Positions 1 through 64,000 of a stretch of 64,000 bases of DNA are shown piece after piece. The notes under the pieces were generated by a model. It worked only from the letters and a program-made list of their open reading frames with translations, did no database searches and was not told the DNA's origin. The DNA is from Armatimonadota bacterium (GTDB lineage Bacteria; Armatimonadota; UBA5829; DTJY01). A program made the position numbers and the translations under genes. The DNA is taken from assembly GCA_017993055.1 (NCBI GenBank), contig JAGONM010000010.1, forward strand, positions 1-64,000, given 5' to 3'. Every line of letters starts with the position of its first letter. The first letter of the stretch is position 1.

Positions 1-3000
1 TCCAGCCGGAGCCGTCCTGAACGAGCGAGCCGTCGTCAACATAGGCGAACCCGGTGTCGTCGTGCGTGATCTTGCCTGCCACGCTCACCAGCAGGCCGAT
101 GTTGTTCACGCCGATGCCGCCGGTGACGCCGATCGTGTACGCGTTCAGCGCGCCTCCGCCGAGGTGCTTCGCGCTCATCATCGGCACGAACGGCATGACC
201 CCCGCCCCGGCCGAGACCGCCGTCGCGCCCGCGACGTACCTCTCGCCGTTAGCGTTCGTCTGGATGACGCCCGCCACGTCGGCGGAGTTCCCGACGGCCG
301 GGCCGGATGCCTCCACCCGGATGCCGGACGAGCCGTCCGCTTCCTCGACGTAGATCGTGCCGCCGAAGTTCGCCGTGACCGTCTTGGCGGCCAGCGCGAC
401 CTGCTGACCGTCCGAGAGCGCCTTCGCCTGCGCGATCGTGCCGGTCGGCTCGGCGTAGACGTACGGGCCGAGGTCGAGCGAGCCGTTCGCGGCGTTCTCG
501 GCGTTGTAACCTCTCACGTGCAGGTACCAACTCCCGGCCGACGACGCGGCGAGCGGAAGCGTCCCGGCGCTCCACTGAGTCTCCGAGCCTGTCCACGCGT
601 GCGTCGGGCTCTGGTCCCATGCGTAGCGGTAGTACTGTACCTTGCCCGCGCCGAACCCTCCGACCGCCGTGAAGACGAAGGCCGGATCGGCGTAGGCGGT
701 GGACGACGCGCGGTCGCAAGCGACCGTGGACGTGGTGGGAGCGACCGAGAGCGTGTACCTCGACGCGCTCGCCGAGGGCTGGCCCTCGATCGTGCCGTTC
801 CGCGCGTGGATGTGCCTCGTGTACTGGGTATTCGCGGCCAGCCCGCCCTCGTCTATGTAAGAGGCGTTCTTGCCGGCGGTCCCCTTCTCGACGTGCCCGC
901 CGTCCTGCAGGGAGAACGCGGACTCGCAGTCCGACGCGTCGGTGAAGCTCCAGCGTATGGAGGAGGCGCTCTGCGCGGCGGCCGCGCCGATCACCGGGGC
1001 GTTCGGAACGGGTACGGAGAACCGCAGGTCGTCGAACCAGCCCTGCTGGTTGACGCTGTAGTTGTGCCCGATGTTGTTTCTCGATATGCCGTAGGTCTCC
1101 AGGTTGCCGAAGCGGTCCTGGCTCGCCTTCAGCGCGTCGTCTATGTAGAACTTGATCGCGCCGCTTCCGGAGGGCAGCACGTCAATCTGGTACTTGTGCC
1201 AGCCGATGGCCCTCGGCACGATCTGCCCGTTCCAGACCCACGCCGAGCCGTTGAAGACCCCGGCGGAGTAGGTGCTGAAGCTCCCTGGCGCGGCCGAGTA
1301 CGTGCCGATGTAGATCGAGAACGCCAGCGAGGATCCGTTGTAGCCCCTCACGAACATCCCCTGCCGGCTGTCGTTGTTGGCGGCGGAGTCGTAGAAGTAG
1401 CCCTCGTACCTGCCGCTCGTGAACGGCGCCGCGAAGCCCCTGTAGCTCAGGCAGCCGTTCGTGGTGCCGGTACCCACCGTGGCGGTGGCGCTCCCGGCCC
1501 CGGTGTACGAGCCGTGGTTCGTGCCGCCGTCGTAGGCCAGGCCGCGGGTCGAGCCGTCCGCGACGACGTCCGCCGTCCACCCGCTCAGGCTGCCGACGCC
1601 GTCCTGGTAGATCAGCGCCCAGGTGGTGGCGGAGACGGGGGCGCACTGGGCCGACTCGTTGCCGGAGCCGTCGTAGGCCGAGACGGCGTAGCTGTACGGC
1701 GTGTTGCTCGACAGGCCAGTGTTCGAGTAGCTCGTGCCCGTCACGCTGGTGAGGTACGTGCCGTTACGGTAGATCTTGTAGCCGGCGACCCCGACGTTGT
1801 CGGTGGAGGCGCTCCACGTCAGGTTCACCTGGGTCATGTTCGGCGCGCTCGCCTGGAGGTTCGTCGGGACGGTCGGCGGCTCGGTGTCTATGACCGCGCT
1901 GTTCACCGTGACGTTCTTCGAGCAGGTGGCGCCGAACCAGGCGACTCCGTCGCGAACCATCCGCCAGTCGGTCGTGTAGACACCCGGCGTCGCCGGCGCG
2001 GTCATCGTGAACGTGAATGTGTACGTGTTCCCGGGCCTCACGTCGCCGGAGATGGTCCGGCGGGTGGTGCCGGTGAACGGGTCGCTGTCGCCCACCGCGC
2101 CCAGCCGGAAAGCCCTGCCCTCGCGCCAGAGGACGCCCCGGTTGCGGAAGGTGATGCTGACGCTGTAGCTCTGGCCCGCCGTCATGGTGGCCGGGATGGT
2201 GTCGCTCACGAACTCGTCGGAGTACTTGCCCCACGTCGGCGAAGTCCCGAAGTACGAGCAGATGCCGTTGTACATCCCCCACATCGCCACCGACCGGAAG
2301 AAGTCGTCCATGAGATAAAGGGCGTCCTTGTCGCACTTGTCGTGGAAGGCGAGCTCGACGAGGCAGGCCGGCCGGTTCGGGATGCGGATCTCGCCGAAGC
2401 CGCCGGCCGAGTCCTTCACGCCGCGGTTGGCGAAAGTGCCGTCGTACATGTCGTAGATGGCGTTCAGGGTGTTGTTGTGCACCGCCAGGGCGAGGTTGTA
2501 GCTAGCGGCCTCTTGCTCGGGATGTTCCATCGCCGTGTCGCGGAAGGTCTCCATGCCGGTGCCGCCGCCCGCGTTGGTGTGGTGGGCGATGTAGATCTCC
2601 GAGCCCCGGTAGTCGGCGAACAGCGGCCTCGCGCGGATGTCGTCGCTGCTCCGCCCGACGGCCGTCTCCTCGCCGCAGTTGCCGGTGTAGCTCGCCCACA
2701 CCGAGCAGGGCAGGCCGTTCGACCGCAGCCACGAGTACGCCGCCATCTTCCAGTACGGAAGCCCCTCGTACGGGTTGCAGCAGTGGCTCTCATTGAGCTG
2801 CCTCGGAACGTGAACCGTCGCGCCGTCCTGCGTGAGGTACTGGTAGAGGAACTGCATCAGCCGGATGCTGTTCGTGTCTTCGAGCACGGCCTCGCCGAAC
2901 CCGCACGGGTCCGACCTCTGCCAGTACCAGCCGGAGCCGTTCCAGAAGCGCCCGTGGGACGGGCCGATAGTGATGTTCCGGCCGCCGAGGCCGCTCGCCG

Positions 3001-3469
3001 TGATGCCCTTGACGAGCGGTTTCGCGGGCTCGCCGACGGTCGGGGCCGGCGGGAGGTATTCCGACAGCAGTTTGCCGTCGTACATCAGTTTGACCTGCGC
3101 GATCTTCGGGAAGTCGCCCAGGGTGGCGGTGAACTGCTTGTAGATCAGCTCCAGCGCACCCTCGTCGAACCCGGCGAGCACTCCCGCGGAGAGGCTCACC
3201 TCCACGCTCTCCTCGCCGATCACGAGGCCCAGGACGGTCGTTCCGCCCGGTATCGCCGAGGTGTAGCCGAGGACCTTCTCCTCCACGGTGGGCCCCTCGA
3301 CGAGCCCGCGCACGGCGGCCTCGACGAGGTTCTTGCCCGCCGGCACTTCCCGCTGGACCATCTTCATCCGGTCCTGCAGGTAGAACCGCAGGCCCACGGT
3401 GTCGGCGGACGCCGCTGACGCGCACAGAAGCGCCGCGGCGGCGAGTATCATCGCGCACAGTCTGCTCAT
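1..3469 (-). CDS. Secreted multidomain N-acetylmuramoyl-L-alanine amidase, paralogue 1 (3' end outside window)
   Basis: The frame opens at an ATG at 3469 behind a strong ribosome site (GGAAAGGAGA) and is still open at base 1, so at least 1,156 codons are present and the C-terminus is missing. Visible in order: signal peptide (about 1-22), GerMN-like domain (about 25-125), zinc amidase of the Amidase_3 type with likely ligands His in PSHGRFWNG, Glu in VLEDTNS, His in YIAHHTN and catalytic Glu in LVELAFHD, an NBR1-like Ig domain, one FN3 domain (VNLTWSASTDNVGVAGY), a concanavalin/LamG-like sandwich, a second beta domain, and an OB-fold-like tail (YVEEADGSSGIRV). The family cuts the MurNAc-L-Ala bond of peptidoglycan outside the cytoplasm. 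It is the last of three tandem paralogues. Its tail DNA is nearly identical to stretches of the other two, in a mosaic pattern. Substrate and timing are not shown by sequence. Confidence 0.88.
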   Translation of the reverse strand, partial: MSRLCAMILAAAALLCASAASADTVGLRFYLQDRMKMVQREVPAGKNLVEAAVRGLVEGPTVEEKVLGYTSAIPGGTTVLGLVIGEESVEVSLSAGVLAGFDEGALELIYKQFTATLGDFPKIAQVKLMYDGKLLSEYLPPAPTVGEPAKPLVKGITASGLGGRNITIGPSHGRFWNGSGWYWQRSDPCGFGEAVLEDTNSIRLMQFLYQYLTQDGATVHVPRQLNESHCCNPYEGLPYWKMAAYSWLRSNGLPCSVWASYTGNCGEETAVGRSSDDIRARPLFADYRGSEIYIAHHTNAGGGTGMETFRDTAMEHPEQEAASYNLALAVHNNTLNAIYDMYDGTFANRGVKDSAGGFGEIRIPNRPACLVELAFHDKCDKDALYLMDDFFRSVAMWGMYNGICSYFGTSPTWGKYSDEFVSDTIPATMTAGQSYSVSITFRNRGVLWREGRAFRLGAVGDSDPFTGTTRRTISGDVRPGNTYTFTFTMTAPATPGVYTTDWRMVRDGVAWFGATCSKNVTVNSAVIDTEPPTVPTNLQASAPNMTQVNLTWSASTDNVGVAGYKIYRNGTYLTSVTGTSYSNTGLSSNTPYSYAVSAYDGSGNESAQCAPVSATTWALIYQDGVGSLSGWTADVVADGSTRGLAYDGGTNHGSYTGAGSATATVGTGTTNGCLSYRGFAAPFTSGRYEGYFYDSAANNDSRQGMFVRGYNGSSLAFSIYIGTYSAAPGSFSTYSAGVFNGSAWVWNGQIVPRAIGWHKYQIDVLPSGSGAIKFYIDDALKASQDRFGNLETYGISRNNIGHNYSVNQQGWFDDLRFSVPVPNAPVIGAAAAQSASSIRWSFTDASDCESAFSLQDGGHVEKGTAGKNASYIDEGGLAANTQYTRHIHARNGTIEGQPSASASRYTLSVAPTTSTVACDRASSTAYADPAFVFTAVGGFGAGKVQYYRYAWDQSPTHAWTGSETQWSAGTLPLAASSAGSWYLHVRGYNAENAANGSLDLGPYVYAEPTGTIAQAKALSDGQQVALAAKTVTANFGGTIYVEEADGSSGIRVEASGPAVGNSADVAGVIQTNANGERYVAGATAVSAGAGVMPFVPMMSAKHLGGGALNAYTIGVTGGIGVNNIGLLVSVAGKITHDDTGFAYVDDGSLVQDGSGW

Positions 3470-3544
3470 CTTCACGTCGGTCTCCTTTCCGGTACAAGGC
3501 GGAACAGCCGCCGGGACGTTTCACCGGCGGCCATGGTGAGATGC

Positions 3545-3568
3545 GGCCCGCGCGGGATTGCGCGGGCC
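3545..3568 (-). terminator. Perfect GC hairpin between amidase genes 2 and 1
   Basis: A 9-bp perfect stem (GGCCCGCGC, 3545-3553, with 3560-3568) and 6-nt loop lies 16 bp after the stop of the upstream amidase. No U-run follows, so it may attenuate or stabilise RNA rather than terminate. A second 8-bp hairpin (3507-3514 with 3524-3531) follows just before the ribosome site of amidase 1. The two fill most of the 115-bp spacer. Confidence 0.45.
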
Positions 3569-3584
3569 GGATTGACTCCCGTTT

Positions 3585-6500
3585 CTACGGGTATATCACC
3601 GCGTCGGCGTCGTTTCTCGGCCTCAGGACGGGTATGTACGCCTCGCCCTGCTTCAGTATCGAGCTGACGCCGGTTATGACGCACTGCTTGCCCTCGGTGA
3701 AGGCGGCCGTCAGGCCGGTCTTGTCCACGCGGACGCCGATCCAGCCGGAGCCGTCCTGAACGAGCGAGCCGTCGTCAACATAGGCGAACCCGGCGTCGTC
3801 GCGGGTGATCTTCCCGGCGACGCTCACCAGCAGGCCGATGTTGTTCACGCTGATCCCGCCGGTGACGCCGATCGTGTACGCGTTCAGCGCGCCGCCGCCG
3901 AGAGCGCTCGTTCTGAGGAGCGGCACGAACGGCATCGCCGCCGCGCCTCCCGCGGAGACTGTCGCGCCCGCGACGTACCTCTCGCCGTTCGCGTTCGTCT
4001 GGATGACGCCCGCCACGTCGGCGGAGTTCCCGACGGCCGGGCCGGATGCCTCCACCCGGATGCCTGACGAGCCGTCCGCTTCCTCGACATAGATCGTGCC
4101 GCCGAAGTTCGCGACGACCGTCTTGCCGAGCAGGACGACCGCCTGCCCGTCCGAGAGCGCCTTCGCCTGCGAGATCGTGCCGCCCGCGCCGACTACCGTG
4201 ATGCCGTCGCTGATGGTATCCGTCGAGACGTTACCGGCGGCGTCCCGGAGCTGGGCGTAGACGGTCTTCGCGCCCTCGCCCGCGCTCAGCGACCAACTCT
4301 TCGTCGGTGCGTAGGCCTGCCAGGCGCTCCACGCGCCGTTCTCGTTATTGAAGCGCATCTCAACCGCGTCGGTGAACGATACTGCCAGCGTGACGGAGCT
4401 CGAGAACGCGTAGGTGTCGCCGTCGTTGATGGTCAGCTCGCCCGTCGGGGGAGAGGTGTCGAGCGTTATCGTGTCGGAGACGGCCGCGGACCAGTTGCCC
4501 GAGACGTCCTTGTACTTGACGTAGACGGTCTTCAGCCCGTCGCCCGCCGGGAGCGTGTAGCTCTTGGTGGTCGCGTATGCCTCCGGGGTCGAGTAGTTCA
4601 CGCCGTCCGCGCTGAACTGCATCTGGGACATCCCGCTCGGGAAGTCCGACGCGGAGAGGTTCAGCGTGACGGACCGGCTGGTGGCGTAAGCCGCCCCGGC
4701 GTTGATGCTGATGGTGCAGTTCGTCGGCGCGACGATATCGTAGTAGTCAATCTCGAGCCTCGGGTAGATCCCGACGGCGCCGTAGTTCTCCATGTCGTTG
4801 AAGATCTTCGCCATCAGGTTCTCTGTCTCGGCCTGGTTGTAGACCTGGACGCCGCGGTTCTGCTCCGGCAGCCCGCCGGTGTACCCGTTCCACGACCACG
4901 TGTAGTCTCCCACCGCGCCGACCGAGCAGGTGGCGAACGTGGTCGAGTAGTTCGCCGCCATGTTGTTCCAGGTGGCGGACCCCTCGTTCCAGTCCGCGGT
5001 GACCTTGCGGAGGTCAATGTTCCTCGCGGTGTTCGACGAGCGCAGGTAGCAGTACAGTTTCACCCGCACGCTTCCGGCGGCGTTCACGACGGCGGCCTGA
5101 GCGGGCGCGCCGGTCATGTCCCAGCGAACCAGGCCGCGGCGGGCCGCGATGGTCGTCGTCGAGCTCCAGCCGGTCTGCACGGCGGTGTTGTCACCGGCGG
5201 CGTCCGGGGCGCCGCTCCGGATGTAGCAGTCGGCGTTGCTCGTCGAGCGCGTCCATGTGTAGTAGGACGGGGTCTGCGTGCTCAGAACGACGGATGCGCT
5301 CTTGGCCGAGTAGCTCGGCACGCCGTCATAGGCGTCCACCTGGTAGGTGTAGGACGTCGTGTAGTTCAGGCCGGTGTCCGTGTAGGTCGTGCCGGCGGTC
5401 GTTCCCACCTGCGCGCCGTTCCGGTAGACCCTGTAGCCGACGACGCCTATGTTGTCGGTGGAGGCGTCCCATGCCAGCGAGATGCTGCTGGTGGTCGAGC
5501 CGGTGCCGCGCAGGTTCTGCGGGACTGTCGGCGGCGACGGGACGGGCGTGGTGGCCTGCGCCGGGTCGCTCCTGCCGGACTCGTTGAAGAAGTCGTCGTA
5601 GGCGCTCACCTCGTAGGTGTAGGTGGTGCTCGGCACGCAGCCGCCGTCCGAGTAGGAGGTCGTCGCGCTGGTGCCTATCTTGACGTTGTTCCGATAGATG
5701 TAGTAGCCGATCACGCCCCTGTCGTCGGTCGAGGCGTTCCACGTCAGGTTGACGTGCATCTCGTCCTGCGCCGCCGCGGAGAGGCCGGTCGGCACGGTAG
5801 GCGCCTGGGTGTCCGGCGTGCCGGTGACGTTTATCGTCTGAGAGGCGACCGGGCCGAACCACTGGAAGCCGTCGCGGACCATCCGCCAGTCGGTGGTGTA
5901 GGTCCCGGTGGAGAGCGGCGCCCTCAGCACGAAGGTGAACGTGTAGGTCGAGTTCGGGCCGACCTCTCCGGAGATCGGCTGTCGGGTGGTCGTCGTGCAC
6001 GGGTCGGAGTCGTCCACCGCGCCCAGGTGGAAGCCCTTCGCGTCGTTCCACAGCACGCCGCGGTTCCGCATCGTGACGTGAACGGTGTACCGCTCGCCGA
6101 CCGTCATGTTCGCCGGGATGTCGTGGCTCACCAGCTCGTTCGAGTAGTAGGCCCAGGTGGGCGTGGTGCCGAAGTAGTCGCAGACGCCCTTGTACACCGC
6201 CCACATGGTGGTGGATCGGAAGAAGTTGTCGCGCAGTTTCACGGCGTCCGTGTCGCAGGAGTCGTGGAACGCCAGCTCGATGAGGATCGCCGCGCGGTCC
6301 GGGATGCGTATCTCACCGAACCCGCCGTCCGAGTTGAGGACTCCCCTGTTCGACCAACCCGCGTCGGGGTACTTCGTGCGGATGGCGTCAATCATGGAGT
6401 TATTCACGTTGGTGGCGAGAGACTGGCTGACCGCGCCCCAGGCGGCGTGCTCCGTGCCGGCGTCGTAATAGGTGCAGGTGCCGGTGGGGCATCCCGTTCC

Positions 6501-7421
6501 GAAGCAGTCGCCGGCCGAGCCGTTCGTGTGCATGGATATGTAGATGTCGGAGTTGTCGTAGTCCGACGACAGCGGGCGGGACTGGATCTCGTTCGTGTCG
6601 TCGCTGCCGCCCTCTCCGAGGTTGCAGCCCGCCGGGCCGTACACCGAGCAGGGGTACCCGACGTGCTGGAGCCAGTAGCTGGCCCCCATGTGCCACCAGT
6701 CGTCGCCGCCGGCCCAGGGAGACGCGCCGTAGCTCTTGTTCGTGCAGCGGACCATCTTGACGGTCGTGCCGTCCTGCGCCAGGTAGGTCTCCAGGTACTG
6801 GCAGAGTTCGAGGTTGTGGTAGTCCTCCTGGTTCAGGGGCGAGCAGTAGACCGGCCGGGCCGTCGCCCAGCTGCTGCCGTTCCAGCGCTTGCCGTGGCCG
6901 GGGGAGACGGTGATCTTCCGACCGGAGAGGCCGCTCGTGGTGACGACGCGGTCCTTCCCGTCCGCGAGTGCCTGCGCGCTCGGCTGAACCGGGGCGGGCG
7001 CCGGGACGAACTGCGAGAGCGCGGTCCCCTCGGCGAGCACCCTGACTTCGCCGGGTATGCCGAACTGCCACAGGGTGCCGCGCACCTGCTCGTAGACCGC
7101 CTCCAGCCGGACCTCGTCGAGGCCCGCGCCGACGACCTCCTTCGAGAAGTTGACGACGGTCGTACCGCCGTCCTGGTGCATGCCTATGAGTTTCGTGCCG
7201 GGAAGCACCGCGGAGGTGAGCTTCTTCCCGGCCTCGGCCTCCGACGGCGGCGACGCGAGCAGGCTGAGCGCCGAAACGGGATCATAGGCGTCAGCTCGCT
7301 CGTAGAACGTCGGGTAGCCCGTCTCGTCGAGGTACATCACCGCCGCCGAGCGGGCGCTCGCGGCCGGCAGCAGCAGGCACAGACAGATCAGCAGCAGCGG
7401 CCATTTTGACCCGTGCTTCAT
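3585..7421 (-). CDS. Secreted multidomain N-acetylmuramoyl-L-alanine amidase, paralogue 2
   Basis: 1,278 residues. Signal peptide about 1-24; GerMN-like domain about 48-140; Amidase_3 about 165-418 with His176 (SPGHG), Glu199 (NQEDYHN), His298 (YISMHTN) and Glu382 (IELAFHD) as zinc and catalytic residues; NBR1-like Ig domain about 428-535 (ends in TTDWRMVRDGFQWFG); two FN3 domains about 545-730; a DNRLRE-like beta domain about 735-905; two Ig-like repeats (SVTLNLSASD; SVTLAVSFTD); and an OB-fold-like tail about 1085-1275. The GerMN part resembles spore-germination/lipoprotein modules and may position the enzyme on the wall. Start chosen because AAGGGGG precedes the ATG. Transcribed between two paralogues with spacers of 112-115 bp, likely one unit. 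The DNRLRE and Ig repeats are absent from paralogues 1 and 3, so the middle modules have been swapped. Confidence 0.9.
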   Translation of the reverse strand: MKHGSKWPLLLICLCLLLPAASARSAAVMYLDETGYPTFYERADAYDPVSALSLLASPPSEAEAGKKLTSAVLPGTKLIGMHQDGGTTVVNFSKEVVGAGLDEVRLEAVYEQVRGTLWQFGIPGEVRVLAEGTALSQFVPAPAPVQPSAQALADGKDRVVTTSGLSGRKITVSPGHGKRWNGSSWATARPVYCSPLNQEDYHNLELCQYLETYLAQDGTTVKMVRCTNKSYGASPWAGGDDWWHMGASYWLQHVGYPCSVYGPAGCNLGEGGSDDTNEIQSRPLSSDYDNSDIYISMHTNGSAGDCFGTGCPTGTCTYYDAGTEHAAWGAVSQSLATNVNNSMIDAIRTKYPDAGWSNRGVLNSDGGFGEIRIPDRAAILIELAFHDSCDTDAVKLRDNFFRSTTMWAVYKGVCDYFGTTPTWAYYSNELVSHDIPANMTVGERYTVHVTMRNRGVLWNDAKGFHLGAVDDSDPCTTTTRQPISGEVGPNSTYTFTFVLRAPLSTGTYTTDWRMVRDGFQWFGPVASQTINVTGTPDTQAPTVPTGLSAAAQDEMHVNLTWNASTDDRGVIGYYIYRNNVKIGTSATTSYSDGGCVPSTTYTYEVSAYDDFFNESGRSDPAQATTPVPSPPTVPQNLRGTGSTTSSISLAWDASTDNIGVVGYRVYRNGAQVGTTAGTTYTDTGLNYTTSYTYQVDAYDGVPSYSAKSASVVLSTQTPSYYTWTRSTSNADCYIRSGAPDAAGDNTAVQTGWSSTTTIAARRGLVRWDMTGAPAQAAVVNAAGSVRVKLYCYLRSSNTARNIDLRKVTADWNEGSATWNNMAANYSTTFATCSVGAVGDYTWSWNGYTGGLPEQNRGVQVYNQAETENLMAKIFNDMENYGAVGIYPRLEIDYYDIVAPTNCTISINAGAAYATSRSVTLNLSASDFPSGMSQMQFSADGVNYSTPEAYATTKSYTLPAGDGLKTVYVKYKDVSGNWSAAVSDTITLDTSPPTGELTINDGDTYAFSSSVTLAVSFTDAVEMRFNNENGAWSAWQAYAPTKSWSLSAGEGAKTVYAQLRDAAGNVSTDTISDGITVVGAGGTISQAKALSDGQAVVLLGKTVVANFGGTIYVEEADGSSGIRVEASGPAVGNSADVAGVIQTNANGERYVAGATVSAGGAAAMPFVPLLRTSALGGGALNAYTIGVTGGISVNNIGLLVSVAGKITRDDAGFAYVDDGSLVQDGSGWIGVRVDKTGLTAAFTEGKQCVITGVSSILKQGEAYIPVLRPRNDADAVIYP

Positions 7422-7449
7422 TCCGAAACCCCCTTGTACTCCGAAACCT

Positions 7450-7495
7450 GCGGCCCGCGGCTTCCCTCCCGCCGAGGAGAGGGGCCGCGAGCCGC
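7450..7495 (-). terminator. Long stem-loop between amidase genes 3 and 2
   Basis: 12-nt arms (7450-7461 and 7484-7495) pair with one mismatch, and the loop can pair further (CCCTCC with GGAGAGGG). It lies downstream of the paralogue 3 stop. No T-tract follows, so it may act as an attenuator or RNA stabiliser within the tandem cluster. Confidence 0.45.
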
Positions 7496-7533
7496 ACGTC
7501 GTGTTGATTGCCGGGAGAGCCTTGCGGCCGTCC

Positions 7534-10500
7534 CTACGGATATATCACTGCGTCGGCGTCGCCTCTCGGCCTCAGGACGGGTATGTAGGCCTCGCCCTGC
7601 TTCAGTATCGAGCTGACGCCGGTTATGACGCACTGCTTGCCCTCGGTGAAGGCGGCCGTCAGGCCGGTCTTGTCCACGCGGACCCCGGTCCAGCCGGAGC
7701 CGTCCTGAACGAGCGAGCCGTCGTCAACATAGGCGAACCCGGTGTCGTCGTGCGTGATCTTGCCTGCCACGCTCACCAGCAGGCCGATGTTGTTCACGCC
7801 GATGCCGCCGGTGACGCCGATCGTGTACGCGTTCAGCGCGCCTCCGCCGAGGTGCTTCGCGTTCATCATCGGCACGAACGGCATCGCCGCCGAACCGCCG
7901 GCTGCCAGCGTCGCATCGGCGATGTACCGCTCCCCGTTCGCGTCGGTCTGAATGGTGCCGACGAGACCGGCGGGTGTGCCGGCCGCGGGCCCGGCCGCGT
8001 CTACGCGGATGCCGGACGAACCGTCGGACTCCTCGACGTAGACCGCGGAGCCGAAGTTCGCGACGACCATCTTGTCGAACAGGCCGACTGCCTGGCCGTC
8101 GGGAAGCGCCTTGGCCTGCGCTATAGTGCCGGTATCCTCGGTGGAGTAGTAGTACGGGCCGAGGTTCAGGGTGCCGTTTGCGGCGTCCTCAGCGTTGTAG
8201 CCGCGCACGTGGAAGTACCATGCGCCGGACGCGGAGGCGGTGCGGGCCGTAGTGTCCTCGTCCCATATCTGCTCGCTTCCGGTCCAGGTGTGTGTCGGGG
8301 ACTGGTCCCAAACGCACCTGTAGTACTCGACCTTGCCCGCGCCGAACCCGCCGACGGCGGTGAACGTGAAGTCGGCCGAACTGCTCCAGGAGCCGGGCGC
8401 CTTGTCGCAGGTCACGGTCGAGGTGGTGGGCGGCGCGGAGAGCGTGTACCTGCTCGCCGTGGCGCTGTAGTCGCTGTCGAGCGATCCGTTCCACGCCCGC
8501 ACCTTGCGGGTGTACAGGGTGTTCGCGGCGAGCCCGGTCTCGGCCCAGGAGGTCGCGGTCCTGTTCTTCCAGCCGGAAGCCGGCCACAACGGGGACTTGA
8601 TCGCCCCGCCCGCGTCGGCGATGTCGAAGCCGAACACGTTGTTGTCGGCGCGGGTCCACGTCCAGGTTATCTGGCTCGCGGAGTTGGCGGTCGCGCCGCC
8701 GACGGCGGGGGCTCCGGGCTTCGTGGCCTCGACCTTGATGTCGTCCCACCTGCGGTCGCCGGTCGTCGAGGTGAGGTTCAGGCCGAGGTACACCCGCCCG
8801 ACGCCGTTGTTGAAGAAGTCGGTCTGGAGGTTCGGGGTCGCCGAGACGGTCCCTGCTCCGTCCGTCGCCTTCAGGGTGACGGTTCCGACGGGGGATGCGC
8901 CGGGGTTGCCGGGTATGACGGTGGTCTCGTAGCGGATCCACGCCGGGTTGCAGTTCGTTGTGGGGTTGCGGCTGCCGATCGCGGTCCAGGCGATGCCGCC
9001 TCCGCCTACCGTGCGGTAGTTGTAGGTAGCGTAGCTCGGCGCGTTGTATATGCCGTGCTCTATGAACATGCTGATCGTGCCGTCGGCGGTGAGCCTCAGG
9101 GATTCCCTCTGGCTGACGCCGCATACGCCCGACTTATAGCCGCCCTTCAGGTCGTAGTAATAGGCGGAGACCCTGCACTCGGCAAACGGCCTGCTCGCCG
9201 CAGTGCGCCACATCTGGCTGGCCGCTGTGCCGGGCGCGAACGCGGAGCCTGCGCCGGGGATCGTGCCTTTGCTCTGGGCCGTGTCGTACACGTAAGTGTT
9301 GACGACCGTCCAGTTGTTGAAGCTGGCGGCCCCGTCGAACCCTTCCTCCCAGATGACGGTGTAGGCGGCCGGCGTCATTACGGGCGCGGCCGAGCTCTTG
9401 CCGGACTCATTGAGCATCGCGTCGTACGCGGTGACCTCGTAGGAGTAGCCGGTCGCCGCCGACACGGTGCTGTCGGTGTAGCTGGTCCCGGCGCTCGACC
9501 CGATCTTGACGCTGTTCCGGTAGATGTTGTAGCCGGTCACGCCGTAGTAGTCGGTCGAGGCGTTCCATGCGAGCGAGACGGCGCTGGCGGTGACCTGCGT
9601 GCTGTGCAGGCCGGTCGGCACGCTGGGGGCCACCGAGTCGGGGTCCTGCGTGGTCAGCAGGGCCGCGTCGCTCCTGGCGGACTCGTTCGGCACGACGTCG
9701 CAGGCGGTGACCTCGTAGGTGTAGGTCGTGGACGGCGCGCAGGTGTTGTCCGTGAAGCTGGTCGTGGCGCTCGACCCGATCTTGACGTTGTTCCGGTAGA
9801 TGTTGTAGCTCACCACTGCGACGTTGTCGGTGGCCGCGTTCCAGGTGAGGTTCATGTTGTAGGAGTAGTTCGAGACTCCCGTCAGGCCGGTCGGGGCCGC
9901 GGGCGCCTCGTTGTCGGGAGTGCCGGTGACCTCGATGTCCTGGCTGACCGTCGGGCCGAACCAGGTGAACCCTTCGCGGACCATCTGCCAGTCGGTTGTG
10001 AACGTGCCGACGGCGTTCGGCGCCTTCAGGTTGAAGGTGAACGTGTAGGTAGCGTTAGGGCCGGCCTCGGCGGTAATGGCCTGCCGGGTGACGGCGGTGA
10101 AGGGATCGCTGTCGCCCACCGCGCCGAGCCGGTATCCCTTGGCGTTCTGCCAGAGTACGCCCCTGTTCCTGAGCGTGACGTGGACCGTCCGGATCTCGTT
10201 GACCGACATGGCGGTCGGTATGTCGTGGCTGACCAGCTCGGCCGTGTAGAAGTCGTACGTGGGGGTCGTGCCGAAGTACTCGCAGATCCCCTTGTAGACT
10301 CCCCACATGGCGGCGGAGCGGAAGAAGTTATCGCGCAGCTTCATAGCGTCCGTGTCGCAGGAGTCGTGGAACGCGAGTTCGATGAGAACGGCCGCGCGGT
10401 CCGGGATGCGTATCTCTCCGTAGGCGCCGTTCGAGTTGATCACGCCTCGGTTCTGCCAGGTCGCGTCCACGTACTTCGTGCGGACGGTGTCTATGATGTT

Positions 10501-11529
10501 GTTGTTCACCGCGGTTGCGAGGGACTGGCTGACGGCGCCCCATGCGGCGTGCTCCGAGCCGGCGTCGTAGTAGGTGCAGCAGCCGACCGGGCAGCCCGTG
10601 CCTGAGCAGTCGCCCGCGAGGCCGTTGGTGTGCAGGGATATGTAAATGTCTGAGTTGTCGTAGTCCGACGAGAGCGGGCGGGACTGGATCTCGTTCGTGT
10701 CGTCGCTGCTGCCCGAACCGATCGGCGGTGAGGGAGCGTACACGGCCTCGGGATAGCCGATGTTCTGCAGCCAGTAGCAGGAGCCCATGCGCCACCACTG
10801 CTCGCCGCCCGCCCAGGGAGACGCCCCCTGGCTCTTGTTCGTGCAGCGCACCATCTTGACGGTCATGCCGTCCTGGAGCAGGTAGGCCTCGAGGTACTGG
10901 GCGTTCTCCAGGTTGTGGTAGTCCTCCTCATTGAGGGGGGAGCAGTAGACCGGCCTCGCCGTGGACCAGTAAGAGCCGTTCCACCGCTTGCCGTGGCCCG
11001 GGGAGAGGGTGATCTGCCTCCCGGACAGGCTGTTCGTGCTTATCAAGCGGGTCTTCGCGTCGGCAAGCGCCTGGGCGCTCGGCTTGACGTCCGGCGGCTT
11101 CGGGACGAACTGGGAGATCAGGTCGCCGTTCACGAGGATGCGGATCTCGCCCTTCATCTCGAACTGCCAGAGGGTGCCCCGGACCTGCTCGTAGAGGTCC
11201 GCCATCCGGGCTTCCGAGAGGCCCGCGCCGATGATGTCGGCCGAGAAGTTGACGACCGCGGCGCCGGCGTCCTGGTGTATGCCGATCAGCTTCGTGCCCG
11301 CGGGCACGGCTGAGGTCAGCTTCATCCCCGTCTCCTCCTCGGAGGGCGGGGCGGCCAGCAGCTCCAGCGCCGAGACGGGATCGTAGGCCTCGGGGCGCTC
11401 GTACGCGGTCGCCGTTCCCGCCTCGTCCAGGTAGACGACGACGGCGGCCGAACATGCGGGCGCGATCAGTGCGAAGGCGGCCGTCGCGGCGACGAGCGCC
11501 ACGACCAGCCGGTAGAGACGGGTCTTCAT
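7534..11529 (-). CDS. Secreted multidomain N-acetylmuramoyl-L-alanine amidase, paralogue 3
   Basis: 1,331 residues from the ATG at 11529, chosen because AGGGAGGA lies just upstream; an in-frame start 12 codons earlier has no ribosome site. Signal peptide; GerMN-like domain about 45-140; Amidase_3 about 165-415 with SPGHG, NEEDYHN, YISLHTN and LIELAFHD motifs; NBR1-like Ig domain; two FN3 domains (VNESARSD/NESGKSS repeats); a concanavalin-like sandwich starting near IWEEGFDG; a further FN3/Ig pair; and the OB-fold-like tail (YVEESDGSSGIRV). First gene of the amidase cluster and served by the promoter at 11705-11733 with a leader of about 170 nt. The last 350 bp share long near-identical DNA with paralogues 1 and 2. 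Expected to act in the periplasm or outside the cell as a wall hydrolase; whether on self or foreign peptidoglycan cannot be told. Confidence 0.9.
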   Translation of the reverse strand: MKTRLYRLVVALVAATAAFALIAPACSAAVVVYLDEAGTATAYERPEAYDPVSALELLAAPPSEEETGMKLTSAVPAGTKLIGIHQDAGAAVVNFSADIIGAGLSEARMADLYEQVRGTLWQFEMKGEIRILVNGDLISQFVPKPPDVKPSAQALADAKTRLISTNSLSGRQITLSPGHGKRWNGSYWSTARPVYCSPLNEEDYHNLENAQYLEAYLLQDGMTVKMVRCTNKSQGASPWAGGEQWWRMGSCYWLQNIGYPEAVYAPSPPIGSGSSDDTNEIQSRPLSSDYDNSDIYISLHTNGLAGDCSGTGCPVGCCTYYDAGSEHAAWGAVSQSLATAVNNNIIDTVRTKYVDATWQNRGVINSNGAYGEIRIPDRAAVLIELAFHDSCDTDAMKLRDNFFRSAAMWGVYKGICEYFGTTPTYDFYTAELVSHDIPTAMSVNEIRTVHVTLRNRGVLWQNAKGYRLGAVGDSDPFTAVTRQAITAEAGPNATYTFTFNLKAPNAVGTFTTDWQMVREGFTWFGPTVSQDIEVTGTPDNEAPAAPTGLTGVSNYSYNMNLTWNAATDNVAVVSYNIYRNNVKIGSSATTSFTDNTCAPSTTYTYEVTACDVVPNESARSDAALLTTQDPDSVAPSVPTGLHSTQVTASAVSLAWNASTDYYGVTGYNIYRNSVKIGSSAGTSYTDSTVSAATGYSYEVTAYDAMLNESGKSSAAPVMTPAAYTVIWEEGFDGAASFNNWTVVNTYVYDTAQSKGTIPGAGSAFAPGTAASQMWRTAASRPFAECRVSAYYYDLKGGYKSGVCGVSQRESLRLTADGTISMFIEHGIYNAPSYATYNYRTVGGGGIAWTAIGSRNPTTNCNPAWIRYETTVIPGNPGASPVGTVTLKATDGAGTVSATPNLQTDFFNNGVGRVYLGLNLTSTTGDRRWDDIKVEATKPGAPAVGGATANSASQITWTWTRADNNVFGFDIADAGGAIKSPLWPASGWKNRTATSWAETGLAANTLYTRKVRAWNGSLDSDYSATASRYTLSAPPTTSTVTCDKAPGSWSSSADFTFTAVGGFGAGKVEYYRCVWDQSPTHTWTGSEQIWDEDTTARTASASGAWYFHVRGYNAEDAANGTLNLGPYYYSTEDTGTIAQAKALPDGQAVGLFDKMVVANFGSAVYVEESDGSSGIRVDAAGPAAGTPAGLVGTIQTDANGERYIADATLAAGGSAAMPFVPMMNAKHLGGGALNAYTIGVTGGIGVNNIGLLVSVAGKITHDDTGFAYVDDGSLVQDGSGWTGVRVDKTGLTAAFTEGKQCVITGVSSILKQGEAYIPVLRPRGDADAVIYP

Positions 11530-11704
11530 CGGAAATCCTCCCTTGCTGTCAACGCGGTTGCGCACCGTAACGATGCGCTCGGGAAAGGCGGCCGGCCAGC
11601 GGGTCCTTCATGTGGCCGGCTCCACGTCATGTGCAGTCAAAAAGATCGCGGGCGCCGACTGCGGTCCGAATCGGGGTGTCGGGCCTTCTACGGCACTCTA
11701 TCCC

Positions 11705-11733
11705 AGTATAAGTGCGGGCATCCGGGCTGTCAA
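11705..11733 (-). promoter_or_regulatory. Sigma-70 promoter for the amidase cluster
   Basis: Reading the minus strand: a perfect -35 TTGACA (11733-11728), exactly 17 bp, then TATACT (11710-11705). Predicted start near 11698, giving a leader of roughly 170 nt before the amidase 3 ATG. The rest of the 430-bp divergent spacer (11530-11960) shows no gene. Confidence 0.8.
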
Positions 11734-11960
11734 GGAAACGAGACGAAAACTGGTACTTTTACCTGCGGAATCAGAGCCCCCGACCGGCATGCGCCCCGCG
11801 CGCCCCCTCCGAGAGGGATTGTTCCACATCTCCCGCCGGAATCCCAGCATTTCTGCGGGGAGGATTCGCAATCGGCCGGAGGGAGCGGGCGCCCGGGCGG
11901 CGAAGAATACCGGAAGCGGGTGCGCGACCGACATTTTCGATCCCGCCGGAGACGTATCTC

Positions 11961-13940
11961 ATGCCGCAACCGAACCTGCGAATCGCACTGGTCATTCTCG
12001 CCGCCTTCCTCTCGACGGCCGCCCGGGCGCAGGGCCCGACGCTCCCCGCCGTGCTAGTCCCGGAGCCGCCCGCGCTCGACGGCGACCTCTCCGACGCCTG
12101 CTGGAAGCTCGCCCCGTCCGTGACCGACTTCTACGCCACCACCGACGGGTCGCCCGCCTCCGAGCAGACGACCGCGTGGCTCTGCTACGACCGGGAGAAC
12201 ATATACGCCGCCTTCCACTGCAGGGACTCCCGGCCCGGGGAGATCGTCGCCCAGCAGAAGAAGCGCGGGGGCGACGTGGACGGCGACGACTGGGTGGCCT
12301 TCACGCTCGACTGCTACCGGAACTACGTCGGCTCCGTCTGGTTCAAGGTCACCCCCGCCGGCGTGCAGGTCGAGTCCCTGCCGAACCGAGGCGAGGTCAG
12401 CAAGATCGAGTGGAAAGGCGACTGGAGCGCCGCCGCGAAGATGGTGGACGACGGCTACATCGTCGAGATGGCCGTGCCGTTCTCGATCCTCAACTACGAC
12501 CCGTCCAGGACGAGCATGGGCGTGTCGCTGAACCGCAGACACGCGCGCTCCAGGCTCCAGTGGCGCTCGCCGGACTGCAGCCCGGACCTCGACCCGCGCA
12601 AGTTCTACGTCTGGGACGGCCTCCAGCTTCCGAAGCCGAAGATCAGGCCGATGGCGATGGCGTATGCGCTGATCGGGGCCGGGGACGGCGAGGACGTGGC
12701 GGAGGTCGGCCTCGACGTGAAGCACTCCGTCTCTCCCACCATGACGGGCGTCCTCACTCTGAACCCCGACTTCCGCAACGTCGAACAGCAGGTGGACAGC
12801 GTGGACTTCACCTACACGGAGCGCTACCTGTCGGACAGCAGGCCGTTCTTCCAGGAGGGAGGCGACTACTTCCCGGACTCCGAGATCTTCTACTCGCGGC
12901 GGATAGACGAGATAGACCTCGGCGCGAAGATGTCGGGCATGATCGGGAACTACGCCCTCGGCTTCCTCCACGCGCGCGATTTCGGATCGGACGACCACAG
13001 CGTGCTCCAGCTCCTTCACCGGTGGCCCGCGAAGGGGTACGTCGGCGTCTCAGGCGTCCGAAGCGGCGTCTCCGGCGTGGAGCGGCTCTCCGGCGCGGCT
13101 TTCGGCCAGTACCGCCTTTACGACCGGAACGACACGAAGATCAACCTCGACGCGGAGTACTTCTCAGCGGACACGGCCCTCGGATCGGGGAGCGCGTCGA
13201 AGCGCAGGTTCCAGCTCTCCTCCTACGGGCCGCCCCGCAAGCTCGAGTGGGGCCTGGGCCACTCCTCCATAGACGGCGACTTCGACCCGTACCTCGGCTA
13301 CGTGCCTGAGAAGGGCATCCGCAGTTGGAACGGATACGTCGGCATAGGGGACGAACCTTCTTCCGGGAGGATACACGACTGGGGCGCGGACCTCAGCTTC
13401 CAGACCGCGGACAACGAGGACGGGTCGCTCTACCAGGAGGCCGTCTCTCTCTCGGCGGACCTCGAGTGGGTCAACGGCAGGGAGGCCTCAGTCGGCTGGA
13501 TGGAGTCTCACAGGCCGCCGTACCGGGACCGGAACATCGGCTTCGGGTTCGGCTGGAACGCCACCGACCTGTACCGGAGCGGCGGGGTCGAGGTGAACCT
13601 CGGCCGGATGGCGGGCGGCGACTACCTGTCTTATGAGGTGTGGCAGGGATGGAACGCGGGCGACAAGCTGAGCGTCCAGGCGAGCTACGAGTACAGCCGC
13701 ATCAGGCCGCCGAGCCCGGAGGCGTTCTCCGCGAGCCAGCTCATCGCCGGGCTCTCGTACGACCTCACCGAGGAGCGCACCGTCGGCGGAAGGCTGATAG
13801 CCGAGGACGGCGAGACGAACCTCTACCTGACCTTCAAGCAGCGCGTGCGTTCCGGCACGGACATCTGGCTCATCTTCGGCGACCCGAACGCGGACAAGAC
13901 CAGGAGCACGGTACTGCTGAAGGTGATAAGATTGCTCTGA
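11961..13940 (+). CDS. CBM9-like / DUF5916 outer-membrane-associated protein
   Basis: 659 residues from an ATG with CCGGAG upstream; the frame extends further upstream but without a ribosome site. Signal peptide (LVILAAFLSTAARAQ), then a CBM9-like beta-sandwich about 30-215 (PPALDGDLSDACWKLAP; WKGDWSAAAKMVDDGYIVEM), then the long beta-strand-rich DUF5916 region to the C-terminus (FFQEGGDYFPDSEIFYSRRI). DUF5916 proteins are predicted outer-membrane barrels and usually occur in diderm carbohydrate users; that supports an outer membrane here but is inference. Divergent from the amidase cluster and immediately followed by the GNAT gene. Exact ligand unknown. Confidence 0.8.
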   Translation: MPQPNLRIALVILAAFLSTAARAQGPTLPAVLVPEPPALDGDLSDACWKLAPSVTDFYATTDGSPASEQTTAWLCYDRENIYAAFHCRDSRPGEIVAQQKKRGGDVDGDDWVAFTLDCYRNYVGSVWFKVTPAGVQVESLPNRGEVSKIEWKGDWSAAAKMVDDGYIVEMAVPFSILNYDPSRTSMGVSLNRRHARSRLQWRSPDCSPDLDPRKFYVWDGLQLPKPKIRPMAMAYALIGAGDGEDVAEVGLDVKHSVSPTMTGVLTLNPDFRNVEQQVDSVDFTYTERYLSDSRPFFQEGGDYFPDSEIFYSRRIDEIDLGAKMSGMIGNYALGFLHARDFGSDDHSVLQLLHRWPAKGYVGVSGVRSGVSGVERLSGAAFGQYRLYDRNDTKINLDAEYFSADTALGSGSASKRRFQLSSYGPPRKLEWGLGHSSIDGDFDPYLGYVPEKGIRSWNGYVGIGDEPSSGRIHDWGADLSFQTADNEDGSLYQEAVSLSADLEWVNGREASVGWMESHRPPYRDRNIGFGFGWNATDLYRSGGVEVNLGRMAGGDYLSYEVWQGWNAGDKLSVQASYEYSRIRPPSPEAFSASQLIAGLSYDLTEERTVGGRLIAEDGETNLYLTFKQRVRSGTDIWLIFGDPNADKTRSTVLLKVIRLL

Positions 13941-13958
13941 GTGCGAGAGGATTTCAGT

Positions 13959-14486
13959 GTGGCACGTGACCAACTGACGATGGTTCATCGAGACCTCGGC
14001 GCGCTGCCGGAGATGCAGGTACCGGAGGGATACGGCCTGCGGACCTACCTTCCGGGGGACGAGCGCGCCTGGGCCGACATCATGAACACCGGCGTCGGCG
14101 AGTGGGACGCCCGGACGGCGAGGGAGAAGCTCACCGGGATGCCGCAGTTCGAGCCGGACGGCCTGTTCTTCGCGACATTCGGGGGAAGGCCGGTCGGATC
14201 GGCCTGCGCGTGGCGGAAGGACGCCGGGGAGCGGAGGACGGGCTCCCTGCACATGGTGTGCGTCCTGCCGGAGCACCGGGGGAAGCAGGTCGGCTACGCG
14301 CTGACGCTCGCGGTGCTCCACTGGTTCCGCGGCCGCGGGTACGAGGAGGTCACTCTCTCGACGGACGACTTCCGCATCCCGGCGATCAAGTCGTACCTCC
14401 GCCTCGGGTTCGAGCCGGTGATCCCGGACGACTCCCACCGCGCGCGCTGGGACGCCGTGCTCGAGGCCGCCGGCCCAAAGGAGTGA
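13959..14486 (+). CDS. GNAT family N-acetyltransferase
   Basis: 175 residues from a GTG at 13959, preferred because GAGAGGA stands 5 nt upstream; a GTG at 13941, directly after the preceding stop, gives six more residues, and an ATG lies at 13980. The acetyl-CoA-binding motif A is seen as VCVLPEHRGKQVGYALTLAV, followed by a motif-B-like helix (AIKSYLRLGFEPVI). GNAT enzymes transfer acetyl from acetyl-CoA to an amine; the acceptor is not predictable. The gene begins within 20 bp of the DUF5916 stop, so co-transcription is likely. Nothing links its chemistry to that neighbour. Confidence 0.82.
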   Translation: MARDQLTMVHRDLGALPEMQVPEGYGLRTYLPGDERAWADIMNTGVGEWDARTAREKLTGMPQFEPDGLFFATFGGRPVGSACAWRKDAGERRTGSLHMVCVLPEHRGKQVGYALTLAVLHWFRGRGYEEVTLSTDDFRIPAIKSYLRLGFEPVIPDDSHRARWDAVLEAAGPKE

Positions 14487-14532
14487 CGCGGCCCGACGGA
14501 GTATTGGGGTGGTAGGGCGGATCGGCCCGGCC

Positions 14533-14648
14533 GTCCTTCGATACACGCGCCGGAGCGCGCACTCAGGACCGGCGGATCTGTGATGCCGGGGGCAAGAAAC
14601 CGACAGCCCTGAGTGATCCTGGTGAATGACAGGATAGTATCGAAGGGC
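14533..14648. repeat. Inverted pair of CTGAGT...TATCGAAGG palindromic elements
   Basis: Module 14533-14569 begins GTCCTTCGATACACGC and ends GCACTCAGGAC; module 14606-14648 carries the same ends in opposite orientation (GCCCTGAGTG ... TATCGAAGGGC). Each folds as a hairpin and the pair resembles a BIME of REP elements. The same family recurs near 15.4, 20.2, 29.6 and 48.0 kb. Confidence 0.85.
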
Positions 14649-14703
14649 GTTCCTGCCCGCGCGGGGCCGCGCCGCTCCGATGTCTCACTGTCGAGGAGAA
14701 ACC

Positions 14704-15336
14704 ATGGACTACCTATCCGCAGTTGCCGAAGAGATACGGGCCGAGCTGGACGCGAAGAACGCCGCGAGGGACAAGGCGCTCGTCACCTCACGCGAGGCGA
14801 TCAGGTTCTGCGCGAACTCGATCCGCGCCGTCCACCGCGCCGAGTGGGAAGAGGCCGCCGAACGCCTGAACGAGGCGAAGGTGCGCGTGCTCGAGACCGC
14901 CGGGGAGCTGAAGGACTTCCCCGACCTCTACTACGCGGGCTACGTCCAGGACGCGCAGAAGGAGTACACCGAGGCATCCGCCGTCAACGCCATCATGCGC
15001 GATCAGCCCGTCCCGAGCCACAAGGACATCGGCGTCGAGTCGGCCCCGTACATGAACGGCCTGGCTGAGGCGGCGAGCGAGCTTCGGCGCGACGTGCTCG
15101 ACCTGATCCGGGCGGGGAACATCGGCCGCGCCGAGGAGATCCTGAAGGCGATGGACGACCTCTACTACATGCTGGTGACGTTCGACTACCCGGACGGGAT
15201 CACCGGCGGGCTGAGGCGCACCCTCGACGCGGCGCGCGCGGTCCTGGAGCGGACGAGGGGCGACCTGACGGTCACGATCCGCCAGCGGGAACTCGAACTC
15301 GCGCTCAACAAGGCGGTCGAGGCCTTCGGAAAGTGA
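14704..15336 (+). CDS. Translin family protein
   Basis: 210 residues, all predicted helical. Recognised by the translin C-terminal signature FDYPDGITGGLRRTLDAARA followed by LERTRGDLT, and the mid-region DLYYAGYVQDAQKEY and PYMNGLAEAASELRRDVLDL typical of archaeal/bacterial translin (PF01997). Translin with TRAX forms the C3PO ribonuclease in eukaryotes, and archaeal homologues bind or cut RNA; bacterial members are little studied. Start at 14704 has GAGGAG nine bases upstream. It is followed, after a 250-bp repeat-filled spacer, by rtcB on the same strand, which suggests an RNA cleavage/repair link (inference). Whether catalytic acidic residues are retained needs structural alignment. Confidence 0.85.
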   Translation: MDYLSAVAEEIRAELDAKNAARDKALVTSREAIRFCANSIRAVHRAEWEEAAERLNEAKVRVLETAGELKDFPDLYYAGYVQDAQKEYTEASAVNAIMRDQPVPSHKDIGVESAPYMNGLAEAASELRRDVLDLIRAGNIGRAEEILKAMDDLYYMLVTFDYPDGITGGLRRTLDAARAVLERTRGDLTVTIRQRELELALNKAVEAFGK

Positions 15337-15342
15337 CCGTGC

Positions 15343-15566
15343 GTCAGTGGTGAGTGATGGGTGACGGGTGTCCAGTAACCGGTGATCAGACCCGCCAGTC
15401 CTGAGTGCGCGCTCCGGCGCGTGTATCGAAGGACGGTGGCACAGGCAAGAACGCCCTTCGATACACTCTCCGCTTCGCTCCGAGCACTCAGGGCTGTCGG
15501 TTCCCGTGCTGGGAACCCCCTCGGCCCGGAGGCCGGTCCCCCTTGGAAAAGGGGACAGCCCGGAGG
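15343..15566. repeat. Composite repeat spacer: TGATGAGTG tract, CTGAGT/TATCGAAGG pair, CCCCTTGG palindrome
   Basis: 15343-15390 is a degenerate (GTGATGGGTGACGGGTG) tract. 15398-15434 and 15453-15494 are an inverted pair of the TATCGAAGG family. 15532-15566 is a CCCCCTTGGAAAAGGGG palindrome also seen at 47264-47295. No gene is visible between translin and rtcB. Confidence 0.8.
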
Positions 15567-15588
15567 AGAAGCGCTCCAGAGGTAACCT

Positions 15589-17046
15589 ATGCCTGAGTGG
15601 AACGGGCCGCTGCAGAAAGCCGGCGAGGACCGCTGGCTCATACCGAAATCGTACAAGCCCGGCATGCGTACGGACGGCATGATCTACGCCTCCGAGCGCC
15701 TGCTCGCGAGCATCCGTGAGGACCAGGCGCCGGAGCAGGTTGCGAACGTAGCCTGCCTCCGCGGGATCCTCGGGCGCTCGATGGCGATGCCGGACATCCA
15801 CTGGGGCTACGGGTTCCCGATCGGCGGGGTCGCCGCGATGGAGTGGGACGGCGGCGTGGTCTCCCCGGGCGGGGTCGGCTACGACATCAACTGCGGCGTG
15901 CGGATGCTCCGCACCGACCTCGATCGCGCGCAGGTCGAGCCGAAGATGCAGGACATCGTGAACGCCCTGTTCAGCGACATACCCTCGGGCGTCGGCTCTG
16001 AGGGGCGGATTCGCCTGAACGAGCAGCAGCTCAAGGACGTCATGCGCAAGGGCGGCAAGTGGGCGGTCGAGCAGGGCTACGGCTGGGCGGAGGACATCGA
16101 GGTCACCGAGGAGAACGGGCAGCTCCAGATGGCCGATCCGTCCGCCGTCAGCGACAAGGCGATCAAGCGAGGCCAGCCGCAGGTCGGCACTCTGGGAAGC
16201 GGGAATCACTTCCTCGAGATCCAGTACGTCGAGGAAATCTACCATCCCGACCGGGCCGCGATCATGGGGATAGACCACGTCGGCCAGGTGACGGTCATGA
16301 TCCACAGCGGCTCGCGCGGGCTTGGGTATCAGGTCTGCGACGACTACCTGATGGTGATGCAGGACGCGATGAAGAAGTACGGCATCACCGTGCCGGACCG
16401 CCAGCTCGCATGCGCGCCGATCCAATCGCCGGAGGGACAGCAGTACCTCGCCGCGATGGCCTGCGCCGCGAACTACGCATGGGCGAACCGCCAGGCGATG
16501 GCTCACTGGACCCGCGAGGCGTTCTCGCACGTATTCGGCAAAGGCCCGCACAAGCTGGGGATGAGCCAGATATACGACGTGGCGCACAACATCGCCAAGA
16601 TCGAGGAGCACGAGGTCGGCGACACCGTGAAGAAGGTCGTCGTCCACCGCAAGGGCGCGACTCGCGCGTTCCCTCCCGGCCATCCGGACGTGCCTGAGCA
16701 GTATCGAGGGATCGGCCAGCCGGTGATCATCCCCGGCGACATGGGGCGGTACTCGTACCTCCTCGTCGGCACGGAGCAGGCGATGAAGGAGACGTTCGGC
16801 TCGACGTGCCACGGCGCCGGCCGCCTGATGAGCAGGAAGGCCGCGACGAAGAGCGCGCGCGGCTCGGACATCCAGGCCGACCTGGCGAAGAAGGGGATCA
16901 TCGTGAAGGCCGCGAGCCGAGGCACCCTCGCTGAGGAAGCGCCCGAGGCCTACAAGGACGTCTCGCTGGTCGTGGACACGGCACAGGAGACGGGCATCTC
17001 CCGCAAAGTCGCCCGCCTCAAGCCGATGGGCGTGATCAAGGGCTAG
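15589..17046 (+). CDS. rtcB: RNA-splicing ligase RtcB
   Basis: 485 residues, normal length for the family. Joins RNA ends carrying 2',3'-cyclic phosphate or 3'-phosphate to 5'-OH using GTP and Mn2+, through a GMP-histidine intermediate, in the cytoplasm. Metal-binding Cys102 lies in DINCGVRM, with further metal-site motifs GSGNHFLE and HSGSRGLG; the guanylylated histidine is His408 in TCHGAGRLMSR. RAFPPGHPD is also family-typical. Start ATG at 15589 follows AGAGG. No archease or RtcR-type regulator is adjacent; the upstream neighbour is a translin-family protein, which suggests a tRNA or stress-RNA processing context. Confidence 0.95.
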   Translation: MPEWNGPLQKAGEDRWLIPKSYKPGMRTDGMIYASERLLASIREDQAPEQVANVACLRGILGRSMAMPDIHWGYGFPIGGVAAMEWDGGVVSPGGVGYDINCGVRMLRTDLDRAQVEPKMQDIVNALFSDIPSGVGSEGRIRLNEQQLKDVMRKGGKWAVEQGYGWAEDIEVTEENGQLQMADPSAVSDKAIKRGQPQVGTLGSGNHFLEIQYVEEIYHPDRAAIMGIDHVGQVTVMIHSGSRGLGYQVCDDYLMVMQDAMKKYGITVPDRQLACAPIQSPEGQQYLAAMACAANYAWANRQAMAHWTREAFSHVFGKGPHKLGMSQIYDVAHNIAKIEEHEVGDTVKKVVVHRKGATRAFPPGHPDVPEQYRGIGQPVIIPGDMGRYSYLLVGTEQAMKETFGSTCHGAGRLMSRKAATKSARGSDIQADLAKKGIIVKAASRGTLAEEAPEAYKDVSLVVDTAQETGISRKVARLKPMGVIKG

Positions 17047-17098
17047 GAAGTCGATAGCGAACGCCCGCTGTTGGCATTACCATAGGAGGGACTGATCG

Positions 17099-17515
17099 AT
17101 GCTTATGGAATCGTTCGGCTATTTTGCTCTGCAGATGGCAATCATCGGTGCAGTGTGCTGGGGATTTGGAGTCTCGGGCCTGATGGACAGGTGGTTCGGA
17201 GACAAGTGGAAGGCATTGTCGGTAGAGATACCGTGGCCTGTCATGGTAGGTATCGCCGTGGTAGCGGGAGCTACAGAGTACCTCATCCAAGGTGTGCTCC
17301 ACCCGCCGTTGGTTGATGCCTCCGCTTGGCAGGTACGAGCATTTGCATTCCGATTCGCCATGGCACGATTTTCCGGAATAGCGGTGTTCGGTATACTGGG
17401 CGGATTTGCGTTCAGGAAGATCGGACTGGCTGCTGTAGGTCAGATAGTCGGTGCTGTCTTGGGCCTGGGTGGTCTCGGGTACAACCTGGCGTCACTGCTC
17501 TTTCCGACAGGATGA
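17099..17515 (+). CDS. Small integral membrane protein, function unknown
   Basis: 138 residues with four likely membrane segments (about 8-25, 45-65, 85-103, 110-133) and glycine-rich last helix (GAVLGLGGLGYNL). Strong ribosome site AGGAGGG precedes the ATG at 17099; a second ATG two codons on is possible. I do not recognise the family. Base composition is visibly lower in G+C than both neighbours, so it may be acquired DNA. It sits between rtcB and an oxidoreductase on the same strand with 52- and 63-bp gaps. Confidence 0.7.
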   Translation: MLMESFGYFALQMAIIGAVCWGFGVSGLMDRWFGDKWKALSVEIPWPVMVGIAVVAGATEYLIQGVLHPPLVDASAWQVRAFAFRFAMARFSGIAVFGILGGFAFRKIGLAAVGQIVGAVLGLGGLGYNLASLLFPTG

Positions 17516-17578
17516 TTCGCCAGTTCAGGCAACGACAGAGCGCCCAGCGCTCGATGAAATAACGAAAGGGGACAGTAA

Positions 17579-18628
17579 GTGGGAAGAAAGGTCAAAGTAG
17601 GGCTGATCGGGACAGGGTCCATCAGCCAGAGCGTTCATATTCCGGCGTACGAGAAGCACCCGGATGCCGAGGTCGTCGCCGTCTGCGACATCAACCTCGA
17701 GACCCTGAAGAAGGTCGGCGATCGGCTGAACATCCCTGAGAAGTTCAGGTTCGAGAAGTACGACGACCTCCTGAAGCTGAAAGAGATCGAGATGGTTGAC
17801 GTCTGCACGCCGAACTACGTACACATGGACCCGACCATCAAGGGCCTGGGGGCGGGCAAGCACGTCATCTGCGAGAAGCCGATCGCGCTGAATGCCAAAG
17901 AAGGCCAGAAGATGGTTGATGCCGCGAAGGAGTCGGGCAAGAAGCTGATGATCGCCTACTGCTGGCGATGGAACTCAGGCGCGCAGGCACTCAAGCGGTT
18001 CGTGGACGCGGGACTGCTCGGCGATCCGTACTACGCGCGAGTCCAGGCGCTCAGGCGGAGGGGAGTCCCGAGCTGGGGCGTCTTCATCGACAAGGCCAAG
18101 CAGGGCGGCGGACCGCTGATTGACATCGGCTGCCACGCGCTCGACCTCACGCTGCATCTGATGGGCCATCCGAAGCCCGTCGCGGCGTCCGGCAAGACGT
18201 ACACCAAGTTCGGCACGAAGAAGGGCACGTTCGGAGTCTGGGGCCCGTGGGACTACGACAACTACACGGTCGAGGACTTCGCGGTCGGCCTGATCCGCTT
18301 CGAGAACGACGCGACCCTCGTGCTCGAATCGAGCTTCTGCGCGAACCTCGAGAAGGACATCTTCAACACGACGATCCTCGGCACGGAGGGCGGCTGCCAG
18401 ATGGACCCGCTCAAGATGTTCCGCGAGGAGAACGGCACGCTGATCGACACAACGCCCGTCTGCCTGCCGAACGTCGGCACGCACGAGGCGGAGATCTACG
18501 CGTTCATAGACGCGATCCAGACGAAGAAGCCGTCGCCCGTGCCCGGCGAGGACGGCCTGATGGTCGCCAAGATCCTCGACGCGATCTACAAGTCGTCCGA
18601 GGTCGGCAAGGAAGTGGCGATCAAGTAG
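17579..18628 (+). CDS. Gfo/Idh/MocA family oxidoreductase
   Basis: 349 residues. N-terminal Rossmann fold (VGLIGTGSISQSVHIPAY) for NAD(P), the family EKP motif in ICEKPIALN, and a C-terminal alpha/beta domain with GGGPLIDIGCHALDL carrying the usual catalytic His. These enzymes oxidise or reduce sugars, inositols or related polyols. GTG start chosen because AAGGGG lies 7 nt upstream. Two more members occur in the window (28.1 and 40.1 kb), only distantly alike. Substrate unknown. No sugar transporter is adjacent; the MFS gene follows after a 200-bp repeat spacer. Confidence 0.9.
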   Translation: MGRKVKVGLIGTGSISQSVHIPAYEKHPDAEVVAVCDINLETLKKVGDRLNIPEKFRFEKYDDLLKLKEIEMVDVCTPNYVHMDPTIKGLGAGKHVICEKPIALNAKEGQKMVDAAKESGKKLMIAYCWRWNSGAQALKRFVDAGLLGDPYYARVQALRRRGVPSWGVFIDKAKQGGGPLIDIGCHALDLTLHLMGHPKPVAASGKTYTKFGTKKGTFGVWGPWDYDNYTVEDFAVGLIRFENDATLVLESSFCANLEKDIFNTTILGTEGGCQMDPLKMFREENGTLIDTTPVCLPNVGTHEAEIYAFIDAIQTKKPSPVPGEDGLMVAKILDAIYKSSEVGKEVAIK

Positions 18629-18636
18629 GGCGGTCA

Positions 18637-18752
18637 TTCGTGATGAGTGATGAGTGACCGGTGATTGGTGACGGGTGACCCTGCCGTCATGCTGAGCTTG
18701 ACTCAGCATCCATCCGGAGGGCTCCGGATCCTGAATCTGGTTCAGGATGACG
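18637..18752. repeat. TGATGAGTG tract plus paired TGAACTTG-type palindromes
   Basis: 18637-18680 is a degenerate GTGATGAGTGA tract. 18685-18752 is a composite of two hairpins (GCTGAGCTTGACTCAGC and CCTGAATCTGGTTCAGG) bounded by GTCAT and ATGAC and separated by TCCGGA/TCCGGAT halves. The same composite recurs at 47.3 and 61.5 kb. No gene is seen here. Confidence 0.8.
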
Positions 18753-18835
18753 CGGCGTCGGGGGGCTCGCGGGTCCGGTCTCGGACACCGGATACTCATC
18801 ACGAATCACCGATCACTTCCCCAATGGAGGTCCGC

Positions 18836-20110
18836 TTGCGCGAGAACATCCGAGGGCTGCTCGGGAAATACCGGGCGCTGGTCGCCCTGAGCATCGTGGC
18901 GGGGATGGCGGAACTGGGCTACGGAATCGTGAACCAGTCGGCCATCCCTCCTTACGTCAGGGAACTGGGCCTGGCGCGGCACATAGGGATCATCTTCGCG
19001 ACGTTCCTCGTGGCCGAGACCCTGCTCAAGTCGCCGATGGGGAGCCTGGGCGACCGGATCGGCCGCAGGCCCCTGCTCGTCTCGGGCGCGCTGCTCTCCG
19101 CGTGCGTCTCGCTCGGGATAGTGGCGTTCCCGCGCCTCTGGTCTCTGCTCGCGCTGAGGGCGCTGGACGGCGTCGCGGCGGCGGCGGTCTGGCCGACGAT
19201 GGTGGCGGCGATGTGCGCGAGCGTCCCCGAGGGCAGACGGACGACGGCGATGAGCGCGCTGACGGTCATGTACATAGGCGGAGTCGCGCTCGGCCCGCTC
19301 ATCGGCGGCTACGCGAACGACGCGACCGACTCCCGGGCGACCTCGTTCTACCTGGTGAGCGGGATCTTCCTGCTGACGGCCGCGTGCGCGTACCTGCTGG
19401 TGCCCAGGCGGTTTCACGAGGAGCATCACCTTCCACCTTCCCCCTCCCTTCGAGGGGAGGCGGCGGCGGCGCCGGTACCCGAGCGGCCGTTCCGAATCGG
19501 AGACCTGCTCGTCGGCCTGAAGGCCCTGCCGGACATGATGCTGATGGCGTTCTGCGCGTTCTTCGCGATCGGCCTGCTGATGCCGATCATCAAGCTCTTC
19601 GCCATGGAGGAACTGCGCATGACCGAGACGCACTTCGGCGGCCTGATCCTTCCGATCGCGCTGGCGGTGGCGGGCGTGAGCCTCTTCTCGGGGCCGCTCA
19701 CCGACCGGTGGGGGAAGGCGCGCTCGGTGAAGCTCGGGATCTTCCTTACGGCGCTGGCGATGTGGACGATAACCGTGATCAGCCGCCCGCTACACTTCGC
19801 GATAGCGGGGGCCGTCCTCGGGATAGGGTTCGCGGTGGCGATGCCGGCGTGGTTGGCGATCGTCTCGGGGATGTCGGCTTCGAGGACGCGCGGCGCGGTC
19901 GTCGGGGCGCTCGGGACGGCGCAGGGCATCGGCGCGATCGCGGGCGCGGCGGTCGGATCGTACCTATACCGGTCCGTGCCGCTTCGGCTGGGCGGGGTGG
20001 TCTGGGGGGAGCGGTACGTGCCGTTCGTGGCGAGCGCGGTGATGCTCACGGTCGCGCTCGCGCTCTGCGTGCTCTTCGTCCGGGACGGCGACCGGCGGGG
20101 CGTGCACTAG
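18836..20110 (+). CDS. MFS transporter
   Basis: About 424 residues, twelve predicted membrane helices in two six-helix halves. The MFS motif A is present after helix 2 (GSLGDRIGRRPLLV) and in the second half (GPLTDRWGKARSVK). Start taken as TTG at 18836 because GGAGG sits exactly 5 nt upstream; an ATG four codons earlier lacks a ribosome site. The cytoplasmic loop between helices 6 and 7 contains PPSPSLRGE, encoded by a CCCTCCC-type palindrome (19435-19462) otherwise found between genes. Substrate unknown; secondary transport driven by proton or solute gradient is expected of the family. Confidence 0.85.
   Translation: MRENIRGLLGKYRALVALSIVAGMAELGYGIVNQSAIPPYVRELGLARHIGIIFATFLVAETLLKSPMGSLGDRIGRRPLLVSGALLSACVSLGIVAFPRLWSLLALRALDGVAAAAVWPTMVAAMCASVPEGRRTTAMSALTVMYIGGVALGPLIGGYANDATDSRATSFYLVSGIFLLTAACAYLLVPRRFHEEHHLPPSPSLRGEAAAAPVPERPFRIGDLLVGLKALPDMMLMAFCAFFAIGLLMPIIKLFAMEELRMTETHFGGLILPIALAVAGVSLFSGPLTDRWGKARSVKLGIFLTALAMWTITVISRPLHFAIAGAVLGIGFAVAMPAWLAIVSGMSASRTRGAVVGALGTAQGIGAIAGAAVGSYLYRSVPLRLGGVVWGERYVPFVASAVMLTVALALCVLFVRDGDRRGVH
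19435..19462. repeat. CCCTCCC palindrome inside the MFS coding sequence
   Basis: TTCCCCCTCCCTTCGAGGGG matches the arms of the GC-rich repeat family at 26.6 and 56.0-56.6 kb. It is in frame and encodes PPSPSLRG in the loop between the two halves of the transporter, a tolerant site. Confidence 0.6.
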
Positions 20111-20141
20111 GGATGCCTGATGCCGGATGCCCGCACCGTCA

Positions 20142-20254
20142 GCCCTGAGCGACCCTGGTGAATGACAGGATCGTATCGAAGGGCGTTCATGCCGCACGAG
20201 GCCGTCCTTCTCCTGAATCAAGTTCAGGACCGCGCCGGAGCGCGCACTCAGGAC
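20142..20254. repeat. TATCGAAGG pair with a nested TGAATCAAGTTCA palindrome
   Basis: Module 20142-20184 matches 14606-14648 closely. Module 20204-20254 matches 14533-14569, but the bases between GTCCTTC and CGCGCCGGAG are replaced by the palindrome CCTGAATCAAGTTCAGG (20212-20228), a member of a different repeat family. It lies between convergent genes. Confidence 0.8.
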
Positions 20255-20286
20255 TGGACGGTGTGCTCTCCCGTCTCCACGTCTAC

Positions 20287-21261
20287 CTAATGCGGTATCG
20301 GCGCCGTCGTGTGCATCGCGACGATCATGATCGCAACGTAGCACGCGACGAGCACCGCCCCGTGCCACTTCACGATGCGCCCCCTCGCCAGCATCCCCGA
20401 CACCAGCACCGTCATGAAGGTCATTATCAGGAACATCGGCGACATCAGCCCGTGGATGCTGCCGTGCTCCTTCGCCCAACCGACGAACGGGATGATCGCC
20501 AGGAGCAGGCTGTTGTGGTTCACCTTCGAGCCGATGAAGTTGCATATCGAGAGCTGGGCGAGCGCGCCGTTCCTCAAGACGGTGATGTACGCGGTCATCT
20601 TCTCCGGCATCTCCGAGGCGATCGGGCCGAGGACGATCGCGATGACGACCGGGCTCACCCCCATGGCCTTCGCGATGCCGATCATCGAGTCCACGAACGG
20701 CTCGGAGACGATGAAGATCGCCGCGCCGCCGATGATTATCTGCACCAGCGCCGTGTAGAGCCTGCGTTTCGGCACGTGCTCCAGGTCCTCCTCGTACTTG
20801 CCGGACATCCGCACCACCATCACGACGTAGGTCAGGAACACCGCGGCGAGGAGAATGCCTTCGAGCAGGCTCAGGGAGTGGTCGTTCCAGACGAAGAGCA
20901 GTGCGACCAGGGCGGTGATCAGCAGGAAGGCGGCGTCTATCCGGGTGGCCTTGGTCAGGCGGATCTCCTTCACGGGGTGGCGGCTGAGCTTCGATGTGGC
21001 GATGAGGATGACCAGCCCGTATCCGAGGGTCACGAGGAGCGTGCAGGAGCCGATCGCGGAGCCGATCGCCATGTCGTAGCGGCTCTTGACCGCCGCCCAG
21101 TAGACGAACGTATACTCCGGCAGTGTCGTCAGCAGGCCGAGGATCAGGCTCCCGGCGACGGTGGTGCCCCACTTCTCGGCCAGCACCTCGGCGCCGTGGC
21201 TCAGGAGGTACGAGGCGATCACTATCACGACCAGCAGGCCGGAAAACTCGACGAATGCCAT
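20287..21261 (-). CDS. CaCA superfamily cation exchanger, probable Mn2+/Ca2+ exporter
   Basis: 324 residues, about ten membrane helices in two homologous halves. The two alpha-repeat signatures of Ca2+:cation antiporters are visible: GTTVAGSLILGLLTTLPEYT (about 32-51) and VIAIVLGPIASEMPEKM (about 205-221), with the acidic residues that bind the cation. A cytoplasmic loop lies between the halves (SGKYEEDLEHVPKRR). The mRNA leader is a clear yybP-ykoY Mn2+ riboswitch with a terminator, so Mn2+ (alone or with Ca2+) is the likely exported ion; this is inference from regulation. Convergent with the MFS gene. ATG at 21261; ribosome site (GGGGGCG) is weak and 24 nt downstream of the terminator U-tract. 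Confidence 0.87.
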   Translation of the reverse strand: MAFVEFSGLLVVIVIASYLLSHGAEVLAEKWGTTVAGSLILGLLTTLPEYTFVYWAAVKSRYDMAIGSAIGSCTLLVTLGYGLVILIATSKLSRHPVKEIRLTKATRIDAAFLLITALVALLFVWNDHSLSLLEGILLAAVFLTYVVMVVRMSGKYEEDLEHVPKRRLYTALVQIIIGGAAIFIVSEPFVDSMIGIAKAMGVSPVVIAIVLGPIASEMPEKMTAYITVLRNGALAQLSICNFIGSKVNHNSLLLAIIPFVGWAKEHGSIHGLMSPMFLIMTFMTVLVSGMLARGRIVKWHGAVLVACYVAIMIVAMHTTAPIPH

Positions 21262-21284
21262 GGTTTCAGCGCCCCCGTTTCATC

Positions 21285-21334
21285 AAAAAAGACCCTTGGC
21301 TTGCGCATCGAAATCGGTGATGCGGCCAAAGGTC
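21285..21334 (-). terminator. Intrinsic terminator forming the riboswitch expression platform
   Basis: On the minus strand GACCTTTGGC (21334-21325) pairs with GCCAAGGGTC (21300-21291), ten pairs with one G-U, followed by TTTTTT (21290-21285). The 5' arm contains the CCTTTG that closes helix P1 of the riboswitch, so aptamer and terminator are mutually exclusive: ligand binding should permit read-through. Confidence 0.9.
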
Positions 21335-21437
21335 TTGCATTGCATCTCGACTTGCGAGCTGCAGGAGGGACCAGCCCTATCGGGCATGATGTTGACCCCG
21401 TCCGCACCGCCGGTCGGCGGCGTGCTACTCCCCTTTG
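21327..21437 (-). promoter_or_regulatory. yybP-ykoY (Mn2+-sensing) riboswitch
   Basis: The minus-strand leader carries the hallmark conserved parts in order: CAAAGGGGAGTAGC at the 5' side, a variable GC hairpin, GGTCAACATCATGCCC and GGGCTGGTCCC, and GCAAGACCTTTG at the 3' side. P1 is CAAAGG (21437-21432) with CCTTTG (21332-21327). Known members (for example L. lactis yybP-ykoY) bind Mn2+ and turn genes on. The downstream gene is a CaCA exchanger, consistent with Mn2+ efflux. Confidence 0.92.
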
Positions 21438-21464
21438 TGCGGGATGTCCGTAACGAGGTATACT
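21435..21464 (+). promoter_or_regulatory. Promoter for the zinc-ribbon membrane protein
   Basis: TTGTGC (21435-21440), 18 bp, TATACT (21459-21464), leading to the ATG at 21524 with a leader of about 50 nt. Its -10 overlaps that of the opposite-strand promoter. Confidence 0.6.
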
Positions 21465-21490
21465 TTAGCGATTCGGGTCGAGATTGTCAA
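21462..21490 (-). promoter_or_regulatory. Promoter for the riboswitch-controlled exchanger
   Basis: Minus strand TTGACA (21490-21485), 17 bp, TAAAGT (21467-21462). Transcription would start near 21455, just upstream of the riboswitch 5' end, which supports the call. Confidence 0.7.
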
Positions 21491-21523
21491 ATGGCAGGAT
21501 TTGCCGGATTTCAGGGAGGGCAC

Positions 21524-22141
21524 ATGGCTTACTGCAAGTGGTGCGGGATGGAGAGCAAGACCGACCGGAAATGCGAGTGGTGCGGCAGGGATCTCGTGGC
21601 GGCCCCGGCGGCGGCGGGGCCTCCTCCGGCGCGGGACCACGTCGCGGAGTTCGAGGACGAGAACAGGGGGCTCCGTACGGCCTTCTACATCAGCAGCGCC
21701 GGCATCCTGATCCTTTCCGTCGTGCTGACCGGGTGGAGGTTCCTTCTTCTGCCGTGGATCGCGGTGGGCGCGCTCTTCGTGACCGGGATGCTCCTGGGCG
21801 CGCTGCGGATACTCCCGGCGATAGAGGACGAGTGGCACGAGTTCGTCATTCCCCTGGTGCTGGTGCTGGTCGCGGGGCCGGAACTCGTCTTCGTTGGCTA
21901 TCTGATCTACGGACTGGTGACGAGGGAGATGGACCTGACGGTGATATGGCTGCTCGCCAGCTACTTCGGCATGCTTCTGCTGATCGAGATCATGGCGTTG
22001 GTGCTGATAGCCGCCGGCATCGGCCCCGAGCGGCTTCCCATGATGTTCATGTTCCAGATCCGCGCGGCGGCGGTTCTGGGCATGGTCGCCATCATCTTCG
22101 GGTGGGGCGCGAGCGGCCTGTTCCGCCGGATGGACCGGTAG
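21524..22141 (+). CDS. Zinc-ribbon membrane protein, function unknown
   Basis: 205 residues from the ATG at 21524, preceded by GGGAGGG. An N-terminal four-cysteine ribbon (CKWCG ... CEWCG, residues 4-20) is followed by a Pro/Ala-rich linker and five or so membrane helices (for example IPLVLVLVAGPELVFVGYLI). The ribbon faces the cytoplasm if the usual topology holds. Such DUF-type zinc-ribbon membrane proteins are widespread and without assigned function. Divergent from the cation exchanger, with overlapping promoters. Not recognised beyond this. Confidence 0.75.
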   Translation: MAYCKWCGMESKTDRKCEWCGRDLVAAPAAAGPPPARDHVAEFEDENRGLRTAFYISSAGILILSVVLTGWRFLLLPWIAVGALFVTGMLLGALRILPAIEDEWHEFVIPLVLVLVAGPELVFVGYLIYGLVTREMDLTVIWLLASYFGMLLLIEIMALVLIAAGIGPERLPMMFMFQIRAAAVLGMVAIIFGWGASGLFRRMDR

Positions 22142-22281
22142 GCGAGGGCGGGTCGCGGCGAAGGGGCTGCTCGGGGGCCTGGGCCGAATAGAGCCGGGAG
22201 CTCGGCTGATCTGTCACGCGCTTGCGGCCGGGCATCCCTCTGCTTCTTTTCGCATCCGCCTGATCGCTGTGGCTCAGGCCC

Positions 22282-22322
22282 CCGAAAGCGAAGGTGATTG
22301 CCGCCTGTATGACCGCTTTCGG
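22282..22322. other. Inverted repeat in the spacer before murJ
   Basis: Perfect 9-bp arms CCGAAAGCG (22282-22290) and CGCTTTCGG (22314-22322) with a 23-nt loop. There is no T-run, so a terminator for the preceding gene is only possible. The remainder of 22142-22362 shows nothing I can name. Confidence 0.4.
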
Positions 22323-22362
22323 CCCGGAGTTGTTCCATCCCCGGCGTGACCTTCCCCTCTCA

Positions 22363-22391
22363 TTGACACCGCCGCCCCTCGAACCTATACT
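22363..22391 (+). promoter_or_regulatory. Promoter of murJ, leaderless
   Basis: Perfect TTGACA (22363-22368), 17 bp, TATACT (22386-22391). The ATG begins at 22402, so the expected transcription start (about 22398) leaves only about 4 nt of leader and no room for a ribosome-binding site. Confidence 0.8.
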
Positions 22392-22401
22392 TAGACGCGT
22401 C

Positions 22402-24003
22402 ATGTCCAGCACCACCAAGACGGTAACGAAGGCCGCCGGGATCATGATGGCGGCCATACTCGCGAGCCGCCTGCTCGGCCTCGTCCGGGAGATGGTCATC
22501 GCGAGCAAGTTCGGCGCGGGCGGCCAGGTAGACGCATACGCCGTCGCCTTCCAGCTTCCGGACCTCCTCTACTTCCTTCTTTCGAGCGGCGCACTGAGCG
22601 CGGCGTTCATCCCCGTCTTCACCGAGTACCTGACGAAGGGCGAGGAGAAGGAGGCCTGGAGGGTCTTCAGCATCGTCGGCACGTTCATCTTCACCGTGCT
22701 GACGGGGCTCATCATCCTCTGCGAGGTGCTCGCGCCGGTGCTCGTGCCGCTCGTAGCTCCCGGGTTCGCCGACAAGCACAGGGACCTGCTCCCGCTGGCG
22801 GTCCACCTGACGAGGGTCGTCCTGCCCGCCCAGCTCTTCTTCCTGATCGGCGGGCTGGTGATGGCGACGCTCTACTCGCGCCAGCACTTCCTCTCGCCCG
22901 CGGTCGGCCCGGTCATCTACAACATCGGCATCATCTGCGGCGGCCTGCTCCTTGCCGGGACGATCGGTATCGCCGGGCTGACGTGGGGCGCGCTGGTCGG
23001 GTCGTTCGTCGGCAACTTCCTGCTTCAGGTGGTGGTCGCCCGGAGGTTCGGCGCGACGTACCGCCCGAGCCTGAACCTGAGGCACCCGGGTGTGGTCAAG
23101 GTCGGGAAGCTCGCCCTGCCGGTGATGCTGGGGCTCTCCCTGCCGTACGTGGACGTGATCGTGAACCGGGCGTTCGGATCCCTGCTCAACGAGGGGGCGG
23201 TCGCGGCGCTGAACTACGCGAACCGGCTGATGCAGATGCCGCTGGGGGTGTTCGCGCAGGCGTCGGCGGTGGCGCTCTTCCCCACGCTCGCGGCGCACGC
23301 GGCGAGGAAAGAGATGCCGGAACTCCGGTCGAGCATCAACTTCGGGCTGAGAGGCATACTGCTCCTGACGGTCCCGTCGTCGGTGCTGATGATCGTGCTC
23401 TCGACGCCGATCGTGCGGATGCTCTTCCAGGGCGGGCAGTTCATGCCGGAGGACGCGCCTCGCGTGGGGTACGCGCTGATCTTCTACTCTCTTGGGCTCG
23501 CGGCATGGGCGGGCCAGGCGGTCATCTCGCGGGGGTTCTACGCCCTCCAGGAGTCGCTGACGCCGGTGATAAGCGGCACGGCGGTGACGTTCGTCTTCAT
23601 CCCGCTGAACTGGCTGCTCATGAAGCCGCTCGGGCACGGCGGGCTCGCACTGGCGACCTCGATCGCGGTGACGCTCCACCTTCTGGTCATGCTGGAGATC
23701 CTCCGCCGGCGGCTGGGCGGGCTGAACGGCGGGCTGATACTGAAGTCGTTCGGGAAGGTCCTGCTCGCGTCGGCGGGCTCCGGTGCGGCGGCGTGGGGGG
23801 CGATCGCCCTGATCGGGCGGCAGGTGGACGTGGTGACCCGGGGCGGCGCGGGGATCGGGGTGCTCTTCGCGGGAGGCGTGGGCGTCGGGGTCTATGCCGG
23901 GCTGATCGCGCTGCTCAAGGTTGACGAGGCCGACCAGGTCTGGGGCCAGATCACGCGCCGCTTCCGGAGGAAGAAGGCGGACGCGGGGACCGGTGAAGAG
24001 TGA
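22402..24003 (+). CDS. murJ: Lipid II flippase MurJ
   Basis: 533 residues with about 14 membrane helices, MATE/MVF fold. The N-terminus TKTVTKAAGIMMAAILASRL followed by LGLVREMVIASKFGAG is the MurJ/MviN signature; AYAVAFQLPDLLYFLLSSGA and GVFAQASAVALFPTLA are also typical. It flips undecaprenyl-linked lipid II across the inner membrane for wall synthesis. Start chosen on the family N-terminus and on the promoter ending 10 bp upstream; no Shine-Dalgarno site is present, so translation is probably leaderless. Monocistronic: its own promoter lies upstream and a hairpin at 24031 downstream. A lysine/arginine-rich C-terminal tail (RRFRRKKADAG) follows the last helix. Confidence 0.93.
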   Translation: MSSTTKTVTKAAGIMMAAILASRLLGLVREMVIASKFGAGGQVDAYAVAFQLPDLLYFLLSSGALSAAFIPVFTEYLTKGEEKEAWRVFSIVGTFIFTVLTGLIILCEVLAPVLVPLVAPGFADKHRDLLPLAVHLTRVVLPAQLFFLIGGLVMATLYSRQHFLSPAVGPVIYNIGIICGGLLLAGTIGIAGLTWGALVGSFVGNFLLQVVVARRFGATYRPSLNLRHPGVVKVGKLALPVMLGLSLPYVDVIVNRAFGSLLNEGAVAALNYANRLMQMPLGVFAQASAVALFPTLAAHAARKEMPELRSSINFGLRGILLLTVPSSVLMIVLSTPIVRMLFQGGQFMPEDAPRVGYALIFYSLGLAAWAGQAVISRGFYALQESLTPVISGTAVTFVFIPLNWLLMKPLGHGGLALATSIAVTLHLLVMLEILRRRLGGLNGGLILKSFGKVLLASAGSGAAAWGAIALIGRQVDVVTRGGAGIGVLFAGGVGVGVYAGLIALLKVDEADQVWGQITRRFRRKKADAGTGEE

Positions 24004-24030
24004 TTAGCGATGGTTGACGGGTACGCGTTC

Positions 24031-24053
24031 GGGCCGGAGTTGCACTCCGGCCC
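24031..24053 (+). terminator. Hairpin terminator after murJ
   Basis: GGGCCGGAG-TTGCA-CTCCGGCCC, nine perfect pairs and a 5-nt loop, 28 bp after the stop. The hairpin after hcp (49783-49805) has the same design, GGGCAGGAG-TTGTA-CTCCTGCCC. The T-tract is weak. Confidence 0.6.
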
Positions 24054-24084
24054 GATTGCTTGCCGCTCCAGTTGCATCTGAGAC

Positions 24085-24114
24085 GTCATCCTGAACTTGA
24101 TTCAGGATCCATCC
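24085..24114. repeat. TGAACTTGATTCA palindrome element
   Basis: GTCATCCTGAACTTGATTCA continues into GGATCCATCC: a single copy of the family whose paired forms occur at 18.7, 47.3 and 61.5 kb. It sits between murJ and the VIT/VWA gene. Confidence 0.8.
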
Positions 24115-24203
24115 GGCGTCATGTGCGCCGGTCGGGCGCTCCAGACCCGCCGTGTCGAGCCACGGCCCGAAAAGGCGGTATCAAGCCCTAGCACTCCATG
24201 CGC

Positions 24204-26543
24204 CTACGCCCCGAGCAGCCCGCGCAGCTTGCCCGCCGCAAGCAGAAGCCCCAGGCCGGCCGCGCCGACCGTCGCCTCCAGGGGATTCCGTGAGGGCAGC
24301 GCGCCCGACGAGGGGTTCCCGCCCACGATCAGGCGCACCTCCGCGTCGGTGAGGTCCTCCCTGCCCTGATCGCCGATCTCGACCGCCTGGTTGTTCACGA
24401 AGACCCGCACGTTCCCGAGAGACTGGTACCGCGCCAGGTCCGGGCTCGCCGCCAGCAGCTTGAAGTGCGCGTTGCTGAACTGCTTGATCTGGACCGCCTT
24501 CAGCCCGGGGTCCGCCGCGAGGTTGTCCACCCACTGGACGCCGCGCTGATAGAACGTCCGCGTGCCGATGTTCTGCACGCGGGAGACGTTGACGGCCCCG
24601 CCCGATGCGCCGTAGTATCCGCGGACATTCCCCATCCGCTCGTCCGCACTCACGGCCCCGGGATTCGCCCAGACCTGGTTCTGGTTCCTGAGCGAACCGG
24701 AGTTGATGCTCTGAGAGACGCCCCACGAGCCGGACTCCGCCTTTCGAGCGCTGCCGATCGCTTCTTCACTTCTCCTGAACGCATCCTCCATTGCGATCTG
24801 AGGCTCGTCCACGAAGTACGAGGTGAACTCGGTCGGGATGCCCCACTCCTTCGAGAGCCGGACGATCTCCTGGATCAGCTCGTCGTTCCGATGCAGGCGC
24901 ACCTGGTCGAGCAGGTATCCGATCTTCCGCGCGGCCCATATCTGCGGGATGAAGTCGCGCTCCGTATCTTTCTCCGGCAGGTTGACCCTGGCGGTCCATG
25001 TTTTGAGGCCGTCCGCCGTCTTGCCCGTCAGCTTGATGAATGCCGTGCCGGACGCGTTGTATCGGCCGAGGACGATGAGCTGCGATCCGTTGAACAGCGC
25101 CGGTATCGGATTGCCGGGGAGCATGTCATACGCGGCAACCTCGCCCGAGGCGGTCTTCGCCGTGATCTCGATGTCGGTCAACGCGGGCTGGCTGATCCCG
25201 GCGAAGAACGTGGAGACCGACGCCTCGATGTTCTCGTTCGGGAGCACGTAGGACGACTTCCCGCCGCTCTGCTCCCCCAGCAGGTCGAGGAGATGCGCGT
25301 TCACATCGTACCCGACTCCGAAGCCGAATACCCTGGCCTTCGAGCCGTTGACCTCCTTGGCATTGCCGAGGATCTTCTCGATATTCTGCTCTCCAACCGT
25401 CGGCAGTCCGTCGGTGAGGAACACGACGTAGTTCTGCGTCTGCCCGTACTGACGGAATTGCGCGAACGCCGCCCTGAGCGCGTCGTTGATGTTAGTGCCT
25501 CCGGTGGCGTCTATCCGGTCAACCGTGTCGAGCGCCTTCCTCAGCCGTTCCTTGGTCGGCTTCTCGAGTTCGGCGAAGAGCGTCTCCTGCGATTCGTTGA
25601 AGGAGATCACGTTGAACTGATCCTCCGGCTTGAGCGAGTTCAGGCAATACTTGAGCGCGGCCTTCGCCTGATCTATCTTGTCGCCGGCCATGCTACCGGT
25701 CCGGTCGAGCACGAAGACGACGTTCTTCGGGATGACCTTGCTCTCGGTGATCTTCGGGCTGGCGAGCAGCATGAAGTAGCCCTGCTTCCCGTTCTCGCGG
25801 AATGTGAGCACGTCAACCGCCATCTCGCCCGCGGCCTGACTGTAGTAGAGCACGAGGTCGGTATCCGGCTTGACGTTCTTCGCGGTCCAGTTGACGATCG
25901 CCTCCTTCGGCACGGTCTGCTCGACCTTGACGATGTGCGACGGCGAGTAGATGTTGCTGATCGGCGTCGCGGACTTCAGGCGGATGGTGACCCGCACGTC
26001 GTCGAGCGGCCTGGCGGAGAACTTCTCGGTGCTCAGAGGGTAGACGTACCGGCAGATGCTCCCGGTCTTCGGGATGACCTCGGTGTACTCGAGCCGGATG
26101 CGCGTGTCTCCGTTCGGCGGGATCGGGAAGACCCTCGCGCGGAAGGTGTTCCGGTCCATGTACTCGAGCAGCGCGGGGTCCTTCCTCTGCCGCACGATGG
26201 ACTCGTAGAGCCGGCGCGCCTCATCGCGGTCGAGGATCTTGCCCTCGTGCTCCTTCTCGCCGACGAACATCGAGAACTTGTGGATCGCGGCGCCTTTGGG
26301 TAGCGGGAAGATGTACGTCCCCTCCTCCTGGCGGCCGGTCTCGTTGTGGAAGACCTGGTCCACCTTGGTGGTGGCGGCCTGTCCGTCGATGAAGATGTCC
26401 ACGTGGTGGTACTTTACGGAGAAGACGTTCACCGTCGGCTGGTGGACGGGCACCATGAAGCCGTCCGCGAGCGCGGGAACGCTCATCGCGCAGAGGGCGG
26501 CGAGGATGATGCCTGTGCTGAGAAATCGTGTTTGTCTGTTCAT
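24204..26543 (-). CDS. VIT and von Willebrand type A domain protein, membrane-anchored
   Basis: 779 residues. Signal peptide 1-26; VIT domain about 33-160 (VDQVFHNETGRQEEGTYIFP, ARRLYESIVRQRKDPALLEY); VWA domain about 283-445 with MIDAS DRTGSM, TGGTNIN and LTDGLPTVGE; a long C-terminal region; and a last hydrophobic helix (GAAGLGLLLAAGKL) with a short basic tail. The layout matches inter-alpha-trypsin-inhibitor-heavy-chain-like bacterial proteins. The MIDAS has Thr in place of the usual first Ser, still able to bind metal. Role is probably adhesion or assembly at the cell surface (inference). AGGAGG precedes the ATG at 26543. Divergent from the pectate-lyase-fold gene. Confidence 0.87.
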   Translation of the reverse strand: MNRQTRFLSTGIILAALCAMSVPALADGFMVPVHQPTVNVFSVKYHHVDIFIDGQAATTKVDQVFHNETGRQEEGTYIFPLPKGAAIHKFSMFVGEKEHEGKILDRDEARRLYESIVRQRKDPALLEYMDRNTFRARVFPIPPNGDTRIRLEYTEVIPKTGSICRYVYPLSTEKFSARPLDDVRVTIRLKSATPISNIYSPSHIVKVEQTVPKEAIVNWTAKNVKPDTDLVLYYSQAAGEMAVDVLTFRENGKQGYFMLLASPKITESKVIPKNVVFVLDRTGSMAGDKIDQAKAALKYCLNSLKPEDQFNVISFNESQETLFAELEKPTKERLRKALDTVDRIDATGGTNINDALRAAFAQFRQYGQTQNYVVFLTDGLPTVGEQNIEKILGNAKEVNGSKARVFGFGVGYDVNAHLLDLLGEQSGGKSSYVLPNENIEASVSTFFAGISQPALTDIEITAKTASGEVAAYDMLPGNPIPALFNGSQLIVLGRYNASGTAFIKLTGKTADGLKTWTARVNLPEKDTERDFIPQIWAARKIGYLLDQVRLHRNDELIQEIVRLSKEWGIPTEFTSYFVDEPQIAMEDAFRRSEEAIGSARKAESGSWGVSQSINSGSLRNQNQVWANPGAVSADERMGNVRGYYGASGGAVNVSRVQNIGTRTFYQRGVQWVDNLAADPGLKAVQIKQFSNAHFKLLAASPDLARYQSLGNVRVFVNNQAVEIGDQGREDLTDAEVRLIVGGNPSSGALPSRNPLEATVGAAGLGLLLAAGKLRGLLGA

Positions 26544-26626
26544 GGAAATCGCCTCCTGAGAGTCCGGATTGGCTTTCTACCCTCTTTAGACACCCGCCCG
26601 GCGCGGAACCTTCACTATCCGTGTCC

Positions 26627-26712
26627 CACCCCCCTCCCCAACCCTCCCCCTCTGAGGGGGGAGGGAGCGCCTATTCCCCCTCCCCTGAGAGGGAGGGGGT
26701 CAGGGGGAGGGA
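26627..26712. repeat. GC-rich CCCTCCCC palindrome cluster
   Basis: Two neighbouring palindromes (CCCTCCCCCTCTGAGGGGGG and CCCCTCCCCTGAGAGGGAGG) in the divergent spacer. The same family flanks the DUF559 gene at 56 kb. Confidence 0.85.
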
Positions 26713-26736
26713 CGCACGTATCGGGCCGAACCACCC

Positions 26737-26765
26737 TTGCCCAACTTCCGCCCGCATGCTATCCT
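26737..26765 (+). promoter_or_regulatory. Candidate promoter of the pectate-lyase-fold gene
   Basis: TTGCCC (26737-26742), 17 bp, TATCCT (26760-26765), 29 bp before the ATG. Both boxes match the consensus at four of six positions. Confidence 0.45.
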
Positions 26766-26794
26766 GTCCGCAGTCCGATACCGGGAGGTCACTC

Positions 26795-28045
26795 ATGCGT
26801 ATCCTGACATTGGCACTGATCCTGATCCTATCCGTGCCGTTGGCGGCAGAGGTTCCTAAGGGCGTCTCGGCGAGGGATTTCGGCGCGGTGGGCGACGGAG
26901 TCGCCGACGACACCGCCGCGATCCAGAAGGCGCTCGACTCGGTCGCGCCCGGCGGGGGAGTCGTGAATCTCCCGGCGGGGAAGTACCTGATCACCGACAG
27001 CCTGAAGGTCCCACCGCACTCGACCCTGCTCGGCGAGGGCGCTCGATGGGAAGGCGGCGCGACCCAGCTCGTCATCGAGAAGCCGGGGTTCGTGGGGGTC
27101 AGGCTCAGTCACGGGAGCGGCGTCAAGGGTCTGGCGATCGTCTATCCGAACAACGCCGACAACGCGAACCCGACGCCCTATCCGCCCGCGATCCAGCTCG
27201 ACGGCATCAACCCGTCGGTCGAGAACATCGTCTTCGGCAACGCATGGATCGGCGTCTCGACTCCTCCCGGCGGCGGGAATGCGGGCCAGGGGATGTTCCG
27301 CGACCTCACCGGCTTCGTGCACCATGTCGGCATGCACCTTTCCGGCTGCCGTGACGTGAACCGCATCCTGGACGTCCACTGGTTCGTCGGCGGCAAGGAC
27401 ACGCCCGGCACGCAGTCGTACTATCGCAAGAATCGCGTCGGCTTCGAGTTCGGCGATGTGGACGGCGTGATGATGGACCGGTGCTTCATCATCGGCGGCA
27501 AGACGTTCCTCCACCAACTGCCGGTCAAGGACACCCCGGACGGATCGAAAGCGGGTGCGCACTCGCTCGGATTCCAGATCGACGAGTGCTGGATCGAGGA
27601 TGTGGACAACGGGTTCATCTTCGAGGGCGCGTGCGGATTCACGATCAACAGCACGAACATCCTGGTCCGGGACAAGGGCTTCGGCGTGAAGGTGAATGCG
27701 AACAGCCTGTTCTACAACGCGGTGATCGAGGGCGTTCAGGTGCGGGGGTTCGGAAAGCCGTTCACCGGCTTCGAGTTCAACTGCGCAAACCCGCATCCGC
27801 GCAACCGCCTCGTGATTGCCGACTCCCAGGTGACGGACGGAGCGCCTTCCGTCCACCTCATGCCGGGCGCACAGAGGGCTCAGGTCCACGGCTGCCATCT
27901 CACGGGCGTCGACGGCCGCCCCGCCGTTCTGATCGACAAGGGCGCGGACTTGCTGACGATCACCGATAACATCCTCAACGGCAAGATCGAGGACAACTCG
28001 GGTTCGAAGACCAGGAAGACGATCCGCGGCAATGTGGAGGAGTGA
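26795..28045 (+). CDS. Secreted right-handed beta-helix protein, pectate lyase 3 superfamily
   Basis: 416 residues from the ATG at 26795 (GGGAGG upstream). Signal peptide (ILTLALILILSVPLAA), then the pectate_lyase_3 entry motif VSARDFGAVGDGVADDTAAI, which in this superfamily begins a right-handed parallel beta-helix. Repeated turns continue to the C-terminus (DVDGVMMDRCFIIGG; IEDVDNGFIFEGACGF). Members include glycosidases, lyases and phage depolymerases acting on polysaccharides outside the cell; no catalytic set can be assigned by eye. Convergent with the Tat-exported oxidoreductase. Confidence 0.82.
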   Translation: MRILTLALILILSVPLAAEVPKGVSARDFGAVGDGVADDTAAIQKALDSVAPGGGVVNLPAGKYLITDSLKVPPHSTLLGEGARWEGGATQLVIEKPGFVGVRLSHGSGVKGLAIVYPNNADNANPTPYPPAIQLDGINPSVENIVFGNAWIGVSTPPGGGNAGQGMFRDLTGFVHHVGMHLSGCRDVNRILDVHWFVGGKDTPGTQSYYRKNRVGFEFGDVDGVMMDRCFIIGGKTFLHQLPVKDTPDGSKAGAHSLGFQIDECWIEDVDNGFIFEGACGFTINSTNILVRDKGFGVKVNANSLFYNAVIEGVQVRGFGKPFTGFEFNCANPHPRNRLVIADSQVTDGAPSVHLMPGAQRAQVHGCHLTGVDGRPAVLIDKGADLLTITDNILNGKIEDNSGSKTRKTIRGNVEE

Positions 28046-28046
28046 G

Positions 28047-28097
28047 GTCCTATAAGTCCCATTCGACCCATGGGACCTATAGGACCTATAGTGGGGT
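28047..28097. repeat. TCCCAT/TCCTAT repeat between convergent genes
   Basis: Reiterated GTCCTATAAGTCCCATTCG and CCCATGGGACCTATAGGACC motifs, self-complementary around CCCATGGG. The same kind of sequence lies in frame inside the copper ATPase gene at 60714-60775. Confidence 0.7.
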
Positions 28098-29414
28098 CTA
28101 GAGCTTCCACCCCTTGCGATACGGCGTGTTGATGAAGTAGTCGGCCTTCGGGCAGTTGATCGCCCGCATGTTCTTCGAATCCCAGTAGATCGGCTCGCCG
28201 ACGATGACCGCCAGGTTGCCGAGCAGCGCGAACTCCGTCAGCGCGGACGCGTAGTCGAAGTTCGACATCGCGGGCTCCCCGCCCTTGCAGGCCCGCAGGA
28301 ACTCGGCGTAGTGGCCGGGCGAGCGGGGTAGCGTCGGGACGGGCTTCTTGTAGCCGTCGAACTTCTCCTGCGGCAGGAGCTGGTACTGCGAGCCGTAGTC
28401 GTCCGGCGTGAAGAGATAGCCTTCCTCGCCGATGATCACGCAGCCGCTTCCGGGCATGTCCCTGCCGGGGAGAACGCGGGCCGGCGGCTTCATCCCTCCG
28501 TCGTACCAGGTCAGTCGGCGCGGCTGGAGCGCGTTCGCCCGCGCGAACGTGTAGCGCACGGCCGATTTCGCCGGGTAGCTCTCCGCCGTCATCTCGTGGA
28601 CTTCGGCCTCGACGGAGATCGGGTCGCTGAGATCGAGGGCCATGAAGGGCATGTTCATCGTGTGGCAGCCCATGTCGCCGATCGCGCCGCAGCCGAAATC
28701 AATCCAGCCGCGCCACTTGAAGGGCAGATAGTCGGGGTGATAGGGCCGCACGGGAGCGGGGCCGAGCCAGCAGTCCCAGTCGAGATCCTTCGGCACGGGC
28801 GGCGTATCGGTCGGCCGGTTGAGCCCCTGAGGCCACACGGGCCGGTTCGACCAGATGTGCACTTCCTTGATCTTCCCCAGCGCGCCCGCCTGGATGACCT
28901 CGACCGCCTCCCGGAGGCCGCTCTCCGCGGTGCCCTGGTTGCCCATCTGCGTGGCAACCTTGTACTTGCGGGCGGTGTCGCGCAGGAGCCGCGCCTCGTA
29001 GATCGTGTGGGTGAGCGGCTTCTGGACGTATACGTGCTTGCCCATCCGCATGGCGGCCACCGCGGCGACCGCATGCGTGTGATCGGGCGTACTGACGTTC
29101 ACGACGTCTATCTGGTCGTCCATCTCGTCGAGCATTCGCCGGAAGTCGTGGTACTTCTTTGCGTTCGGCCAGTCGCGGAAGGCGCCCGCGGCGCGGTCGA
29201 AATCGGCGTCGCACAGGGCCACGACGTTGCCGCCGTCGCTGGCACAGCCGGCGACGTCGCTGTGGCCCTTGCCGCCGACTCCGATGCCGGCGATGTTGAG
29301 CCGCTCGTTCGCCTCGTAAGTGAAGGCCGTGCGGCTGTTGGTCAGGAACAGGATGCCCATCCCGCCCGCCGTCAGCGCGCCTTTCAGGAAATCTCTGCGT
29401 GTCGTTCCAGACAT
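28098..29414 (-). CDS. Tat-exported Gfo/Idh/MocA family oxidoreductase
   Basis: 438 residues from the ATG at 29414 (GGAGGG upstream); the frame continues 20 codons further but the Tat signal fixes this start. N-terminal twin-arginine signal TRRDFLKGALTAGG, Rossmann motif IAGIGVGGKGHSDVAG, family motif YVQKPLTH (EKP replaced by QKP, common in exported members) and GCGAIGDMGCHTMN. Exported, presumably with its nucleotide cofactor bound, and acts on a sugar derivative. Related proteins are abundant in Planctomycetes and Armatimonadota-like genomes near carbohydrate genes. Convergent with the beta-helix gene. Confidence 0.9.
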   Translation of the reverse strand: MSGTTRRDFLKGALTAGGMGILFLTNSRTAFTYEANERLNIAGIGVGGKGHSDVAGCASDGGNVVALCDADFDRAAGAFRDWPNAKKYHDFRRMLDEMDDQIDVVNVSTPDHTHAVAAVAAMRMGKHVYVQKPLTHTIYEARLLRDTARKYKVATQMGNQGTAESGLREAVEVIQAGALGKIKEVHIWSNRPVWPQGLNRPTDTPPVPKDLDWDCWLGPAPVRPYHPDYLPFKWRGWIDFGCGAIGDMGCHTMNMPFMALDLSDPISVEAEVHEMTAESYPAKSAVRYTFARANALQPRRLTWYDGGMKPPARVLPGRDMPGSGCVIIGEEGYLFTPDDYGSQYQLLPQEKFDGYKKPVPTLPRSPGHYAEFLRACKGGEPAMSNFDYASALTEFALLGNLAVIVGEPIYWDSKNMRAINCPKADYFINTPYRKGWKL

Positions 29415-29520
29415 ATCAAATCCCTCCGTAGTCGCGTCTACGCGTCCGGCGTTTCCGCCGACTCGAGGAATCATTCCATGCGTCGGAAGAAGAGTCCTGC
29501 TTCGGGGAGACGCGGGGACC

Positions 29521-29621
29521 AGTAATCAGTGATTAGTGATGGGTGATGGGTGATGAGTGATTGGGAATTGGTGACCGAAAAAGAACCCGCTAGTCCTGAG
29601 TAGCGCAGCGTATCGAAGGAC
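29521..29621. repeat. TGATGAGTG tract plus a single TATCGAAGG element
   Basis: 29521-29575 is a GTGATTAGTGATGGGTGATG type tract. 29593-29621 is one short TATCGAAGG palindrome with a reduced core (GTCCTGAGTAGCGCAGCG followed by TATCGAAGGAC). Unlike the other loci it is unpaired. Confidence 0.75.
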
Positions 29622-29667
29622 GGCGGCATCCGTAGTGGCCGTGCCTCCGTGCCGGCCAAGACGCCTG

Positions 29668-31236
29668 TCACCTCGCCCCGGGAAGCTCAAGCGCCCAGGG
29701 GATGGCTTTGAGCGCCTCGGCGCGCTCCCTGGTCGGGTGGTCGAGGCATTCGAGGATCGCCGCTCCGCGCACCTGCCTGTTCGGGCTCTGCAGGAGGTCG
29801 CGGACCTCCGAGGCTGACAGTTTCTGCTTCATCAGCGACTTGGTCGCGCCGACATACATCTGAATGCCCAGCTTCCTCGCCGATTCCTCGTCGAGCCGCA
29901 CGTATGCCGAGAGCGCCGACTTGCCCGCGCCGCACGGAAGTTCCCCCAGCGCCTGCACGATCGCGCCCTTGATCCGCCAGTCGAGGAACGCGGGCGGGGT
30001 GTCGGGGTACTCGGGGTTCCGAGCCTTCGCGAGCGCAGGGTCAACCTTCATCAGCACGTCCGCCAGCATCGGCGCGGACTCCACCGCCCCGAGCGAGGCC
30101 AGCGCGTAGACGGCCATTGCCCCGTCCATGCCGTGATACCGCCAGTCGCGGTCGAGGCTCCGGTGCCGCACCTGGTACTCGAGCAGTTGGACGATTTCCG
30201 CCCGCGGTAGACCCTGAATCAAGTTCAGGGTGACGTCGGTGTTTTGTCCGATCTCTCCGAGCCGCTGAGCCGCCCACGCCCGCGCGAGGATCTTCTCCCT
30301 GTGCGCCCGGCCACCATCGGCGTCCTCGCGCCCCGCCTCGCTCCGGTCTAGCAGTTTCAAGGGGTCGGTCCCGGCGAGCGACGCCACATATCTCGAAGGC
30401 ACGAGTTCGCCGTCCTCGGGAGTATTCGGATGAGACGGCGGCCAGTACCTTCGGAGGCCCTTAGGCAGCGGGACGGGCGCATACCCCGGCCGTCCGAGTT
30501 CCTTCGCCGCCACCCGCGGGTCATCGAGGATGATCATCTCCCCCGGTTTAGCGAGCGCCGCGCGAACCGCCTCCGGGTCAACGTCGGACATATCTTCATA
30601 GAGGCCCGGCGCCTTGAACGCCAGCAGCTTCAGCTTCGGGTTGTCCATCAGCGCGCCGGCGTTCGAGGTGTTGACCGCGACCACGGCGTCCCACATGTCG
30701 GCCTCGTCGAGCAGCCCGGCGATGTCATTGTCCAGGCCCGGCTCTTTGATGTCGAGGTGGAGTAGCATCGCCCGCCGGCGCGCCAGGGCGAGCAGGGAGG
30801 CGAACGTGGGAATCCGGGCATCGCGGGCCGCCGTTCCGTAGACCGACCGGCGCTCGAGGCAGAGAAGCTCGTAGTAGGTGAGATGGTTGACCGACCCGAA
30901 GCCGGTGGTGAGGTTTTCGAGCATGTCGTCGTGGAAGAGAACGAGCACCCCGTCGGCGGTCCGGCGGATGTCAATCTCGCAGCCGTCCGCGCCGTAGTCC
31001 ATCGCGGCGGCATAGGCTTCCATCGTGTTCTCCGGGGCGAACGCGGACGCGCCCCGGTGCACGATCACCGCGGGGCCCTTACGCCGCTCGGCGATCTTCG
31101 CGTGCCTCGCCTCGCGGTCCTTCGCGGACTCCGCCGGAAGCGCCGCGATGTATCCCTTCACCGGCTTCTCCCCCGCGGACGCGACCCCGCCCGCGCACAG
31201 GATCAACCCGATCACCGCCGCCCGGAAACAGCTCAT
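29668..31236 (-). CDS. Glycerophosphodiester phosphodiesterase with C-terminal HEAT-like region
   Basis: 522 residues, secreted (signal AAVIGLILCAGGVASAG). GDPD domain about 57-290: HRGASAFAPENTMEA and CEIDIRRTADGVLVLFHD give the catalytic His pair and metal-binding Glu/Asp; LDIKEPG is the third metal motif. It hydrolyses glycerophosphodiesters to sn-glycerol-3-phosphate and an alcohol. The C-terminal 200 residues are helical with HEAT-repeat-like turns (DWRIKGAIVQALGEL; NRQVRGAAILECLDH), unusual for the family. The residues TLNLIQG near 347 are encoded by a TGAACTTG palindrome (30211-30234) inserted in frame. AGAGGAGC lies upstream of the ATG. Confidence 0.88.
   Translation of the reverse strand: MSCFRAAVIGLILCAGGVASAGEKPVKGYIAALPAESAKDREARHAKIAERRKGPAVIVHRGASAFAPENTMEAYAAAMDYGADGCEIDIRRTADGVLVLFHDDMLENLTTGFGSVNHLTYYELLCLERRSVYGTAARDARIPTFASLLALARRRAMLLHLDIKEPGLDNDIAGLLDEADMWDAVVAVNTSNAGALMDNPKLKLLAFKAPGLYEDMSDVDPEAVRAALAKPGEMIILDDPRVAAKELGRPGYAPVPLPKGLRRYWPPSHPNTPEDGELVPSRYVASLAGTDPLKLLDRSEAGREDADGGRAHREKILARAWAAQRLGEIGQNTDVTLNLIQGLPRAEIVQLLEYQVRHRSLDRDWRYHGMDGAMAVYALASLGAVESAPMLADVLMKVDPALAKARNPEYPDTPPAFLDWRIKGAIVQALGELPCGAGKSALSAYVRLDEESARKLGIQMYVGATKSLMKQKLSASEVRDLLQSPNRQVRGAAILECLDHPTRERAEALKAIPWALELPGAR
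30211..30234. repeat. TGAACTTGATTCA palindrome inside the glycerophosphodiesterase gene
   Basis: CCTGAATCAAGTTCAGGGTG is the core of the intergenic palindrome family. It is read in frame as TLNLIQG at the junction between the GDPD domain and the helical region. Confidence 0.7.
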
Positions 31237-31267
31237 GCCCTGCTCCTCTCCCGCGTTGCGGGAGCCG

Positions 31268-31368
31268 TCACCCTGAACTCGCGACGCCGTCCTGACCCTG
31301 AACTCGATTCAGGGGATTCAGAATCCGCGCTCTCCATGAATGCTGAGACGAGTTCAGCACCGTCTCAC
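31268..31368. repeat. Degraded TGAACTCG palindromes
   Basis: Three imperfect copies (CCCTGAACTCGCG; CCCTGAACTCGATTCAGGG; TGCTGAGACGAGTTCAGCA) upstream of the glycerophosphodiesterase. The remaining bases to the sigma promoter show no gene. Confidence 0.65.
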
Positions 31369-31540
31369 AGGATAGCAGTATCGGGTCGGGTTTTCAAACT
31401 CATCCCTCGAAATCCGATTCCGCCGTGCAGTTCCGGCCCGAACGTCATTCCCAGAACCCTGAACCTTCAGCCTCGAACCCTCCTTTTCCCCTGTGGACAC
31501 ATCGCCCCCGGTAAGGTAAACTGTACCTGCCCCGGGGCTG

Positions 31541-31569
31541 TTAACTTTCGATGCTCCCGGACGTATACA
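31541..31569 (+). promoter_or_regulatory. Promoter of the sigma factor operon
   Basis: TTAACT (31541-31546), 17 bp, TATACA (31564-31569). The annotated ATG is only 4 nt after the -10, so either the message is leaderless or translation starts at the ATG at 31594. An alternative reading, AAC-N16-CGT, would be an ECF-type autoregulated promoter. Confidence 0.5.
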
Positions 31570-31572
31570 CCA

Positions 31573-32193
31573 ATGAAGCACACGGCGGCCGATATGCGGC
31601 GAGAGACGGATGAAGAGCTGATGGCTCGGTTCCAGGCCGGTGACGCGGAGGCGATGGAAGTCCTCTTCGGCCGGTTCCAGAAGCCGCTCTTCAACTTCTT
31701 TCTCAGGATGGTGGGACGGCGCGAAACTGCCGAAGATTTAGTGCAGGAGACGTTCCTGAAGCTGTGCCGGTTCGGGCACTCCTTCCGGGGGTCCGAGGCG
31801 AAGTTCACCACCTGGCTCTATTCCGTCGCCGGGAACCACTGCCGTGACCACCTGCGGCACATGTCCCGCAGGCCGGAGAGCTCCATGGTGGAGCTCGGCG
31901 AAGAGGAAGACGACTTCCTGGAAACCCGGGTGACCGATACGGAGTCGTTCGGGAGTACCTCCTCGGTGGAGGAGCACATCCTGCGGGTGGAGCTCCACTC
32001 CATCGTGAAGGAGGCGATGGCGACCCTTCCCGAGAAGGAGCGCGAGGCGATCATCCTGCGGGAGTACCAGGGCCTCGAGTACAAGGAGATCGCCGAGGTG
32101 CTGAGCTGCCCGATAGGCAGCGTGAAGGTTCTGATCTACCGCGCGAGGCAGAGGCTTCGCGAGAAGCTCCGCGACGCGGACCTGGGGATCTGA
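31573..32193 (+). CDS. ECF-type RNA polymerase sigma factor
   Basis: 206 residues. Sigma-70 region 2 about 15-85 (LMARFQAGDAEAMEVLFGRF, AEDLVQETFLKL) and region 4 about 148-198 (LPEKEREAIILREYQGLEYK, then EIAEVLSCPIGSVKVLIYRA), joined by an acidic linker. It directs RNA polymerase to a stress or envelope regulon. Start at 31573 follows the frame, but the promoter position and lack of a ribosome site make the ATG at 31594 (MRRETDEEL) equally likely. First gene of a three-gene unit: the anti-sigma ATG is 15 nt after the stop and an envelope protein follows. Confidence 0.9.
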   Translation: MKHTAADMRRETDEELMARFQAGDAEAMEVLFGRFQKPLFNFFLRMVGRRETAEDLVQETFLKLCRFGHSFRGSEAKFTTWLYSVAGNHCRDHLRHMSRRPESSMVELGEEEDDFLETRVTDTESFGSTSSVEEHILRVELHSIVKEAMATLPEKEREAIILREYQGLEYKEIAEVLSCPIGSVKVLIYRARQRLREKLRDADLGI

Positions 32194-32208
32194 GCCGGGT
32201 ACAAGACA

Positions 32209-32967
32209 ATGAGATGCAAGAACGCAAAGATACTCATATCGGCGGCGCTGGACGGAGAGCTCTCGGAGCGCGAGCAGCGCATCCTTGAAGAGCACCTCGC
32301 CCGATGCGCCGACTGCGCGGCGGAGCGGACGTCGTCTGCGAATCTGCGCGACGTGATGGCCGCCTGGGCGGACGACGAACCGTCCGACTGGCTGGCGCAG
32401 AGCTTCGCCTACAAGCTGCAGGATGAGATGGCCCGCGCCGGGAAGCCCGTCCGCAGGCCCGTTCGAGCGATCGGCGCGGCGGTGGCCGGCCTTGCCACGG
32501 CGCTGGTCGCGTTCGGGATCATCATGCACAGCCAGCTCGTGCCGGACCAGACGGTCGCCCCGAAGCCGCATCCCCGGATCGAGACCGCGGCCCCGGACAG
32601 CGCCCCGTCGGATGTCACCGCATCGTCGGAGGCCGCCACACCCGACACGCCCTCGATCACCACGCCTCCGAAGCCCAAGCGGGCGTCTGTGAAACCGAAG
32701 GTCTATCGGCAGGCGCGGACGACCTCGCCGAGACAGAGAGCGCCGGTACTCGCGTCGAGAGGAGCGGACCAGAGCGACGCGGAGATCAAGCGTAAGGTGA
32801 TGAGGCACATCATGCTCGCCAGCGCGACCGAGGGGGACGCGGAGTCCGCGGTCGCAGACAGAATTTCCAGGGCCGATATGGCGATGAACGGCTCGATAGA
32901 GGAACTACGCGGCGTCCTCCGCAAAGCGGTGGACGTGCTCGCGACAAGCGATGCCGGAACTTACTAA
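32209..32967 (+). CDS. Zinc-finger (zf-HC2) transmembrane anti-sigma factor
   Basis: 252 residues. N-terminal zinc-finger anti-sigma domain with Cys3 and the HLARCADC motif (His29, Cys33, Cys36), a single membrane helix about 88-106 (AAVAGLATALVAFGIIM), a Pro/Ala/Thr-rich periplasmic linker and a C-terminal basic/helical region. It should hold the upstream ECF sigma inactive at the membrane until an external signal. The gene starts 15 nt after the sigma stop, with only a weak ribosome site, so translation is probably coupled. No protease-specific recognition site can be seen. Confidence 0.88.
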   Translation: MRCKNAKILISAALDGELSEREQRILEEHLARCADCAAERTSSANLRDVMAAWADDEPSDWLAQSFAYKLQDEMARAGKPVRRPVRAIGAAVAGLATALVAFGIIMHSQLVPDQTVAPKPHPRIETAAPDSAPSDVTASSEAATPDTPSITTPPKPKRASVKPKVYRQARTTSPRQRAPVLASRGADQSDAEIKRKVMRHIMLASATEGDAESAVADRISRADMAMNGSIEELRGVLRKAVDVLATSDAGTY

Positions 32968-33010
32968 GGAAGGGATTTCCGTCGCAGGGATTGCGAAGGA
33001 GGAACGCTTC

Positions 33011-34255
33011 ATGGATTTCGAACTCATGAGAAGCGCGGCGGGCGGCCTGAGGAGAAGCCTCGCGGCGTGCCTGGTCGGTGCGGTGGCGGTCTCGCTGCTG
33101 GCGTCGGCCTTGCTCGGCGCGCCTAAGAAGAAGGGCCTGCTCGAGGAGCTCGGCCTCCCTCCGATCCCGGGCGCGAAACTCGTTGATGAGGTGAACGTCA
33201 CCCCCGGCAAGCTGCTCGACGACCTCTCGGAGGAGATCGTCGGCAGGTTCGGCATCGAGCAGGTAAGGCAGATCAACACCCTCACGATCTCGACCGACAA
33301 GGACGCCGAGGAGGTCTTCGCATTCTACGAGAAGCCTTTCGCCGACCAGCAGTGGAACGTGCTGGCCCGCGCGATGGAGCGCACCGGCGAAGGGATGGGC
33401 CTGCTCTTCAACGAGAAGAAGGGCCTGCTGATCGTCGCCGTCGCCGGCTCGAAGTCCGACGAGGCGGAGACGACCTTCATCTGGATACAGGGCAAGATCA
33501 ACCCGGCCAAGTTCGGCGCGGGCGAAAAAGAGATATCCGAGGAGCTGAGGAAGATGCTCGGCGGGTTCTCGGACGAGGGTCCGCTCGATCTGAGGAGCAG
33601 GTCGAAGATCCCGGTGGACCGGCCGATCTCCGTGCCTCCTTCCGAGAAGCTCGTCATCAAGGCGACCAAATCCGACATCGCCGCGACGATACTGGACAGG
33701 AACACCGCTGAGATACGGCTCGGGCGCGGCGGACCGTCGGAGCCCGGCGAACTGCTGCGGGTGGACGACCTGCTGGTGCTCTCACTGACGCCGTCGCTGG
33801 CGGTGGAGGAGTTCGAGCTTCCCGGCGCCGCCCCGATCGCGTTCGACCTGACCGACGGCTCGCTGACCATCAAGACGGGCCCGAAGCCGGCGGACACCCC
33901 CGTGCGGCTGAGTATCGTTTCGACGAGTGCGAAGATCACTCTGGAGGACTTTGCGCTCGTCTCCGGCACGCACATGATCAAGGTGCTCGGCGCGGAAGCG
34001 GACCTCGGCTTCTCCAGGATCGAGGCGGGCGAGTTCGTGATCAGCGCGACGGGCGACGACGTGACGATCGGCCTGCCGAAGGAGGCGTCGGTTAAGGTGG
34101 ACGTGACCGTGTCGAACGGTAAGATCGAGAAGCTGGTCGCGGGCGAGACGCAGAAGGATGAGCCGGACCACCTGGTGTTCCAGATGGGCGCGGGCAAGGC
34201 GAAGATCGCGGTTCAGGCGGTAAAGGGCAACGTGAGGATCACGCCGTCGGACTAG
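33011..34255 (+). CDS. Secreted envelope protein with DUF4097-like beta region
   Basis: 414 residues from the ATG at 33011, fixed by AAGGAGG 8 nt upstream. Signal or anchor helix about 20-37 (ACLVGAVAVSLLASALLG), a mixed domain about 45-175 (FAFYEKPFADQQWNVLAR), and a C-terminal beta-repeat region about 200-410 (DDVTIGLPKEASVKVDVTVS) resembling DUF4097-type beta-helix proteins. Third gene of the sigma/anti-sigma unit; such ECF operons often include a DUF4097 protein, so it may be a target or sensor in the envelope. Family assignment is by eye only. A hairpin terminator follows at 34318. Confidence 0.7.
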   Translation: MDFELMRSAAGGLRRSLAACLVGAVAVSLLASALLGAPKKKGLLEELGLPPIPGAKLVDEVNVTPGKLLDDLSEEIVGRFGIEQVRQINTLTISTDKDAEEVFAFYEKPFADQQWNVLARAMERTGEGMGLLFNEKKGLLIVAVAGSKSDEAETTFIWIQGKINPAKFGAGEKEISEELRKMLGGFSDEGPLDLRSRSKIPVDRPISVPPSEKLVIKATKSDIAATILDRNTAEIRLGRGGPSEPGELLRVDDLLVLSLTPSLAVEEFELPGAAPIAFDLTDGSLTIKTGPKPADTPVRLSIVSTSAKITLEDFALVSGTHMIKVLGAEADLGFSRIEAGEFVISATGDDVTIGLPKEASVKVDVTVSNGKIEKLVAGETQKDEPDHLVFQMGAGKAKIAVQAVKGNVRITPSD

Positions 34256-34317
34256 GCCTGATTTTGAAGCATCAGGCAGGGGCGCTTCGAAGCAAGCTGA
34301 CAGGTTTTTGGCACAAA

Positions 34318-34343
34318 GGCCGTCGGGAAACCTCCCGGCGGCC
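34318..34343 (+). terminator. Terminator of the sigma/anti-sigma operon
   Basis: GGCCGTCGGG pairs with CCCGGCGGCC (one G-T pair) around AAACCT, followed by TTCGTTA. Confidence 0.7.
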
Positions 34344-34562
34344 TTCGTTATGAGTCAGGTTGGCTACTGTCCACAAACACCATCCTACCCGCGGATATGA
34401 AGCGATTCCATGCCTCTTCTTTCCAAGCTCCACTCCGGATTGTGCCAAGCGATCACACCACGCTACCATATCTCATCGGAGATGACCGGGGGACGCCATC
34501 CAAACCCCCTGCCCAGGCACAGAGGGCTGGGGAGAGATCTGGACGCCCTGTCTCATCGAATC
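34344..34562. other. Spacer without recognisable gene
   Basis: 219 bp between the operon terminator and the convergent lipoprotein gene. G+C is lower than the window average. I see no tRNA, repeat or supported reading frame. Confidence 0.5.
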
Positions 34563-35357
34563 TTAATTCTCGAACAACTGCTTCATCCATTCACCCAAGT
34601 CGACCTGCTCTGAATGCGCTCGCACATCCGCCGAAACAGCCGCCGAGCGAGTCCTCCCGGTCAACACCATTGTGAGGTTCATGGTGAAGCCCTCGTCGGT
34701 AAAGGAAACCTGTAGTTCCTGTTTTACAGCAGTGCTGAGATGTGGAGCGTACCAGTACATGCCGATGGCCGGGTAGCCGGAGAAGCTGCCACTGGAGGTG
34801 ATTCTGAACGTCTCGAACCTCCCTGCCGGTACGGAGATCGTCTCGGTACCGACAACCACGTAAGCGTTATTACTCGACTTGCCATTCGTGTAGTGGCAGT
34901 AACCCCCCCAACTCGTGCCGTTGTACATCGGGCTGGGAATGCGGAGATCCCTTCCAGCCAGCGGGACGTCTACCCAGAAGACGCCGTCATCGTCGTCTCC
35001 GCCGTAATCCCACACACAACCCGCCGCGTCTTGGTACTCGTAGCTACGTCCTGTAAAGACAATTGGGGCCAGACCCTCGGCCGCAAGGGTGATGTTGTTC
35101 AGGTGGATGTGGCACACAGTCAGGTCCGGTGCGACCGTTGTCTGCGCGCTCCATGTGTCCTGCCACGTGCCTGTGATGTCAATTGTCTCTAGTCCATCTG
35201 TTGCTGTGCCGGTGATGTCGTACGTGTACTGATCGCCGGGCAGCATCTGCCGCGTGACGTTCTCCAGCGGCAGTGTAGCGGAACCGCCACCGCCCCCGCA
35301 TCCGGCCAAGCACGCCAACGTCGAGATGCACAGCAGTAGAACAATACTTCGCGTCAC
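34563..35357 (-). CDS. Putative lipoprotein, function unknown
   Basis: 264 residues from a GTG at 35357, chosen because AAGGAGG lies 8 nt upstream and a lipoprotein signal follows at once: TRSIVLLLCISTLACLAGCG with lipobox LAGC and a Gly-rich linker. The rest is beta-rich with aromatic patches (GRSYEYQDAAGCVWDYGG; PMYNGTSWGGYCHY) and an acidic GGDDDDG loop. No family recognised. Codon use is AT-richer than most of the window, as for its neighbour, so this may be accessory DNA. Lipid anchoring to the inner or outer membrane is expected. Confidence 0.75.
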   Translation of the reverse strand: MTRSIVLLLCISTLACLAGCGGGGGSATLPLENVTRQMLPGDQYTYDITGTATDGLETIDITGTWQDTWSAQTTVAPDLTVCHIHLNNITLAAEGLAPIVFTGRSYEYQDAAGCVWDYGGDDDDGVFWVDVPLAGRDLRIPSPMYNGTSWGGYCHYTNGKSSNNAYVVVGTETISVPAGRFETFRITSSGSFSGYPAIGMYWYAPHLSTAVKQELQVSFTDEGFTMNLTMVLTGRTRSAAVSADVRAHSEQVDLGEWMKQLFEN

Positions 35358-35483
35358 CTTGTGACCTCCTTCTTGAAACTCCTGCGGTAACGATGTCATT
35401 CTACAGCACTGGTATTTATCGATCATTGTGATCACCACCTCGCCCACCTGGCAGCCGATATAGCGCTGTCGGCCACGACCACC

Positions 35484-36431
35484 TTATCGGTAGGATGAAC
35501 CAGCGAACACCTTCGGTGGACTAACTGCATAGGGGTTGTTCCAACTCTGCGAGCCGTACCGGCTTCCATATTGGCTGTAGGGATTCATCAGGTTGTTCCC
35601 AAACCGCGAACCGTACCTTCCATATGGGTTAGTTATGCTGTCAGGGTCATACTTGTTGCTGGAGAGCTTCCCCAGGTAGGTGCCATCAGCGGCGTATATT
35701 CGAGGCGTATCGGTTGCGTACGGATTACGCCATGAGTGGCTTGAGTAGGCCGAGCCGTATTCGCTGTAGGGGCTTGTTAGAGTGTTGCCGTAGGGGTTGC
35801 CGTACGAGCCGAAACGGTTTGAAATACTCTCCGGGTCATATTCGTTTGACGAGAGATCACCGAGGTATCTGTTAGTTCGCATGGGTACAGGCTCAGGTTG
35901 TCCCACCGGTGCTATGTTGAAGCCTGACAGCGGCTGAACGACCAGTCCAGTGCCACGATCCTGGGTTGCCGCTTCCTTGATCTTGTCCAGTGTGCTCTCG
36001 AACTCGATCATCTCTAGAACGCTCGCGCCTGCAGGGGCGTCGAAGTCGTACTGCTCTCTGAGTACTCTTCTCCAATAAGACTGCCCGTCCTCTACATTAG
36101 AAATGACTGTATTCGATTCTTCCGCACCGAAGAGTGGCGGTTCTGGATTCCGAACGAAACCTGTCTCGAATGGAGTGGTCGCCTGTATCCCATCCGGCCG
36201 AGTACGTTGCTGCGATATCCGTGCCTGCTCCAGTTCCACACGAAGTCTCTCGAGGCGGAGGTGCTCCGCCTCGAGCTGGTAGGCCCGCTCGGCAGCCTCT
36301 TGCTTAGCCTTCGCGTCGCTGTAACCGCGCAGAAAACCCGCCAAGAAGCTACCTGCCGCATTGGCACTACTGGGTGTCGCCAAAGCAACCATAATCGCCA
36401 GCATCACGATGCATGTCACAAAGCAGCGCAT
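35484..36431 (-). CDS. Secreted protein with tandem YLG-LSSN-YDP-SI-NPYG repeats
   Basis: 315 residues. Signal peptide (VMLAIMVALATPSSANA), a charged helical segment about 35-75 likely to form coiled coil (AYQLEAEHLRLERLRVELEQ), then two C-terminal repeats: YLGDLSSNEYDPESISNRFG and YLGKLSSNKYDPDSITNPYG, each followed by YG/PYS-Y-GS-Y motifs and NPYA. This Tyr/Gly/Asn-rich repeat occurs in hypothetical proteins of diverse bacteria; its function is not established as far as I know. Strong ribosome site (AGGAGGG). Located in the AT-richer patch beside the ISAs1 element. Confidence 0.78.
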   Translation of the reverse strand: MRCFVTCIVMLAIMVALATPSSANAAGSFLAGFLRGYSDAKAKQEAAERAYQLEAEHLRLERLRVELEQARISQQRTRPDGIQATTPFETGFVRNPEPPLFGAEESNTVISNVEDGQSYWRRVLREQYDFDAPAGASVLEMIEFESTLDKIKEAATQDRGTGLVVQPLSGFNIAPVGQPEPVPMRTNRYLGDLSSNEYDPESISNRFGSYGNPYGNTLTSPYSEYGSAYSSHSWRNPYATDTPRIYAADGTYLGKLSSNKYDPDSITNPYGRYGSRFGNNLMNPYSQYGSRYGSQSWNNPYAVSPPKVFAGSSYR

Positions 36432-36546
36432 GAGTAGACCCTCCTGATAGAACAGACTCTAGGAGACTGTAGTGCCGCTGAGGAACTAGAGTCTCCTGTA
36501 GATTAGCAGATGGCGCTGGAAATGTCAAGTCACGTAGGTTGTCTGG

Positions 36547-37797
36547 TAGGGCGAACGCATCTAACTGACGAGTATATGTTCGAGCGAGGCATTGAGATAC
36601 GCGGCTCGTTTCATTGCCCTGCGGATGCTTGGCCTACCTTTCATGGGTGTCTTGTCCTTCCTGACCATGTTTACGGCGATTCGTCTGAGGGTGGCGAGAT
36701 TCTCCGGAGCGCTGTCCTTGCGCACTCTGCTCATGTCCTCGTTCAGGGTGACATCAAGCACGTGGTGCAGGCTGTTCTCTATCGCCCAGTGTTCCCTGAC
36801 TGCCAGAGCGATTTGCTTTGCGTCCCCAGGCAGGCTTGAGATGTAGTACCGTGTCTCCTTGCTGCTTACACCTCGTATGATCCTCTCAGCCCGGAGAGCC
36901 GCCATGGTCCTGAGTCCTTTCCATTCCTTGTCGAACCCCAGCCACTTCGCCTCCCCCTCAACCGTCCAGCACTTCCTGATCTCTATCCGCCCATGGTCTT
37001 TCTCTACGCTTTCGTAGTAGCTATGATCAACATTTCTGAAGTCCTCGCACTCGTCGAAGAACCACGCCACATCCTCGCGAAGACTTCCCTGGTTGCCTTT
37101 TACACACAAGACGTAATCCCCGCCCTTGTCCACTATCTGCTCCGCAAGCTCCTTCTGGCAGCCCATGGCATCCATGGTTATCGTCCTGCCCTTGATATCC
37201 AGCATCTCAAGCAGTTTCGGGAGCGCCTTGATCTCGTTGCTCTTGTTGTCTACTTTGACGTGACCGAGCGCAACCCCGTTCTCGCTCGCCCACGCGCTTA
37301 CGATGTGAAGCGCCGGCTGCCCGCTCGCAGTGTCGAAACTGTGGCGGATCGTCTTGCCATCCAAGGCTATTACCTGACCCTCCGTAGCCTCATGCAGCGT
37401 CTGACTCCAACGCATGAAGCAGGCATTGAAGGCATCAGGGTCTATCACGGAGAAGACCCGGCGGAAGGTATCATGGCTCGGTATGCCCCCAGGCAACTCC
37501 AGATACTTCCTGAGCCACTCCTCTTTGGCGTTGGCGAAGTCTTCCATGTCCGTGAAGCCGTCTCCACCGCAGATGGTCGTGCAGACGCCGATGAACAGAA
37601 TGTCGATCAGGTTGTGCCTCCTCGTCCTGTCCACCCTCGGGTCAGGAAGGATCGAGAAGTGCTCGATGAACTCTCCAAACTCGGCCATGGATACCTCCAG
37701 CAAGTGTTTACCTTACTGGTTAGCATCCGACCACCCAGGTTCCTACCACTAGTAAGCCCTAAAAGCCCGGCCAAGGCTATCTAGATGCGTTCGCCCT
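36547..37797. mobile_element. Intact ISAs1-family insertion sequence
   Basis: About 1.25 kb. Terminal inverted repeats AGGGCGAACGCATCTA (36548-36563 and, inverted, 37782-37797) bracket a complete transposase. The 10-bp duplication GGTTGTCTGG flanks it at 36537-36546 and 37798-37807, the size expected for ISAs1. Perfect repeats and target duplication indicate a recent insertion. It separates the YLG-repeat gene from the DegT promoter. Confidence 0.93.
36561..37688 (-). CDS. ISAs1 family transposase (DDE)
   Basis: 375 residues from the ATG at 37688, which has GGAGG 5 nt upstream; a TTG five codons earlier is open but unneeded. N-terminal DUF4372-like region (FIEHFSILPDPRVDRTRRHN) then the DDE core: first Asp in ALDGKTIRHS, second in ITMDAMGCQKE, and the Glu region REHWAIENSLHHVLDVTLNE. 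Cut-and-paste transposition with the surrounding inverted repeats is expected. Full length, no frameshift or stop: probably active. The C-terminal stop lies within the left inverted repeat. Confidence 0.95.
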   Translation of the reverse strand: MAEFGEFIEHFSILPDPRVDRTRRHNLIDILFIGVCTTICGGDGFTDMEDFANAKEEWLRKYLELPGGIPSHDTFRRVFSVIDPDAFNACFMRWSQTLHEATEGQVIALDGKTIRHSFDTASGQPALHIVSAWASENGVALGHVKVDNKSNEIKALPKLLEMLDIKGRTITMDAMGCQKELAEQIVDKGGDYVLCVKGNQGSLREDVAWFFDECEDFRNVDHSYYESVEKDHGRIEIRKCWTVEGEAKWLGFDKEWKGLRTMAALRAERIIRGVSSKETRYYISSLPGDAKQIALAVREHWAIENSLHHVLDVTLNEDMSRVRKDSAPENLATLRRIAVNMVRKDKTPMKGRPSIRRAMKRAAYLNASLEHILVS

Positions 37798-37816
37798 GGT
37801 TGTCTGGCCTTTTCTC

Positions 37817-37845
37817 TTGCCATCCGATGCGCCGTGTGTTATAAT
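37817..37845 (+). promoter_or_regulatory. Promoter for the DegT gene cluster
   Basis: TTGCCA (37817-37822), 17 bp, TATAAT (37840-37845), about 130 bp before the DegT ATG. The ISAs1 copy ends only 20 bp upstream, so regulatory sites further upstream may have been displaced. Confidence 0.75.
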
Positions 37846-37976
37846 GCCGCCGTAGTACGCTAGTGTCCGCCAACGAGAGACCACGATTCAGCGCCGAGCG
37901 TGATTTCCCTCAGCAATGCCGCACGCCGGACGACTGTGCGTGAATATGCAATCGTTTACATCATAGGAGGTCTTAC

Positions 37977-39098
37977 ATGGCTGAAGTCAAAGTGCCGTTC
38001 TACGGCCACGTAAAGCAGTATCTGAACCACAAGGAGGACTTCGATCAGGCGATCCACGACGTCCTCATGAGCGGTGTATACACCCTCGGGCCCCAGGGCA
38101 AGGAGTTCGAGAAGGAACTCTGCGCCTACACGGGCATGAAGCACTCCATCGGGCTGAACTCCGGCACCGACGCGCTCTGGTTCGCCATGCTCGCCCTCGG
38201 CATCAAGCCCGGCGACGAGATCATCACCACCTCGAACACGTTCTTCGCCACCGCGGAGGCCGCCTGGCTCATCGGCGCGACCCCTGTCTTCGTGGAGATT
38301 GATCCGAAGACCCGCAACATTGACGTCTCCAAGATCGAAGAGAAGATCACACCGAAGACGAAGATGATCGTGCCGGTCCACCTCTACGGCCAGCCTGCGG
38401 ATATGCCCGCGATAGCGGAGATCGCGAAGAAGCACAACCTCCTCGTGATCGAGGACTCGGCGCAGGCGTTCGGCGCGGCGGGCGACTCCTGGAAGCTCGG
38501 CGACTACAGCGATGTGGTCTGCACCAGCTTTATCACCGCGAAGAACCTGGGGTGCTGGGGCGACGGCGGTGCGGTCTTCACGAACCGCGACGACATCGTG
38601 GAGCCGATCCACCGCATGAGGAACCACGGCTCGGTCGAGCGCTCGAAGCACCGCCCGGGCTGGAACAGCCGGCTCGATGAAATCCACGCGGCGGTCCTGC
38701 GCGTGAAGCTGCGGCTGATAGATCAGTACAACGACGCGAGAATCGCCCGCGCGAACGACTACGACGAGTTCCTTACGGGCGTGAAGCACATGACTCTGCC
38801 GTACCGGACTCCCGGCTACCGGCACATCTTCCACCTGTACGTAGTGGAGGCCGAGAATCGCGACGGCCTGCAGGAGTTCCTGAAGGAACGCGGGATAATC
38901 GCGCTCACCAACTACCCGATAGCGATACACGAGCAGGAAGGCTTCCCCTTCGGAAACGGCGACCCGAAGCCGATTCTGCCGCTCACGGAGAAGCATTCCG
39001 CGCGGGTGCTCTCCCTGCCGATTTATCCCGAGCTGACTCGGGACGAGGCGAAGTACGTGGCCGACGCGGTCCTGGAGTGGGACGGGTCTCAGGGCTGA
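37977..39098 (+). CDS. DegT/DnrJ/EryC1/StrS family aminotransferase
   Basis: 373 residues, PLP fold type I. Substrate entry GVYTLGPQGKEFEKELCAY, NSGTDALWFAMLALG for the cofactor phosphate, VIEDSAQAFGA for the pyridine-N aspartate, and SFITAKNLGCWGDGGAV with the Schiff-base lysine. Such enzymes aminate nucleotide-linked keto sugars for polysaccharide or glycan synthesis. Ribosome site AGGAGG upstream of the ATG. Followed by a TIM-barrel-like protein and a Gfo/Idh/MocA oxidoreductase, consistent with amino-sugar metabolism. A C-terminal NYPIAIHEQEGF motif matches the sugar-binding region. Confidence 0.92.
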   Translation: MAEVKVPFYGHVKQYLNHKEDFDQAIHDVLMSGVYTLGPQGKEFEKELCAYTGMKHSIGLNSGTDALWFAMLALGIKPGDEIITTSNTFFATAEAAWLIGATPVFVEIDPKTRNIDVSKIEEKITPKTKMIVPVHLYGQPADMPAIAEIAKKHNLLVIEDSAQAFGAAGDSWKLGDYSDVVCTSFITAKNLGCWGDGGAVFTNRDDIVEPIHRMRNHGSVERSKHRPGWNSRLDEIHAAVLRVKLRLIDQYNDARIARANDYDEFLTGVKHMTLPYRTPGYRHIFHLYVVEAENRDGLQEFLKERGIIALTNYPIAIHEQEGFPFGNGDPKPILPLTEKHSARVLSLPIYPELTRDEAKYVADAVLEWDGSQG

Positions 39099-39184
39099 GT
39101 CGGTCGGACCAGGGCAGGCGCGATGGGGCGGGAGGGCGACCTCCTGCCCCATCCGTGCTATAGTGGGATATCGGAGGGCGCGTA

Positions 39185-39982
39185 ATGGACACGATACGGA
39201 TCGGCAGTCGGACGGTGAGCCGCTTCATCCTGGGGACGAACCCGATCAGCGGGTTCAGCCACCAGAGCGTCGAGATGGACCAGCAGATGGTCGGCTGGTA
39301 CACGCCCGAGCGGATCAGGGCGCTCCTGCTGGACGCGGAGTCGCTGGGGATCAATACCGTCATCGCGCGGACCGACATGAACGTGATGCGCTTCATGCGG
39401 GAGTACTGGGACGACGGCGGCACGATGCAGTGGTTCGCGCAGACCTGCCCGCCTGAGGGACCGCCCGAGGTGTGCATCCAGCGGGCGATAGACGGCGGCG
39501 CGGTGGCGTGCCATCTGCACGGCGGATACATGGACCACTGCCTGGCGAACGGCGACCTGGAGCAGATCCCGGGGCTGATCGAGATGATCCGCTCGGCGGG
39601 GATGGCTGCCGGGATCGCGGCGCACGACCCGAAGGTCATCGAGTGGGCGGAGGGGCGCGTGGACGTGGATTACTACATGTGCTGCTACTACAACTCGATG
39701 CACCGGGTGGAGCGTCCGGAGCACGTTCACGGCTCGGCGGAGTGGTTCCTGCCGGAAGATCGGGAGATCATGACGCGGCTCATTCAGATGCTCTCGAAGC
39801 CTGCGATCCACTACAAGATCCTGGCGGCCGGGAGGAACGACCCCGCAGAGGCGTTCGAGTACGCGGCGAAGGCGATGCGTCCCGGCGACGCGGTCTGCGT
39901 GGGAGTCTACACCGGGCAGAACCCAGGGATGCTTCGAGAGGATGTGGAGCTGTTCGAGAAGTGCTTGGGAGCACAATCCTGA
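39185..39982 (+). CDS. TIM-barrel-like protein, function unknown
   Basis: 265 residues from an ATG with GGAGGGC upstream. Alternating helices and strands suggest a barrel: RFILGTNPISGFSHQS, LGINTVIARTDMNVMR, VACHLHGGYMDHCLANGD, GMAAGIAAHDPKVIEWA, VDYYMCCYYNSMH, AIHYKILAAGRNDP. The N-terminus resembles aldo/keto-reductase-like proteins, but the tetrad residues are not evident, so no reaction is assigned. Between the DegT and oxidoreductase genes, same strand, so presumably part of one carbohydrate cluster. Confidence 0.7.
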   Translation: MDTIRIGSRTVSRFILGTNPISGFSHQSVEMDQQMVGWYTPERIRALLLDAESLGINTVIARTDMNVMRFMREYWDDGGTMQWFAQTCPPEGPPEVCIQRAIDGGAVACHLHGGYMDHCLANGDLEQIPGLIEMIRSAGMAAGIAAHDPKVIEWAEGRVDVDYYMCCYYNSMHRVERPEHVHGSAEWFLPEDREIMTRLIQMLSKPAIHYKILAAGRNDPAEAFEYAAKAMRPGDAVCVGVYTGQNPGMLREDVELFEKCLGAQS

Positions 39983-39984
39983 AT

Positions 39985-40066
39985 CCTACTCGTACTCGTG
40001 CTCGTAATCGTACTCGCGAGTCGGTTGGCCGCTAAATGCCGAGTACGATTAGGAGTACGAGTACGG
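39985..40066. repeat. Simple-sequence inverted repeat of CTCGTA units
   Basis: (ACTCGT)n-type arm 39985-40018 and its complement (GAGTACG)n-type arm 40039-40066 can form a long hairpin in the spacer before the oxidoreductase ribosome site. It could slow transcription or slip during replication. Confidence 0.75.
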
Positions 40067-40096
40067 CAGGAAGCGCAGGAGTTCAGCGGAGGAATC

Positions 40097-41134
40097 ATGT
40101 CTGATAAGATCTACACCGTCGCAATCACGGGTTGCGGCAAGCGTGGGAAGGTCCACGCGGATTACTTCACCAGGAACGGCCGGTTCAAGGTCGTCGGCCT
40201 GAACGATATAGACCAGGCGCGGATGGACGAGTGCGGCGCGCTCTGCGGCAATCCCCCGCAGTTCGCCGACACAGCCGAGATGCTGAAGACGACCAAGCCC
40301 GACGTCTACTGCTTCTGCACGCCGCCGGCCGTCCGCCTGCCGCTGATCAAGCTCGGCGTAGAGAACGGCGTCAAGCTCATCGCGTACGAGAAGCCGATGG
40401 CGACCAACATGAACGAAGCCATCGAGATGCGCAGGCTGCTCAATGACGCAGGCGTCAAGTCGGTCCAGAGCCATCAGCGCAAGTACAACATCCAGTTCAA
40501 GCGCGTCAAGGAGATCGTCGAGAGCGGCGAACTCGGCCACATCCACACGATCTACGCCCACTGCCTCGGTTGGATGATGCACATGACCACCCACCTGGCG
40601 GACTACATGCGCTGGTTCAACGACTGGGACGACGTCGAGTGGGTGATCGGCCAGGTCCACGGCCGCGAGAAGCTTGCCGACAACCATCCCTCGCCCGACT
40701 ACATGAGCGGGTTCATGCAGTTCGCGAACGGCGTCCGCGGGATCATCGAGGTCGGCAGCCTCGCGCCGGACACCCCCGAGGTCGAGTACTGGTGGCGCAA
40801 GGTCAAGATCAGCGTCCAGGGTACGGAAGGCTTCGCCGAGTGCTTCGTCGGCGGCGGCTGGAGGGCGTGCACGAAGACCGGCGGGTTCCGCGAGGACCTC
40901 GAAGAGGGCACGTGGGACGGCGACTCCGAGCAGGCTCCGTACATCCAGGACATCGCGGAGTACCTCGACGGCGCGAAGGAGCATCCGTGCAACGGCGAGC
41001 AGGCGTACAAGGACGAGGAGATCATGTGCGGGATCATCCGCTCGGCGGCCGAGAGAAGGCGGATCGTCCTCCCGCTCGGCCCCAGCCGGGAACTCGAGCT
41101 CGACACGCTCGACCGCATACTCCCGAAGGAGTAA
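40097..41134 (+). CDS. Gfo/Idh/MocA family oxidoreductase
   Basis: 345 residues from the ATG at 40097 (GGAGGA 5 nt upstream; the open frame further upstream runs through a simple repeat). Rossmann motif VAITGCGKRGKVHADYF, YEKPMATNMNEAIEM with the EKP lysine, and C-terminal domain beginning near RKYNIQFKRVKEIVESGELG. The usual GGG..D.G.H motif is replaced by MHMTTHLADYMRWF, as in some divergent members. NAD(P)-dependent sugar or cyclitol oxidoreduction is inferred. Last of the DegT cluster by orientation; next gene has a 126-bp spacer. Confidence 0.87.
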   Translation: MSDKIYTVAITGCGKRGKVHADYFTRNGRFKVVGLNDIDQARMDECGALCGNPPQFADTAEMLKTTKPDVYCFCTPPAVRLPLIKLGVENGVKLIAYEKPMATNMNEAIEMRRLLNDAGVKSVQSHQRKYNIQFKRVKEIVESGELGHIHTIYAHCLGWMMHMTTHLADYMRWFNDWDDVEWVIGQVHGREKLADNHPSPDYMSGFMQFANGVRGIIEVGSLAPDTPEVEYWWRKVKISVQGTEGFAECFVGGGWRACTKTGGFREDLEEGTWDGDSEQAPYIQDIAEYLDGAKEHPCNGEQAYKDEEIMCGIIRSAAERRRIVLPLGPSRELELDTLDRILPKE

Positions 41135-41260
41135 CTTAGCGGTCAACTGGGTACAATGTCATGTAGGATTTCGCCATGGGGTGTCCGGCGGGAAATGCGC
41201 GGATACTGCTCGTGATCGCCGATGGCGGAGGCGCCCTCGCGCGCCTCACGGGGATGCCTT

Positions 41261-43384
41261 ATGGTGCGATTCGCCTTGAAGAGCCTCATCGCCCTGCTGC
41301 TGATGCCCGCGGTCGCGTCGGCGGCGCCGGACTACGCCCTCAGCCTCGTCAGCCCCATCGTTCGAGTCGTCATGGGGCAGACCGCCGAGGTGATCGTGAG
41401 GGTGGACTTCCTCGACGGCTTCGCCACCCCCGGGATCACGCTTCAGGCGCCTCAGACTCCGCCCGGCACGTTCGCGTTCACTCCCGCGGTCCTGACGCGC
41501 GAGGGCGGCTCGCTTCTGCGGATCGAGACGGCCGGTCTCGCCGCTGGGCAGTATATCTGGTACGTCCGCGCGAGCGCTCCCGGCGCGGTCACCCGGTCGG
41601 TCGGCTTCCGGCTGGAAGTGACGACGACCTCCGACGTCGAGTTCTACACGAGAGATTCCCGGGGAGCGGCGGTCCCTCTCGCGGCGTTCAACCCGACGGC
41701 CCAGGACTTCACCGATATCTACGTGCGCGGGGTTGACGCGGGTGGCTACCACGAGGCGCTCGCGGGCGAGGTCGCCCTGAGCACGGGCAGTTCCTCCATA
41801 CTCACGGTCTTCCCGAACGGGCCTGACTGCTTCCGGGTCTACGCCGTGGCGAGCGGAGCCACGACTTTGACCGCCGCCGCGCCGGACGGATACACGAAGA
41901 GCATCCCCGTCACCGCCAGCATTCCCGCTTCGCCGCGAATCCTGAGCATCGGCATCCGCCTGGAACCCGAGCCTTTGCCGCCGGAGGTCGTCCCCATCAC
42001 CAACAAGGGCGACCAGATGATCGTCTTCCAGGCGACCGCCAACGCGCCGCTCAGCACCCTGGACTTCGGCACGACGCCCCTGGTCAACGTCGAGAGCGCG
42101 CTCTACAACAACGGCATGTCCTACATCGCCACGGCCAACCTGGTGGAGGGCTGCGAGCCGGGCGAGTACAGGTACCTCTTCGAGGCGGAGTCCACGAGCG
42201 GCGGCATCGCGAGGAGGGCAGTCCCCCTCAAGGTGGTGAACGACCCGTCGCGCGGGGAGATCACGGGCCTGGTCCGGCCGATGCTCGCCAACCTGACCGA
42301 CGCCGAGGGCACGGTGGAACTGCACGACCTCTCCGGCGCGTTGGTGAAGACCTGCGAGGCCGGGCGGGCCTTCCGCATGAGCTACGTCGCCCCGGGGACA
42401 TACCGCCTGAGGTTCGTGCCTTCCGACCCGGATGCGCTCGACCCGCAGTGGTGGGCGAACTCGAACGATTTCGGCTCCGCGACCGACGTGGTCGTCACGG
42501 CGGGCGGATCGGTCGGCGGCATCGTCTTCTTCCCCGCGCCTCCGGGAGGCGTCAGCCCTCCCTGGGTGGTCTCGACGACCCCGGCGGCGGACGAAGTCGG
42601 CGCGGCCGCGTCCGGAGAGGTTACCGCGACGTTCAGCAGGCCGATGGACCCGTCCACGATCAACTCGAACACCTTCCGAGTGCTCGACGGCGCTGGAGTC
42701 CCCGTCTGGGGGACCGTCTCATGCGCCGACGGCATAACCGCCCGGTTCGTCCCTGCGCCCGCGCTCGCGCCGGGGGCGTCCTACACCGCGATCATCACCA
42801 CCGGGGCGGCTGACGCGCAGGGAGTCCCGCTCGCGGGAGACTACCTCTGGGGGTTCTCGACCGCAGCCGACGCCGACACCCTCTCCGAAGCCCGGGCGGT
42901 CGCGGACGGCGTATCGGTCTCGCTGTCGGGCAAGATCGTCCACCTCAAGCGGACGGCGTTCGCGTACGTCGAGGAGGCCGATCGGTCGTCCGGCATGAGG
43001 ATACAGGGCGAAATCTCCGCCGCCTCGGACGGCGCGGTGGTGTCGCTGAGGGGCTGGATGGCGACGAGCATCGCGGGCGAGCGGTTCATTGAGGTTCGAA
43101 GCCTCGCCGTCACGGGGACCGCGCAGGTCGCCCCGCTCGGCACGGTCGTCCGGGGCGTCGCCAGCCGTCTGCTCGACGGACTCAGCGTCACGGTGTGGGG
43201 CAGGGTCGGCGCCGGGCCCCTGGCGACGTCCTTCACGCTCTCCGACGGGTCGGGCGGCCCCGGAGTGCCCGTGTTCACGGTGTCGCCCCACGGGTTGAGC
43301 GAGGGCGAGCTGGTCACGGTCACCGGCGCGGCGGGCTGGGACGGCATCCGCGTAATCCACGCGCGCGCGATCGGATCTCCCTGA
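41261..43384 (+). CDS. Secreted Ig-like protein with the amidase-type OB-fold tail
   Basis: 707 residues from the ATG at 41261; the frame is open 13 codons earlier but the signal peptide (FALKSLIALLLMPAVASAA) fixes this start. Several beta domains follow; a Big_5-like Ig domain about 440-545 (STTPAADEVGAAASGEVTAT, FSRPMDPSTI); and a C-terminal pair of OB-fold-like units about 548-705 (LSEARAVADGVSVSLSGKIV, AYVEEADRSSGMRIQGE, MATSIAGERFIEVRSL) clearly homologous to the tails of the three giant amidases. No enzyme motif is seen. The shared tail suggests a common surface location or partner (inference). Ribosome site weak. Confidence 0.8.
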   Translation: MVRFALKSLIALLLMPAVASAAPDYALSLVSPIVRVVMGQTAEVIVRVDFLDGFATPGITLQAPQTPPGTFAFTPAVLTREGGSLLRIETAGLAAGQYIWYVRASAPGAVTRSVGFRLEVTTTSDVEFYTRDSRGAAVPLAAFNPTAQDFTDIYVRGVDAGGYHEALAGEVALSTGSSSILTVFPNGPDCFRVYAVASGATTLTAAAPDGYTKSIPVTASIPASPRILSIGIRLEPEPLPPEVVPITNKGDQMIVFQATANAPLSTLDFGTTPLVNVESALYNNGMSYIATANLVEGCEPGEYRYLFEAESTSGGIARRAVPLKVVNDPSRGEITGLVRPMLANLTDAEGTVELHDLSGALVKTCEAGRAFRMSYVAPGTYRLRFVPSDPDALDPQWWANSNDFGSATDVVVTAGGSVGGIVFFPAPPGGVSPPWVVSTTPAADEVGAAASGEVTATFSRPMDPSTINSNTFRVLDGAGVPVWGTVSCADGITARFVPAPALAPGASYTAIITTGAADAQGVPLAGDYLWGFSTAADADTLSEARAVADGVSVSLSGKIVHLKRTAFAYVEEADRSSGMRIQGEISAASDGAVVSLRGWMATSIAGERFIEVRSLAVTGTAQVAPLGTVVRGVASRLLDGLSVTVWGRVGAGPLATSFTLSDGSGGPGVPVFTVSPHGLSEGELVTVTGAAGWDGIRVIHARAIGSP

Positions 43385-43481
43385 TACTCGCGCCCGCCTG
43401 AAGGATATTCCCCGCCCGTGAGCTAATGGAATCTGGAGCAGGCGCTCGAGGATCGTCAGCGCGCCCGCTCCGGAGGCGCTC

Positions 43482-44873
43482 GTGCAGGCAATCGAAAACG
43501 CAATCGCGGCGGCCGGCAGCTTCCTGTGGGGCCCGCCGATGCTCGTGCTCCTTTTCGGGACGCACATCTTCCTGACGGTCCGGCTCCGCTTCATCCAGAG
43601 ATACGTTCCCCTGGCGATCAAGCTCTCGATGTCCCGCTCGAACGAGGGCCACGGCGACGTGAGCCATTTCGGCGCGCTCGCCACCGCGATGGCGGCTACG
43701 GTCGGCACCGGGAACATCATCGGCGTGGCGACGGCGATAGCGGGCGGGGGCCCGGGCGCGGTGCTCTGGATGTGGCTCACCGGCGTATTCGGCATCTCGA
43801 CGAAGTATGCGGAGGCCCTGCTGGCCGTCAAGTACCGCGTGCGGACCTCCGACGGGAAGATGCTCGGAGGCCCGATGTACGCGCTCGAGCGCGGGCTGAA
43901 GATGAAGTGGCTGGCCGTGCTGTTCTCGGTGTTCACGGCGATCGCCGCGTTCGGCATCGGCAACATGGTGCAGGCGAACGCGCTCACCCACCTGCTCTCG
44001 GAGTCCGTCCGGCTCTCGCCCTGGGTCTCAGGAGCGATCCTGACCGCGCTTACCGGCACGGTGATTCTCGGGGGCATCAAGTCCATCGCCAGGGTGTGCG
44101 AGTCGCTCGTGCCGAGCATGGTCGTCTTCTACGTGCTCGGCTGCGCGACGATACTCGCCGCCAACTACCATGCCGTCCTGCCGTCCGTCGCGCTCATCTT
44201 CAAGTCCGCGTTCTCGGCCAATGCAGTCGCGGGCGGGTTCCTCGGCGGACTCGTGGCCCGGACGATCCGTTACGGGGTATCCCGCGGCCTCTTCTCCAAC
44301 GAGTCCGGCCTCGGCTCCGCGCCGATAGTCGCCGCCGCCGCTCAGACGAAGAACCCCGTCAGGCAGGCGCTGGTCTCCTCGACCGGCACGTTCTGGGACA
44401 CCGTCGTCGTGTGCGCGATGACGGGGCTTGTGATCGTGAGCACCGGCGCGTGGCAGACCGGCGCGGAGGGAGCGGCGCTCACCAGGTCGGCGTTTGCCTG
44501 CATCCCGACGATCGGCCCGTTCATCCTGACGCTGAGCCTTGCGGTCTTCGTGCTGTCTACTATACTCGGGTGGTCGTACTACGGCGAGCGCGCGATGGAG
44601 TACCTGTTCGGCAAGAGGTCCATCGGGCCGTATCGAATCGCCTGGGTGGTGTTTGTGATGGTCGGTTCCGTGGTAAAGCTACAATTGGTGTGGGATTTCG
44701 CCGACGCCGCCAACGCGCTGATGGCGATCCCGAACCTGGTCGCGCTCGTTCTGTTGAGCGGAGTGGTGCTCGACGAGACGAAACGTTTTCTCTGGCACGG
44801 CTGCATTGACGACGAATGCGCCGAAACGATGCGCCGTGACGGAGTCGAGTCAGTCAGCGGGAGGTCGAAATGA
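43482..44873 (+). CDS. Sodium:alanine symporter (AGCS family)
   Basis: 463 residues, about eleven membrane helices. Family signatures: ALATAMAATVGTGNIIGVAT, WMWLTGVFGISTKYAEALLA, RGLFSNESGLGSAPIVAAAA. Imports alanine, glycine or related amino acids with Na+. GTG start with GGAGG 6 nt upstream. The 3' end overlaps the next gene by four bases (ATGA), so it is translationally coupled to a CBM9-glycosidase-like protein, an unexpected partner for an amino acid transporter. No glycine riboswitch is visible in the 97-bp spacer upstream. Confidence 0.93.
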   Translation: MQAIENAIAAAGSFLWGPPMLVLLFGTHIFLTVRLRFIQRYVPLAIKLSMSRSNEGHGDVSHFGALATAMAATVGTGNIIGVATAIAGGGPGAVLWMWLTGVFGISTKYAEALLAVKYRVRTSDGKMLGGPMYALERGLKMKWLAVLFSVFTAIAAFGIGNMVQANALTHLLSESVRLSPWVSGAILTALTGTVILGGIKSIARVCESLVPSMVVFYVLGCATILAANYHAVLPSVALIFKSAFSANAVAGGFLGGLVARTIRYGVSRGLFSNESGLGSAPIVAAAAQTKNPVRQALVSSTGTFWDTVVVCAMTGLVIVSTGAWQTGAEGAALTRSAFACIPTIGPFILTLSLAVFVLSTILGWSYYGERAMEYLFGKRSIGPYRIAWVVFVMVGSVVKLQLVWDFADAANALMAIPNLVALVLLSGVVLDETKRFLWHGCIDDECAETMRRDGVESVSGRSK

Positions 44874-47263
44874 ACATCTGCTCGAAGATCGTCAACGTAG
44901 TCTGCCTGATAGGACTCTGTGCGGGGACGCTCGCGGCGGCCGAGGTCGCGCCCGTCCGCGCGGTCGCCCAATGGGCAGCGAAGCCGCCGGTCATTGACGG
45001 CAAGCTGAGCGATTCCGCCTGGTCGAAGGCGCGGGCGTATTCGGATTTCCGGGTCCTGTACTCGCGTGAGCAGGCGAAGGTCCAGACATTCGTCAAGGCG
45101 CTCGCCGACGGAGATGCGCTCTACTTCGGCTTCCGTTGCGTGGAGCCCGGCGTCGGCCAGATCGTCGCGAAGCAGACGGAGCGCGACTCGCCGGTCTGGA
45201 CCGACGACTGCGTGGAGGTGATCATTGACCCGACGAACGACCGCGAAGGGTTCGTCCACCTGATAGTCAACACCGCGGGAGTCCGTTACGACGCGGCGGG
45301 GACCGTGGCGTCCGACGGGTCATGGCAGGAGAGCGCCGATTGGAACGGTGACTGGACGGCCGCCGCCTCTCTGGGCAAGGGTGAGTGGTACGCGGAGATC
45401 AGAGTGCCGCTCTCCGCTCTCGGCCTGACGCGCTCGGAGAGCCCGACGATGGGCGTCAACTTTGCCCGGGAGCGCCTCGCGGGCGAGCGCGAACTCAGTT
45501 CCTGGTCGCCGGCATCGGACCAGTTTGCGAACCCGGCGACTTACCGGGAACTCGTCGTGCCCGGGCCGGGCAACGACCACATCCTGGTGGGCCTGACCCT
45601 GCCCGAGTCGCTGTACATCGGAAAGCAGACCACGGATTTCACGATCGCCAACAAGTCCCGGTCGAGCAAGCGGCTCCGCTTCGTCTATCACGTCACCGGC
45701 ACCGCGAACATGATCGGCAACACCGAGTACGCGTCGGTCCGCCGCGGAGGTGAGGCGCTCGGCTCGTTCGCGCTCGATATCGGGAGCCCCGGCGAGCTGA
45801 AGCTCGTCGCGCAGGTCGAGGACGCGGACGGCAACATCCTGTACTCGGCGGGCAGGCGCTACGGGGTACCCGCCCCTCTCACGCTCGAGGAGGGGCTCTA
45901 CGCTGTGAACCACGGGAGGGCCGAGGCCTCGATCTCGGTCAATGTCGGGGCGGAGCAGTCCTCCGCGTCCGAGCTGCGGGTCTCCCTGCTCGCTGCCGGG
46001 TCCGACGAGCCCGTCGCCGCGCGCACGATCAAGCCGCTGACGAACGGCCCGGTCACCGCGAGCTTCGACCTTTCGAGCAGGCCGGCGGGCAACTACCGGA
46101 TCAGGGCGGACCTCGTGCAGGCCGGCAAGACTTACTACGCCCTCAAGAGCCGGGCCTTCCCGTTCGAGCCGAACGCCCCGGTGCGCTTCGACAAGGACGG
46201 CTTCCTGCTCGTGGACGGCAAGCCGTACTTCCCCGTCGGCATGTACACCCTTCAGGACGGCAGGGGCACGGACCACGACTCGGTGCTTCGCGAAGCGAGC
46301 GAGGCCGGGTTCAACACGACCGTCTTCTACGCGCTGACGAACGAGACCGTCATCCCGCTCATGGACGCCGCCCATCGGAACGGCATCAGGGCCTTCGTCT
46401 ACCCGACCTCGCCGTTCAGCGTCGCCGGCGTGGAGAACACCCTCGCGAACGCGGGGAAGGACGTCTTCGCCAAGAAGGACCATCCCGCCCTGCTCGGCTG
46501 GTACATCGTTGACGAGCCGGAGGGCATCGGCAAGGGCGCGGTGGACAAGACGCGCCTGCTATACCAGACCGTGCGCGAGGCCGACCCGAAGCACCCCTGC
46601 TCGCTCGTCATCATGAGCCCGGGGGCCGCCGCGAAGTACCGCGCGTGCACGGACATAATGTGGATTGACCCGTACCCGATCCCTCACGCTCCGGTCACCT
46701 TCGTCACCGATTCCGTGGCGGGGGCGGTGAAGAACGTCGAGAAGGACAAGCCCGTCTGGGTGATCCCGCAGGCCTTCGACTGGAACGTCTGGAAGACCGG
46801 CAAGGTGGACCAGGTGCACCGCCCGACGAACGAGGAGGAGCGCTGCATGACCTACCTGGCGCTCGTCCACGGCGCGAAGGGGGTCATCTACTGGGCGCAC
46901 ACCGCGTCGAAGTACTACATCCGCGACTACCCGGAGCACTGGGCATACATGAAGAAGCTCGCCGGCGAGATGCACGACCTGACGCCCGTCCTGCTCACGG
47001 TGAACGCGGACGTGAAGCCGGAGGTCTCGCCTAAGGACGCGCCGATTGACCTGATGGTGAAGCGGCTCGGGGGCGAGACGTATGTCTTCGCGGTCAACCA
47101 CTCGGGCGAGGCGCAGTCGGTGACGTTCTCCCTGCCGGGGGTGACGGCGTCGGCCCCGGTGGAGGCGCTCTTCGAGTCGCGCTCCCTGTCGGCGAAGAGC
47201 GGCTCGTGGCAGGATCAGTTCAAACCGCTCGAGGTGCACGTGTACAAGACGGCCTCACGGTAA
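44870..47263 (+). CDS. Secreted CBM9-like and glycoside-hydrolase-like protein
   Basis: 797 residues. Signal peptide (VVCLIGLCAGTLAAAEV); CBM9-like domain about 38-230 (KPPVIDGKLSDSAWSKA; DDCVEVIIDPTNDREGF); beta-rich middle about 235-440; TIM-barrel region about 450-720 starting VRFDKDGFLLVDGKPYFPVG, with LLGWYIVDEPEG holding a candidate acid/base Glu; and a terminal beta domain. The overall plan matches secreted glycosidases of the GH2/GH42-like clan, but the nucleophile cannot be assigned by eye. Starts within the symporter stop codon (ATGA overlap). Likely binds and cuts a polysaccharide outside the cytoplasm. Confidence 0.82.
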   Translation: MNICSKIVNVVCLIGLCAGTLAAAEVAPVRAVAQWAAKPPVIDGKLSDSAWSKARAYSDFRVLYSREQAKVQTFVKALADGDALYFGFRCVEPGVGQIVAKQTERDSPVWTDDCVEVIIDPTNDREGFVHLIVNTAGVRYDAAGTVASDGSWQESADWNGDWTAAASLGKGEWYAEIRVPLSALGLTRSESPTMGVNFARERLAGERELSSWSPASDQFANPATYRELVVPGPGNDHILVGLTLPESLYIGKQTTDFTIANKSRSSKRLRFVYHVTGTANMIGNTEYASVRRGGEALGSFALDIGSPGELKLVAQVEDADGNILYSAGRRYGVPAPLTLEEGLYAVNHGRAEASISVNVGAEQSSASELRVSLLAAGSDEPVAARTIKPLTNGPVTASFDLSSRPAGNYRIRADLVQAGKTYYALKSRAFPFEPNAPVRFDKDGFLLVDGKPYFPVGMYTLQDGRGTDHDSVLREASEAGFNTTVFYALTNETVIPLMDAAHRNGIRAFVYPTSPFSVAGVENTLANAGKDVFAKKDHPALLGWYIVDEPEGIGKGAVDKTRLLYQTVREADPKHPCSLVIMSPGAAAKYRACTDIMWIDPYPIPHAPVTFVTDSVAGAVKNVEKDKPVWVIPQAFDWNVWKTGKVDQVHRPTNEEERCMTYLALVHGAKGVIYWAHTASKYYIRDYPEHWAYMKKLAGEMHDLTPVLLTVNADVKPEVSPKDAPIDLMVKRLGGETYVFAVNHSGEAQSVTFSLPGVTASAPVEALFESRSLSAKSGSWQDQFKPLEVHVYKTASR

Positions 47264-47387
47264 CCGGCAGCCGGTCCCCTTGGCAAGGGGGACAGCCGGG
47301 ACTCGCCGCGCACCCGCTCGCGTCATCCTGAACTTGATTCAGGATCCAGGACCCCCGGATGGATGCCGGATCGAGTCCGGCATGACG
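47264..47387. repeat. CCCCTTGG palindrome and paired TGAACTTG elements
   Basis: 47268-47297 carries GCCGGTCCCCTTGGCAAGGG, as at 15.5 kb. 47322-47387 is a composite of CCTGAACTTGATTCAGG and GCCGGATCGAGTCCGGC between GTCAT and ATGAC ends. No gene in this stretch. Confidence 0.8.
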
Positions 47388-47455
47388 GGGTGAGGCACCC
47401 GGTGACTGGCAGCCTCGATCGAGAGACGGCCGCGAAAAAAAGTCTGCGAAAGATG

Positions 47456-47484
47456 TTGACAAAACGCAAGGATTCGGGTATAAG
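47456..47484 (+). promoter_or_regulatory. Promoter of the Rrf2 regulator
   Basis: TTGACA (47456-47461), 17 bp, TATAAG (47479-47484). The 18-bp operator-like palindrome begins inside the -10. Confidence 0.82.
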
Positions 47485-47500
47485 AGTACCTGAATACTCT
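47483..47500. promoter_or_regulatory. Candidate Rrf2 operator
   Basis: Perfect inverted repeat AGAGTA-CCTGAA-TACTCT overlapping the end of the -10 and the expected transcription start. Binding there would block the promoter, as in autoregulation by Rrf2-family repressors. No second copy was found before hcp. Confidence 0.65.
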
Positions 47501-47521
47501 AATCGCCCGGGGGATGCCCTG

Positions 47522-47953
47522 ATGACTCCGAAGATGCTCCACATATCCGAGGCCGCCGCGCTGGCCCTGCACACGATGGCCGTGCTCGCCCGAAGTACCG
47601 ACCGGCTTGCGTCCACCCACGAGATCGCGGAGGAGCTGGCCGTGTCGGAGAACCACCTCGCGAAGGTGCGCCAGCAGCTCGCCCGCGCGGGTCTCGTGGA
47701 GGCCGTCCGGGGGCCGAGCGGCGGCTTCCGGCTGACGAGGCCTCCCTCCAAGACGAGCCTCATGGAAGTCTACGAGGCGATAGAGGGGCCGTATCACCCC
47801 AGCGACTGCCTGCTCGGGCGCCCCGCGTGCCGGGCTTCGCGGTGCGTGCTGGGAGGTCTGGTTCATTCGGTAAACGGGCAGGTACGGAAATACCTGGCCG
47901 AGACGACTCTCGCCCATCTGGCGAAAGCGTGCGAGTCCGATTCGCAGGAGTGA
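47522..47953 (+). CDS. Rrf2 family transcriptional regulator, probably Fe-S (NsrR-like)
   Basis: 143 residues from the ATG at 47522 (GGGGGA upstream). Winged helix-turn-helix about 8-75 (STHEIAEELAVSENHLAKVR, GPSGGFRL as wing) and three cysteines C-x6-C-x4-C in DCLLGRPACRASRC, near the position where IscR and NsrR hold their clusters. The adjacent gene is hydroxylamine reductase, a classic target of NO-responsive regulators, so sensing of nitric oxide or redox state is likely (inference). A palindrome at 47483-47500 in its own promoter suggests autoregulation. Confidence 0.87.
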   Translation: MTPKMLHISEAAALALHTMAVLARSTDRLASTHEIAEELAVSENHLAKVRQQLARAGLVEAVRGPSGGFRLTRPPSKTSLMEVYEAIEGPYHPSDCLLGRPACRASRCVLGGLVHSVNGQVRKYLAETTLAHLAKACESDSQE

Positions 47954-47964
47954 AGCAACCGTGA

Positions 47965-48072
47965 GCCCTGAGTGCGCTTTCTGAAGCGTGTATCGAAGGG
48001 CGGCCTGATTGCACAAACATCGGCCGCATCCGACCGTCCTTCGATACACGTCCCAGAGGACGCACTCAGGAC
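47965..48072. repeat. Inverted pair of TATCGAAGG palindromic elements
   Basis: Modules 47965-48001 (GCCCTGAGTGCGC ... TATCGAAGGGC) and 48036-48072 (GTCCTTCGATACACG ... GCACTCAGGAC) in opposite orientation, between the Rrf2 gene and hcp. Hairpins here could act on co-transcription of the two genes. Confidence 0.85.
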
Positions 48073-48131
48073 CAGACGGTTTCGGCTCCGAACGTATCAC
48101 GAACTCATCAACAGAAAGGATGATCGAACGA

Positions 48132-49760
48132 ATGGGAATGTTCTGCTACCAGTGCGAACAGACGGCGAAAGGGACGGGATGCACCGTCCAGGGGGTCTGC
48201 GGGAAGGACGAGACGACCGCGAGGCTCCAGGACCTTCTAGTGTACGCGGCGAAGGGCATCGGGATGTACGCGCACCGCGCCCGTCAGGCGGGAAGGTCCG
48301 CCGTCGAGATAGACCGCTTCGTGATCGAGGCGCTGTTCACGACGGTCACCAATGTTGACTTCGACCCCGAGCGAGTGAAGGGCTTCCTCATGAAGGCCGC
48401 GGAAATGCGCGACAGGGCGAAGAAGCTCTGCGGCGATTCGTGCGAGGCCCTCGGCGGGCCGGCGGCGTGGGTGCCGGAGGCGACCATTGAGGGGCTGGCC
48501 GCTCAGGGCGCGCAGATCGGCATCGAGTCGCGCAAGGCCGCCAGGGGGGACGACGTCGTCGGCCTCCAGGAACTGATCACCTACGGGCTCAAGGGCGCGG
48601 CCGCATACGCCGACCACGCGCGCATCCTCGGCCAGGAAGACGACGGCGTGTATGCAACCTTCCACGAGGCGCTCGACTTCCTGACGAAGCCGGACCCGAC
48701 GGTTGACGAACTCACCGCCTGGGCGTTCAAGGTCGGCGAGATGAACCTGAAGGTGATGGAGCTGCTCGACGCCGCCAACACCGGCGGATACGGGCATCCC
48801 GAGCCGACCGCGGCTCACGTGACCCCGATCAAGGGCAAGGCGCTGCTCGTCTCCGGGCACGACCTGAAGGACCTCGAGCTGATCCTCCAACAGACCGAGG
48901 GTAAGGGCGTCAACGTGTACACTCACGGCGAGATGCTCCCGGCGCTCGCATACCCGAAGCTGAAGGCCTACAAGCACCTCGTCGGCAACTACGGCACCGC
49001 GTGGCAGAACCAGCGCACGGAGTTCGACGAGTTCCCCGGCTCGATCGTGATGACGACCAACTGCATTCAGCGGCCGAGTGAGAGCTACAAGGGGCGGATC
49101 TTCACGACCGGGCTCGTCGCCTGGCCGGGCGTGACGCACATCGAGGACAAGGACTTCACCCCGGCTATCGAGGCCGCCCTGGCGGCCCCCGGGTTCACCG
49201 AGGACGCGCCGGAGAAGACGATCATGATCGGCTTCGGGCGGAATGCCGTCATGAGCGTGGCGGGAACGGTCATCGAGGCGGTGAAGAGCGGGGCGATCCG
49301 CCACTTCTTCCTCGTCGGCGGCTGCGACGGAGCGAAGCCCGGACGCGACTACTACACCGAGTTCGTCGAGAAGACGCCGAAGGACACGGTCGTTCTGACG
49401 CTGGCGTGCGGCAAGTACCGGTTCAACATGCTCGATCACGGCGACATCGGCGGGATCCCGAGGCTCCTCGACATCGGGCAGTGCAACGATGCCTACTCGG
49501 CGATCCAGATCGCGGTGGCGCTGGCCGGCGCGTTCGAGTGCGGCGTGAACGACCTGCCGCTCTCGATGATCCTGTCCTGGTACGAGCAGAAGGCGGTTGC
49601 GATCCTGCTGACGCTGCTGGCGCTCGGGATCAAGGACATCCGCCTCGGCCCGAGCCTCCCGGCGTTCGTGACTCCTCCGGTGCTGAACGTGCTCGTCGAG
49701 AAGTTCGGCATTGCGCCGATCACGACCCCGGACGAGGACCTGGCGGCGATCCTGGGCTGA
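48132..49760 (+). CDS. hcp: Hydroxylamine reductase / hybrid-cluster protein
   Basis: 542 residues. N-terminal FeS cysteines in [20 protein letters not shown] and CGK (Cys5, Cys8, Cys17, Cys23), then hybrid-cluster ligands spread over the C-terminal half: the [10 protein letters not shown] and VNVYTHGEM regions, [31 protein letters not shown] and GQCND. The family reduces hydroxylamine to ammonia in vitro and is linked to NO detoxification in anaerobic or microaerobic cells. Start at 48132 with AAAGGA about 11 nt upstream. Its regulator (Rrf2) lies immediately upstream and an hcr-type reductase partner is not present in the window. Confidence 0.95.
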
Positions 49761-49782
49761 CGTCGGATACCGGATGGTGTTG

Positions 49783-49805
49783 GGGCAGGAGTTGTACTCC
49801 TGCCC
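49783..49805 (+). terminator. Terminator after hcp
   Basis: GGGCAGGAG-TTGTA-CTCCTGCCC, nine perfect pairs, then ATTCTTCTTA. Same architecture as the murJ terminator at 24031. Confidence 0.72.
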
Positions 49806-49821
49806 ATTCTTCTTATCCCCT

Positions 49822-50187
49822 GGCGGTTGAAACCGCGGCAAGGACTGCACGAAGTCCACCTGCGTGGACTGGGGAGTCTAGTGTCCGCAGGGACACTTTG
49901 TGCCCTTGCAGCCGCGACTTCAGTCGCCCGGGCAGGAGCCATCTCTCCCGGCGGTTGAAACCGCGGCAAGGACTGCACGAAGTCCACCTGCGTGGACTGG
50001 GGAGTCAAGTGTCCGCAGGGACACTTCGTGCCTTTGGAGCCGCGACTTCAGTCGCCCGGTCGGCAGCCATCTCTCGCGGCGGTTGAAACCGCGGCAAGGA
50101 CTGCACGAAGTCCACCTGCGTGGACTGGGGAGTCAAGTGTCCGCAGGGACACTTCGTGCCTTTGGAGCCGCGACTTCAGTCGCCCGG
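49822..50187. repeat. Left array: three copies of a 110-bp composite palindrome
   Basis: Units 49822-49931, 49950-50059 and 50078-50187, each exactly 110 bp, separated by 18-bp linkers (period 128). Each unit holds hairpins GGTTGAAACC, AGTCCAC-N4-GTGGACT, AGTGTCC-N4-GGACACT and GCGAC-TTCA-GTCGC, and is itself an imperfect long inverted repeat. These three share the variant GCGGCAAGGACTGCAC. Confidence 0.93.
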
Positions 50188-50197
50188 TCTCGGGAGA

Positions 50198-50638
50198 CTA
50201 CGGCGCCTCGATGCTCGGCACAGCCTCTTCCCAGGCCACTTCGAGGTCACGCTCCGTCGTGTGGTCACGGTGGTGCTGCTCCTGGTTCAGAACATAGGCC
50301 TTCACCCTTCTAACGTCCGATCTGGAGACGCTGAAGGCCCCGTATCCGCCCTGCCACTTGAGGAACTGCTCCGTGCCCTCCAGGTGGGTCACCAGATGCG
50401 AGGTTGATCCCTTCACCTGCTTCGCCAGTTGGGCTACCGTGATGATCGTCGGAATCCTCGTCAGCAGATGGACGTGGTCCTCGGTGCCGCCGACGGCGCC
50501 AACGTCCGCCTTGAGCTTCGCACACTCAGCCTGGATTGCGGCGTAGACCAGGGGCTTGATCTCAGGGCCTAGCATCGGGATGCGGTCCCACGTGGACCAG
50601 ACCAGGTGCAGGTATAGTTGAGTGAAAGGCCTGCGCAT
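50198..50638 (-). CDS. IS200-like / REP-associated tyrosine (Y1 HUH) transposase
   Basis: 146 residues, usual length for TnpA Y1 transposases. The HUH motif is His55-Val-His57 in EDHVHLL; the nucleophilic tyrosine is Tyr115 in VRRVKAYVLNQEQHH; WQGGYGAFSVSRSDV is the conserved core. Such enzymes cut and rejoin single-stranded DNA at hairpins. It ends 10 bp from the left repeat array and begins 71 bp from the right one. There is no partner TnpB. The strand-specific layout and flanking palindromes favour a domesticated RAYT rather than a simple IS200. GGAGC lies upstream of the ATG. No frameshift or stop. Confidence 0.9.
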   Translation of the reverse strand: MRRPFTQLYLHLVWSTWDRIPMLGPEIKPLVYAAIQAECAKLKADVGAVGGTEDHVHLLTRIPTIITVAQLAKQVKGSTSHLVTHLEGTEQFLKWQGGYGAFSVSRSDVRRVKAYVLNQEQHHRDHTTERDLEVAWEEAVPSIEAP

Positions 50639-50709
50639 AGGGTTGCTCCATCATGGACAATATCGAATCAAGGTTAGTTGGGCCGTCCGGGGAGTCCTTC
50701 AAGGTGCAC

Positions 50710-51075
50710 GGCGGTTGAAACCGCGGCGATTACTGCACGAAGTCCACCTGCGTGGACTGGGGCCTGCAGTGTCCGCAGGGACACTTCGTGCCTTTGTAGC
50801 CGCGACTTCAGTCGCCCGGTCGGCAGCCATCTCTCGCGGCGGTTGAAACCGCGGCGATTACTGCACGAAGTCCACCTGCGTGGACTGGGGAGTCAAGTGT
50901 CCGCAGGGACACTTCGTGCCCTTGTTGCCGCGACTTCAGTCGCCCGGGCAGGAGCCATCTCTCCCGACGGTTGAAACCGCGGCGATTACTGCACGAAGTC
51001 CACCTGCGTGGACTGGGGAGTCAAGTGTCCGCAGGGACACGTCGCGCCTTTGGAGCCGCGACTTCAGTCGCCCGG
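50710..51075. repeat. Right array: three copies of the 110-bp composite palindrome
   Basis: Units 50710-50819, 50838-50947 and 50966-51075, with the same period and orientation as the left array but carrying the variant GCGGCGATTACTGCAC in all three, showing that each array has been homogenised separately. Confidence 0.93.
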
Positions 51076-51130
51076 GTACACAGGAATCCCCCGCTCCTCC
51101 GCCGAACCGGTCACTCAGAGGTAGATCACC

Positions 51131-52204
51131 ATGCCTGATCGGCGCATCACCCTCATCGTGTTGTCGCTCGTCATTCTATCGTCCGTCGCCGCAGGGAAAC
51201 CGATTCCGAAAGACGAGTATCTGGTCGGGGTCTACTACTTCGCCGGGTGGTGGAGGGACCTGCCGAACAAGTGGAACGTCGGCGGGAGGGACTGGCGCGC
51301 GGACTTCCCCGCCCGAGTGCCGACACTCGGTGAATACAACACCCAGCTCACGATGAACCGTGAGATCATCGCCGCGTCCTCGCACGGAGTTGACTTCTTC
51401 CAGATCCTCTGGTACCCGCAGTCGGGCGAGCCGCACAAGCTCAACGAGGGCCTCCGCACGTTCATGGCCTCCCCGAACGCCCGGCGGATGGCGTTCACGA
51501 TCGAGTTCGTCAACCACCCGCCGTTCGCACTCGACACCGACGCGAAGTGGGAGGCCGCCTGCCGGGAGTGGGCCGCCGCGATGAAGCACCCGAGCTACCT
51601 CCGCGTCGGTGGGCGGCCGGTGTTCAAGATCCACGGCGCGCACTTCTTCCTCCAGCAGAATGGGAACGACCCGGCGAGGGTGACCGCCCGGCTCGACGCC
51701 TTACGGCGCATTGCCAGGGAATCCGGCGTGCCGGCGCCGCTCATTGGCGGCGGAGTGATGTCCGGCCTGACGACCGGACAGGTAGTCTCCCCTTACGACT
51801 TCCTGACGACCTACATGGACATGCCGAACGTCCCGCAGAAGCCCGAGCCCTATCCCTACGAAGACCTGATCGAGCCGGCGCAGGACGCCTGGAAGGCATA
51901 CGGCGAGAAGAGCGAGAAGCCCTACGTGCCGTACGTGCCGTCGGGATGGGACCCGCGCCCGTGGAAGGACCCGCGGCCGTCGTTCGACCTGCCGAACCGC
52001 CTGCAGTGGACCGCCGCCCTGAAGAGCGTGAAGTCGGCGCTCGACACGTACCCGAAGCTCGGCTTTCCCATCGAAGGCGGGCGACAGAAGGCGCTGCTGA
52101 TCTACGCATGGAACGAGTTCGGCGAGGGCGGGATCGTGGCTCCGACGAAGGGCGACGGGACGATGAAGCTGGAGGTCGTGAAGGCCGTATTCGGCAGCCG
52201 GTGA
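51131..52204 (+). CDS. Secreted GH99-like / WbsX family protein
   Basis: 357 residues with signal peptide (TLIVLSLVILSSVAAG). The N-terminal motif VGVYYFAGWW and the C-terminal LIYAWNEFGEGG are hallmarks of the WbsX/GH99-like domain (PF14307); VDFFQILWYP and AFTIEFVN form further strands of the barrel. Relatives occur in polysaccharide biosynthesis clusters or as endo-acting mannosidase-like hydrolases; the exported location favours a hydrolase (inference). AGAGGT upstream of the ATG. The right repeat array ends 55 bp upstream; a hairpin at 52232 follows. Confidence 0.83.
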   Translation: MPDRRITLIVLSLVILSSVAAGKPIPKDEYLVGVYYFAGWWRDLPNKWNVGGRDWRADFPARVPTLGEYNTQLTMNREIIAASSHGVDFFQILWYPQSGEPHKLNEGLRTFMASPNARRMAFTIEFVNHPPFALDTDAKWEAACREWAAAMKHPSYLRVGGRPVFKIHGAHFFLQQNGNDPARVTARLDALRRIARESGVPAPLIGGGVMSGLTTGQVVSPYDFLTTYMDMPNVPQKPEPYPYEDLIEPAQDAWKAYGEKSEKPYVPYVPSGWDPRPWKDPRPSFDLPNRLQWTAALKSVKSALDTYPKLGFPIEGGRQKALLIYAWNEFGEGGIVAPTKGDGTMKLEVVKAVFGSR

Positions 52205-52231
52205 TCAGCGGCCCGACGCCCAAACGCAGCG

Positions 52232-52258
52232 AAGCCCGGCGGGTCGTCCGTCGGGCTT
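52232..52258. terminator. Bidirectional hairpin between the WbsX gene and tRNA-Val
   Basis: AAGCCCGGCGG pairs with CCGTCGGGCTT (one G-T) around GTCGT. It follows the plus-strand gene and also lies downstream of the minus-strand tRNA. Confidence 0.65.
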
Positions 52259-52267
52259 CTGCTCGAG

Positions 52268-52342
52268 TGGTGGGCGGTATTGGATTTGAACCAATGGCCT
52301 CTTCGGTGTCAACGAAGCGATCTCCCCCTGATCTAACCGCCC
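52268..52342 (-). tRNA. tRNA-Val (anticodon GAC)
   Basis: Cloverleaf on the minus strand: acceptor GGGCGGT/ACCGCCC, D stem GATC/GATC, anticodon stem CTTCG/CGAAG with loop TTGACAC (anticodon GAC), T stem ATTGG/CCAAT with TTCAAAT, discriminator A and encoded CCA. 75 nt including CCA. Confidence 0.97.
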
Positions 52343-52365
52343 ATGTACAGGTTCGAGGCAGGCGT

Positions 52366-52394
52366 ATTATACACGATTCCGCCCCACCTGTAAA
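52366..52394 (-). promoter_or_regulatory. Promoter of tRNA-Val
   Basis: Minus strand TTTACA (52394-52389), 17 bp, perfect TATAAT (52371-52366), about 24 bp before the mature 5' end. Confidence 0.85.
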
Positions 52395-52493
52395 GTGGCG
52401 CAAAAACCCCAATCCTCGGTCCAAACGACTGAAGGAAACGGCCGCCGCCGGCCCGAACAGGTTGATATACACTCCCTGGGAAAGCACACTGAA

Positions 52494-55400
52494 ATGCCGA
52501 AGGCGCCGTTCGTACACCTGCACACGCACACCGAGTTCAGCCTCCTCGACGGGGCCTCCCGCATCCCCGACATACTCGACCGGGCCGTCGAAATGGAGAT
52601 GCCCTCCATGGCGATCACCGACCACGGCGTCATGTACGGCAACATCACCTTCTACGGCGAGGCGAAGGCCCGGGGCGTCAAGCCGATCCTCGGCTGTGAG
52701 GTCTACGTCGCGCCGCGGACCAGGTTCGACAAGGACTCGAAACTCGACAGGGACCAGCACCACCTGGTCCTCCTGGCCGAGTCGGAGAAGGGCTACAAGA
52801 ACCTCATCAAGCTCGTGAGCCTCGCGTACTCGGAGGGCTTCTACTACAAGCCGCGCGTGGACAAGGAACTCCTTGCCCGGTACCACGAAGACCTGATCGC
52901 GCTGACCGGGTGCCTGGGCGGCGAGATACCGTACTGGATCATGCGGAACGACCTCGGCCGGGCGGAGCGATCGCTCGCTGAGTACGTCGAGATATTCGGC
53001 CGCGACGGCATATACCTCGAACTCCAGGAGCACGGCCTTCCCGAGCAGAAACAGGTCAACGAAGGACTGATCAGCCTCGCCGGGACGACGGGCCTCAAAC
53101 TCGTGGCGACGAACGACATCCACTACACGGCCCGCGCGGACTCGGCGGCCCACGAGGTTCTGCTCTGCATCCAGACCGGACACACGCTGACCGATCCGAA
53201 GCGGCTGAGCTTCGGATCGCAGGAGTTCTACATGAAGTCGCCCGAGGAGATGGCGGCCCTGTTCGGAAGCATCCCCGGCGCGCTGGAGCACACGCTCGAG
53301 ATAGCCGAGCGGTGCGACCTTCAGTTCGATTTCAGCAGCACCAAGCTCCCCGATCCCGGCATTCCCGCCGGGGCCGATCCGTGCGACCACATGCGCGAGG
53401 AGGCGCGGCGCGGCCTCGCCGAGCGGATGGGCGGCTCGATCCCGGGCGACTACGAGAGGCAGCTCGAGTACGAGTGCGGGATCATCGGGCAGTGCGGGTT
53501 CGCCACATACATGATGATCGTGCGCGACTTCACCGATTTCGCTCGGCGTCAGGGGATCTTCGTCGGCGTCAGGGGGTCGGCCGCGGGGAGCATCGTCTGC
53601 TACGGACTCGGCATCACGGACGTGGACCCGATCGAGTACGGCCTCACCTTCGAGCGGTTCCTGAACCCCGAGCGCATCGAGATGCCCGACGTTGACCTCG
53701 ACATCCAGGACGACCGCCGGGACGATCTGATCCGGTACGTCATTGACAAATACGGCCGCGAGCGCGTCGGGCAGATCGCGACGTTCGGCAGCCTGAAGGC
53801 CCGAGCCGCCATCCGCGACTGCGGGCGCGCCCTGGGAGTCGAGCTTCCCGAGGTGGACCGCATCGCCAAGATGATCCCGACGGTGCCCGTCGGCGTCACC
53901 ATTGACCAGGCGATGAAAATGAACCCCGAGCTGCATGACGCCTACAATCGCGACCCGAACGCGCGGACCCTCATTGACACCGCCCGGACGCTGGAGGGCC
54001 TCAACCGCAACTCCGGGGTCCATGCCGCGGGCGTGCTGATCTCCGACAGTCCGCTGACCGACCACGTGCCGGTGGAGTCGAAGGAAAAGGGCGAAGCGGT
54101 CGCTCAGCTCGCGAAGAAGGACGTCGCGAAGATCGGCCTCGTGAAGATGGACTTCCTGGGCCTGGCGAACCTCACGATCCTCGCGGAGGCCGTCAAGAAG
54201 GTCAGGGAGTGCCGGGGCGAGGAGATTGATATCCTCAACATCCCGCTCGACGACCGGAAGACCTTCGAGATGCTCGGGCGCGGCGACACGAACGGCGTCT
54301 TCCAGCTCGAAAGCGCCGGCATGCGGCAGAACGTCATTGACCTCAAGCCGACCTCGGTACGGGAACTCGCGGCCATAATCGCCCTGTACCGACCGGGCCC
54401 CATGGGGGCCATCCCGGACTTCGTGCGGGGTAAGTCCGACAGGGACAAGGTCTCATATCTCCACCCGGATCTCGAGCCGATACTGGACGAGACCTACGGA
54501 GTCATCACCTATCAGGATCAGGTGCTGCGGATCGTGTGCGCGATGGCCGGCTTCACGCTCGGCCAGGCGGACGTCCTGCGCAAGGCGATGTCGAGCAAAG
54601 ACCCTGAGAAGATGCACGAGGTCCGCGTGAAGTTCCTCGAAGGCGCGAAGAATCGAGGCGTGGATGAGGATGTCGCGGCGAAGATCTACGAGCAGATCGA
54701 GCCGTTTGCGGGCTACGGGTTCAACAAGGCCCACGCGGTCTGCTACGCCTTCGTCGCCTACCGAACGGCCTATATGAAGGCCAACTACCCGGTGGAGTAC
54801 TACTCCGCGCTCCTCTCGGCCAACATGGACGACAAGGACAAACTGGCCATGTACGTCGAGGACTGCAAGCGGTTCGGCATCAAGGTCCAGCCGCCGGACG
54901 TCAATACCGGCAGCGCGGAGTTCGACGTGCGCGACGGCGCGATCTGCTTCGGGCTGGCAGCCGTGAAGGGGCTCGGCCGCGCGGCGATAGACGCGGTCCT
55001 CGCGGCCCGGAGCGAAGGCGGCCCGTTCAAGTCGCTCCACGAGTTCTGCCGACGCGTCTGCGACACAATCGTCACCCGGAGCGCGGTCGAGAGCCTGATA
55101 AAGTGCGGCGCGTTCGACTCGATCAACAAGAACCGCGCTCAGCTGCTCTTCGTCCTCGACGACGCGATGGGCATGGCGCTTCGGGCTCAGAGGGACAGGA
55201 AGGCCGGCCAGCACTCCCTGTTCGGCGGCATTGATTCCGCCGAGGACTCCGGGGACAGCCTCGAGCCGAAGACGCTCCCCCAGGTGAAGCCGATGTCGCG
55301 CGACGAACAGCTTGCCTTTGAGAAGGACCTGCTCGGGCTGTACGTCTCGGATCACCCGCTCGCCCAGTTCCAGGAGAGGTTCGCCGCGTTCGTCACCGCC

Positions 55401-55967
55401 ACGAGCGACAAGATCAGGGAGATGGCCGACAAGCAGGAGGTAGTGATCGCCGGCGTGATCTCCCGCATGCGCAAGCACTTCACCAAGAAGAACAACGAGC
55501 CGATGGTCTTCCTCACTATCGAGGACCTGACCGGCTCGGTGGACGTCACCGCGTTCCCCCAGGTCTACAACGACTACAGGGACGTGATCGCGCAGGACGC
55601 GGTCGTCGTCGTGCGGGGGAGGACGAACCACCGCGAGCGGCCCGGCGCTGACGGCGAGACGACCTGCGAGATCGGGATCATCTGCGAGTCGATCCAGGCG
55701 CTCGGGAACGGCAAGAACGGCAACGGAAACGGCTCCGGCGTCAAGTGCGTGACCATACAGCTCGCCAGGTCCGACCGCGAGAAGCTGAAACTGCTGAAGG
55801 GCATCTTTTCCAAGCACTCCGGCGAGAGCCCGGTCTACTTCGTCGTGACCGCCGGCGGGAGGCCGACGAAGGTCTCCGCCGAGTCGAAGGTCGAGCCGTC
55901 CCCTAAGCTCATCCAGGAGATCGAGAAGGTCCTCGGCAAGGAAGCGGTGACGGTGGAGCAGGGATAG
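52494..55967 (+). CDS. dnaE: DNA polymerase III alpha subunit
   Basis: 1,157 residues, DnaE1 type. N-terminal PHP domain with metal motif HLHTHTEFS (His8, His10, His12) and ITDHGVMYG intact, so a zinc-dependent proofreading-type PHP is possible. Polymerase active site PDVDLDIQDD with Asp401 and Asp403; GVRGSAAGSIVCYGLGI and IALYRPGPMGAIPDFV are core motifs; tandem HhH near ECKRFGIKV-like residues 790; OB domain about 1000-1090 (VVIAGVISRMRKHFTKKNNE); and a Gly/Asn linker (GNGKNGNGNGSG) before a final small domain. Replicates the chromosome as the catalytic subunit of the holoenzyme. ATG at 52494; ribosome site weak (GGGAAAG). Divergent from tRNA-Val. Confidence 0.96.
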   Translation: MPKAPFVHLHTHTEFSLLDGASRIPDILDRAVEMEMPSMAITDHGVMYGNITFYGEAKARGVKPILGCEVYVAPRTRFDKDSKLDRDQHHLVLLAESEKGYKNLIKLVSLAYSEGFYYKPRVDKELLARYHEDLIALTGCLGGEIPYWIMRNDLGRAERSLAEYVEIFGRDGIYLELQEHGLPEQKQVNEGLISLAGTTGLKLVATNDIHYTARADSAAHEVLLCIQTGHTLTDPKRLSFGSQEFYMKSPEEMAALFGSIPGALEHTLEIAERCDLQFDFSSTKLPDPGIPAGADPCDHMREEARRGLAERMGGSIPGDYERQLEYECGIIGQCGFATYMMIVRDFTDFARRQGIFVGVRGSAAGSIVCYGLGITDVDPIEYGLTFERFLNPERIEMPDVDLDIQDDRRDDLIRYVIDKYGRERVGQIATFGSLKARAAIRDCGRALGVELPEVDRIAKMIPTVPVGVTIDQAMKMNPELHDAYNRDPNARTLIDTARTLEGLNRNSGVHAAGVLISDSPLTDHVPVESKEKGEAVAQLAKKDVAKIGLVKMDFLGLANLTILAEAVKKVRECRGEEIDILNIPLDDRKTFEMLGRGDTNGVFQLESAGMRQNVIDLKPTSVRELAAIIALYRPGPMGAIPDFVRGKSDRDKVSYLHPDLEPILDETYGVITYQDQVLRIVCAMAGFTLGQADVLRKAMSSKDPEKMHEVRVKFLEGAKNRGVDEDVAAKIYEQIEPFAGYGFNKAHAVCYAFVAYRTAYMKANYPVEYYSALLSANMDDKDKLAMYVEDCKRFGIKVQPPDVNTGSAEFDVRDGAICFGLAAVKGLGRAAIDAVLAARSEGGPFKSLHEFCRRVCDTIVTRSAVESLIKCGAFDSINKNRAQLLFVLDDAMGMALRAQRDRKAGQHSLFGGIDSAEDSGDSLEPKTLPQVKPMSRDEQLAFEKDLLGLYVSDHPLAQFQERFAAFVTATSDKIREMADKQEVVIAGVISRMRKHFTKKNNEPMVFLTIEDLTGSVDVTAFPQVYNDYRDVIAQDAVVVVRGRTNHRERPGADGETTCEIGIICESIQALGNGKNGNGNGSGVKCVTIQLARSDREKLKLLKGIFSKHSGESPVYFVVTAGGRPTKVSAESKVEPSPKLIQEIEKVLGKEAVTVEQG

Positions 55968-55987
55968 TTGCGTACGGAATACTGATT

Positions 55988-56172
55988 CCCCCTCGCCCTG
56001 AGAGCGAGGGGAAGTCACTCATCATCCCCCCTCCCCTGAGAGGGAGGGGGTCAGGGGGAGGGGTTTGAGGCGTCCGGCCGAACCGAACCCCCCTCCCCGG
56101 CCCTCCCCCTCACAGGGGGGAGGGAGTGAGTATTCCCCCTCCCCTGAGAGGGAGGGGGCCAGGGGGAGGGGC
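55988..56172. repeat. Cluster of GC-rich CCCTCCCC palindromes upstream of the DUF559 gene
   Basis: At least four palindromic units, for example CCCCTCGCCCTGAGAGCGAG, CCCTCCCCTGAGAGGGAGGG and CCCTCACAGGGGGGAGGG. The last unit runs into the GTG of the DUF559 gene and provides its ribosome site. Confidence 0.88.
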
Positions 56173-56179
56173 GTGCCAC

Positions 56180-56536
56180 GTGAGGCATTACGACAGGGAC
56201 CTGGTCCTGCGTGCAAGGCAGCTTCGCTCGGGCGCAACCTCCGCTGAGAACATCCTCTGGCAGAAGCTTCGGCGCAAGCAGATCAACGGCAGGAGGTTTC
56301 GGAGGCAGCAGCCGATCGGACCATTCGTCGTAGACTTCTACTGCCCGGAACTCACAATCGCAATCGAACTCGATGGTGACTCGCACGGCGGTAAGGAGTC
56401 GCAGGATAAATCGCGGCAGGAGTTCCTGGAGGCGCAAGGTCTAGCCGTGCTGAGGTTCTGGAATTCCGATGTCTGGCAGAACCTCGACGGCGTGTTGCAG
56501 ACCATATACTCTGCGTGCGGCCGCGAGCCGGAGTGA
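56180..56536 (+). CDS. DUF559 domain endonuclease-like protein
   Basis: 118 residues from a GTG at 56180. The DUF559 core (Vsr-like PD-(D/E)XK fold) is clear: TSAENILWQKLRRKQINGRR, FRRQQPIGPFVVDFYCPE, IAIELDGDSHGG, AVLRFWNSDVWQNLDGVL, with Glu, Asp and Glu of the nuclease site present. No methyltransferase is adjacent, so mismatch repair as in Vsr is not implied. The only Shine-Dalgarno sequence is the GGGGAGGGG of the upstream palindrome, and the frame stays open into the repeat for 18 more codons (PPPLRGRGPGGG). Another palindrome follows 11 bp after the stop. DUF559 genes embedded in such repeats may form a mobile or repeat-linked unit (inference). Confidence 0.85.
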   Translation: MRHYDRDLVLRARQLRSGATSAENILWQKLRRKQINGRRFRRQQPIGPFVVDFYCPELTIAIELDGDSHGGKESQDKSRQEFLEAQGLAVLRFWNSDVWQNLDGVLQTIYSACGREPE

Positions 56537-56546
56537 ACGCGCCTCA

Positions 56547-56587
56547 TCCCCCCTCCCCAGCCCTCCCCCTCAGAGGGGGGAGGGAGT
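56547..56587. repeat. GC-rich CCCTCCCC palindrome downstream of the DUF559 gene
   Basis: CCCCCTCCCCAGCCCTCCCC followed by CTCAGAGGGGGGAGGG. Together with 55988-56172 it brackets the nuclease gene. Confidence 0.88.
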
Positions 56588-56598
56588 ACCGCTTCCGG

Positions 56599-56627
56599 TT
56601 GACAACCCCATCGCCCCGCGCTAGACT
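56599..56627 (+). promoter_or_regulatory. Promoter of the fourth amidase
   Basis: TTGACA (56599-56604), 17 bp, TAGACT (56622-56627), with the ATG 30 bp further on behind GGAAGGAA. Confidence 0.78.
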
Positions 56628-56657
56628 GGCGGCAACGACCCTTGGAAGGAACTCCTC

Positions 56658-57830
56658 ATGAAGACCGCCTGTTTCGCCCTGATGCTTCTACTGACCGCCA
56701 ACGCCGCCCGCGCGGGAGCGCTCGCCGGGAAGTCCATGACCCTGTCGCCCGGCCACGGCCTCGTGTGGAACGGCAAGGAATACGGCACCCAGCGGCCCAT
56801 CACGTGCGGCGGCGAACTCCGCGCGGAGGACGATCGGAACGTCGAGCACGCGGCGTGGCTCGAGACGTACCTGCGGAACGACGGCATGACCGTGCACACC
56901 ATGCGCTGCACGGACAAGAACTACGGCGACCACCCCAGCGGCAATCCCTGGTGGCGGATGGCCTCGGTCTACTGGCTCGAGCACAAGGGCTACCCGTGTA
57001 CCGTCTGGGGCAGCCTCTCGGACTGCCAGACATCATCCGGGGAGAGCGAATGGAACGATGACGTCCGCGCCCGCCCGCTCGCCTCGAACCAGGACAAGAC
57101 CGACATCTACATCTCGGTCCACACGAACGCGTCGTCCGGCCACTGCGAGGGCCCGAACTGCCCGACCGGCTCCGTTATGTACTACGACTGCGGGAGATCG
57201 CACGCGGAATGGTGCGACGGCAGCCGAAGGCTGGGCGAGATGGCCAACAGCGCGATGATCGATGCCATCCACCACGGTATACCGATGCCCGAGTGGAAGG
57301 ACCGTGGCGTCGCCGACTCGAACGGCCGATTCGGCGAGATCCGCATCCCCGAGCGCCCGGCGGTCCTGCTCGAACTCGGCTTCCACGACAGCTGCGACAC
57401 GGACGTGCTCAACCTGAAGGACGACTTCTTCCGGTGCGCGGCGATGTGGGGGCTGTACAAGGGCGTCTGCGACTACTTCGGCGTCGCGCCGACCAGGGAC
57501 TTCTACTCGAGCGAACTCGTGAGCCACACGATCCCGAACAGCATGGCGCCGGGCGAAACGAAATCGGCCAGCATTACGTTCAGGAATATGGGCGTGCTCT
57601 GGAACGAGGAGCGCGGGTTCAAACTCGGGGCGCTGGGCGGCTCCGACCCGTTCGCGGACGCCCTCTATCAGGACGTGATCGCTGAAGTCGGCCCGAACGG
57701 GACGGTGACGTTCACCTTCGACCTGACCGCGCCCAACGAGCCGGGGTTCTACGCGTCGGGCTGGCGGATGATCCGCGAGGGCGGGCCCTGGTTCGGCGAC
57801 GTGGCCGTCTCGGCGGTGAGGGTCCGCTAA
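56658..57830 (+). CDS. Secreted N-acetylmuramoyl-L-alanine amidase, minimal paralogue 4
   Basis: 390 residues: signal peptide 1-20, Amidase_3 domain about 25-275 and NBR1-like Ig domain about 285-390, nothing else. Active site residues His33 (SPGHG), Glu57 (RAEDDRN), His155 (YISVHTN) and Glu239 (LLELGFHD) match the giant paralogues at 3.5-11.5 kb, as do VCDYFG and FRNMGVLWNEERGFKLGA. It lacks the GerMN, FN3 and OB-like tail, so the amidase plus Ig pair is the conserved core and the other modules are additions or losses. Cleaves the MurNAc-L-Ala bond outside the cytoplasm. Own promoter; an H-X9-DG gene follows 26 bp later. Confidence 0.92.
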   Translation: MKTACFALMLLLTANAARAGALAGKSMTLSPGHGLVWNGKEYGTQRPITCGGELRAEDDRNVEHAAWLETYLRNDGMTVHTMRCTDKNYGDHPSGNPWWRMASVYWLEHKGYPCTVWGSLSDCQTSSGESEWNDDVRARPLASNQDKTDIYISVHTNASSGHCEGPNCPTGSVMYYDCGRSHAEWCDGSRRLGEMANSAMIDAIHHGIPMPEWKDRGVADSNGRFGEIRIPERPAVLLELGFHDSCDTDVLNLKDDFFRCAAMWGLYKGVCDYFGVAPTRDFYSSELVSHTIPNSMAPGETKSASITFRNMGVLWNEERGFKLGALGGSDPFADALYQDVIAEVGPNGTVTFTFDLTAPNEPGFYASGWRMIREGGPWFGDVAVSAVRVR

Positions 57831-57856
57831 GATGTAGTCCGAATGGAGGCCGTGAG

Positions 57857-58435
57857 ATGAGAAACGTCTTGTGGGCCGTGTGCGGCGTAATCATCGTCCT
57901 TGTTCTTGCCGCGGTTCTGTTTCCCTTCTCCGTACACGATGGCGGTCGTCCGTCGCTCTCGACACAGTGCATGCGGAATCTCAGCAAGCTGGGCATGGCG
58001 ACTGAGATGTACATGTCCGAGCATGATTACCGCTTCCCTCCGGTGAAGACCTGGAACGATGCTCTGAAAGAGCCTCTGACACGGATCTCCCGGTCGCCCA
58101 GTGACACCGACAAGCTGTTCATATGCCCTTCAGAGGTGAACGACCGGAGCGCGCCCTCCTACGCCGTGAACGCTCGGCTCGATGGGCTATCCGAGCGCGA
58201 CGTAGCCGATCCTACATACACGGTGCGCTACTTCGAGTCGATGCCCGGCCGCAACCTCCACGGAGGCCCCGAGCTTTTCCCGCCGGAACCGAGGCATGAG
58301 ATGGGATACGCGGTCTGCTACGCGGACGGCCATGTAGGATTCGTGCCGAAGTCCGAGATCGGCAAGCTGAAGTGGGAGCCGCAGTCCGCCAAACCGCGCT
58401 CAACCGAGAGACCTCCTGTAGGGCCGGGCGGTTGA
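57857..58435 (+). CDS. DUF1559-like H-X9-DG protein without prepilin motif
   Basis: 192 residues. N-terminal membrane helix (VLWAVCGVIIVLVLAAVLF), then the pseudopilin-like pattern MRNLSKLGMATEMYMSEHDY, FICPSE, SYAVN and RHEMGYAVCYADGHVGFV, the H-X9-DG signature typical of Planctomycetes, Lentisphaerae and Armatimonadota. Unlike most members it has no FTLIE-type prepilin cleavage site, so it is probably a membrane-anchored relative rather than a processed pilin. GGAGG upstream of the ATG. Its last few codons and stop lie inside the solitary 110-bp-type repeat beginning at 58426, so the C-terminus (PVGPGG) is repeat-derived. Confidence 0.85.
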   Translation: MRNVLWAVCGVIIVLVLAAVLFPFSVHDGGRPSLSTQCMRNLSKLGMATEMYMSEHDYRFPPVKTWNDALKEPLTRISRSPSDTDKLFICPSEVNDRSAPSYAVNARLDGLSERDVADPTYTVRYFESMPGRNLHGGPELFPPEPRHEMGYAVCYADGHVGFVPKSEIGKLKWEPQSAKPRSTERPPVGPGG

Positions 58436-58559
58436 AACCGCGGCAACGAAGGCACGAAGTGTCCCTGCGGACACTGGGAGGCCGTTGAACGGCTCCCCTG
58501 GGGTTCCAGTCCACGGAGGTGGACTTCGTGCCTTCGTTGCCGTGACTTCAGTCGCCCGG
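58426..58559. repeat. Solitary composite palindrome with inverted core
   Basis: Outer ends GGCGGTTGAAACCGCGGC and GACTTCAGTCGCCCGG match the arrays at 49.8-51.1 kb in the same orientation, but the core is reversed: AGTGTCC-CTGC-GGACACT comes first and AGTCCAC-GGAG-GTGGACT second. An extra segment of about 25 bp lies between them. Confidence 0.88.
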
Positions 58560-58591
58560 ATGCTGAACTTGCTTGCATTCCCCTCGCACAT

Positions 58592-58610
58592 CTGGGTATA
58601 ACTATCCCAG
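58592..58610. promoter_or_regulatory. Palindrome near a candidate -10 before the copper ATPase unit
   Basis: CTGGGTATAACTATCCCAG contains TATAAC, a possible -10, within GGGTA/TATCCC arms. It may be an operator for a metal-responsive regulator; no clear -35 was found. Confidence 0.35.
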
Positions 58611-58701
58611 CACATGGAAAAGACAGAACTGCCGATAACGGCTATGGCATGCTCGCACCGGGCGATCGGGGCGAGTCGGTGTTTTCGAACGGAGTGGTGA
58701 A

Positions 58702-58980
58702 ATGAGCGAAGACGAGAAGGTGCGCGTCGAGGTCGGCGGCGGGTCGGTCAACGTGACGGGCGAGAAGGGCGAGCAGGTTCACGTCGGCCCCGGCGGGGTC
58801 TACGTCAAGGACAAGGACTCGGAGGTCAGGGTGAACTGGACCGGCGTCCGCGTGCGGGATGGCGAGACGAACATTGACATCAGCGTGTGGAAGCCGCTGG
58901 TGTGCTGCGGCGTCGCGGCGATCGTGTTCATCGCGATCCTGACTGCCGTGGTGGTGAGTATAGTGAAGTACTTGATGTAG
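58702..58980 (+). CDS. Small membrane protein upstream of copA
   Basis: 92 residues. A polar beta-type N-terminal region ([40 protein letters not shown]) is followed by one C-terminal membrane helix ([17 protein letters not shown]) preceded by Cys-Cys (VCCGVA). GGAG upstream of the ATG. It ends 10 bp before copA, so the two are probably co-translated. No family recognised; a role in copper handling would be guesswork, though the Cys pair at the membrane boundary is notable. Confidence 0.7.
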
Positions 58981-58990
58981 AGCGACCTGC

Positions 58991-61408
58991 ATGGAAAAGA
59001 TTGATCTCCCCGTCACCGGTATGACGTGCGCGCACTGCGCCGCGCGGATCGAGAAGGGCCTCCAGGGATTGGAGGGGGTCGAGTCCGCCGTCGTCAGCTT
59101 CGCGACCGAGCGGGCGACGGTCACCTTCGACCCCGGCGTGGTCAGCGTCGAACAGATCATCCAACTCATCCGCGACACCGGCTACGACGTCGCGGCCGAG
59201 CAGATGACGCTCCCCGTCGAGGGGATGACCTGCGCCTCATGCGCCGCCAAAATCGAGCAGGTCCTCAACAAGCTCGACGGCGTGACCTCCGCGGCCGTGA
59301 ACCTCGCCACCGAGCGCGTTACGATCGACTACATCCCCGCCGTCATCTCGCCCGACGAGTTCAAGCGGATGATCGAGGAACTCGGATACACCGTTCCTGA
59401 TGAGCAGATCGAGGCCCCGGACCGCGAGCGACTCACCCGCGAGGCGGCGTACCGGACGCTGCTAACCAAGACCGTCGTGTGCGCCATCATCACCGTCCCG
59501 ATCGTGATCGGGAGCCTGACCGGCATGCTTCCTGCGTGGCTGCTGTGGGTCCTCGCGACACCGGTCCAGTTCTGGGGCGGCCGGCAGTTCTACAACGGCG
59601 CAATCGCCGCCGCGAGACACCGCACGACCGACATGAACACGCTGATCGCGGTCGGCAGTTCGGCGGCGTACTTCTACAGCGTCGGGGTGATCCTATTCCC
59701 CGGCTTCTTCGCCCATGCGAAAGGCATCGAAGCCGCGCTCTATTTCGACACGTCGGCGGTCATCATCACGCTCATCCTCTTCGGCCGGCTGCTCGAACTC
59801 CGGGCGCGCGGGCGGACCTCGGAGGCGATCCGGCGCCTCATCGGCCTCCAGCCGAAGACCGCGCGAGTTGTCCGCGACGATCAGGAGTCGGACATCCCGG
59901 TCGAGCAGGTGCAGGTCGGCGACATCATCATCGTCCGGCCCGGCGAGAAGATCCCGGTCGATGGAGTCGTCGTAGACGGGCGCTCGGCGGTCGATGAGTC
60001 GATGATCTCCGGCGAGCCGATCCCCGTCACCAAGCAGGAGGGCGATGAGGTCATCGGCGCGACGATCAACAAGACCGGCAGCTTCCGTTTCCGCGCGACC
60101 CGCGTCGGGAAGGACACGACCCTCGCGCAGATCATCAAGCTGGTCGAGCAGGCGCAGGGCTCGAAGGCGCCGATCCAGCGGCTGGCGGATGTGATCGCGA
60201 GCTACTTCGTCCCGACTGTCATCGGGATCGCTATACTGACCTTCATCGTCTGGCTCGCATTCGGACCGCAGCCGGCGTTCAACTACGCGCTCCTCAGCTT
60301 CGTGGCCGTGCTGATCGTCGCGTGTCCCTGCGCGCTCGGGCTGGCGACCCCGACGGCGATCATGGTCGGGACCGGCAAGGGCGCGGAGAACGGCGTGCTG
60401 ATCAAGAGTGGCGGGGCCCTGGAGACGGCGCACCGGCTGAATGCGATCGTGCTCGACAAGACCGGCACGCTCACGGAGGGAAAGCCGGTCGTGACTGATA
60501 TCGTTCCGATCGATATGGATGAGGCCGAACTCCTCCGGCTGGCCGCATCCGCCGAACGGGTCTCGGAGCATCCGCTCGGCGAAGCAATCGTCCGCGCCGC
60601 CGAGGAGCGCGGGATCGAGACGGTTGCCCCGACCGAGTTCGACTCGGTGACCGGGGCGGGCATCCGCGCCACGGTTGATGGGCATGAGGTGCTGGTCGGG
60701 AATCAGAAACTGATGTCCCATTCGTCCCATGAGTCCTATCAGTCCCATGGGACCGATGAGACCTATGAGACGTATGCTGCTCAGGGCAAGACCCCCGTCT
60801 TCGTCGCGATAGACGGCAAGCCCGCCGGGGTGATCGCCATCGCCGACACGCTCAAGGCGCACTCGTCCGATGCCGTTCGGGCGCTGCGGGATATGGGCCT
60901 CGAGGTCGTCATGATCACCGGCGACCACCGGCAGACGGCGGAGGCGATCGCGCATCAGGCGGGCATCGAGCGCGTCATGGCCGAGGTGCTCCCTCAGCAG
61001 AAGGCCGAGGCGGTGAAGTCGCTCCAGGATGAGGGCAAGGTCACGGCGATGGTCGGCGACGGGATCAACGACGCCCCGGCGCTCGCACAGGCGGACATCG
61101 GGATCGCGATTGGCACCGGCACCGACGTGGCGATGGAGACGGCGGACGTCACGCTGATCAGTGGCGACCTCCGCGCGGTGGTGACGGCGATCGCCTTGAG
61201 CAGGGCCACGATGCGCACGATCCGCCGGAACCTTTTCTGGGCGTTCTTCTACAATGTGATCCTCATCCCGGTCGCGGCGGGGGTGCTCTATCCGCTCTTC
61301 GGCGTCTTCCTCGACCCGATGTGGGCGGCGGGCGCGATGGCGCTCAGCTCGGTCTCGGTCGTCAGCAACTCCCTCCGCCTAAGGCGCTTCCGTCCGTCCA
61401 CTTTGTAA
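58991..61408 (+). CDS. copA: Copper-translocating P-type ATPase
   Basis: 805 residues, P1B-1 type. Two N-terminal heavy-metal domains with GMTCAHC (Cys13, Cys16) and GMTCASC (Cys81, Cys84); membrane CPC motif Cys445-Pro-Cys447; phosphorylated Asp489 in [15 protein letters not shown] with the class-specific [13 protein letters not shown] near 690. Exports Cu+ from the cytoplasm using ATP. Between LVGNQKLM and [14 protein letters not shown] the usual variable linker is replaced by [20 protein letters not shown], encoded by an intergenic-type TCCCAT repeat. Translation likely coupled to the 92-residue gene; own ribosome site weak. Confidence 0.94.
60714..60775. repeat. TCCCAT-type repeat inside copA
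   Basis: TGTCCCATTCGTCCCATGAG, TCCTATCAGTCCCATGGGAC and ACCTATGAGACGTATG resemble the intergenic element at 28047-28097. In frame, it encodes a Ser/His/Tyr/Thr-rich stretch in the nucleotide-binding domain. Confidence 0.7.
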
Positions 61409-61487
61409 CCGCCGATGAACGCGGATGTACGCTGATTCGGAGTGCGGAAGCGGAGTTCTGACGGAGTTCTCGCCACGGCAGGCGGTC

Positions 61488-61553
61488 GTCATGCTGAACT
61501 TGGTTCAGCATCCATCCGGAAGATTCTGGATCCTGAGTCGAGTTCAGGATGAC
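61488..61553. repeat. Paired TGAACTTG-type palindromes
   Basis: GTCATGCTGAACTTGGTTCA (continuing GCATCC) and GATCCTGAGTCGAGTTCAGG (continuing ATGAC) flank ATCCGGA. Same composite as at 18.7 and 47.3 kb. The rest of the 200-bp spacer holds no gene. Confidence 0.82.
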
Positions 61554-61615
61554 GCGCGACAGTTTTCGGCAGGCAAAAACGGCCGCGCGCGGCGTCTATG
61601 TAAGTGGAGAGGACG

Positions 61616-62176
61616 ATGGACGACGCCGACGCACAGGTCTCGATGAGTATCGGAGCGACAGCGGTGCGCGATCATGCGGACAGGGAAACGGCGCTGGAGG
61701 ACGCGTACGACGAGTACGCGCTCTCCCTATACCGATACGCGCTCTCGATTCTCGGTTCGGCCGACGATGCCGAGGACGCGGTGCAGGAGGTCTTTATCCG
61801 GCTCGCCCGGGACCGCAAACTCCTGCGCAGAGCCCGGAGCGTCAAGGCCTACCTGCTGACCGCCGCACGCAACTCCGCCTACAGCATACTCCGCGCCCGA
61901 CGCTGTCGCGACTGGCTGACCGAGGACCTGCGGTGGGATTCGCATCCGCCCGCCTCGGGCGTCGCGGAATCCGTCGTCCAATCTAACGCGCTGCGCGAGG
62001 CGCTTGCCGAACTCCCGGTCGAACAGCGCGAGGTGCTCGTGCTGAAGGCATACGAGGGGCTGACGTTTCGGGAGATCGCCCAGGTGTCCGGCGCTTCCGT
62101 GAGCACGGTCACGAGCCGGTACCAGTACGGGATCGCCAGGCTGAGGCGCGCGCTGGGGGAGGACCAGGATGGATGA
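61616..62176 (+). CDS. ECF-type RNA polymerase sigma factor
   Basis: 186 residues from the ATG at 61616, behind GGAGAGGAC. Region 2 about 28-95 (DEYALSLYRYALSILGSADD, AEDAVQEVFIRLAR) and region 4 about 125-180 (LPVEQREVLVLKAYEGLTFR, EIAQVSGASVSTVTSRYQYG). Overlaps the next gene by eight bases, so the two are translationally coupled. Differs from the sigma factor at 31.6 kb in sequence and in the type of partner: the downstream small membrane protein has no zinc-finger cysteines. Target promoters unknown. Confidence 0.9.
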   Translation: MDDADAQVSMSIGATAVRDHADRETALEDAYDEYALSLYRYALSILGSADDAEDAVQEVFIRLARDRKLLRRARSVKAYLLTAARNSAYSILRARRCRDWLTEDLRWDSHPPASGVAESVVQSNALREALAELPVEQREVLVLKAYEGLTFREIAQVSGASVSTVTSRYQYGIARLRRALGEDQDG

Positions 62177-62519
62177 CAGACGGATAGAGGAGATGCTTCG
62201 CCGATCGTGGCAGCCGCAGCCGCCGGACGGCATGCGGGAGCGCATCCTTCGCCGGAGCCGGCAGGAACTCGAGCGCCGGCGTCCGATATGGCGGTTCGCC
62301 CTGCGCAGGCCGGTGTTCGCCGCGCTGGCGCTGGCGGTCTTGCTGGCGGTCAACGTCTCCGACCACTACCGTCAGGCGCGCATCTCCGCGATGACCGAGG
62401 CGGGCGGCGCGAGAACCGTCCCCGGCGGCCTGCTGAGGCAGCGCAGGGATATGGAGAAGCTGCTCGTCCAGGGCTTCTCGGACCGCTGGACTACTCAAGA
62501 GGGAGGCGAGCGACTATGA
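62169..62519 (+). CDS. Small single-span membrane protein, candidate anti-sigma factor
   Basis: 116 residues. An N-terminal charged helical segment (DDRRIEEMLRRSWQPQPPDG, RERILRRSRQELERRR) precedes one membrane helix about 45-62 (FAALALAVLLAVNV) and a short external tail. The size, position and coupling to an ECF sigma gene (eight-base overlap) fit an anti-sigma factor, but no HxxxCxxC zinc motif is present, so recognition would have to use another fold (inference). Its own stop overlaps the next start as ATGA, making a tight three-gene operon. Confidence 0.75.
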   Translation: MDDRRIEEMLRRSWQPQPPDGMRERILRRSRQELERRRPIWRFALRRPVFAALALAVLLAVNVSDHYRQARISAMTEAGGARTVPGGLLRQRRDMEKLLVQGFSDRWTTQEGGERL

Positions 62520-63883
62520 AACGGACTGTGAACGGCGACTGCTTCCCCACGTTTCGGCGGATCGGCGGGAAGCTCGTCCGCGCGGCGAAATGGACGGGCA
62601 AGGCCCTGGTGATACTGGTGATCCTGCTCGCGGTTGCGCACGGGATCGCCACCTTTATCACCGGCCGAAAGCTGGAGTCGGACATCAGGGCGTTGAAGGC
62701 GAAGGGCGAACTCCCCTCTATCACCGAGCTCGTCGGTCCGAAGGTCCCGGACGCCGAGAACGCCGCGCTGGTGTACGCCGAGGCCTTCAAACTCCTGCCT
62801 TCACCGGGAACCGACCGCGAGGACTACGAGCAGTTGGCGGATTTCGCGGACGCCGAGAAGCGGAAGGCCGACCCGGGCAGTTGGGACAAGGCCCGCGCGG
62901 CGATAGGGGCCTATGACAGAGCCTTGGAGCTAGCAGAGCGCGCGGCGTCCATGGAGCGTTGCCGGTTCCCGGTCAAGTGGGAGGACGGGTTCGCGGCCCT
63001 GTTTCCGCACTACCGTTCGCTCAGGGGGCTGGCCCGGCTGGCGAACGCACGCGGGCTGATCGCCGCAAGGGACGGCAAAATGGACGAGGCCGCGCGGTTC
63101 ATGGGGCTCAGCCTGCGAATCGCGCGTTCCGTCGAGGGCGAGCCCACCCTCATATCGGTGCTCGTGCGCGCCGCGATCATCAACATGACCTGCCGCAACC
63201 TTCGGGACGCGGCGCCATACGTTAGCCTGACCGAAGACCAGACGGCTCGGTTGTCCGAATCACTCGCGGAGGCCGACCTCCGGCCGCATTACCGCCTTGC
63301 AATGCAGGGGGAGAGGGACGCGGGGCTTCTGGCGTTCCGGGAGCTGCGCGACGATCCGTCCGCGTTCGGCGAGCTGACGGACGTGCAGATTCCGCTTGCG
63401 CGGCTGACAGTCTTCGCCGCGCGGCCCGTGCTCTATGCGGACGAGCGGTTCTACCTGGGGCTGATGGGCAAGATCATCGCCGACGCGGAGAAGCCGATCA
63501 GGGACTCCGGCCTGAAGGACCTGGAGGGCCTGCATCTGTTGTACAGACCCGTCACGAGCATGATCCTGCCGGTAGTCAGCGGCGTGAAGTCACGGGTCTA
63601 CGAAGCTCTGGCCGAGACGCGCGTCTGCCGGGTCGGCCTGGAACTCAGTGCGTATGAGCGTCGGCACGGGACGTACCCCGACAGCCTGGCCGGGTTGGGC
63701 GTTTCCGACCCTGAGATGCTCGAGGACCCGCTCAGCGGAAAGGCTCTTATCTACAAGAGGCAGGGGAAGGGCTTCGTCCTGTACAGCGTCGGCAAGGACA
63801 TGAAGGACGACGGCGGGAAGCCGCTGAGCGACGGGCGGAGCGGTCCTTCGAAGGGGGACATCGCCTGGCGGGTGGAGAAGTGA
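62516..63883 (+). CDS. Membrane-anchored protein with pseudopilin-like C-terminus
   Basis: 455 residues from an ATG overlapping the preceding stop, with AGGGAGGC upstream. One N-terminal membrane helix (ALVILVILLAVAHGIATF), a large helical extracytoplasmic region about 70-340 with TPR-like segments (YRSLRGLARLANARGLIAAR, DGKMDEAARFMGLSLRIARS), and a C-terminal motif YERRHGTYPDSLAGL ... DPLSGKALIYKRQGKGFVLY, SVGKDMKDDGG that closely resembles the end of GspG-type pseudopilins. Third gene of the ECF operon; may be the regulated or sensing component in the envelope (inference). No overall family recognised. Confidence 0.75.
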   Translation: MKRTVNGDCFPTFRRIGGKLVRAAKWTGKALVILVILLAVAHGIATFITGRKLESDIRALKAKGELPSITELVGPKVPDAENAALVYAEAFKLLPSPGTDREDYEQLADFADAEKRKADPGSWDKARAAIGAYDRALELAERAASMERCRFPVKWEDGFAALFPHYRSLRGLARLANARGLIAARDGKMDEAARFMGLSLRIARSVEGEPTLISVLVRAAIINMTCRNLRDAAPYVSLTEDQTARLSESLAEADLRPHYRLAMQGERDAGLLAFRELRDDPSAFGELTDVQIPLARLTVFAARPVLYADERFYLGLMGKIIADAEKPIRDSGLKDLEGLHLLYRPVTSMILPVVSGVKSRVYEALAETRVCRVGLELSAYERRHGTYPDSLAGLGVSDPEMLEDPLSGKALIYKRQGKGFVLYSVGKDMKDDGGKPLSDGRSGPSKGDIAWRVEK

Positions 63884-63911
63884 TCGGCTGCCGGTGACGA
63901 GCGGCCTGGCC

Positions 63912-63938
63912 GTCATGCCGGACTTGATCCGGCATCCA
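63912..63938. repeat. GGACTTGATCC palindrome
   Basis: GTCATGCCGGACTTGATCCG followed by GCATCCA: a GC-variant of the TGAACTTG family. The last 60 bp of the window hold no gene; CTCGATACG at the very end could start another TATCGAAGG-type element. Confidence 0.75.
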
Positions 63939-64000
63939 CGCGGCGTGGGCCCCGAGTCCCCCTAGCTCCCGGCCTCACCTGGAAGCCGTCTCTCGATACG

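Follow-up and report, generated by a model that had tools for sequence, protein, structure and literature searches.

A HUH/Y1 transposase gene in the window, a stretch of 64,000 nucleotides of Armatimonadota contig JAGONM010000010.1, lies between two arrays of a large composite inverted repeat that recurs beside related genes in at least four bacterial phyla. The locus is best understood as REPtron-like, that is, as a domesticated-type HUH/Y1 transposase flanked by a cognate non-autonomous repeat that it presumably disperses, a reading to which a probability of roughly 0.8 is assigned. As in REPtrons, the gene is bordered by a dispersed REP family of its own genome, and the REPs occur as inverted pairs (REPINs). 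The initial annotation had likewise proposed a RAYT/REP-like system, and this proposal is upheld both by the repeat family that flanks the gene and by the association of unit presence with the transposase across genomes. Domesticated transposases are reportedly the subject of a 2017 study by Bertels et al.

Organization and History of the Array

Six units of 110 bp, with start-to-start spacings of 128, 128, 632, 128 and 128 bp, are placed three on each side of the transposase ORF and are separated within each side by linkers of 18 bp (Table 1), and these coordinates and spacings bear out the arrangement that was originally described. The side-specific unit variants of that description also exist, with CAAGGACTG on the left and CGATTACTG on the right. 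A seventh, dispersed unit is also present in the window but was absent from the initial annotation; its left end provides the stop codon of the ORF at 57857-58435. The array units fold better than all 200 of 200 dinucleotide shuffles (z -4.0 and -4.3), and the seventh unit scores z -8.4 against 200 such shuffles. As single-stranded DNA, an array unit is predicted to form one long hairpin in which the halves pair together, a fold favored over four separate hairpins and one that counts against the REPtron-like reading.

Table 1. Coordinates of the transposase gene, repeat units and linkers in the window.
Feature	Position	Strand	Basis or remark
Unit U1 (two inverted half-units)	49822..49931	.	Half-unit model matches 49818-49874 (+) and 49876-49932 (-)
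Linker A	49932..49949	.	Identical to 50948-50965
Unit U2 (identical to U3)	49950..50059	.	Half-unit model and unit comparison
Linker B	50060..50077	.	Identical to 50820-50837
Unit U3	50078..50187	.	Ends 10 bp before transposase stop codon
HUH/Y1 transposase (RAYT-like), 146 aa	50198..50638	-	DHVH, Y115---Q--HH intact, WQ motif
Unit U4	50710..50819	.	71 bp upstream of transposase start codon
Linker B, second copy	50820..50837	.	Sequence identity
Unit U5	50838..50947	.	Half-unit model and unit comparison
Linker A, second copy	50948..50965	.	Sequence identity
Unit U6	50966..51075	.	Half-unit model and unit comparison
Seventh unit, dispersed	58423..58560	.	H1/H2 combination exchanged relative to the array

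The two sides had been thought to have amplified independently. A marker in the left half, consisting of three neighboring positions, does sort by side, but the linkers and the right halves are common to both sides, which weakens this claim. Linkers A and B recur unchanged on the other side, where their order is reversed (A, B to the left and B, A to the right), U2 and U3 have the same sequence, and no sorting by side is seen in the right halves, that of U6 being nearer to U2/U3 than to U4/U5. Together these features point to growth of the array most likely by tandem duplication that included the linkers, with exchange between the sides, rather than by six insertions. One relative, L071, differs from its near relatives L066 and L079 by a tandem duplication, roughly 100 bp long, that includes a half-unit. 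Outside the window, the same genome (G000) contains three more units, on contig 20 (C20:33214-33702), that are tandemly repeated together with flanking sequence.

The 3+3 symmetry pointed out in the initial annotation does not serve as a defining feature. Among close relatives, the Armatimonadota genome G017 has one unit per side, Nostoc and Planktothrix have a single half per side, and tandem clusters of this kind were already published: P. fluorescens has tandem REPIN clusters adjoining RAYTs (PMC3116915), and three REPINs belong to the REPtron of E. coli (PMC6006769). Arrays of 3+3 around a RAYT are known.

The Transposase and Its Clade

The protein matches Pfam Y1_Tnp (E=2.4e-18; 66.9 bits against a cut-off of 23) and NCBIfam transpos_IS200 (55.8 against a cut-off of 55 bits), and it aligns with the IS608 TnpA structure 2a6m. 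Residues H55, H57 and Y115 are invariant in alignment A2. The signature of the protein, YVLNQEQHH, follows a Y---Q--HH pattern that is found in nearly all relatives, and the Y---NP motif of Class 2 TnpA-REP is not matched by the protein. Both the window transposase and the relatives flanked by half-units have a short C-terminus. In a tree of 102 proteins, 43 of the 44 rows flagged for half-units fall into one clade of 67 rows with fair support (94/95), within which relations are poorly resolved. Among related Y1 proteins of other clades, those of G267, G268 and G270 are accompanied by 0 half-units in their genomes and that of G269 by 4.

One gene of this kind is present in the window's genome, and other genomes with several copies carry divergent ones that differ in their identity to the query. 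The window's genome also encodes a second, distant Y1 protein (C30:38888-39049; L032) that has no half-units within 1.5 kb. In the Armatimonadota genome G029, a second transposase (L043) has another multi-hairpin composite on its flanks (CCATCGGCTGAAGCCGA...), a case that suggests one composite repeat family per transposase.

Anatomy of the Half-Unit

Each unit, 110-134 bp in length, is composed of two half-units of ~55 nt in inverted, REPIN-like orientation, and each half contains two hairpins; the initial annotation was right to regard the units as composite and larger than classical REPs. The outer end of the half-unit is formed by hairpin H1, which has a TGAA or TAAA loop, and the inner hairpin, H2 (AGT...CTNC...ACT), has a CTNC loop and is preceded by CRAAG. 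Both stems carry compensatory changes. In a set of 136 distinct half-units drawn from several phyla, pairing reaches 98.2% of cells compared with 80.0% after shuffling, in an alignment that was fitted to the model structure and thus leans towards it; there, 11 of 12 stem pairs have changes on both sides, and sliding the structure by 1-3 columns lowers pairing to at most 41%. An ungapped alignment of 29 half-units from the window's genome, which was not fitted to the structure, gives 92.0% paired against 77.7% shuffled. A search against Rfam returned no family match to the units, tRNA being the sole match.

Two H1 stems and two H2 stems are found in the window's genome, with all four combinations among the halves, and the complete units read there join halves that differ from each other in both the H1 and the H2 stem. 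Some halves on contigs 17 and 35 of this genome stand in the opposite, back-to-back order. In the Gemmatimonadota genome G265, the two halves of a unit share the same H2 stem in 8% of cases compared with 44% expected by chance, whereas the H1 heterodimer rule of the window's genome does not extend to these units (36% identical, 29% expected). The H2 stems of the two halves usually differ, which gives the unit distinct left and right ends. The two flanks of the gene differ in H2 in 19 of 25 cases. The related genomes G006, G008 and G022 contain many half-units that stand back to back with overlapping outer ends and not head to head (e.g., G006 C49:99423-99529), and the transposase of the genus is frameshifted or escapes detection.

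Of the 136 distinct halves, 94 have a GT[AT]G word on the opposite strand, 2 nt before H1 (GTAG in 61, GTTG in 33). It is often missing from the window's array, where the words are mixed (GTTG, GTAG, GGAG, GCAG, CTTG and ATCG). As a guide to the strand on which the hairpins act, G-T wobbles point both ways: those of H1 are on the GTWG strand and those of H2 on its complement, a pattern drawn from few events.

Distribution Across Genomes and Phyla

At E<=0.001, about 43 half-units are present in the window's genome (3.7 Mb), and the majority lie outside the array. Movement in this genome looks old, since the dispersed copies are just 71-88% identical to the array unit. A covariance model derived from the half-units of this genome alone was searched against 80 named loci with relatives of the protein. 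At the 38 loci with at least 46% protein identity, a half-unit lies within 200 bp upstream of the gene in 35, downstream in 30 and on both sides in 29. Half-units number 5.0 per kb up to 300 bp from the gene compared with 0.17 per kb further out (29 times). The flanked loci belong mainly to Cyanobacteria and Chloroflexota, together with one Gemmatimonadota genome, and the Armatimonadota add G017, G029, G022 and G031. Adjacency of gene and unit thus recurs across phyla, with matching orientation. Model matches are rare at loci below 46% protein identity, which may reflect diverged repeats.

Presence of the gene (RAYT at E<=1e-30) and of the units (at least 4 half-units) was scored in 251 genomes of the phylum, with up to 22 candidates per genome. 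Gene and units were both present in 13 genomes, 6 had the gene without the units, 17 the units without the gene and 215 neither, corresponding to an odds ratio of 27 (Fisher p 1e-9, uncorrected for phylogeny). The expectation that units would follow the transposase from genome to genome therefore stands as a strong overall association, but not as a rule: among the 30 genomes that contain 4 or more half-units, 8 lack the transposase, with no homolog at 1e-10, the clearest being G006 with its 57 half-units. Six genomes have a good homolog and no half-unit detected by the covariance model, which may miss diverged repeats. Since G022, a genus mate of G006, retains a frameshifted homolog flanked by half-units, it is plausible that G006 lost the gene after its units had dispersed.

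Dispersal and the Gene-Bearing Cassette

Dispersal was followed in G265, in which 149 half-units were found among 150 scored and 40 unit regions were read. Most of its units are 134-136 bp long and lie in unrelated flanks, with conservation stopping at the foot of H1. A comparison of 80 ends in this genome distinguished the end types GCC[TG] and T[TG]GC, with no clear target-site motif outside the element. Near-identical genomes showed neither excision nor insertion of single units, and the only recent change seen was the duplication in L071.

In many cyanobacteria, the gene itself lies between two inverted half-units. At the dndC-dndD junction of Nostocaceae, 13 of 30 loci have the gene between an upstream and a downstream half-unit (one with an internal gap), and four junctions are empty, with gaps of 14, 68, 69 or 136 bp. 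The outer ends of this cassette are H1 ends (ACCGGGCG...CGCCCGGT), and the cassette is kept at one genomic site across Nostocaceae species. In many of these species (L077, L084, L086, L092, L095; L158-L187), the site is within a DNA phosphorothioation operon. The junction in other species contains a different, unrelated ORF (about 900-bp gap, e.g., L160) or nothing, and because its occupant varies in this way by species, it is a repeated insertion site.

Smaller pieces of the repeat also surround the cassette. Just upstream of it, where the Nostoc cassette has its left end, L084, L167, L170, L172 and L185 carry tandem copies of an 11-mer, AATACCGGGCG, which equals the outer H1 foot; these copies resemble stubs of repeated events at that position. 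Downstream of the gene, L158, L164, L172 and L185 carry tandem H1-only repeats (type TTTGCCTGTGTAGCCGCGAATTCCATTCGCCCGGTAT) without H2, which resemble classical REPs with one hairpin and would derive from the two-hairpin unit.

Proposed Mechanism and Alternative Explanations

Cleavage, strand and direction of movement can be modeled on TnpA-REP and IS608. By this analogy, a TnpA dimer would read the hairpins of a unit made single-stranded at the replication fork or by extrusion, the catalytic tyrosine would nick at the outer foot of H1, and the unit would be moved and re-ligated elsewhere. In Nostocaceae, the transposase gene may represent an element of this type, one that carries the gene inside its two halves.

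Enclosure of the gene by inverted half-units, seen in many cyanobacteria, and its variable presence between dndC and dndD would also be expected if this were an ordinary IS200/IS605-type insertion sequence, with the units as MITE-like deletion derivatives and nothing domesticated. Assignment of the transposase to IS200 by NCBIfam, as well as the H2 difference between the flanks (19 of 25), reminiscent of left and right IS ends, fit this account. It is nevertheless considered unlikely, as the gene is single copy in the window's genome, copies are divergent where there are several, and retention at one site across Nostocaceae is unlike the near-identical, multicopy IS200 (PMC6006769).

A REPtron-like origin was also weighed against two readings in which the gene has little to do with the repeats. 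If the units were RNA or DNA structures such as terminators, mRNA stabilizers, or nucleoid or gyrase sites, the transposase would be a bystander that inserts at them. The position of the seventh unit at the 3' end of an ORF suits such a role, the absence of an Rfam family match was counted in its favor, and REP elements are known with such roles in E. coli, as mentioned in PMC13289151, which cites older work. This is improbable given that gene-unit adjacency recurs across phyla in matching orientation and that the repeats are dispersed in unrelated flanks; structural roles gained after dispersal would, moreover, be compatible with an origin from the transposase. Duplication of the linkers with the units, their presence on both sides, and the tandem duplications with flanks in L071 and on contig 20 would suit a satellite-like array with no functional link to the gene. 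Such an array would account for copy number but would not explain why half-units are found next to the same gene in one phylum after another, making this reading very improbable.

A more far-reaching form of the REPtron-like reading is held only tentatively, at somewhat short of even odds. Here, the locus would represent a distinct, multi-phylum REP/RAYT class in which transposases of a Y---Q--HH lineage, intermediate between IS200 and class 2 RAYTs, each have a two-hairpin REP. H1 and H2 would have separate roles, the H2 difference would mark left and right ends, and the gene-bearing form of Cyanobacteria would be the autonomous ancestor, still surviving, of the dispersed units.

Comparison With Known Systems

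Work on the spread of REPs has so far concerned class 2 enzymes, mostly of Proteobacteria. The Y---Q--HH lineage adds an independent system that spans Cyanobacteria, Chloroflexota, Gemmatimonadota and Armatimonadota, with material that includes genomes with 140 or more half-units and cultured relatives in Nostoc and Planktothrix. With its occupied and empty sites, the gene-bearing cassette opens the way to tests of excision, of how ends are recognized and of how an insertion sequence becomes a domesticated transposase.

The closest parallel is the REPtron, in which TnpA-REP (RAYT) is associated with REPINs in E. coli, Pseudomonas and Stenotrophomonas (PMC6006769, PMC8266576, PMC3116915, PMC3733652). 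Both systems comprise a HUH/Y1 protein with inverted REP pairs that flank the gene and are dispersed, and REPtrons likewise have heterodimers and tandem REPIN clusters beside the gene. Canonical REPs, however, consist of a single hairpin whose foot is directly adjoined by GT[AG]G or separated from it by 1-2 nt, and they are paired with a Y---NP protein, whereas the system described here has two hairpins per REP and Y---Q--HH. The GT[AT]G word before H1 is reminiscent of the REP guide word. In E. coli TnpA-REP, E/H/R residues are reported to read GTAG (PMC6006769); judging from spacing, the positions at the same offsets in the window protein are probably A/F/S.

IS200/IS605 elements (IS608) share the catalytic domain, by sequence, and the hairpin-flanked gene, but differ from the present system, which has two hairpins per end and many gene-free paired units. 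Several near-identical copies per genome, an IS200/IS605 trait, were not seen, with one copy in the window's genome and divergent copies in the others listed. In TIRtrons (TIRYT), a Y1 gene also lies between inverted repeats, some of them self-complementary and dispersed (PMC3733652), though many of these repeats carry GGGGWSAS and the proteins are mainly of subclass 2.1 (Y---NP; PMC6006769).

The nearest published protein group is TnpA-Y1 subclass 1.2, with which the window transposase and its relatives share DH[IV]H, WQ, Y---Q--HH, a length of about 148 aa, low copy number and occurrence in Cyanobacteria (PMC6006769). That subclass is listed as lacking REPs and as having a conserved C-terminal domain of 30 aa (PMC6006769), whereas the window protein has REP-like flanks and, as judged by eye, a short C-terminus. 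No description of two-hairpin REPs, or of REPs for transposases of the subclass 1.2 type, was found in open papers. What appears to be new is a two-hairpin, mostly heterodimeric REP tied to a Y---Q--HH lineage, and it fills a gap in the published classification, in which the nearest subclass is listed as REP-free.
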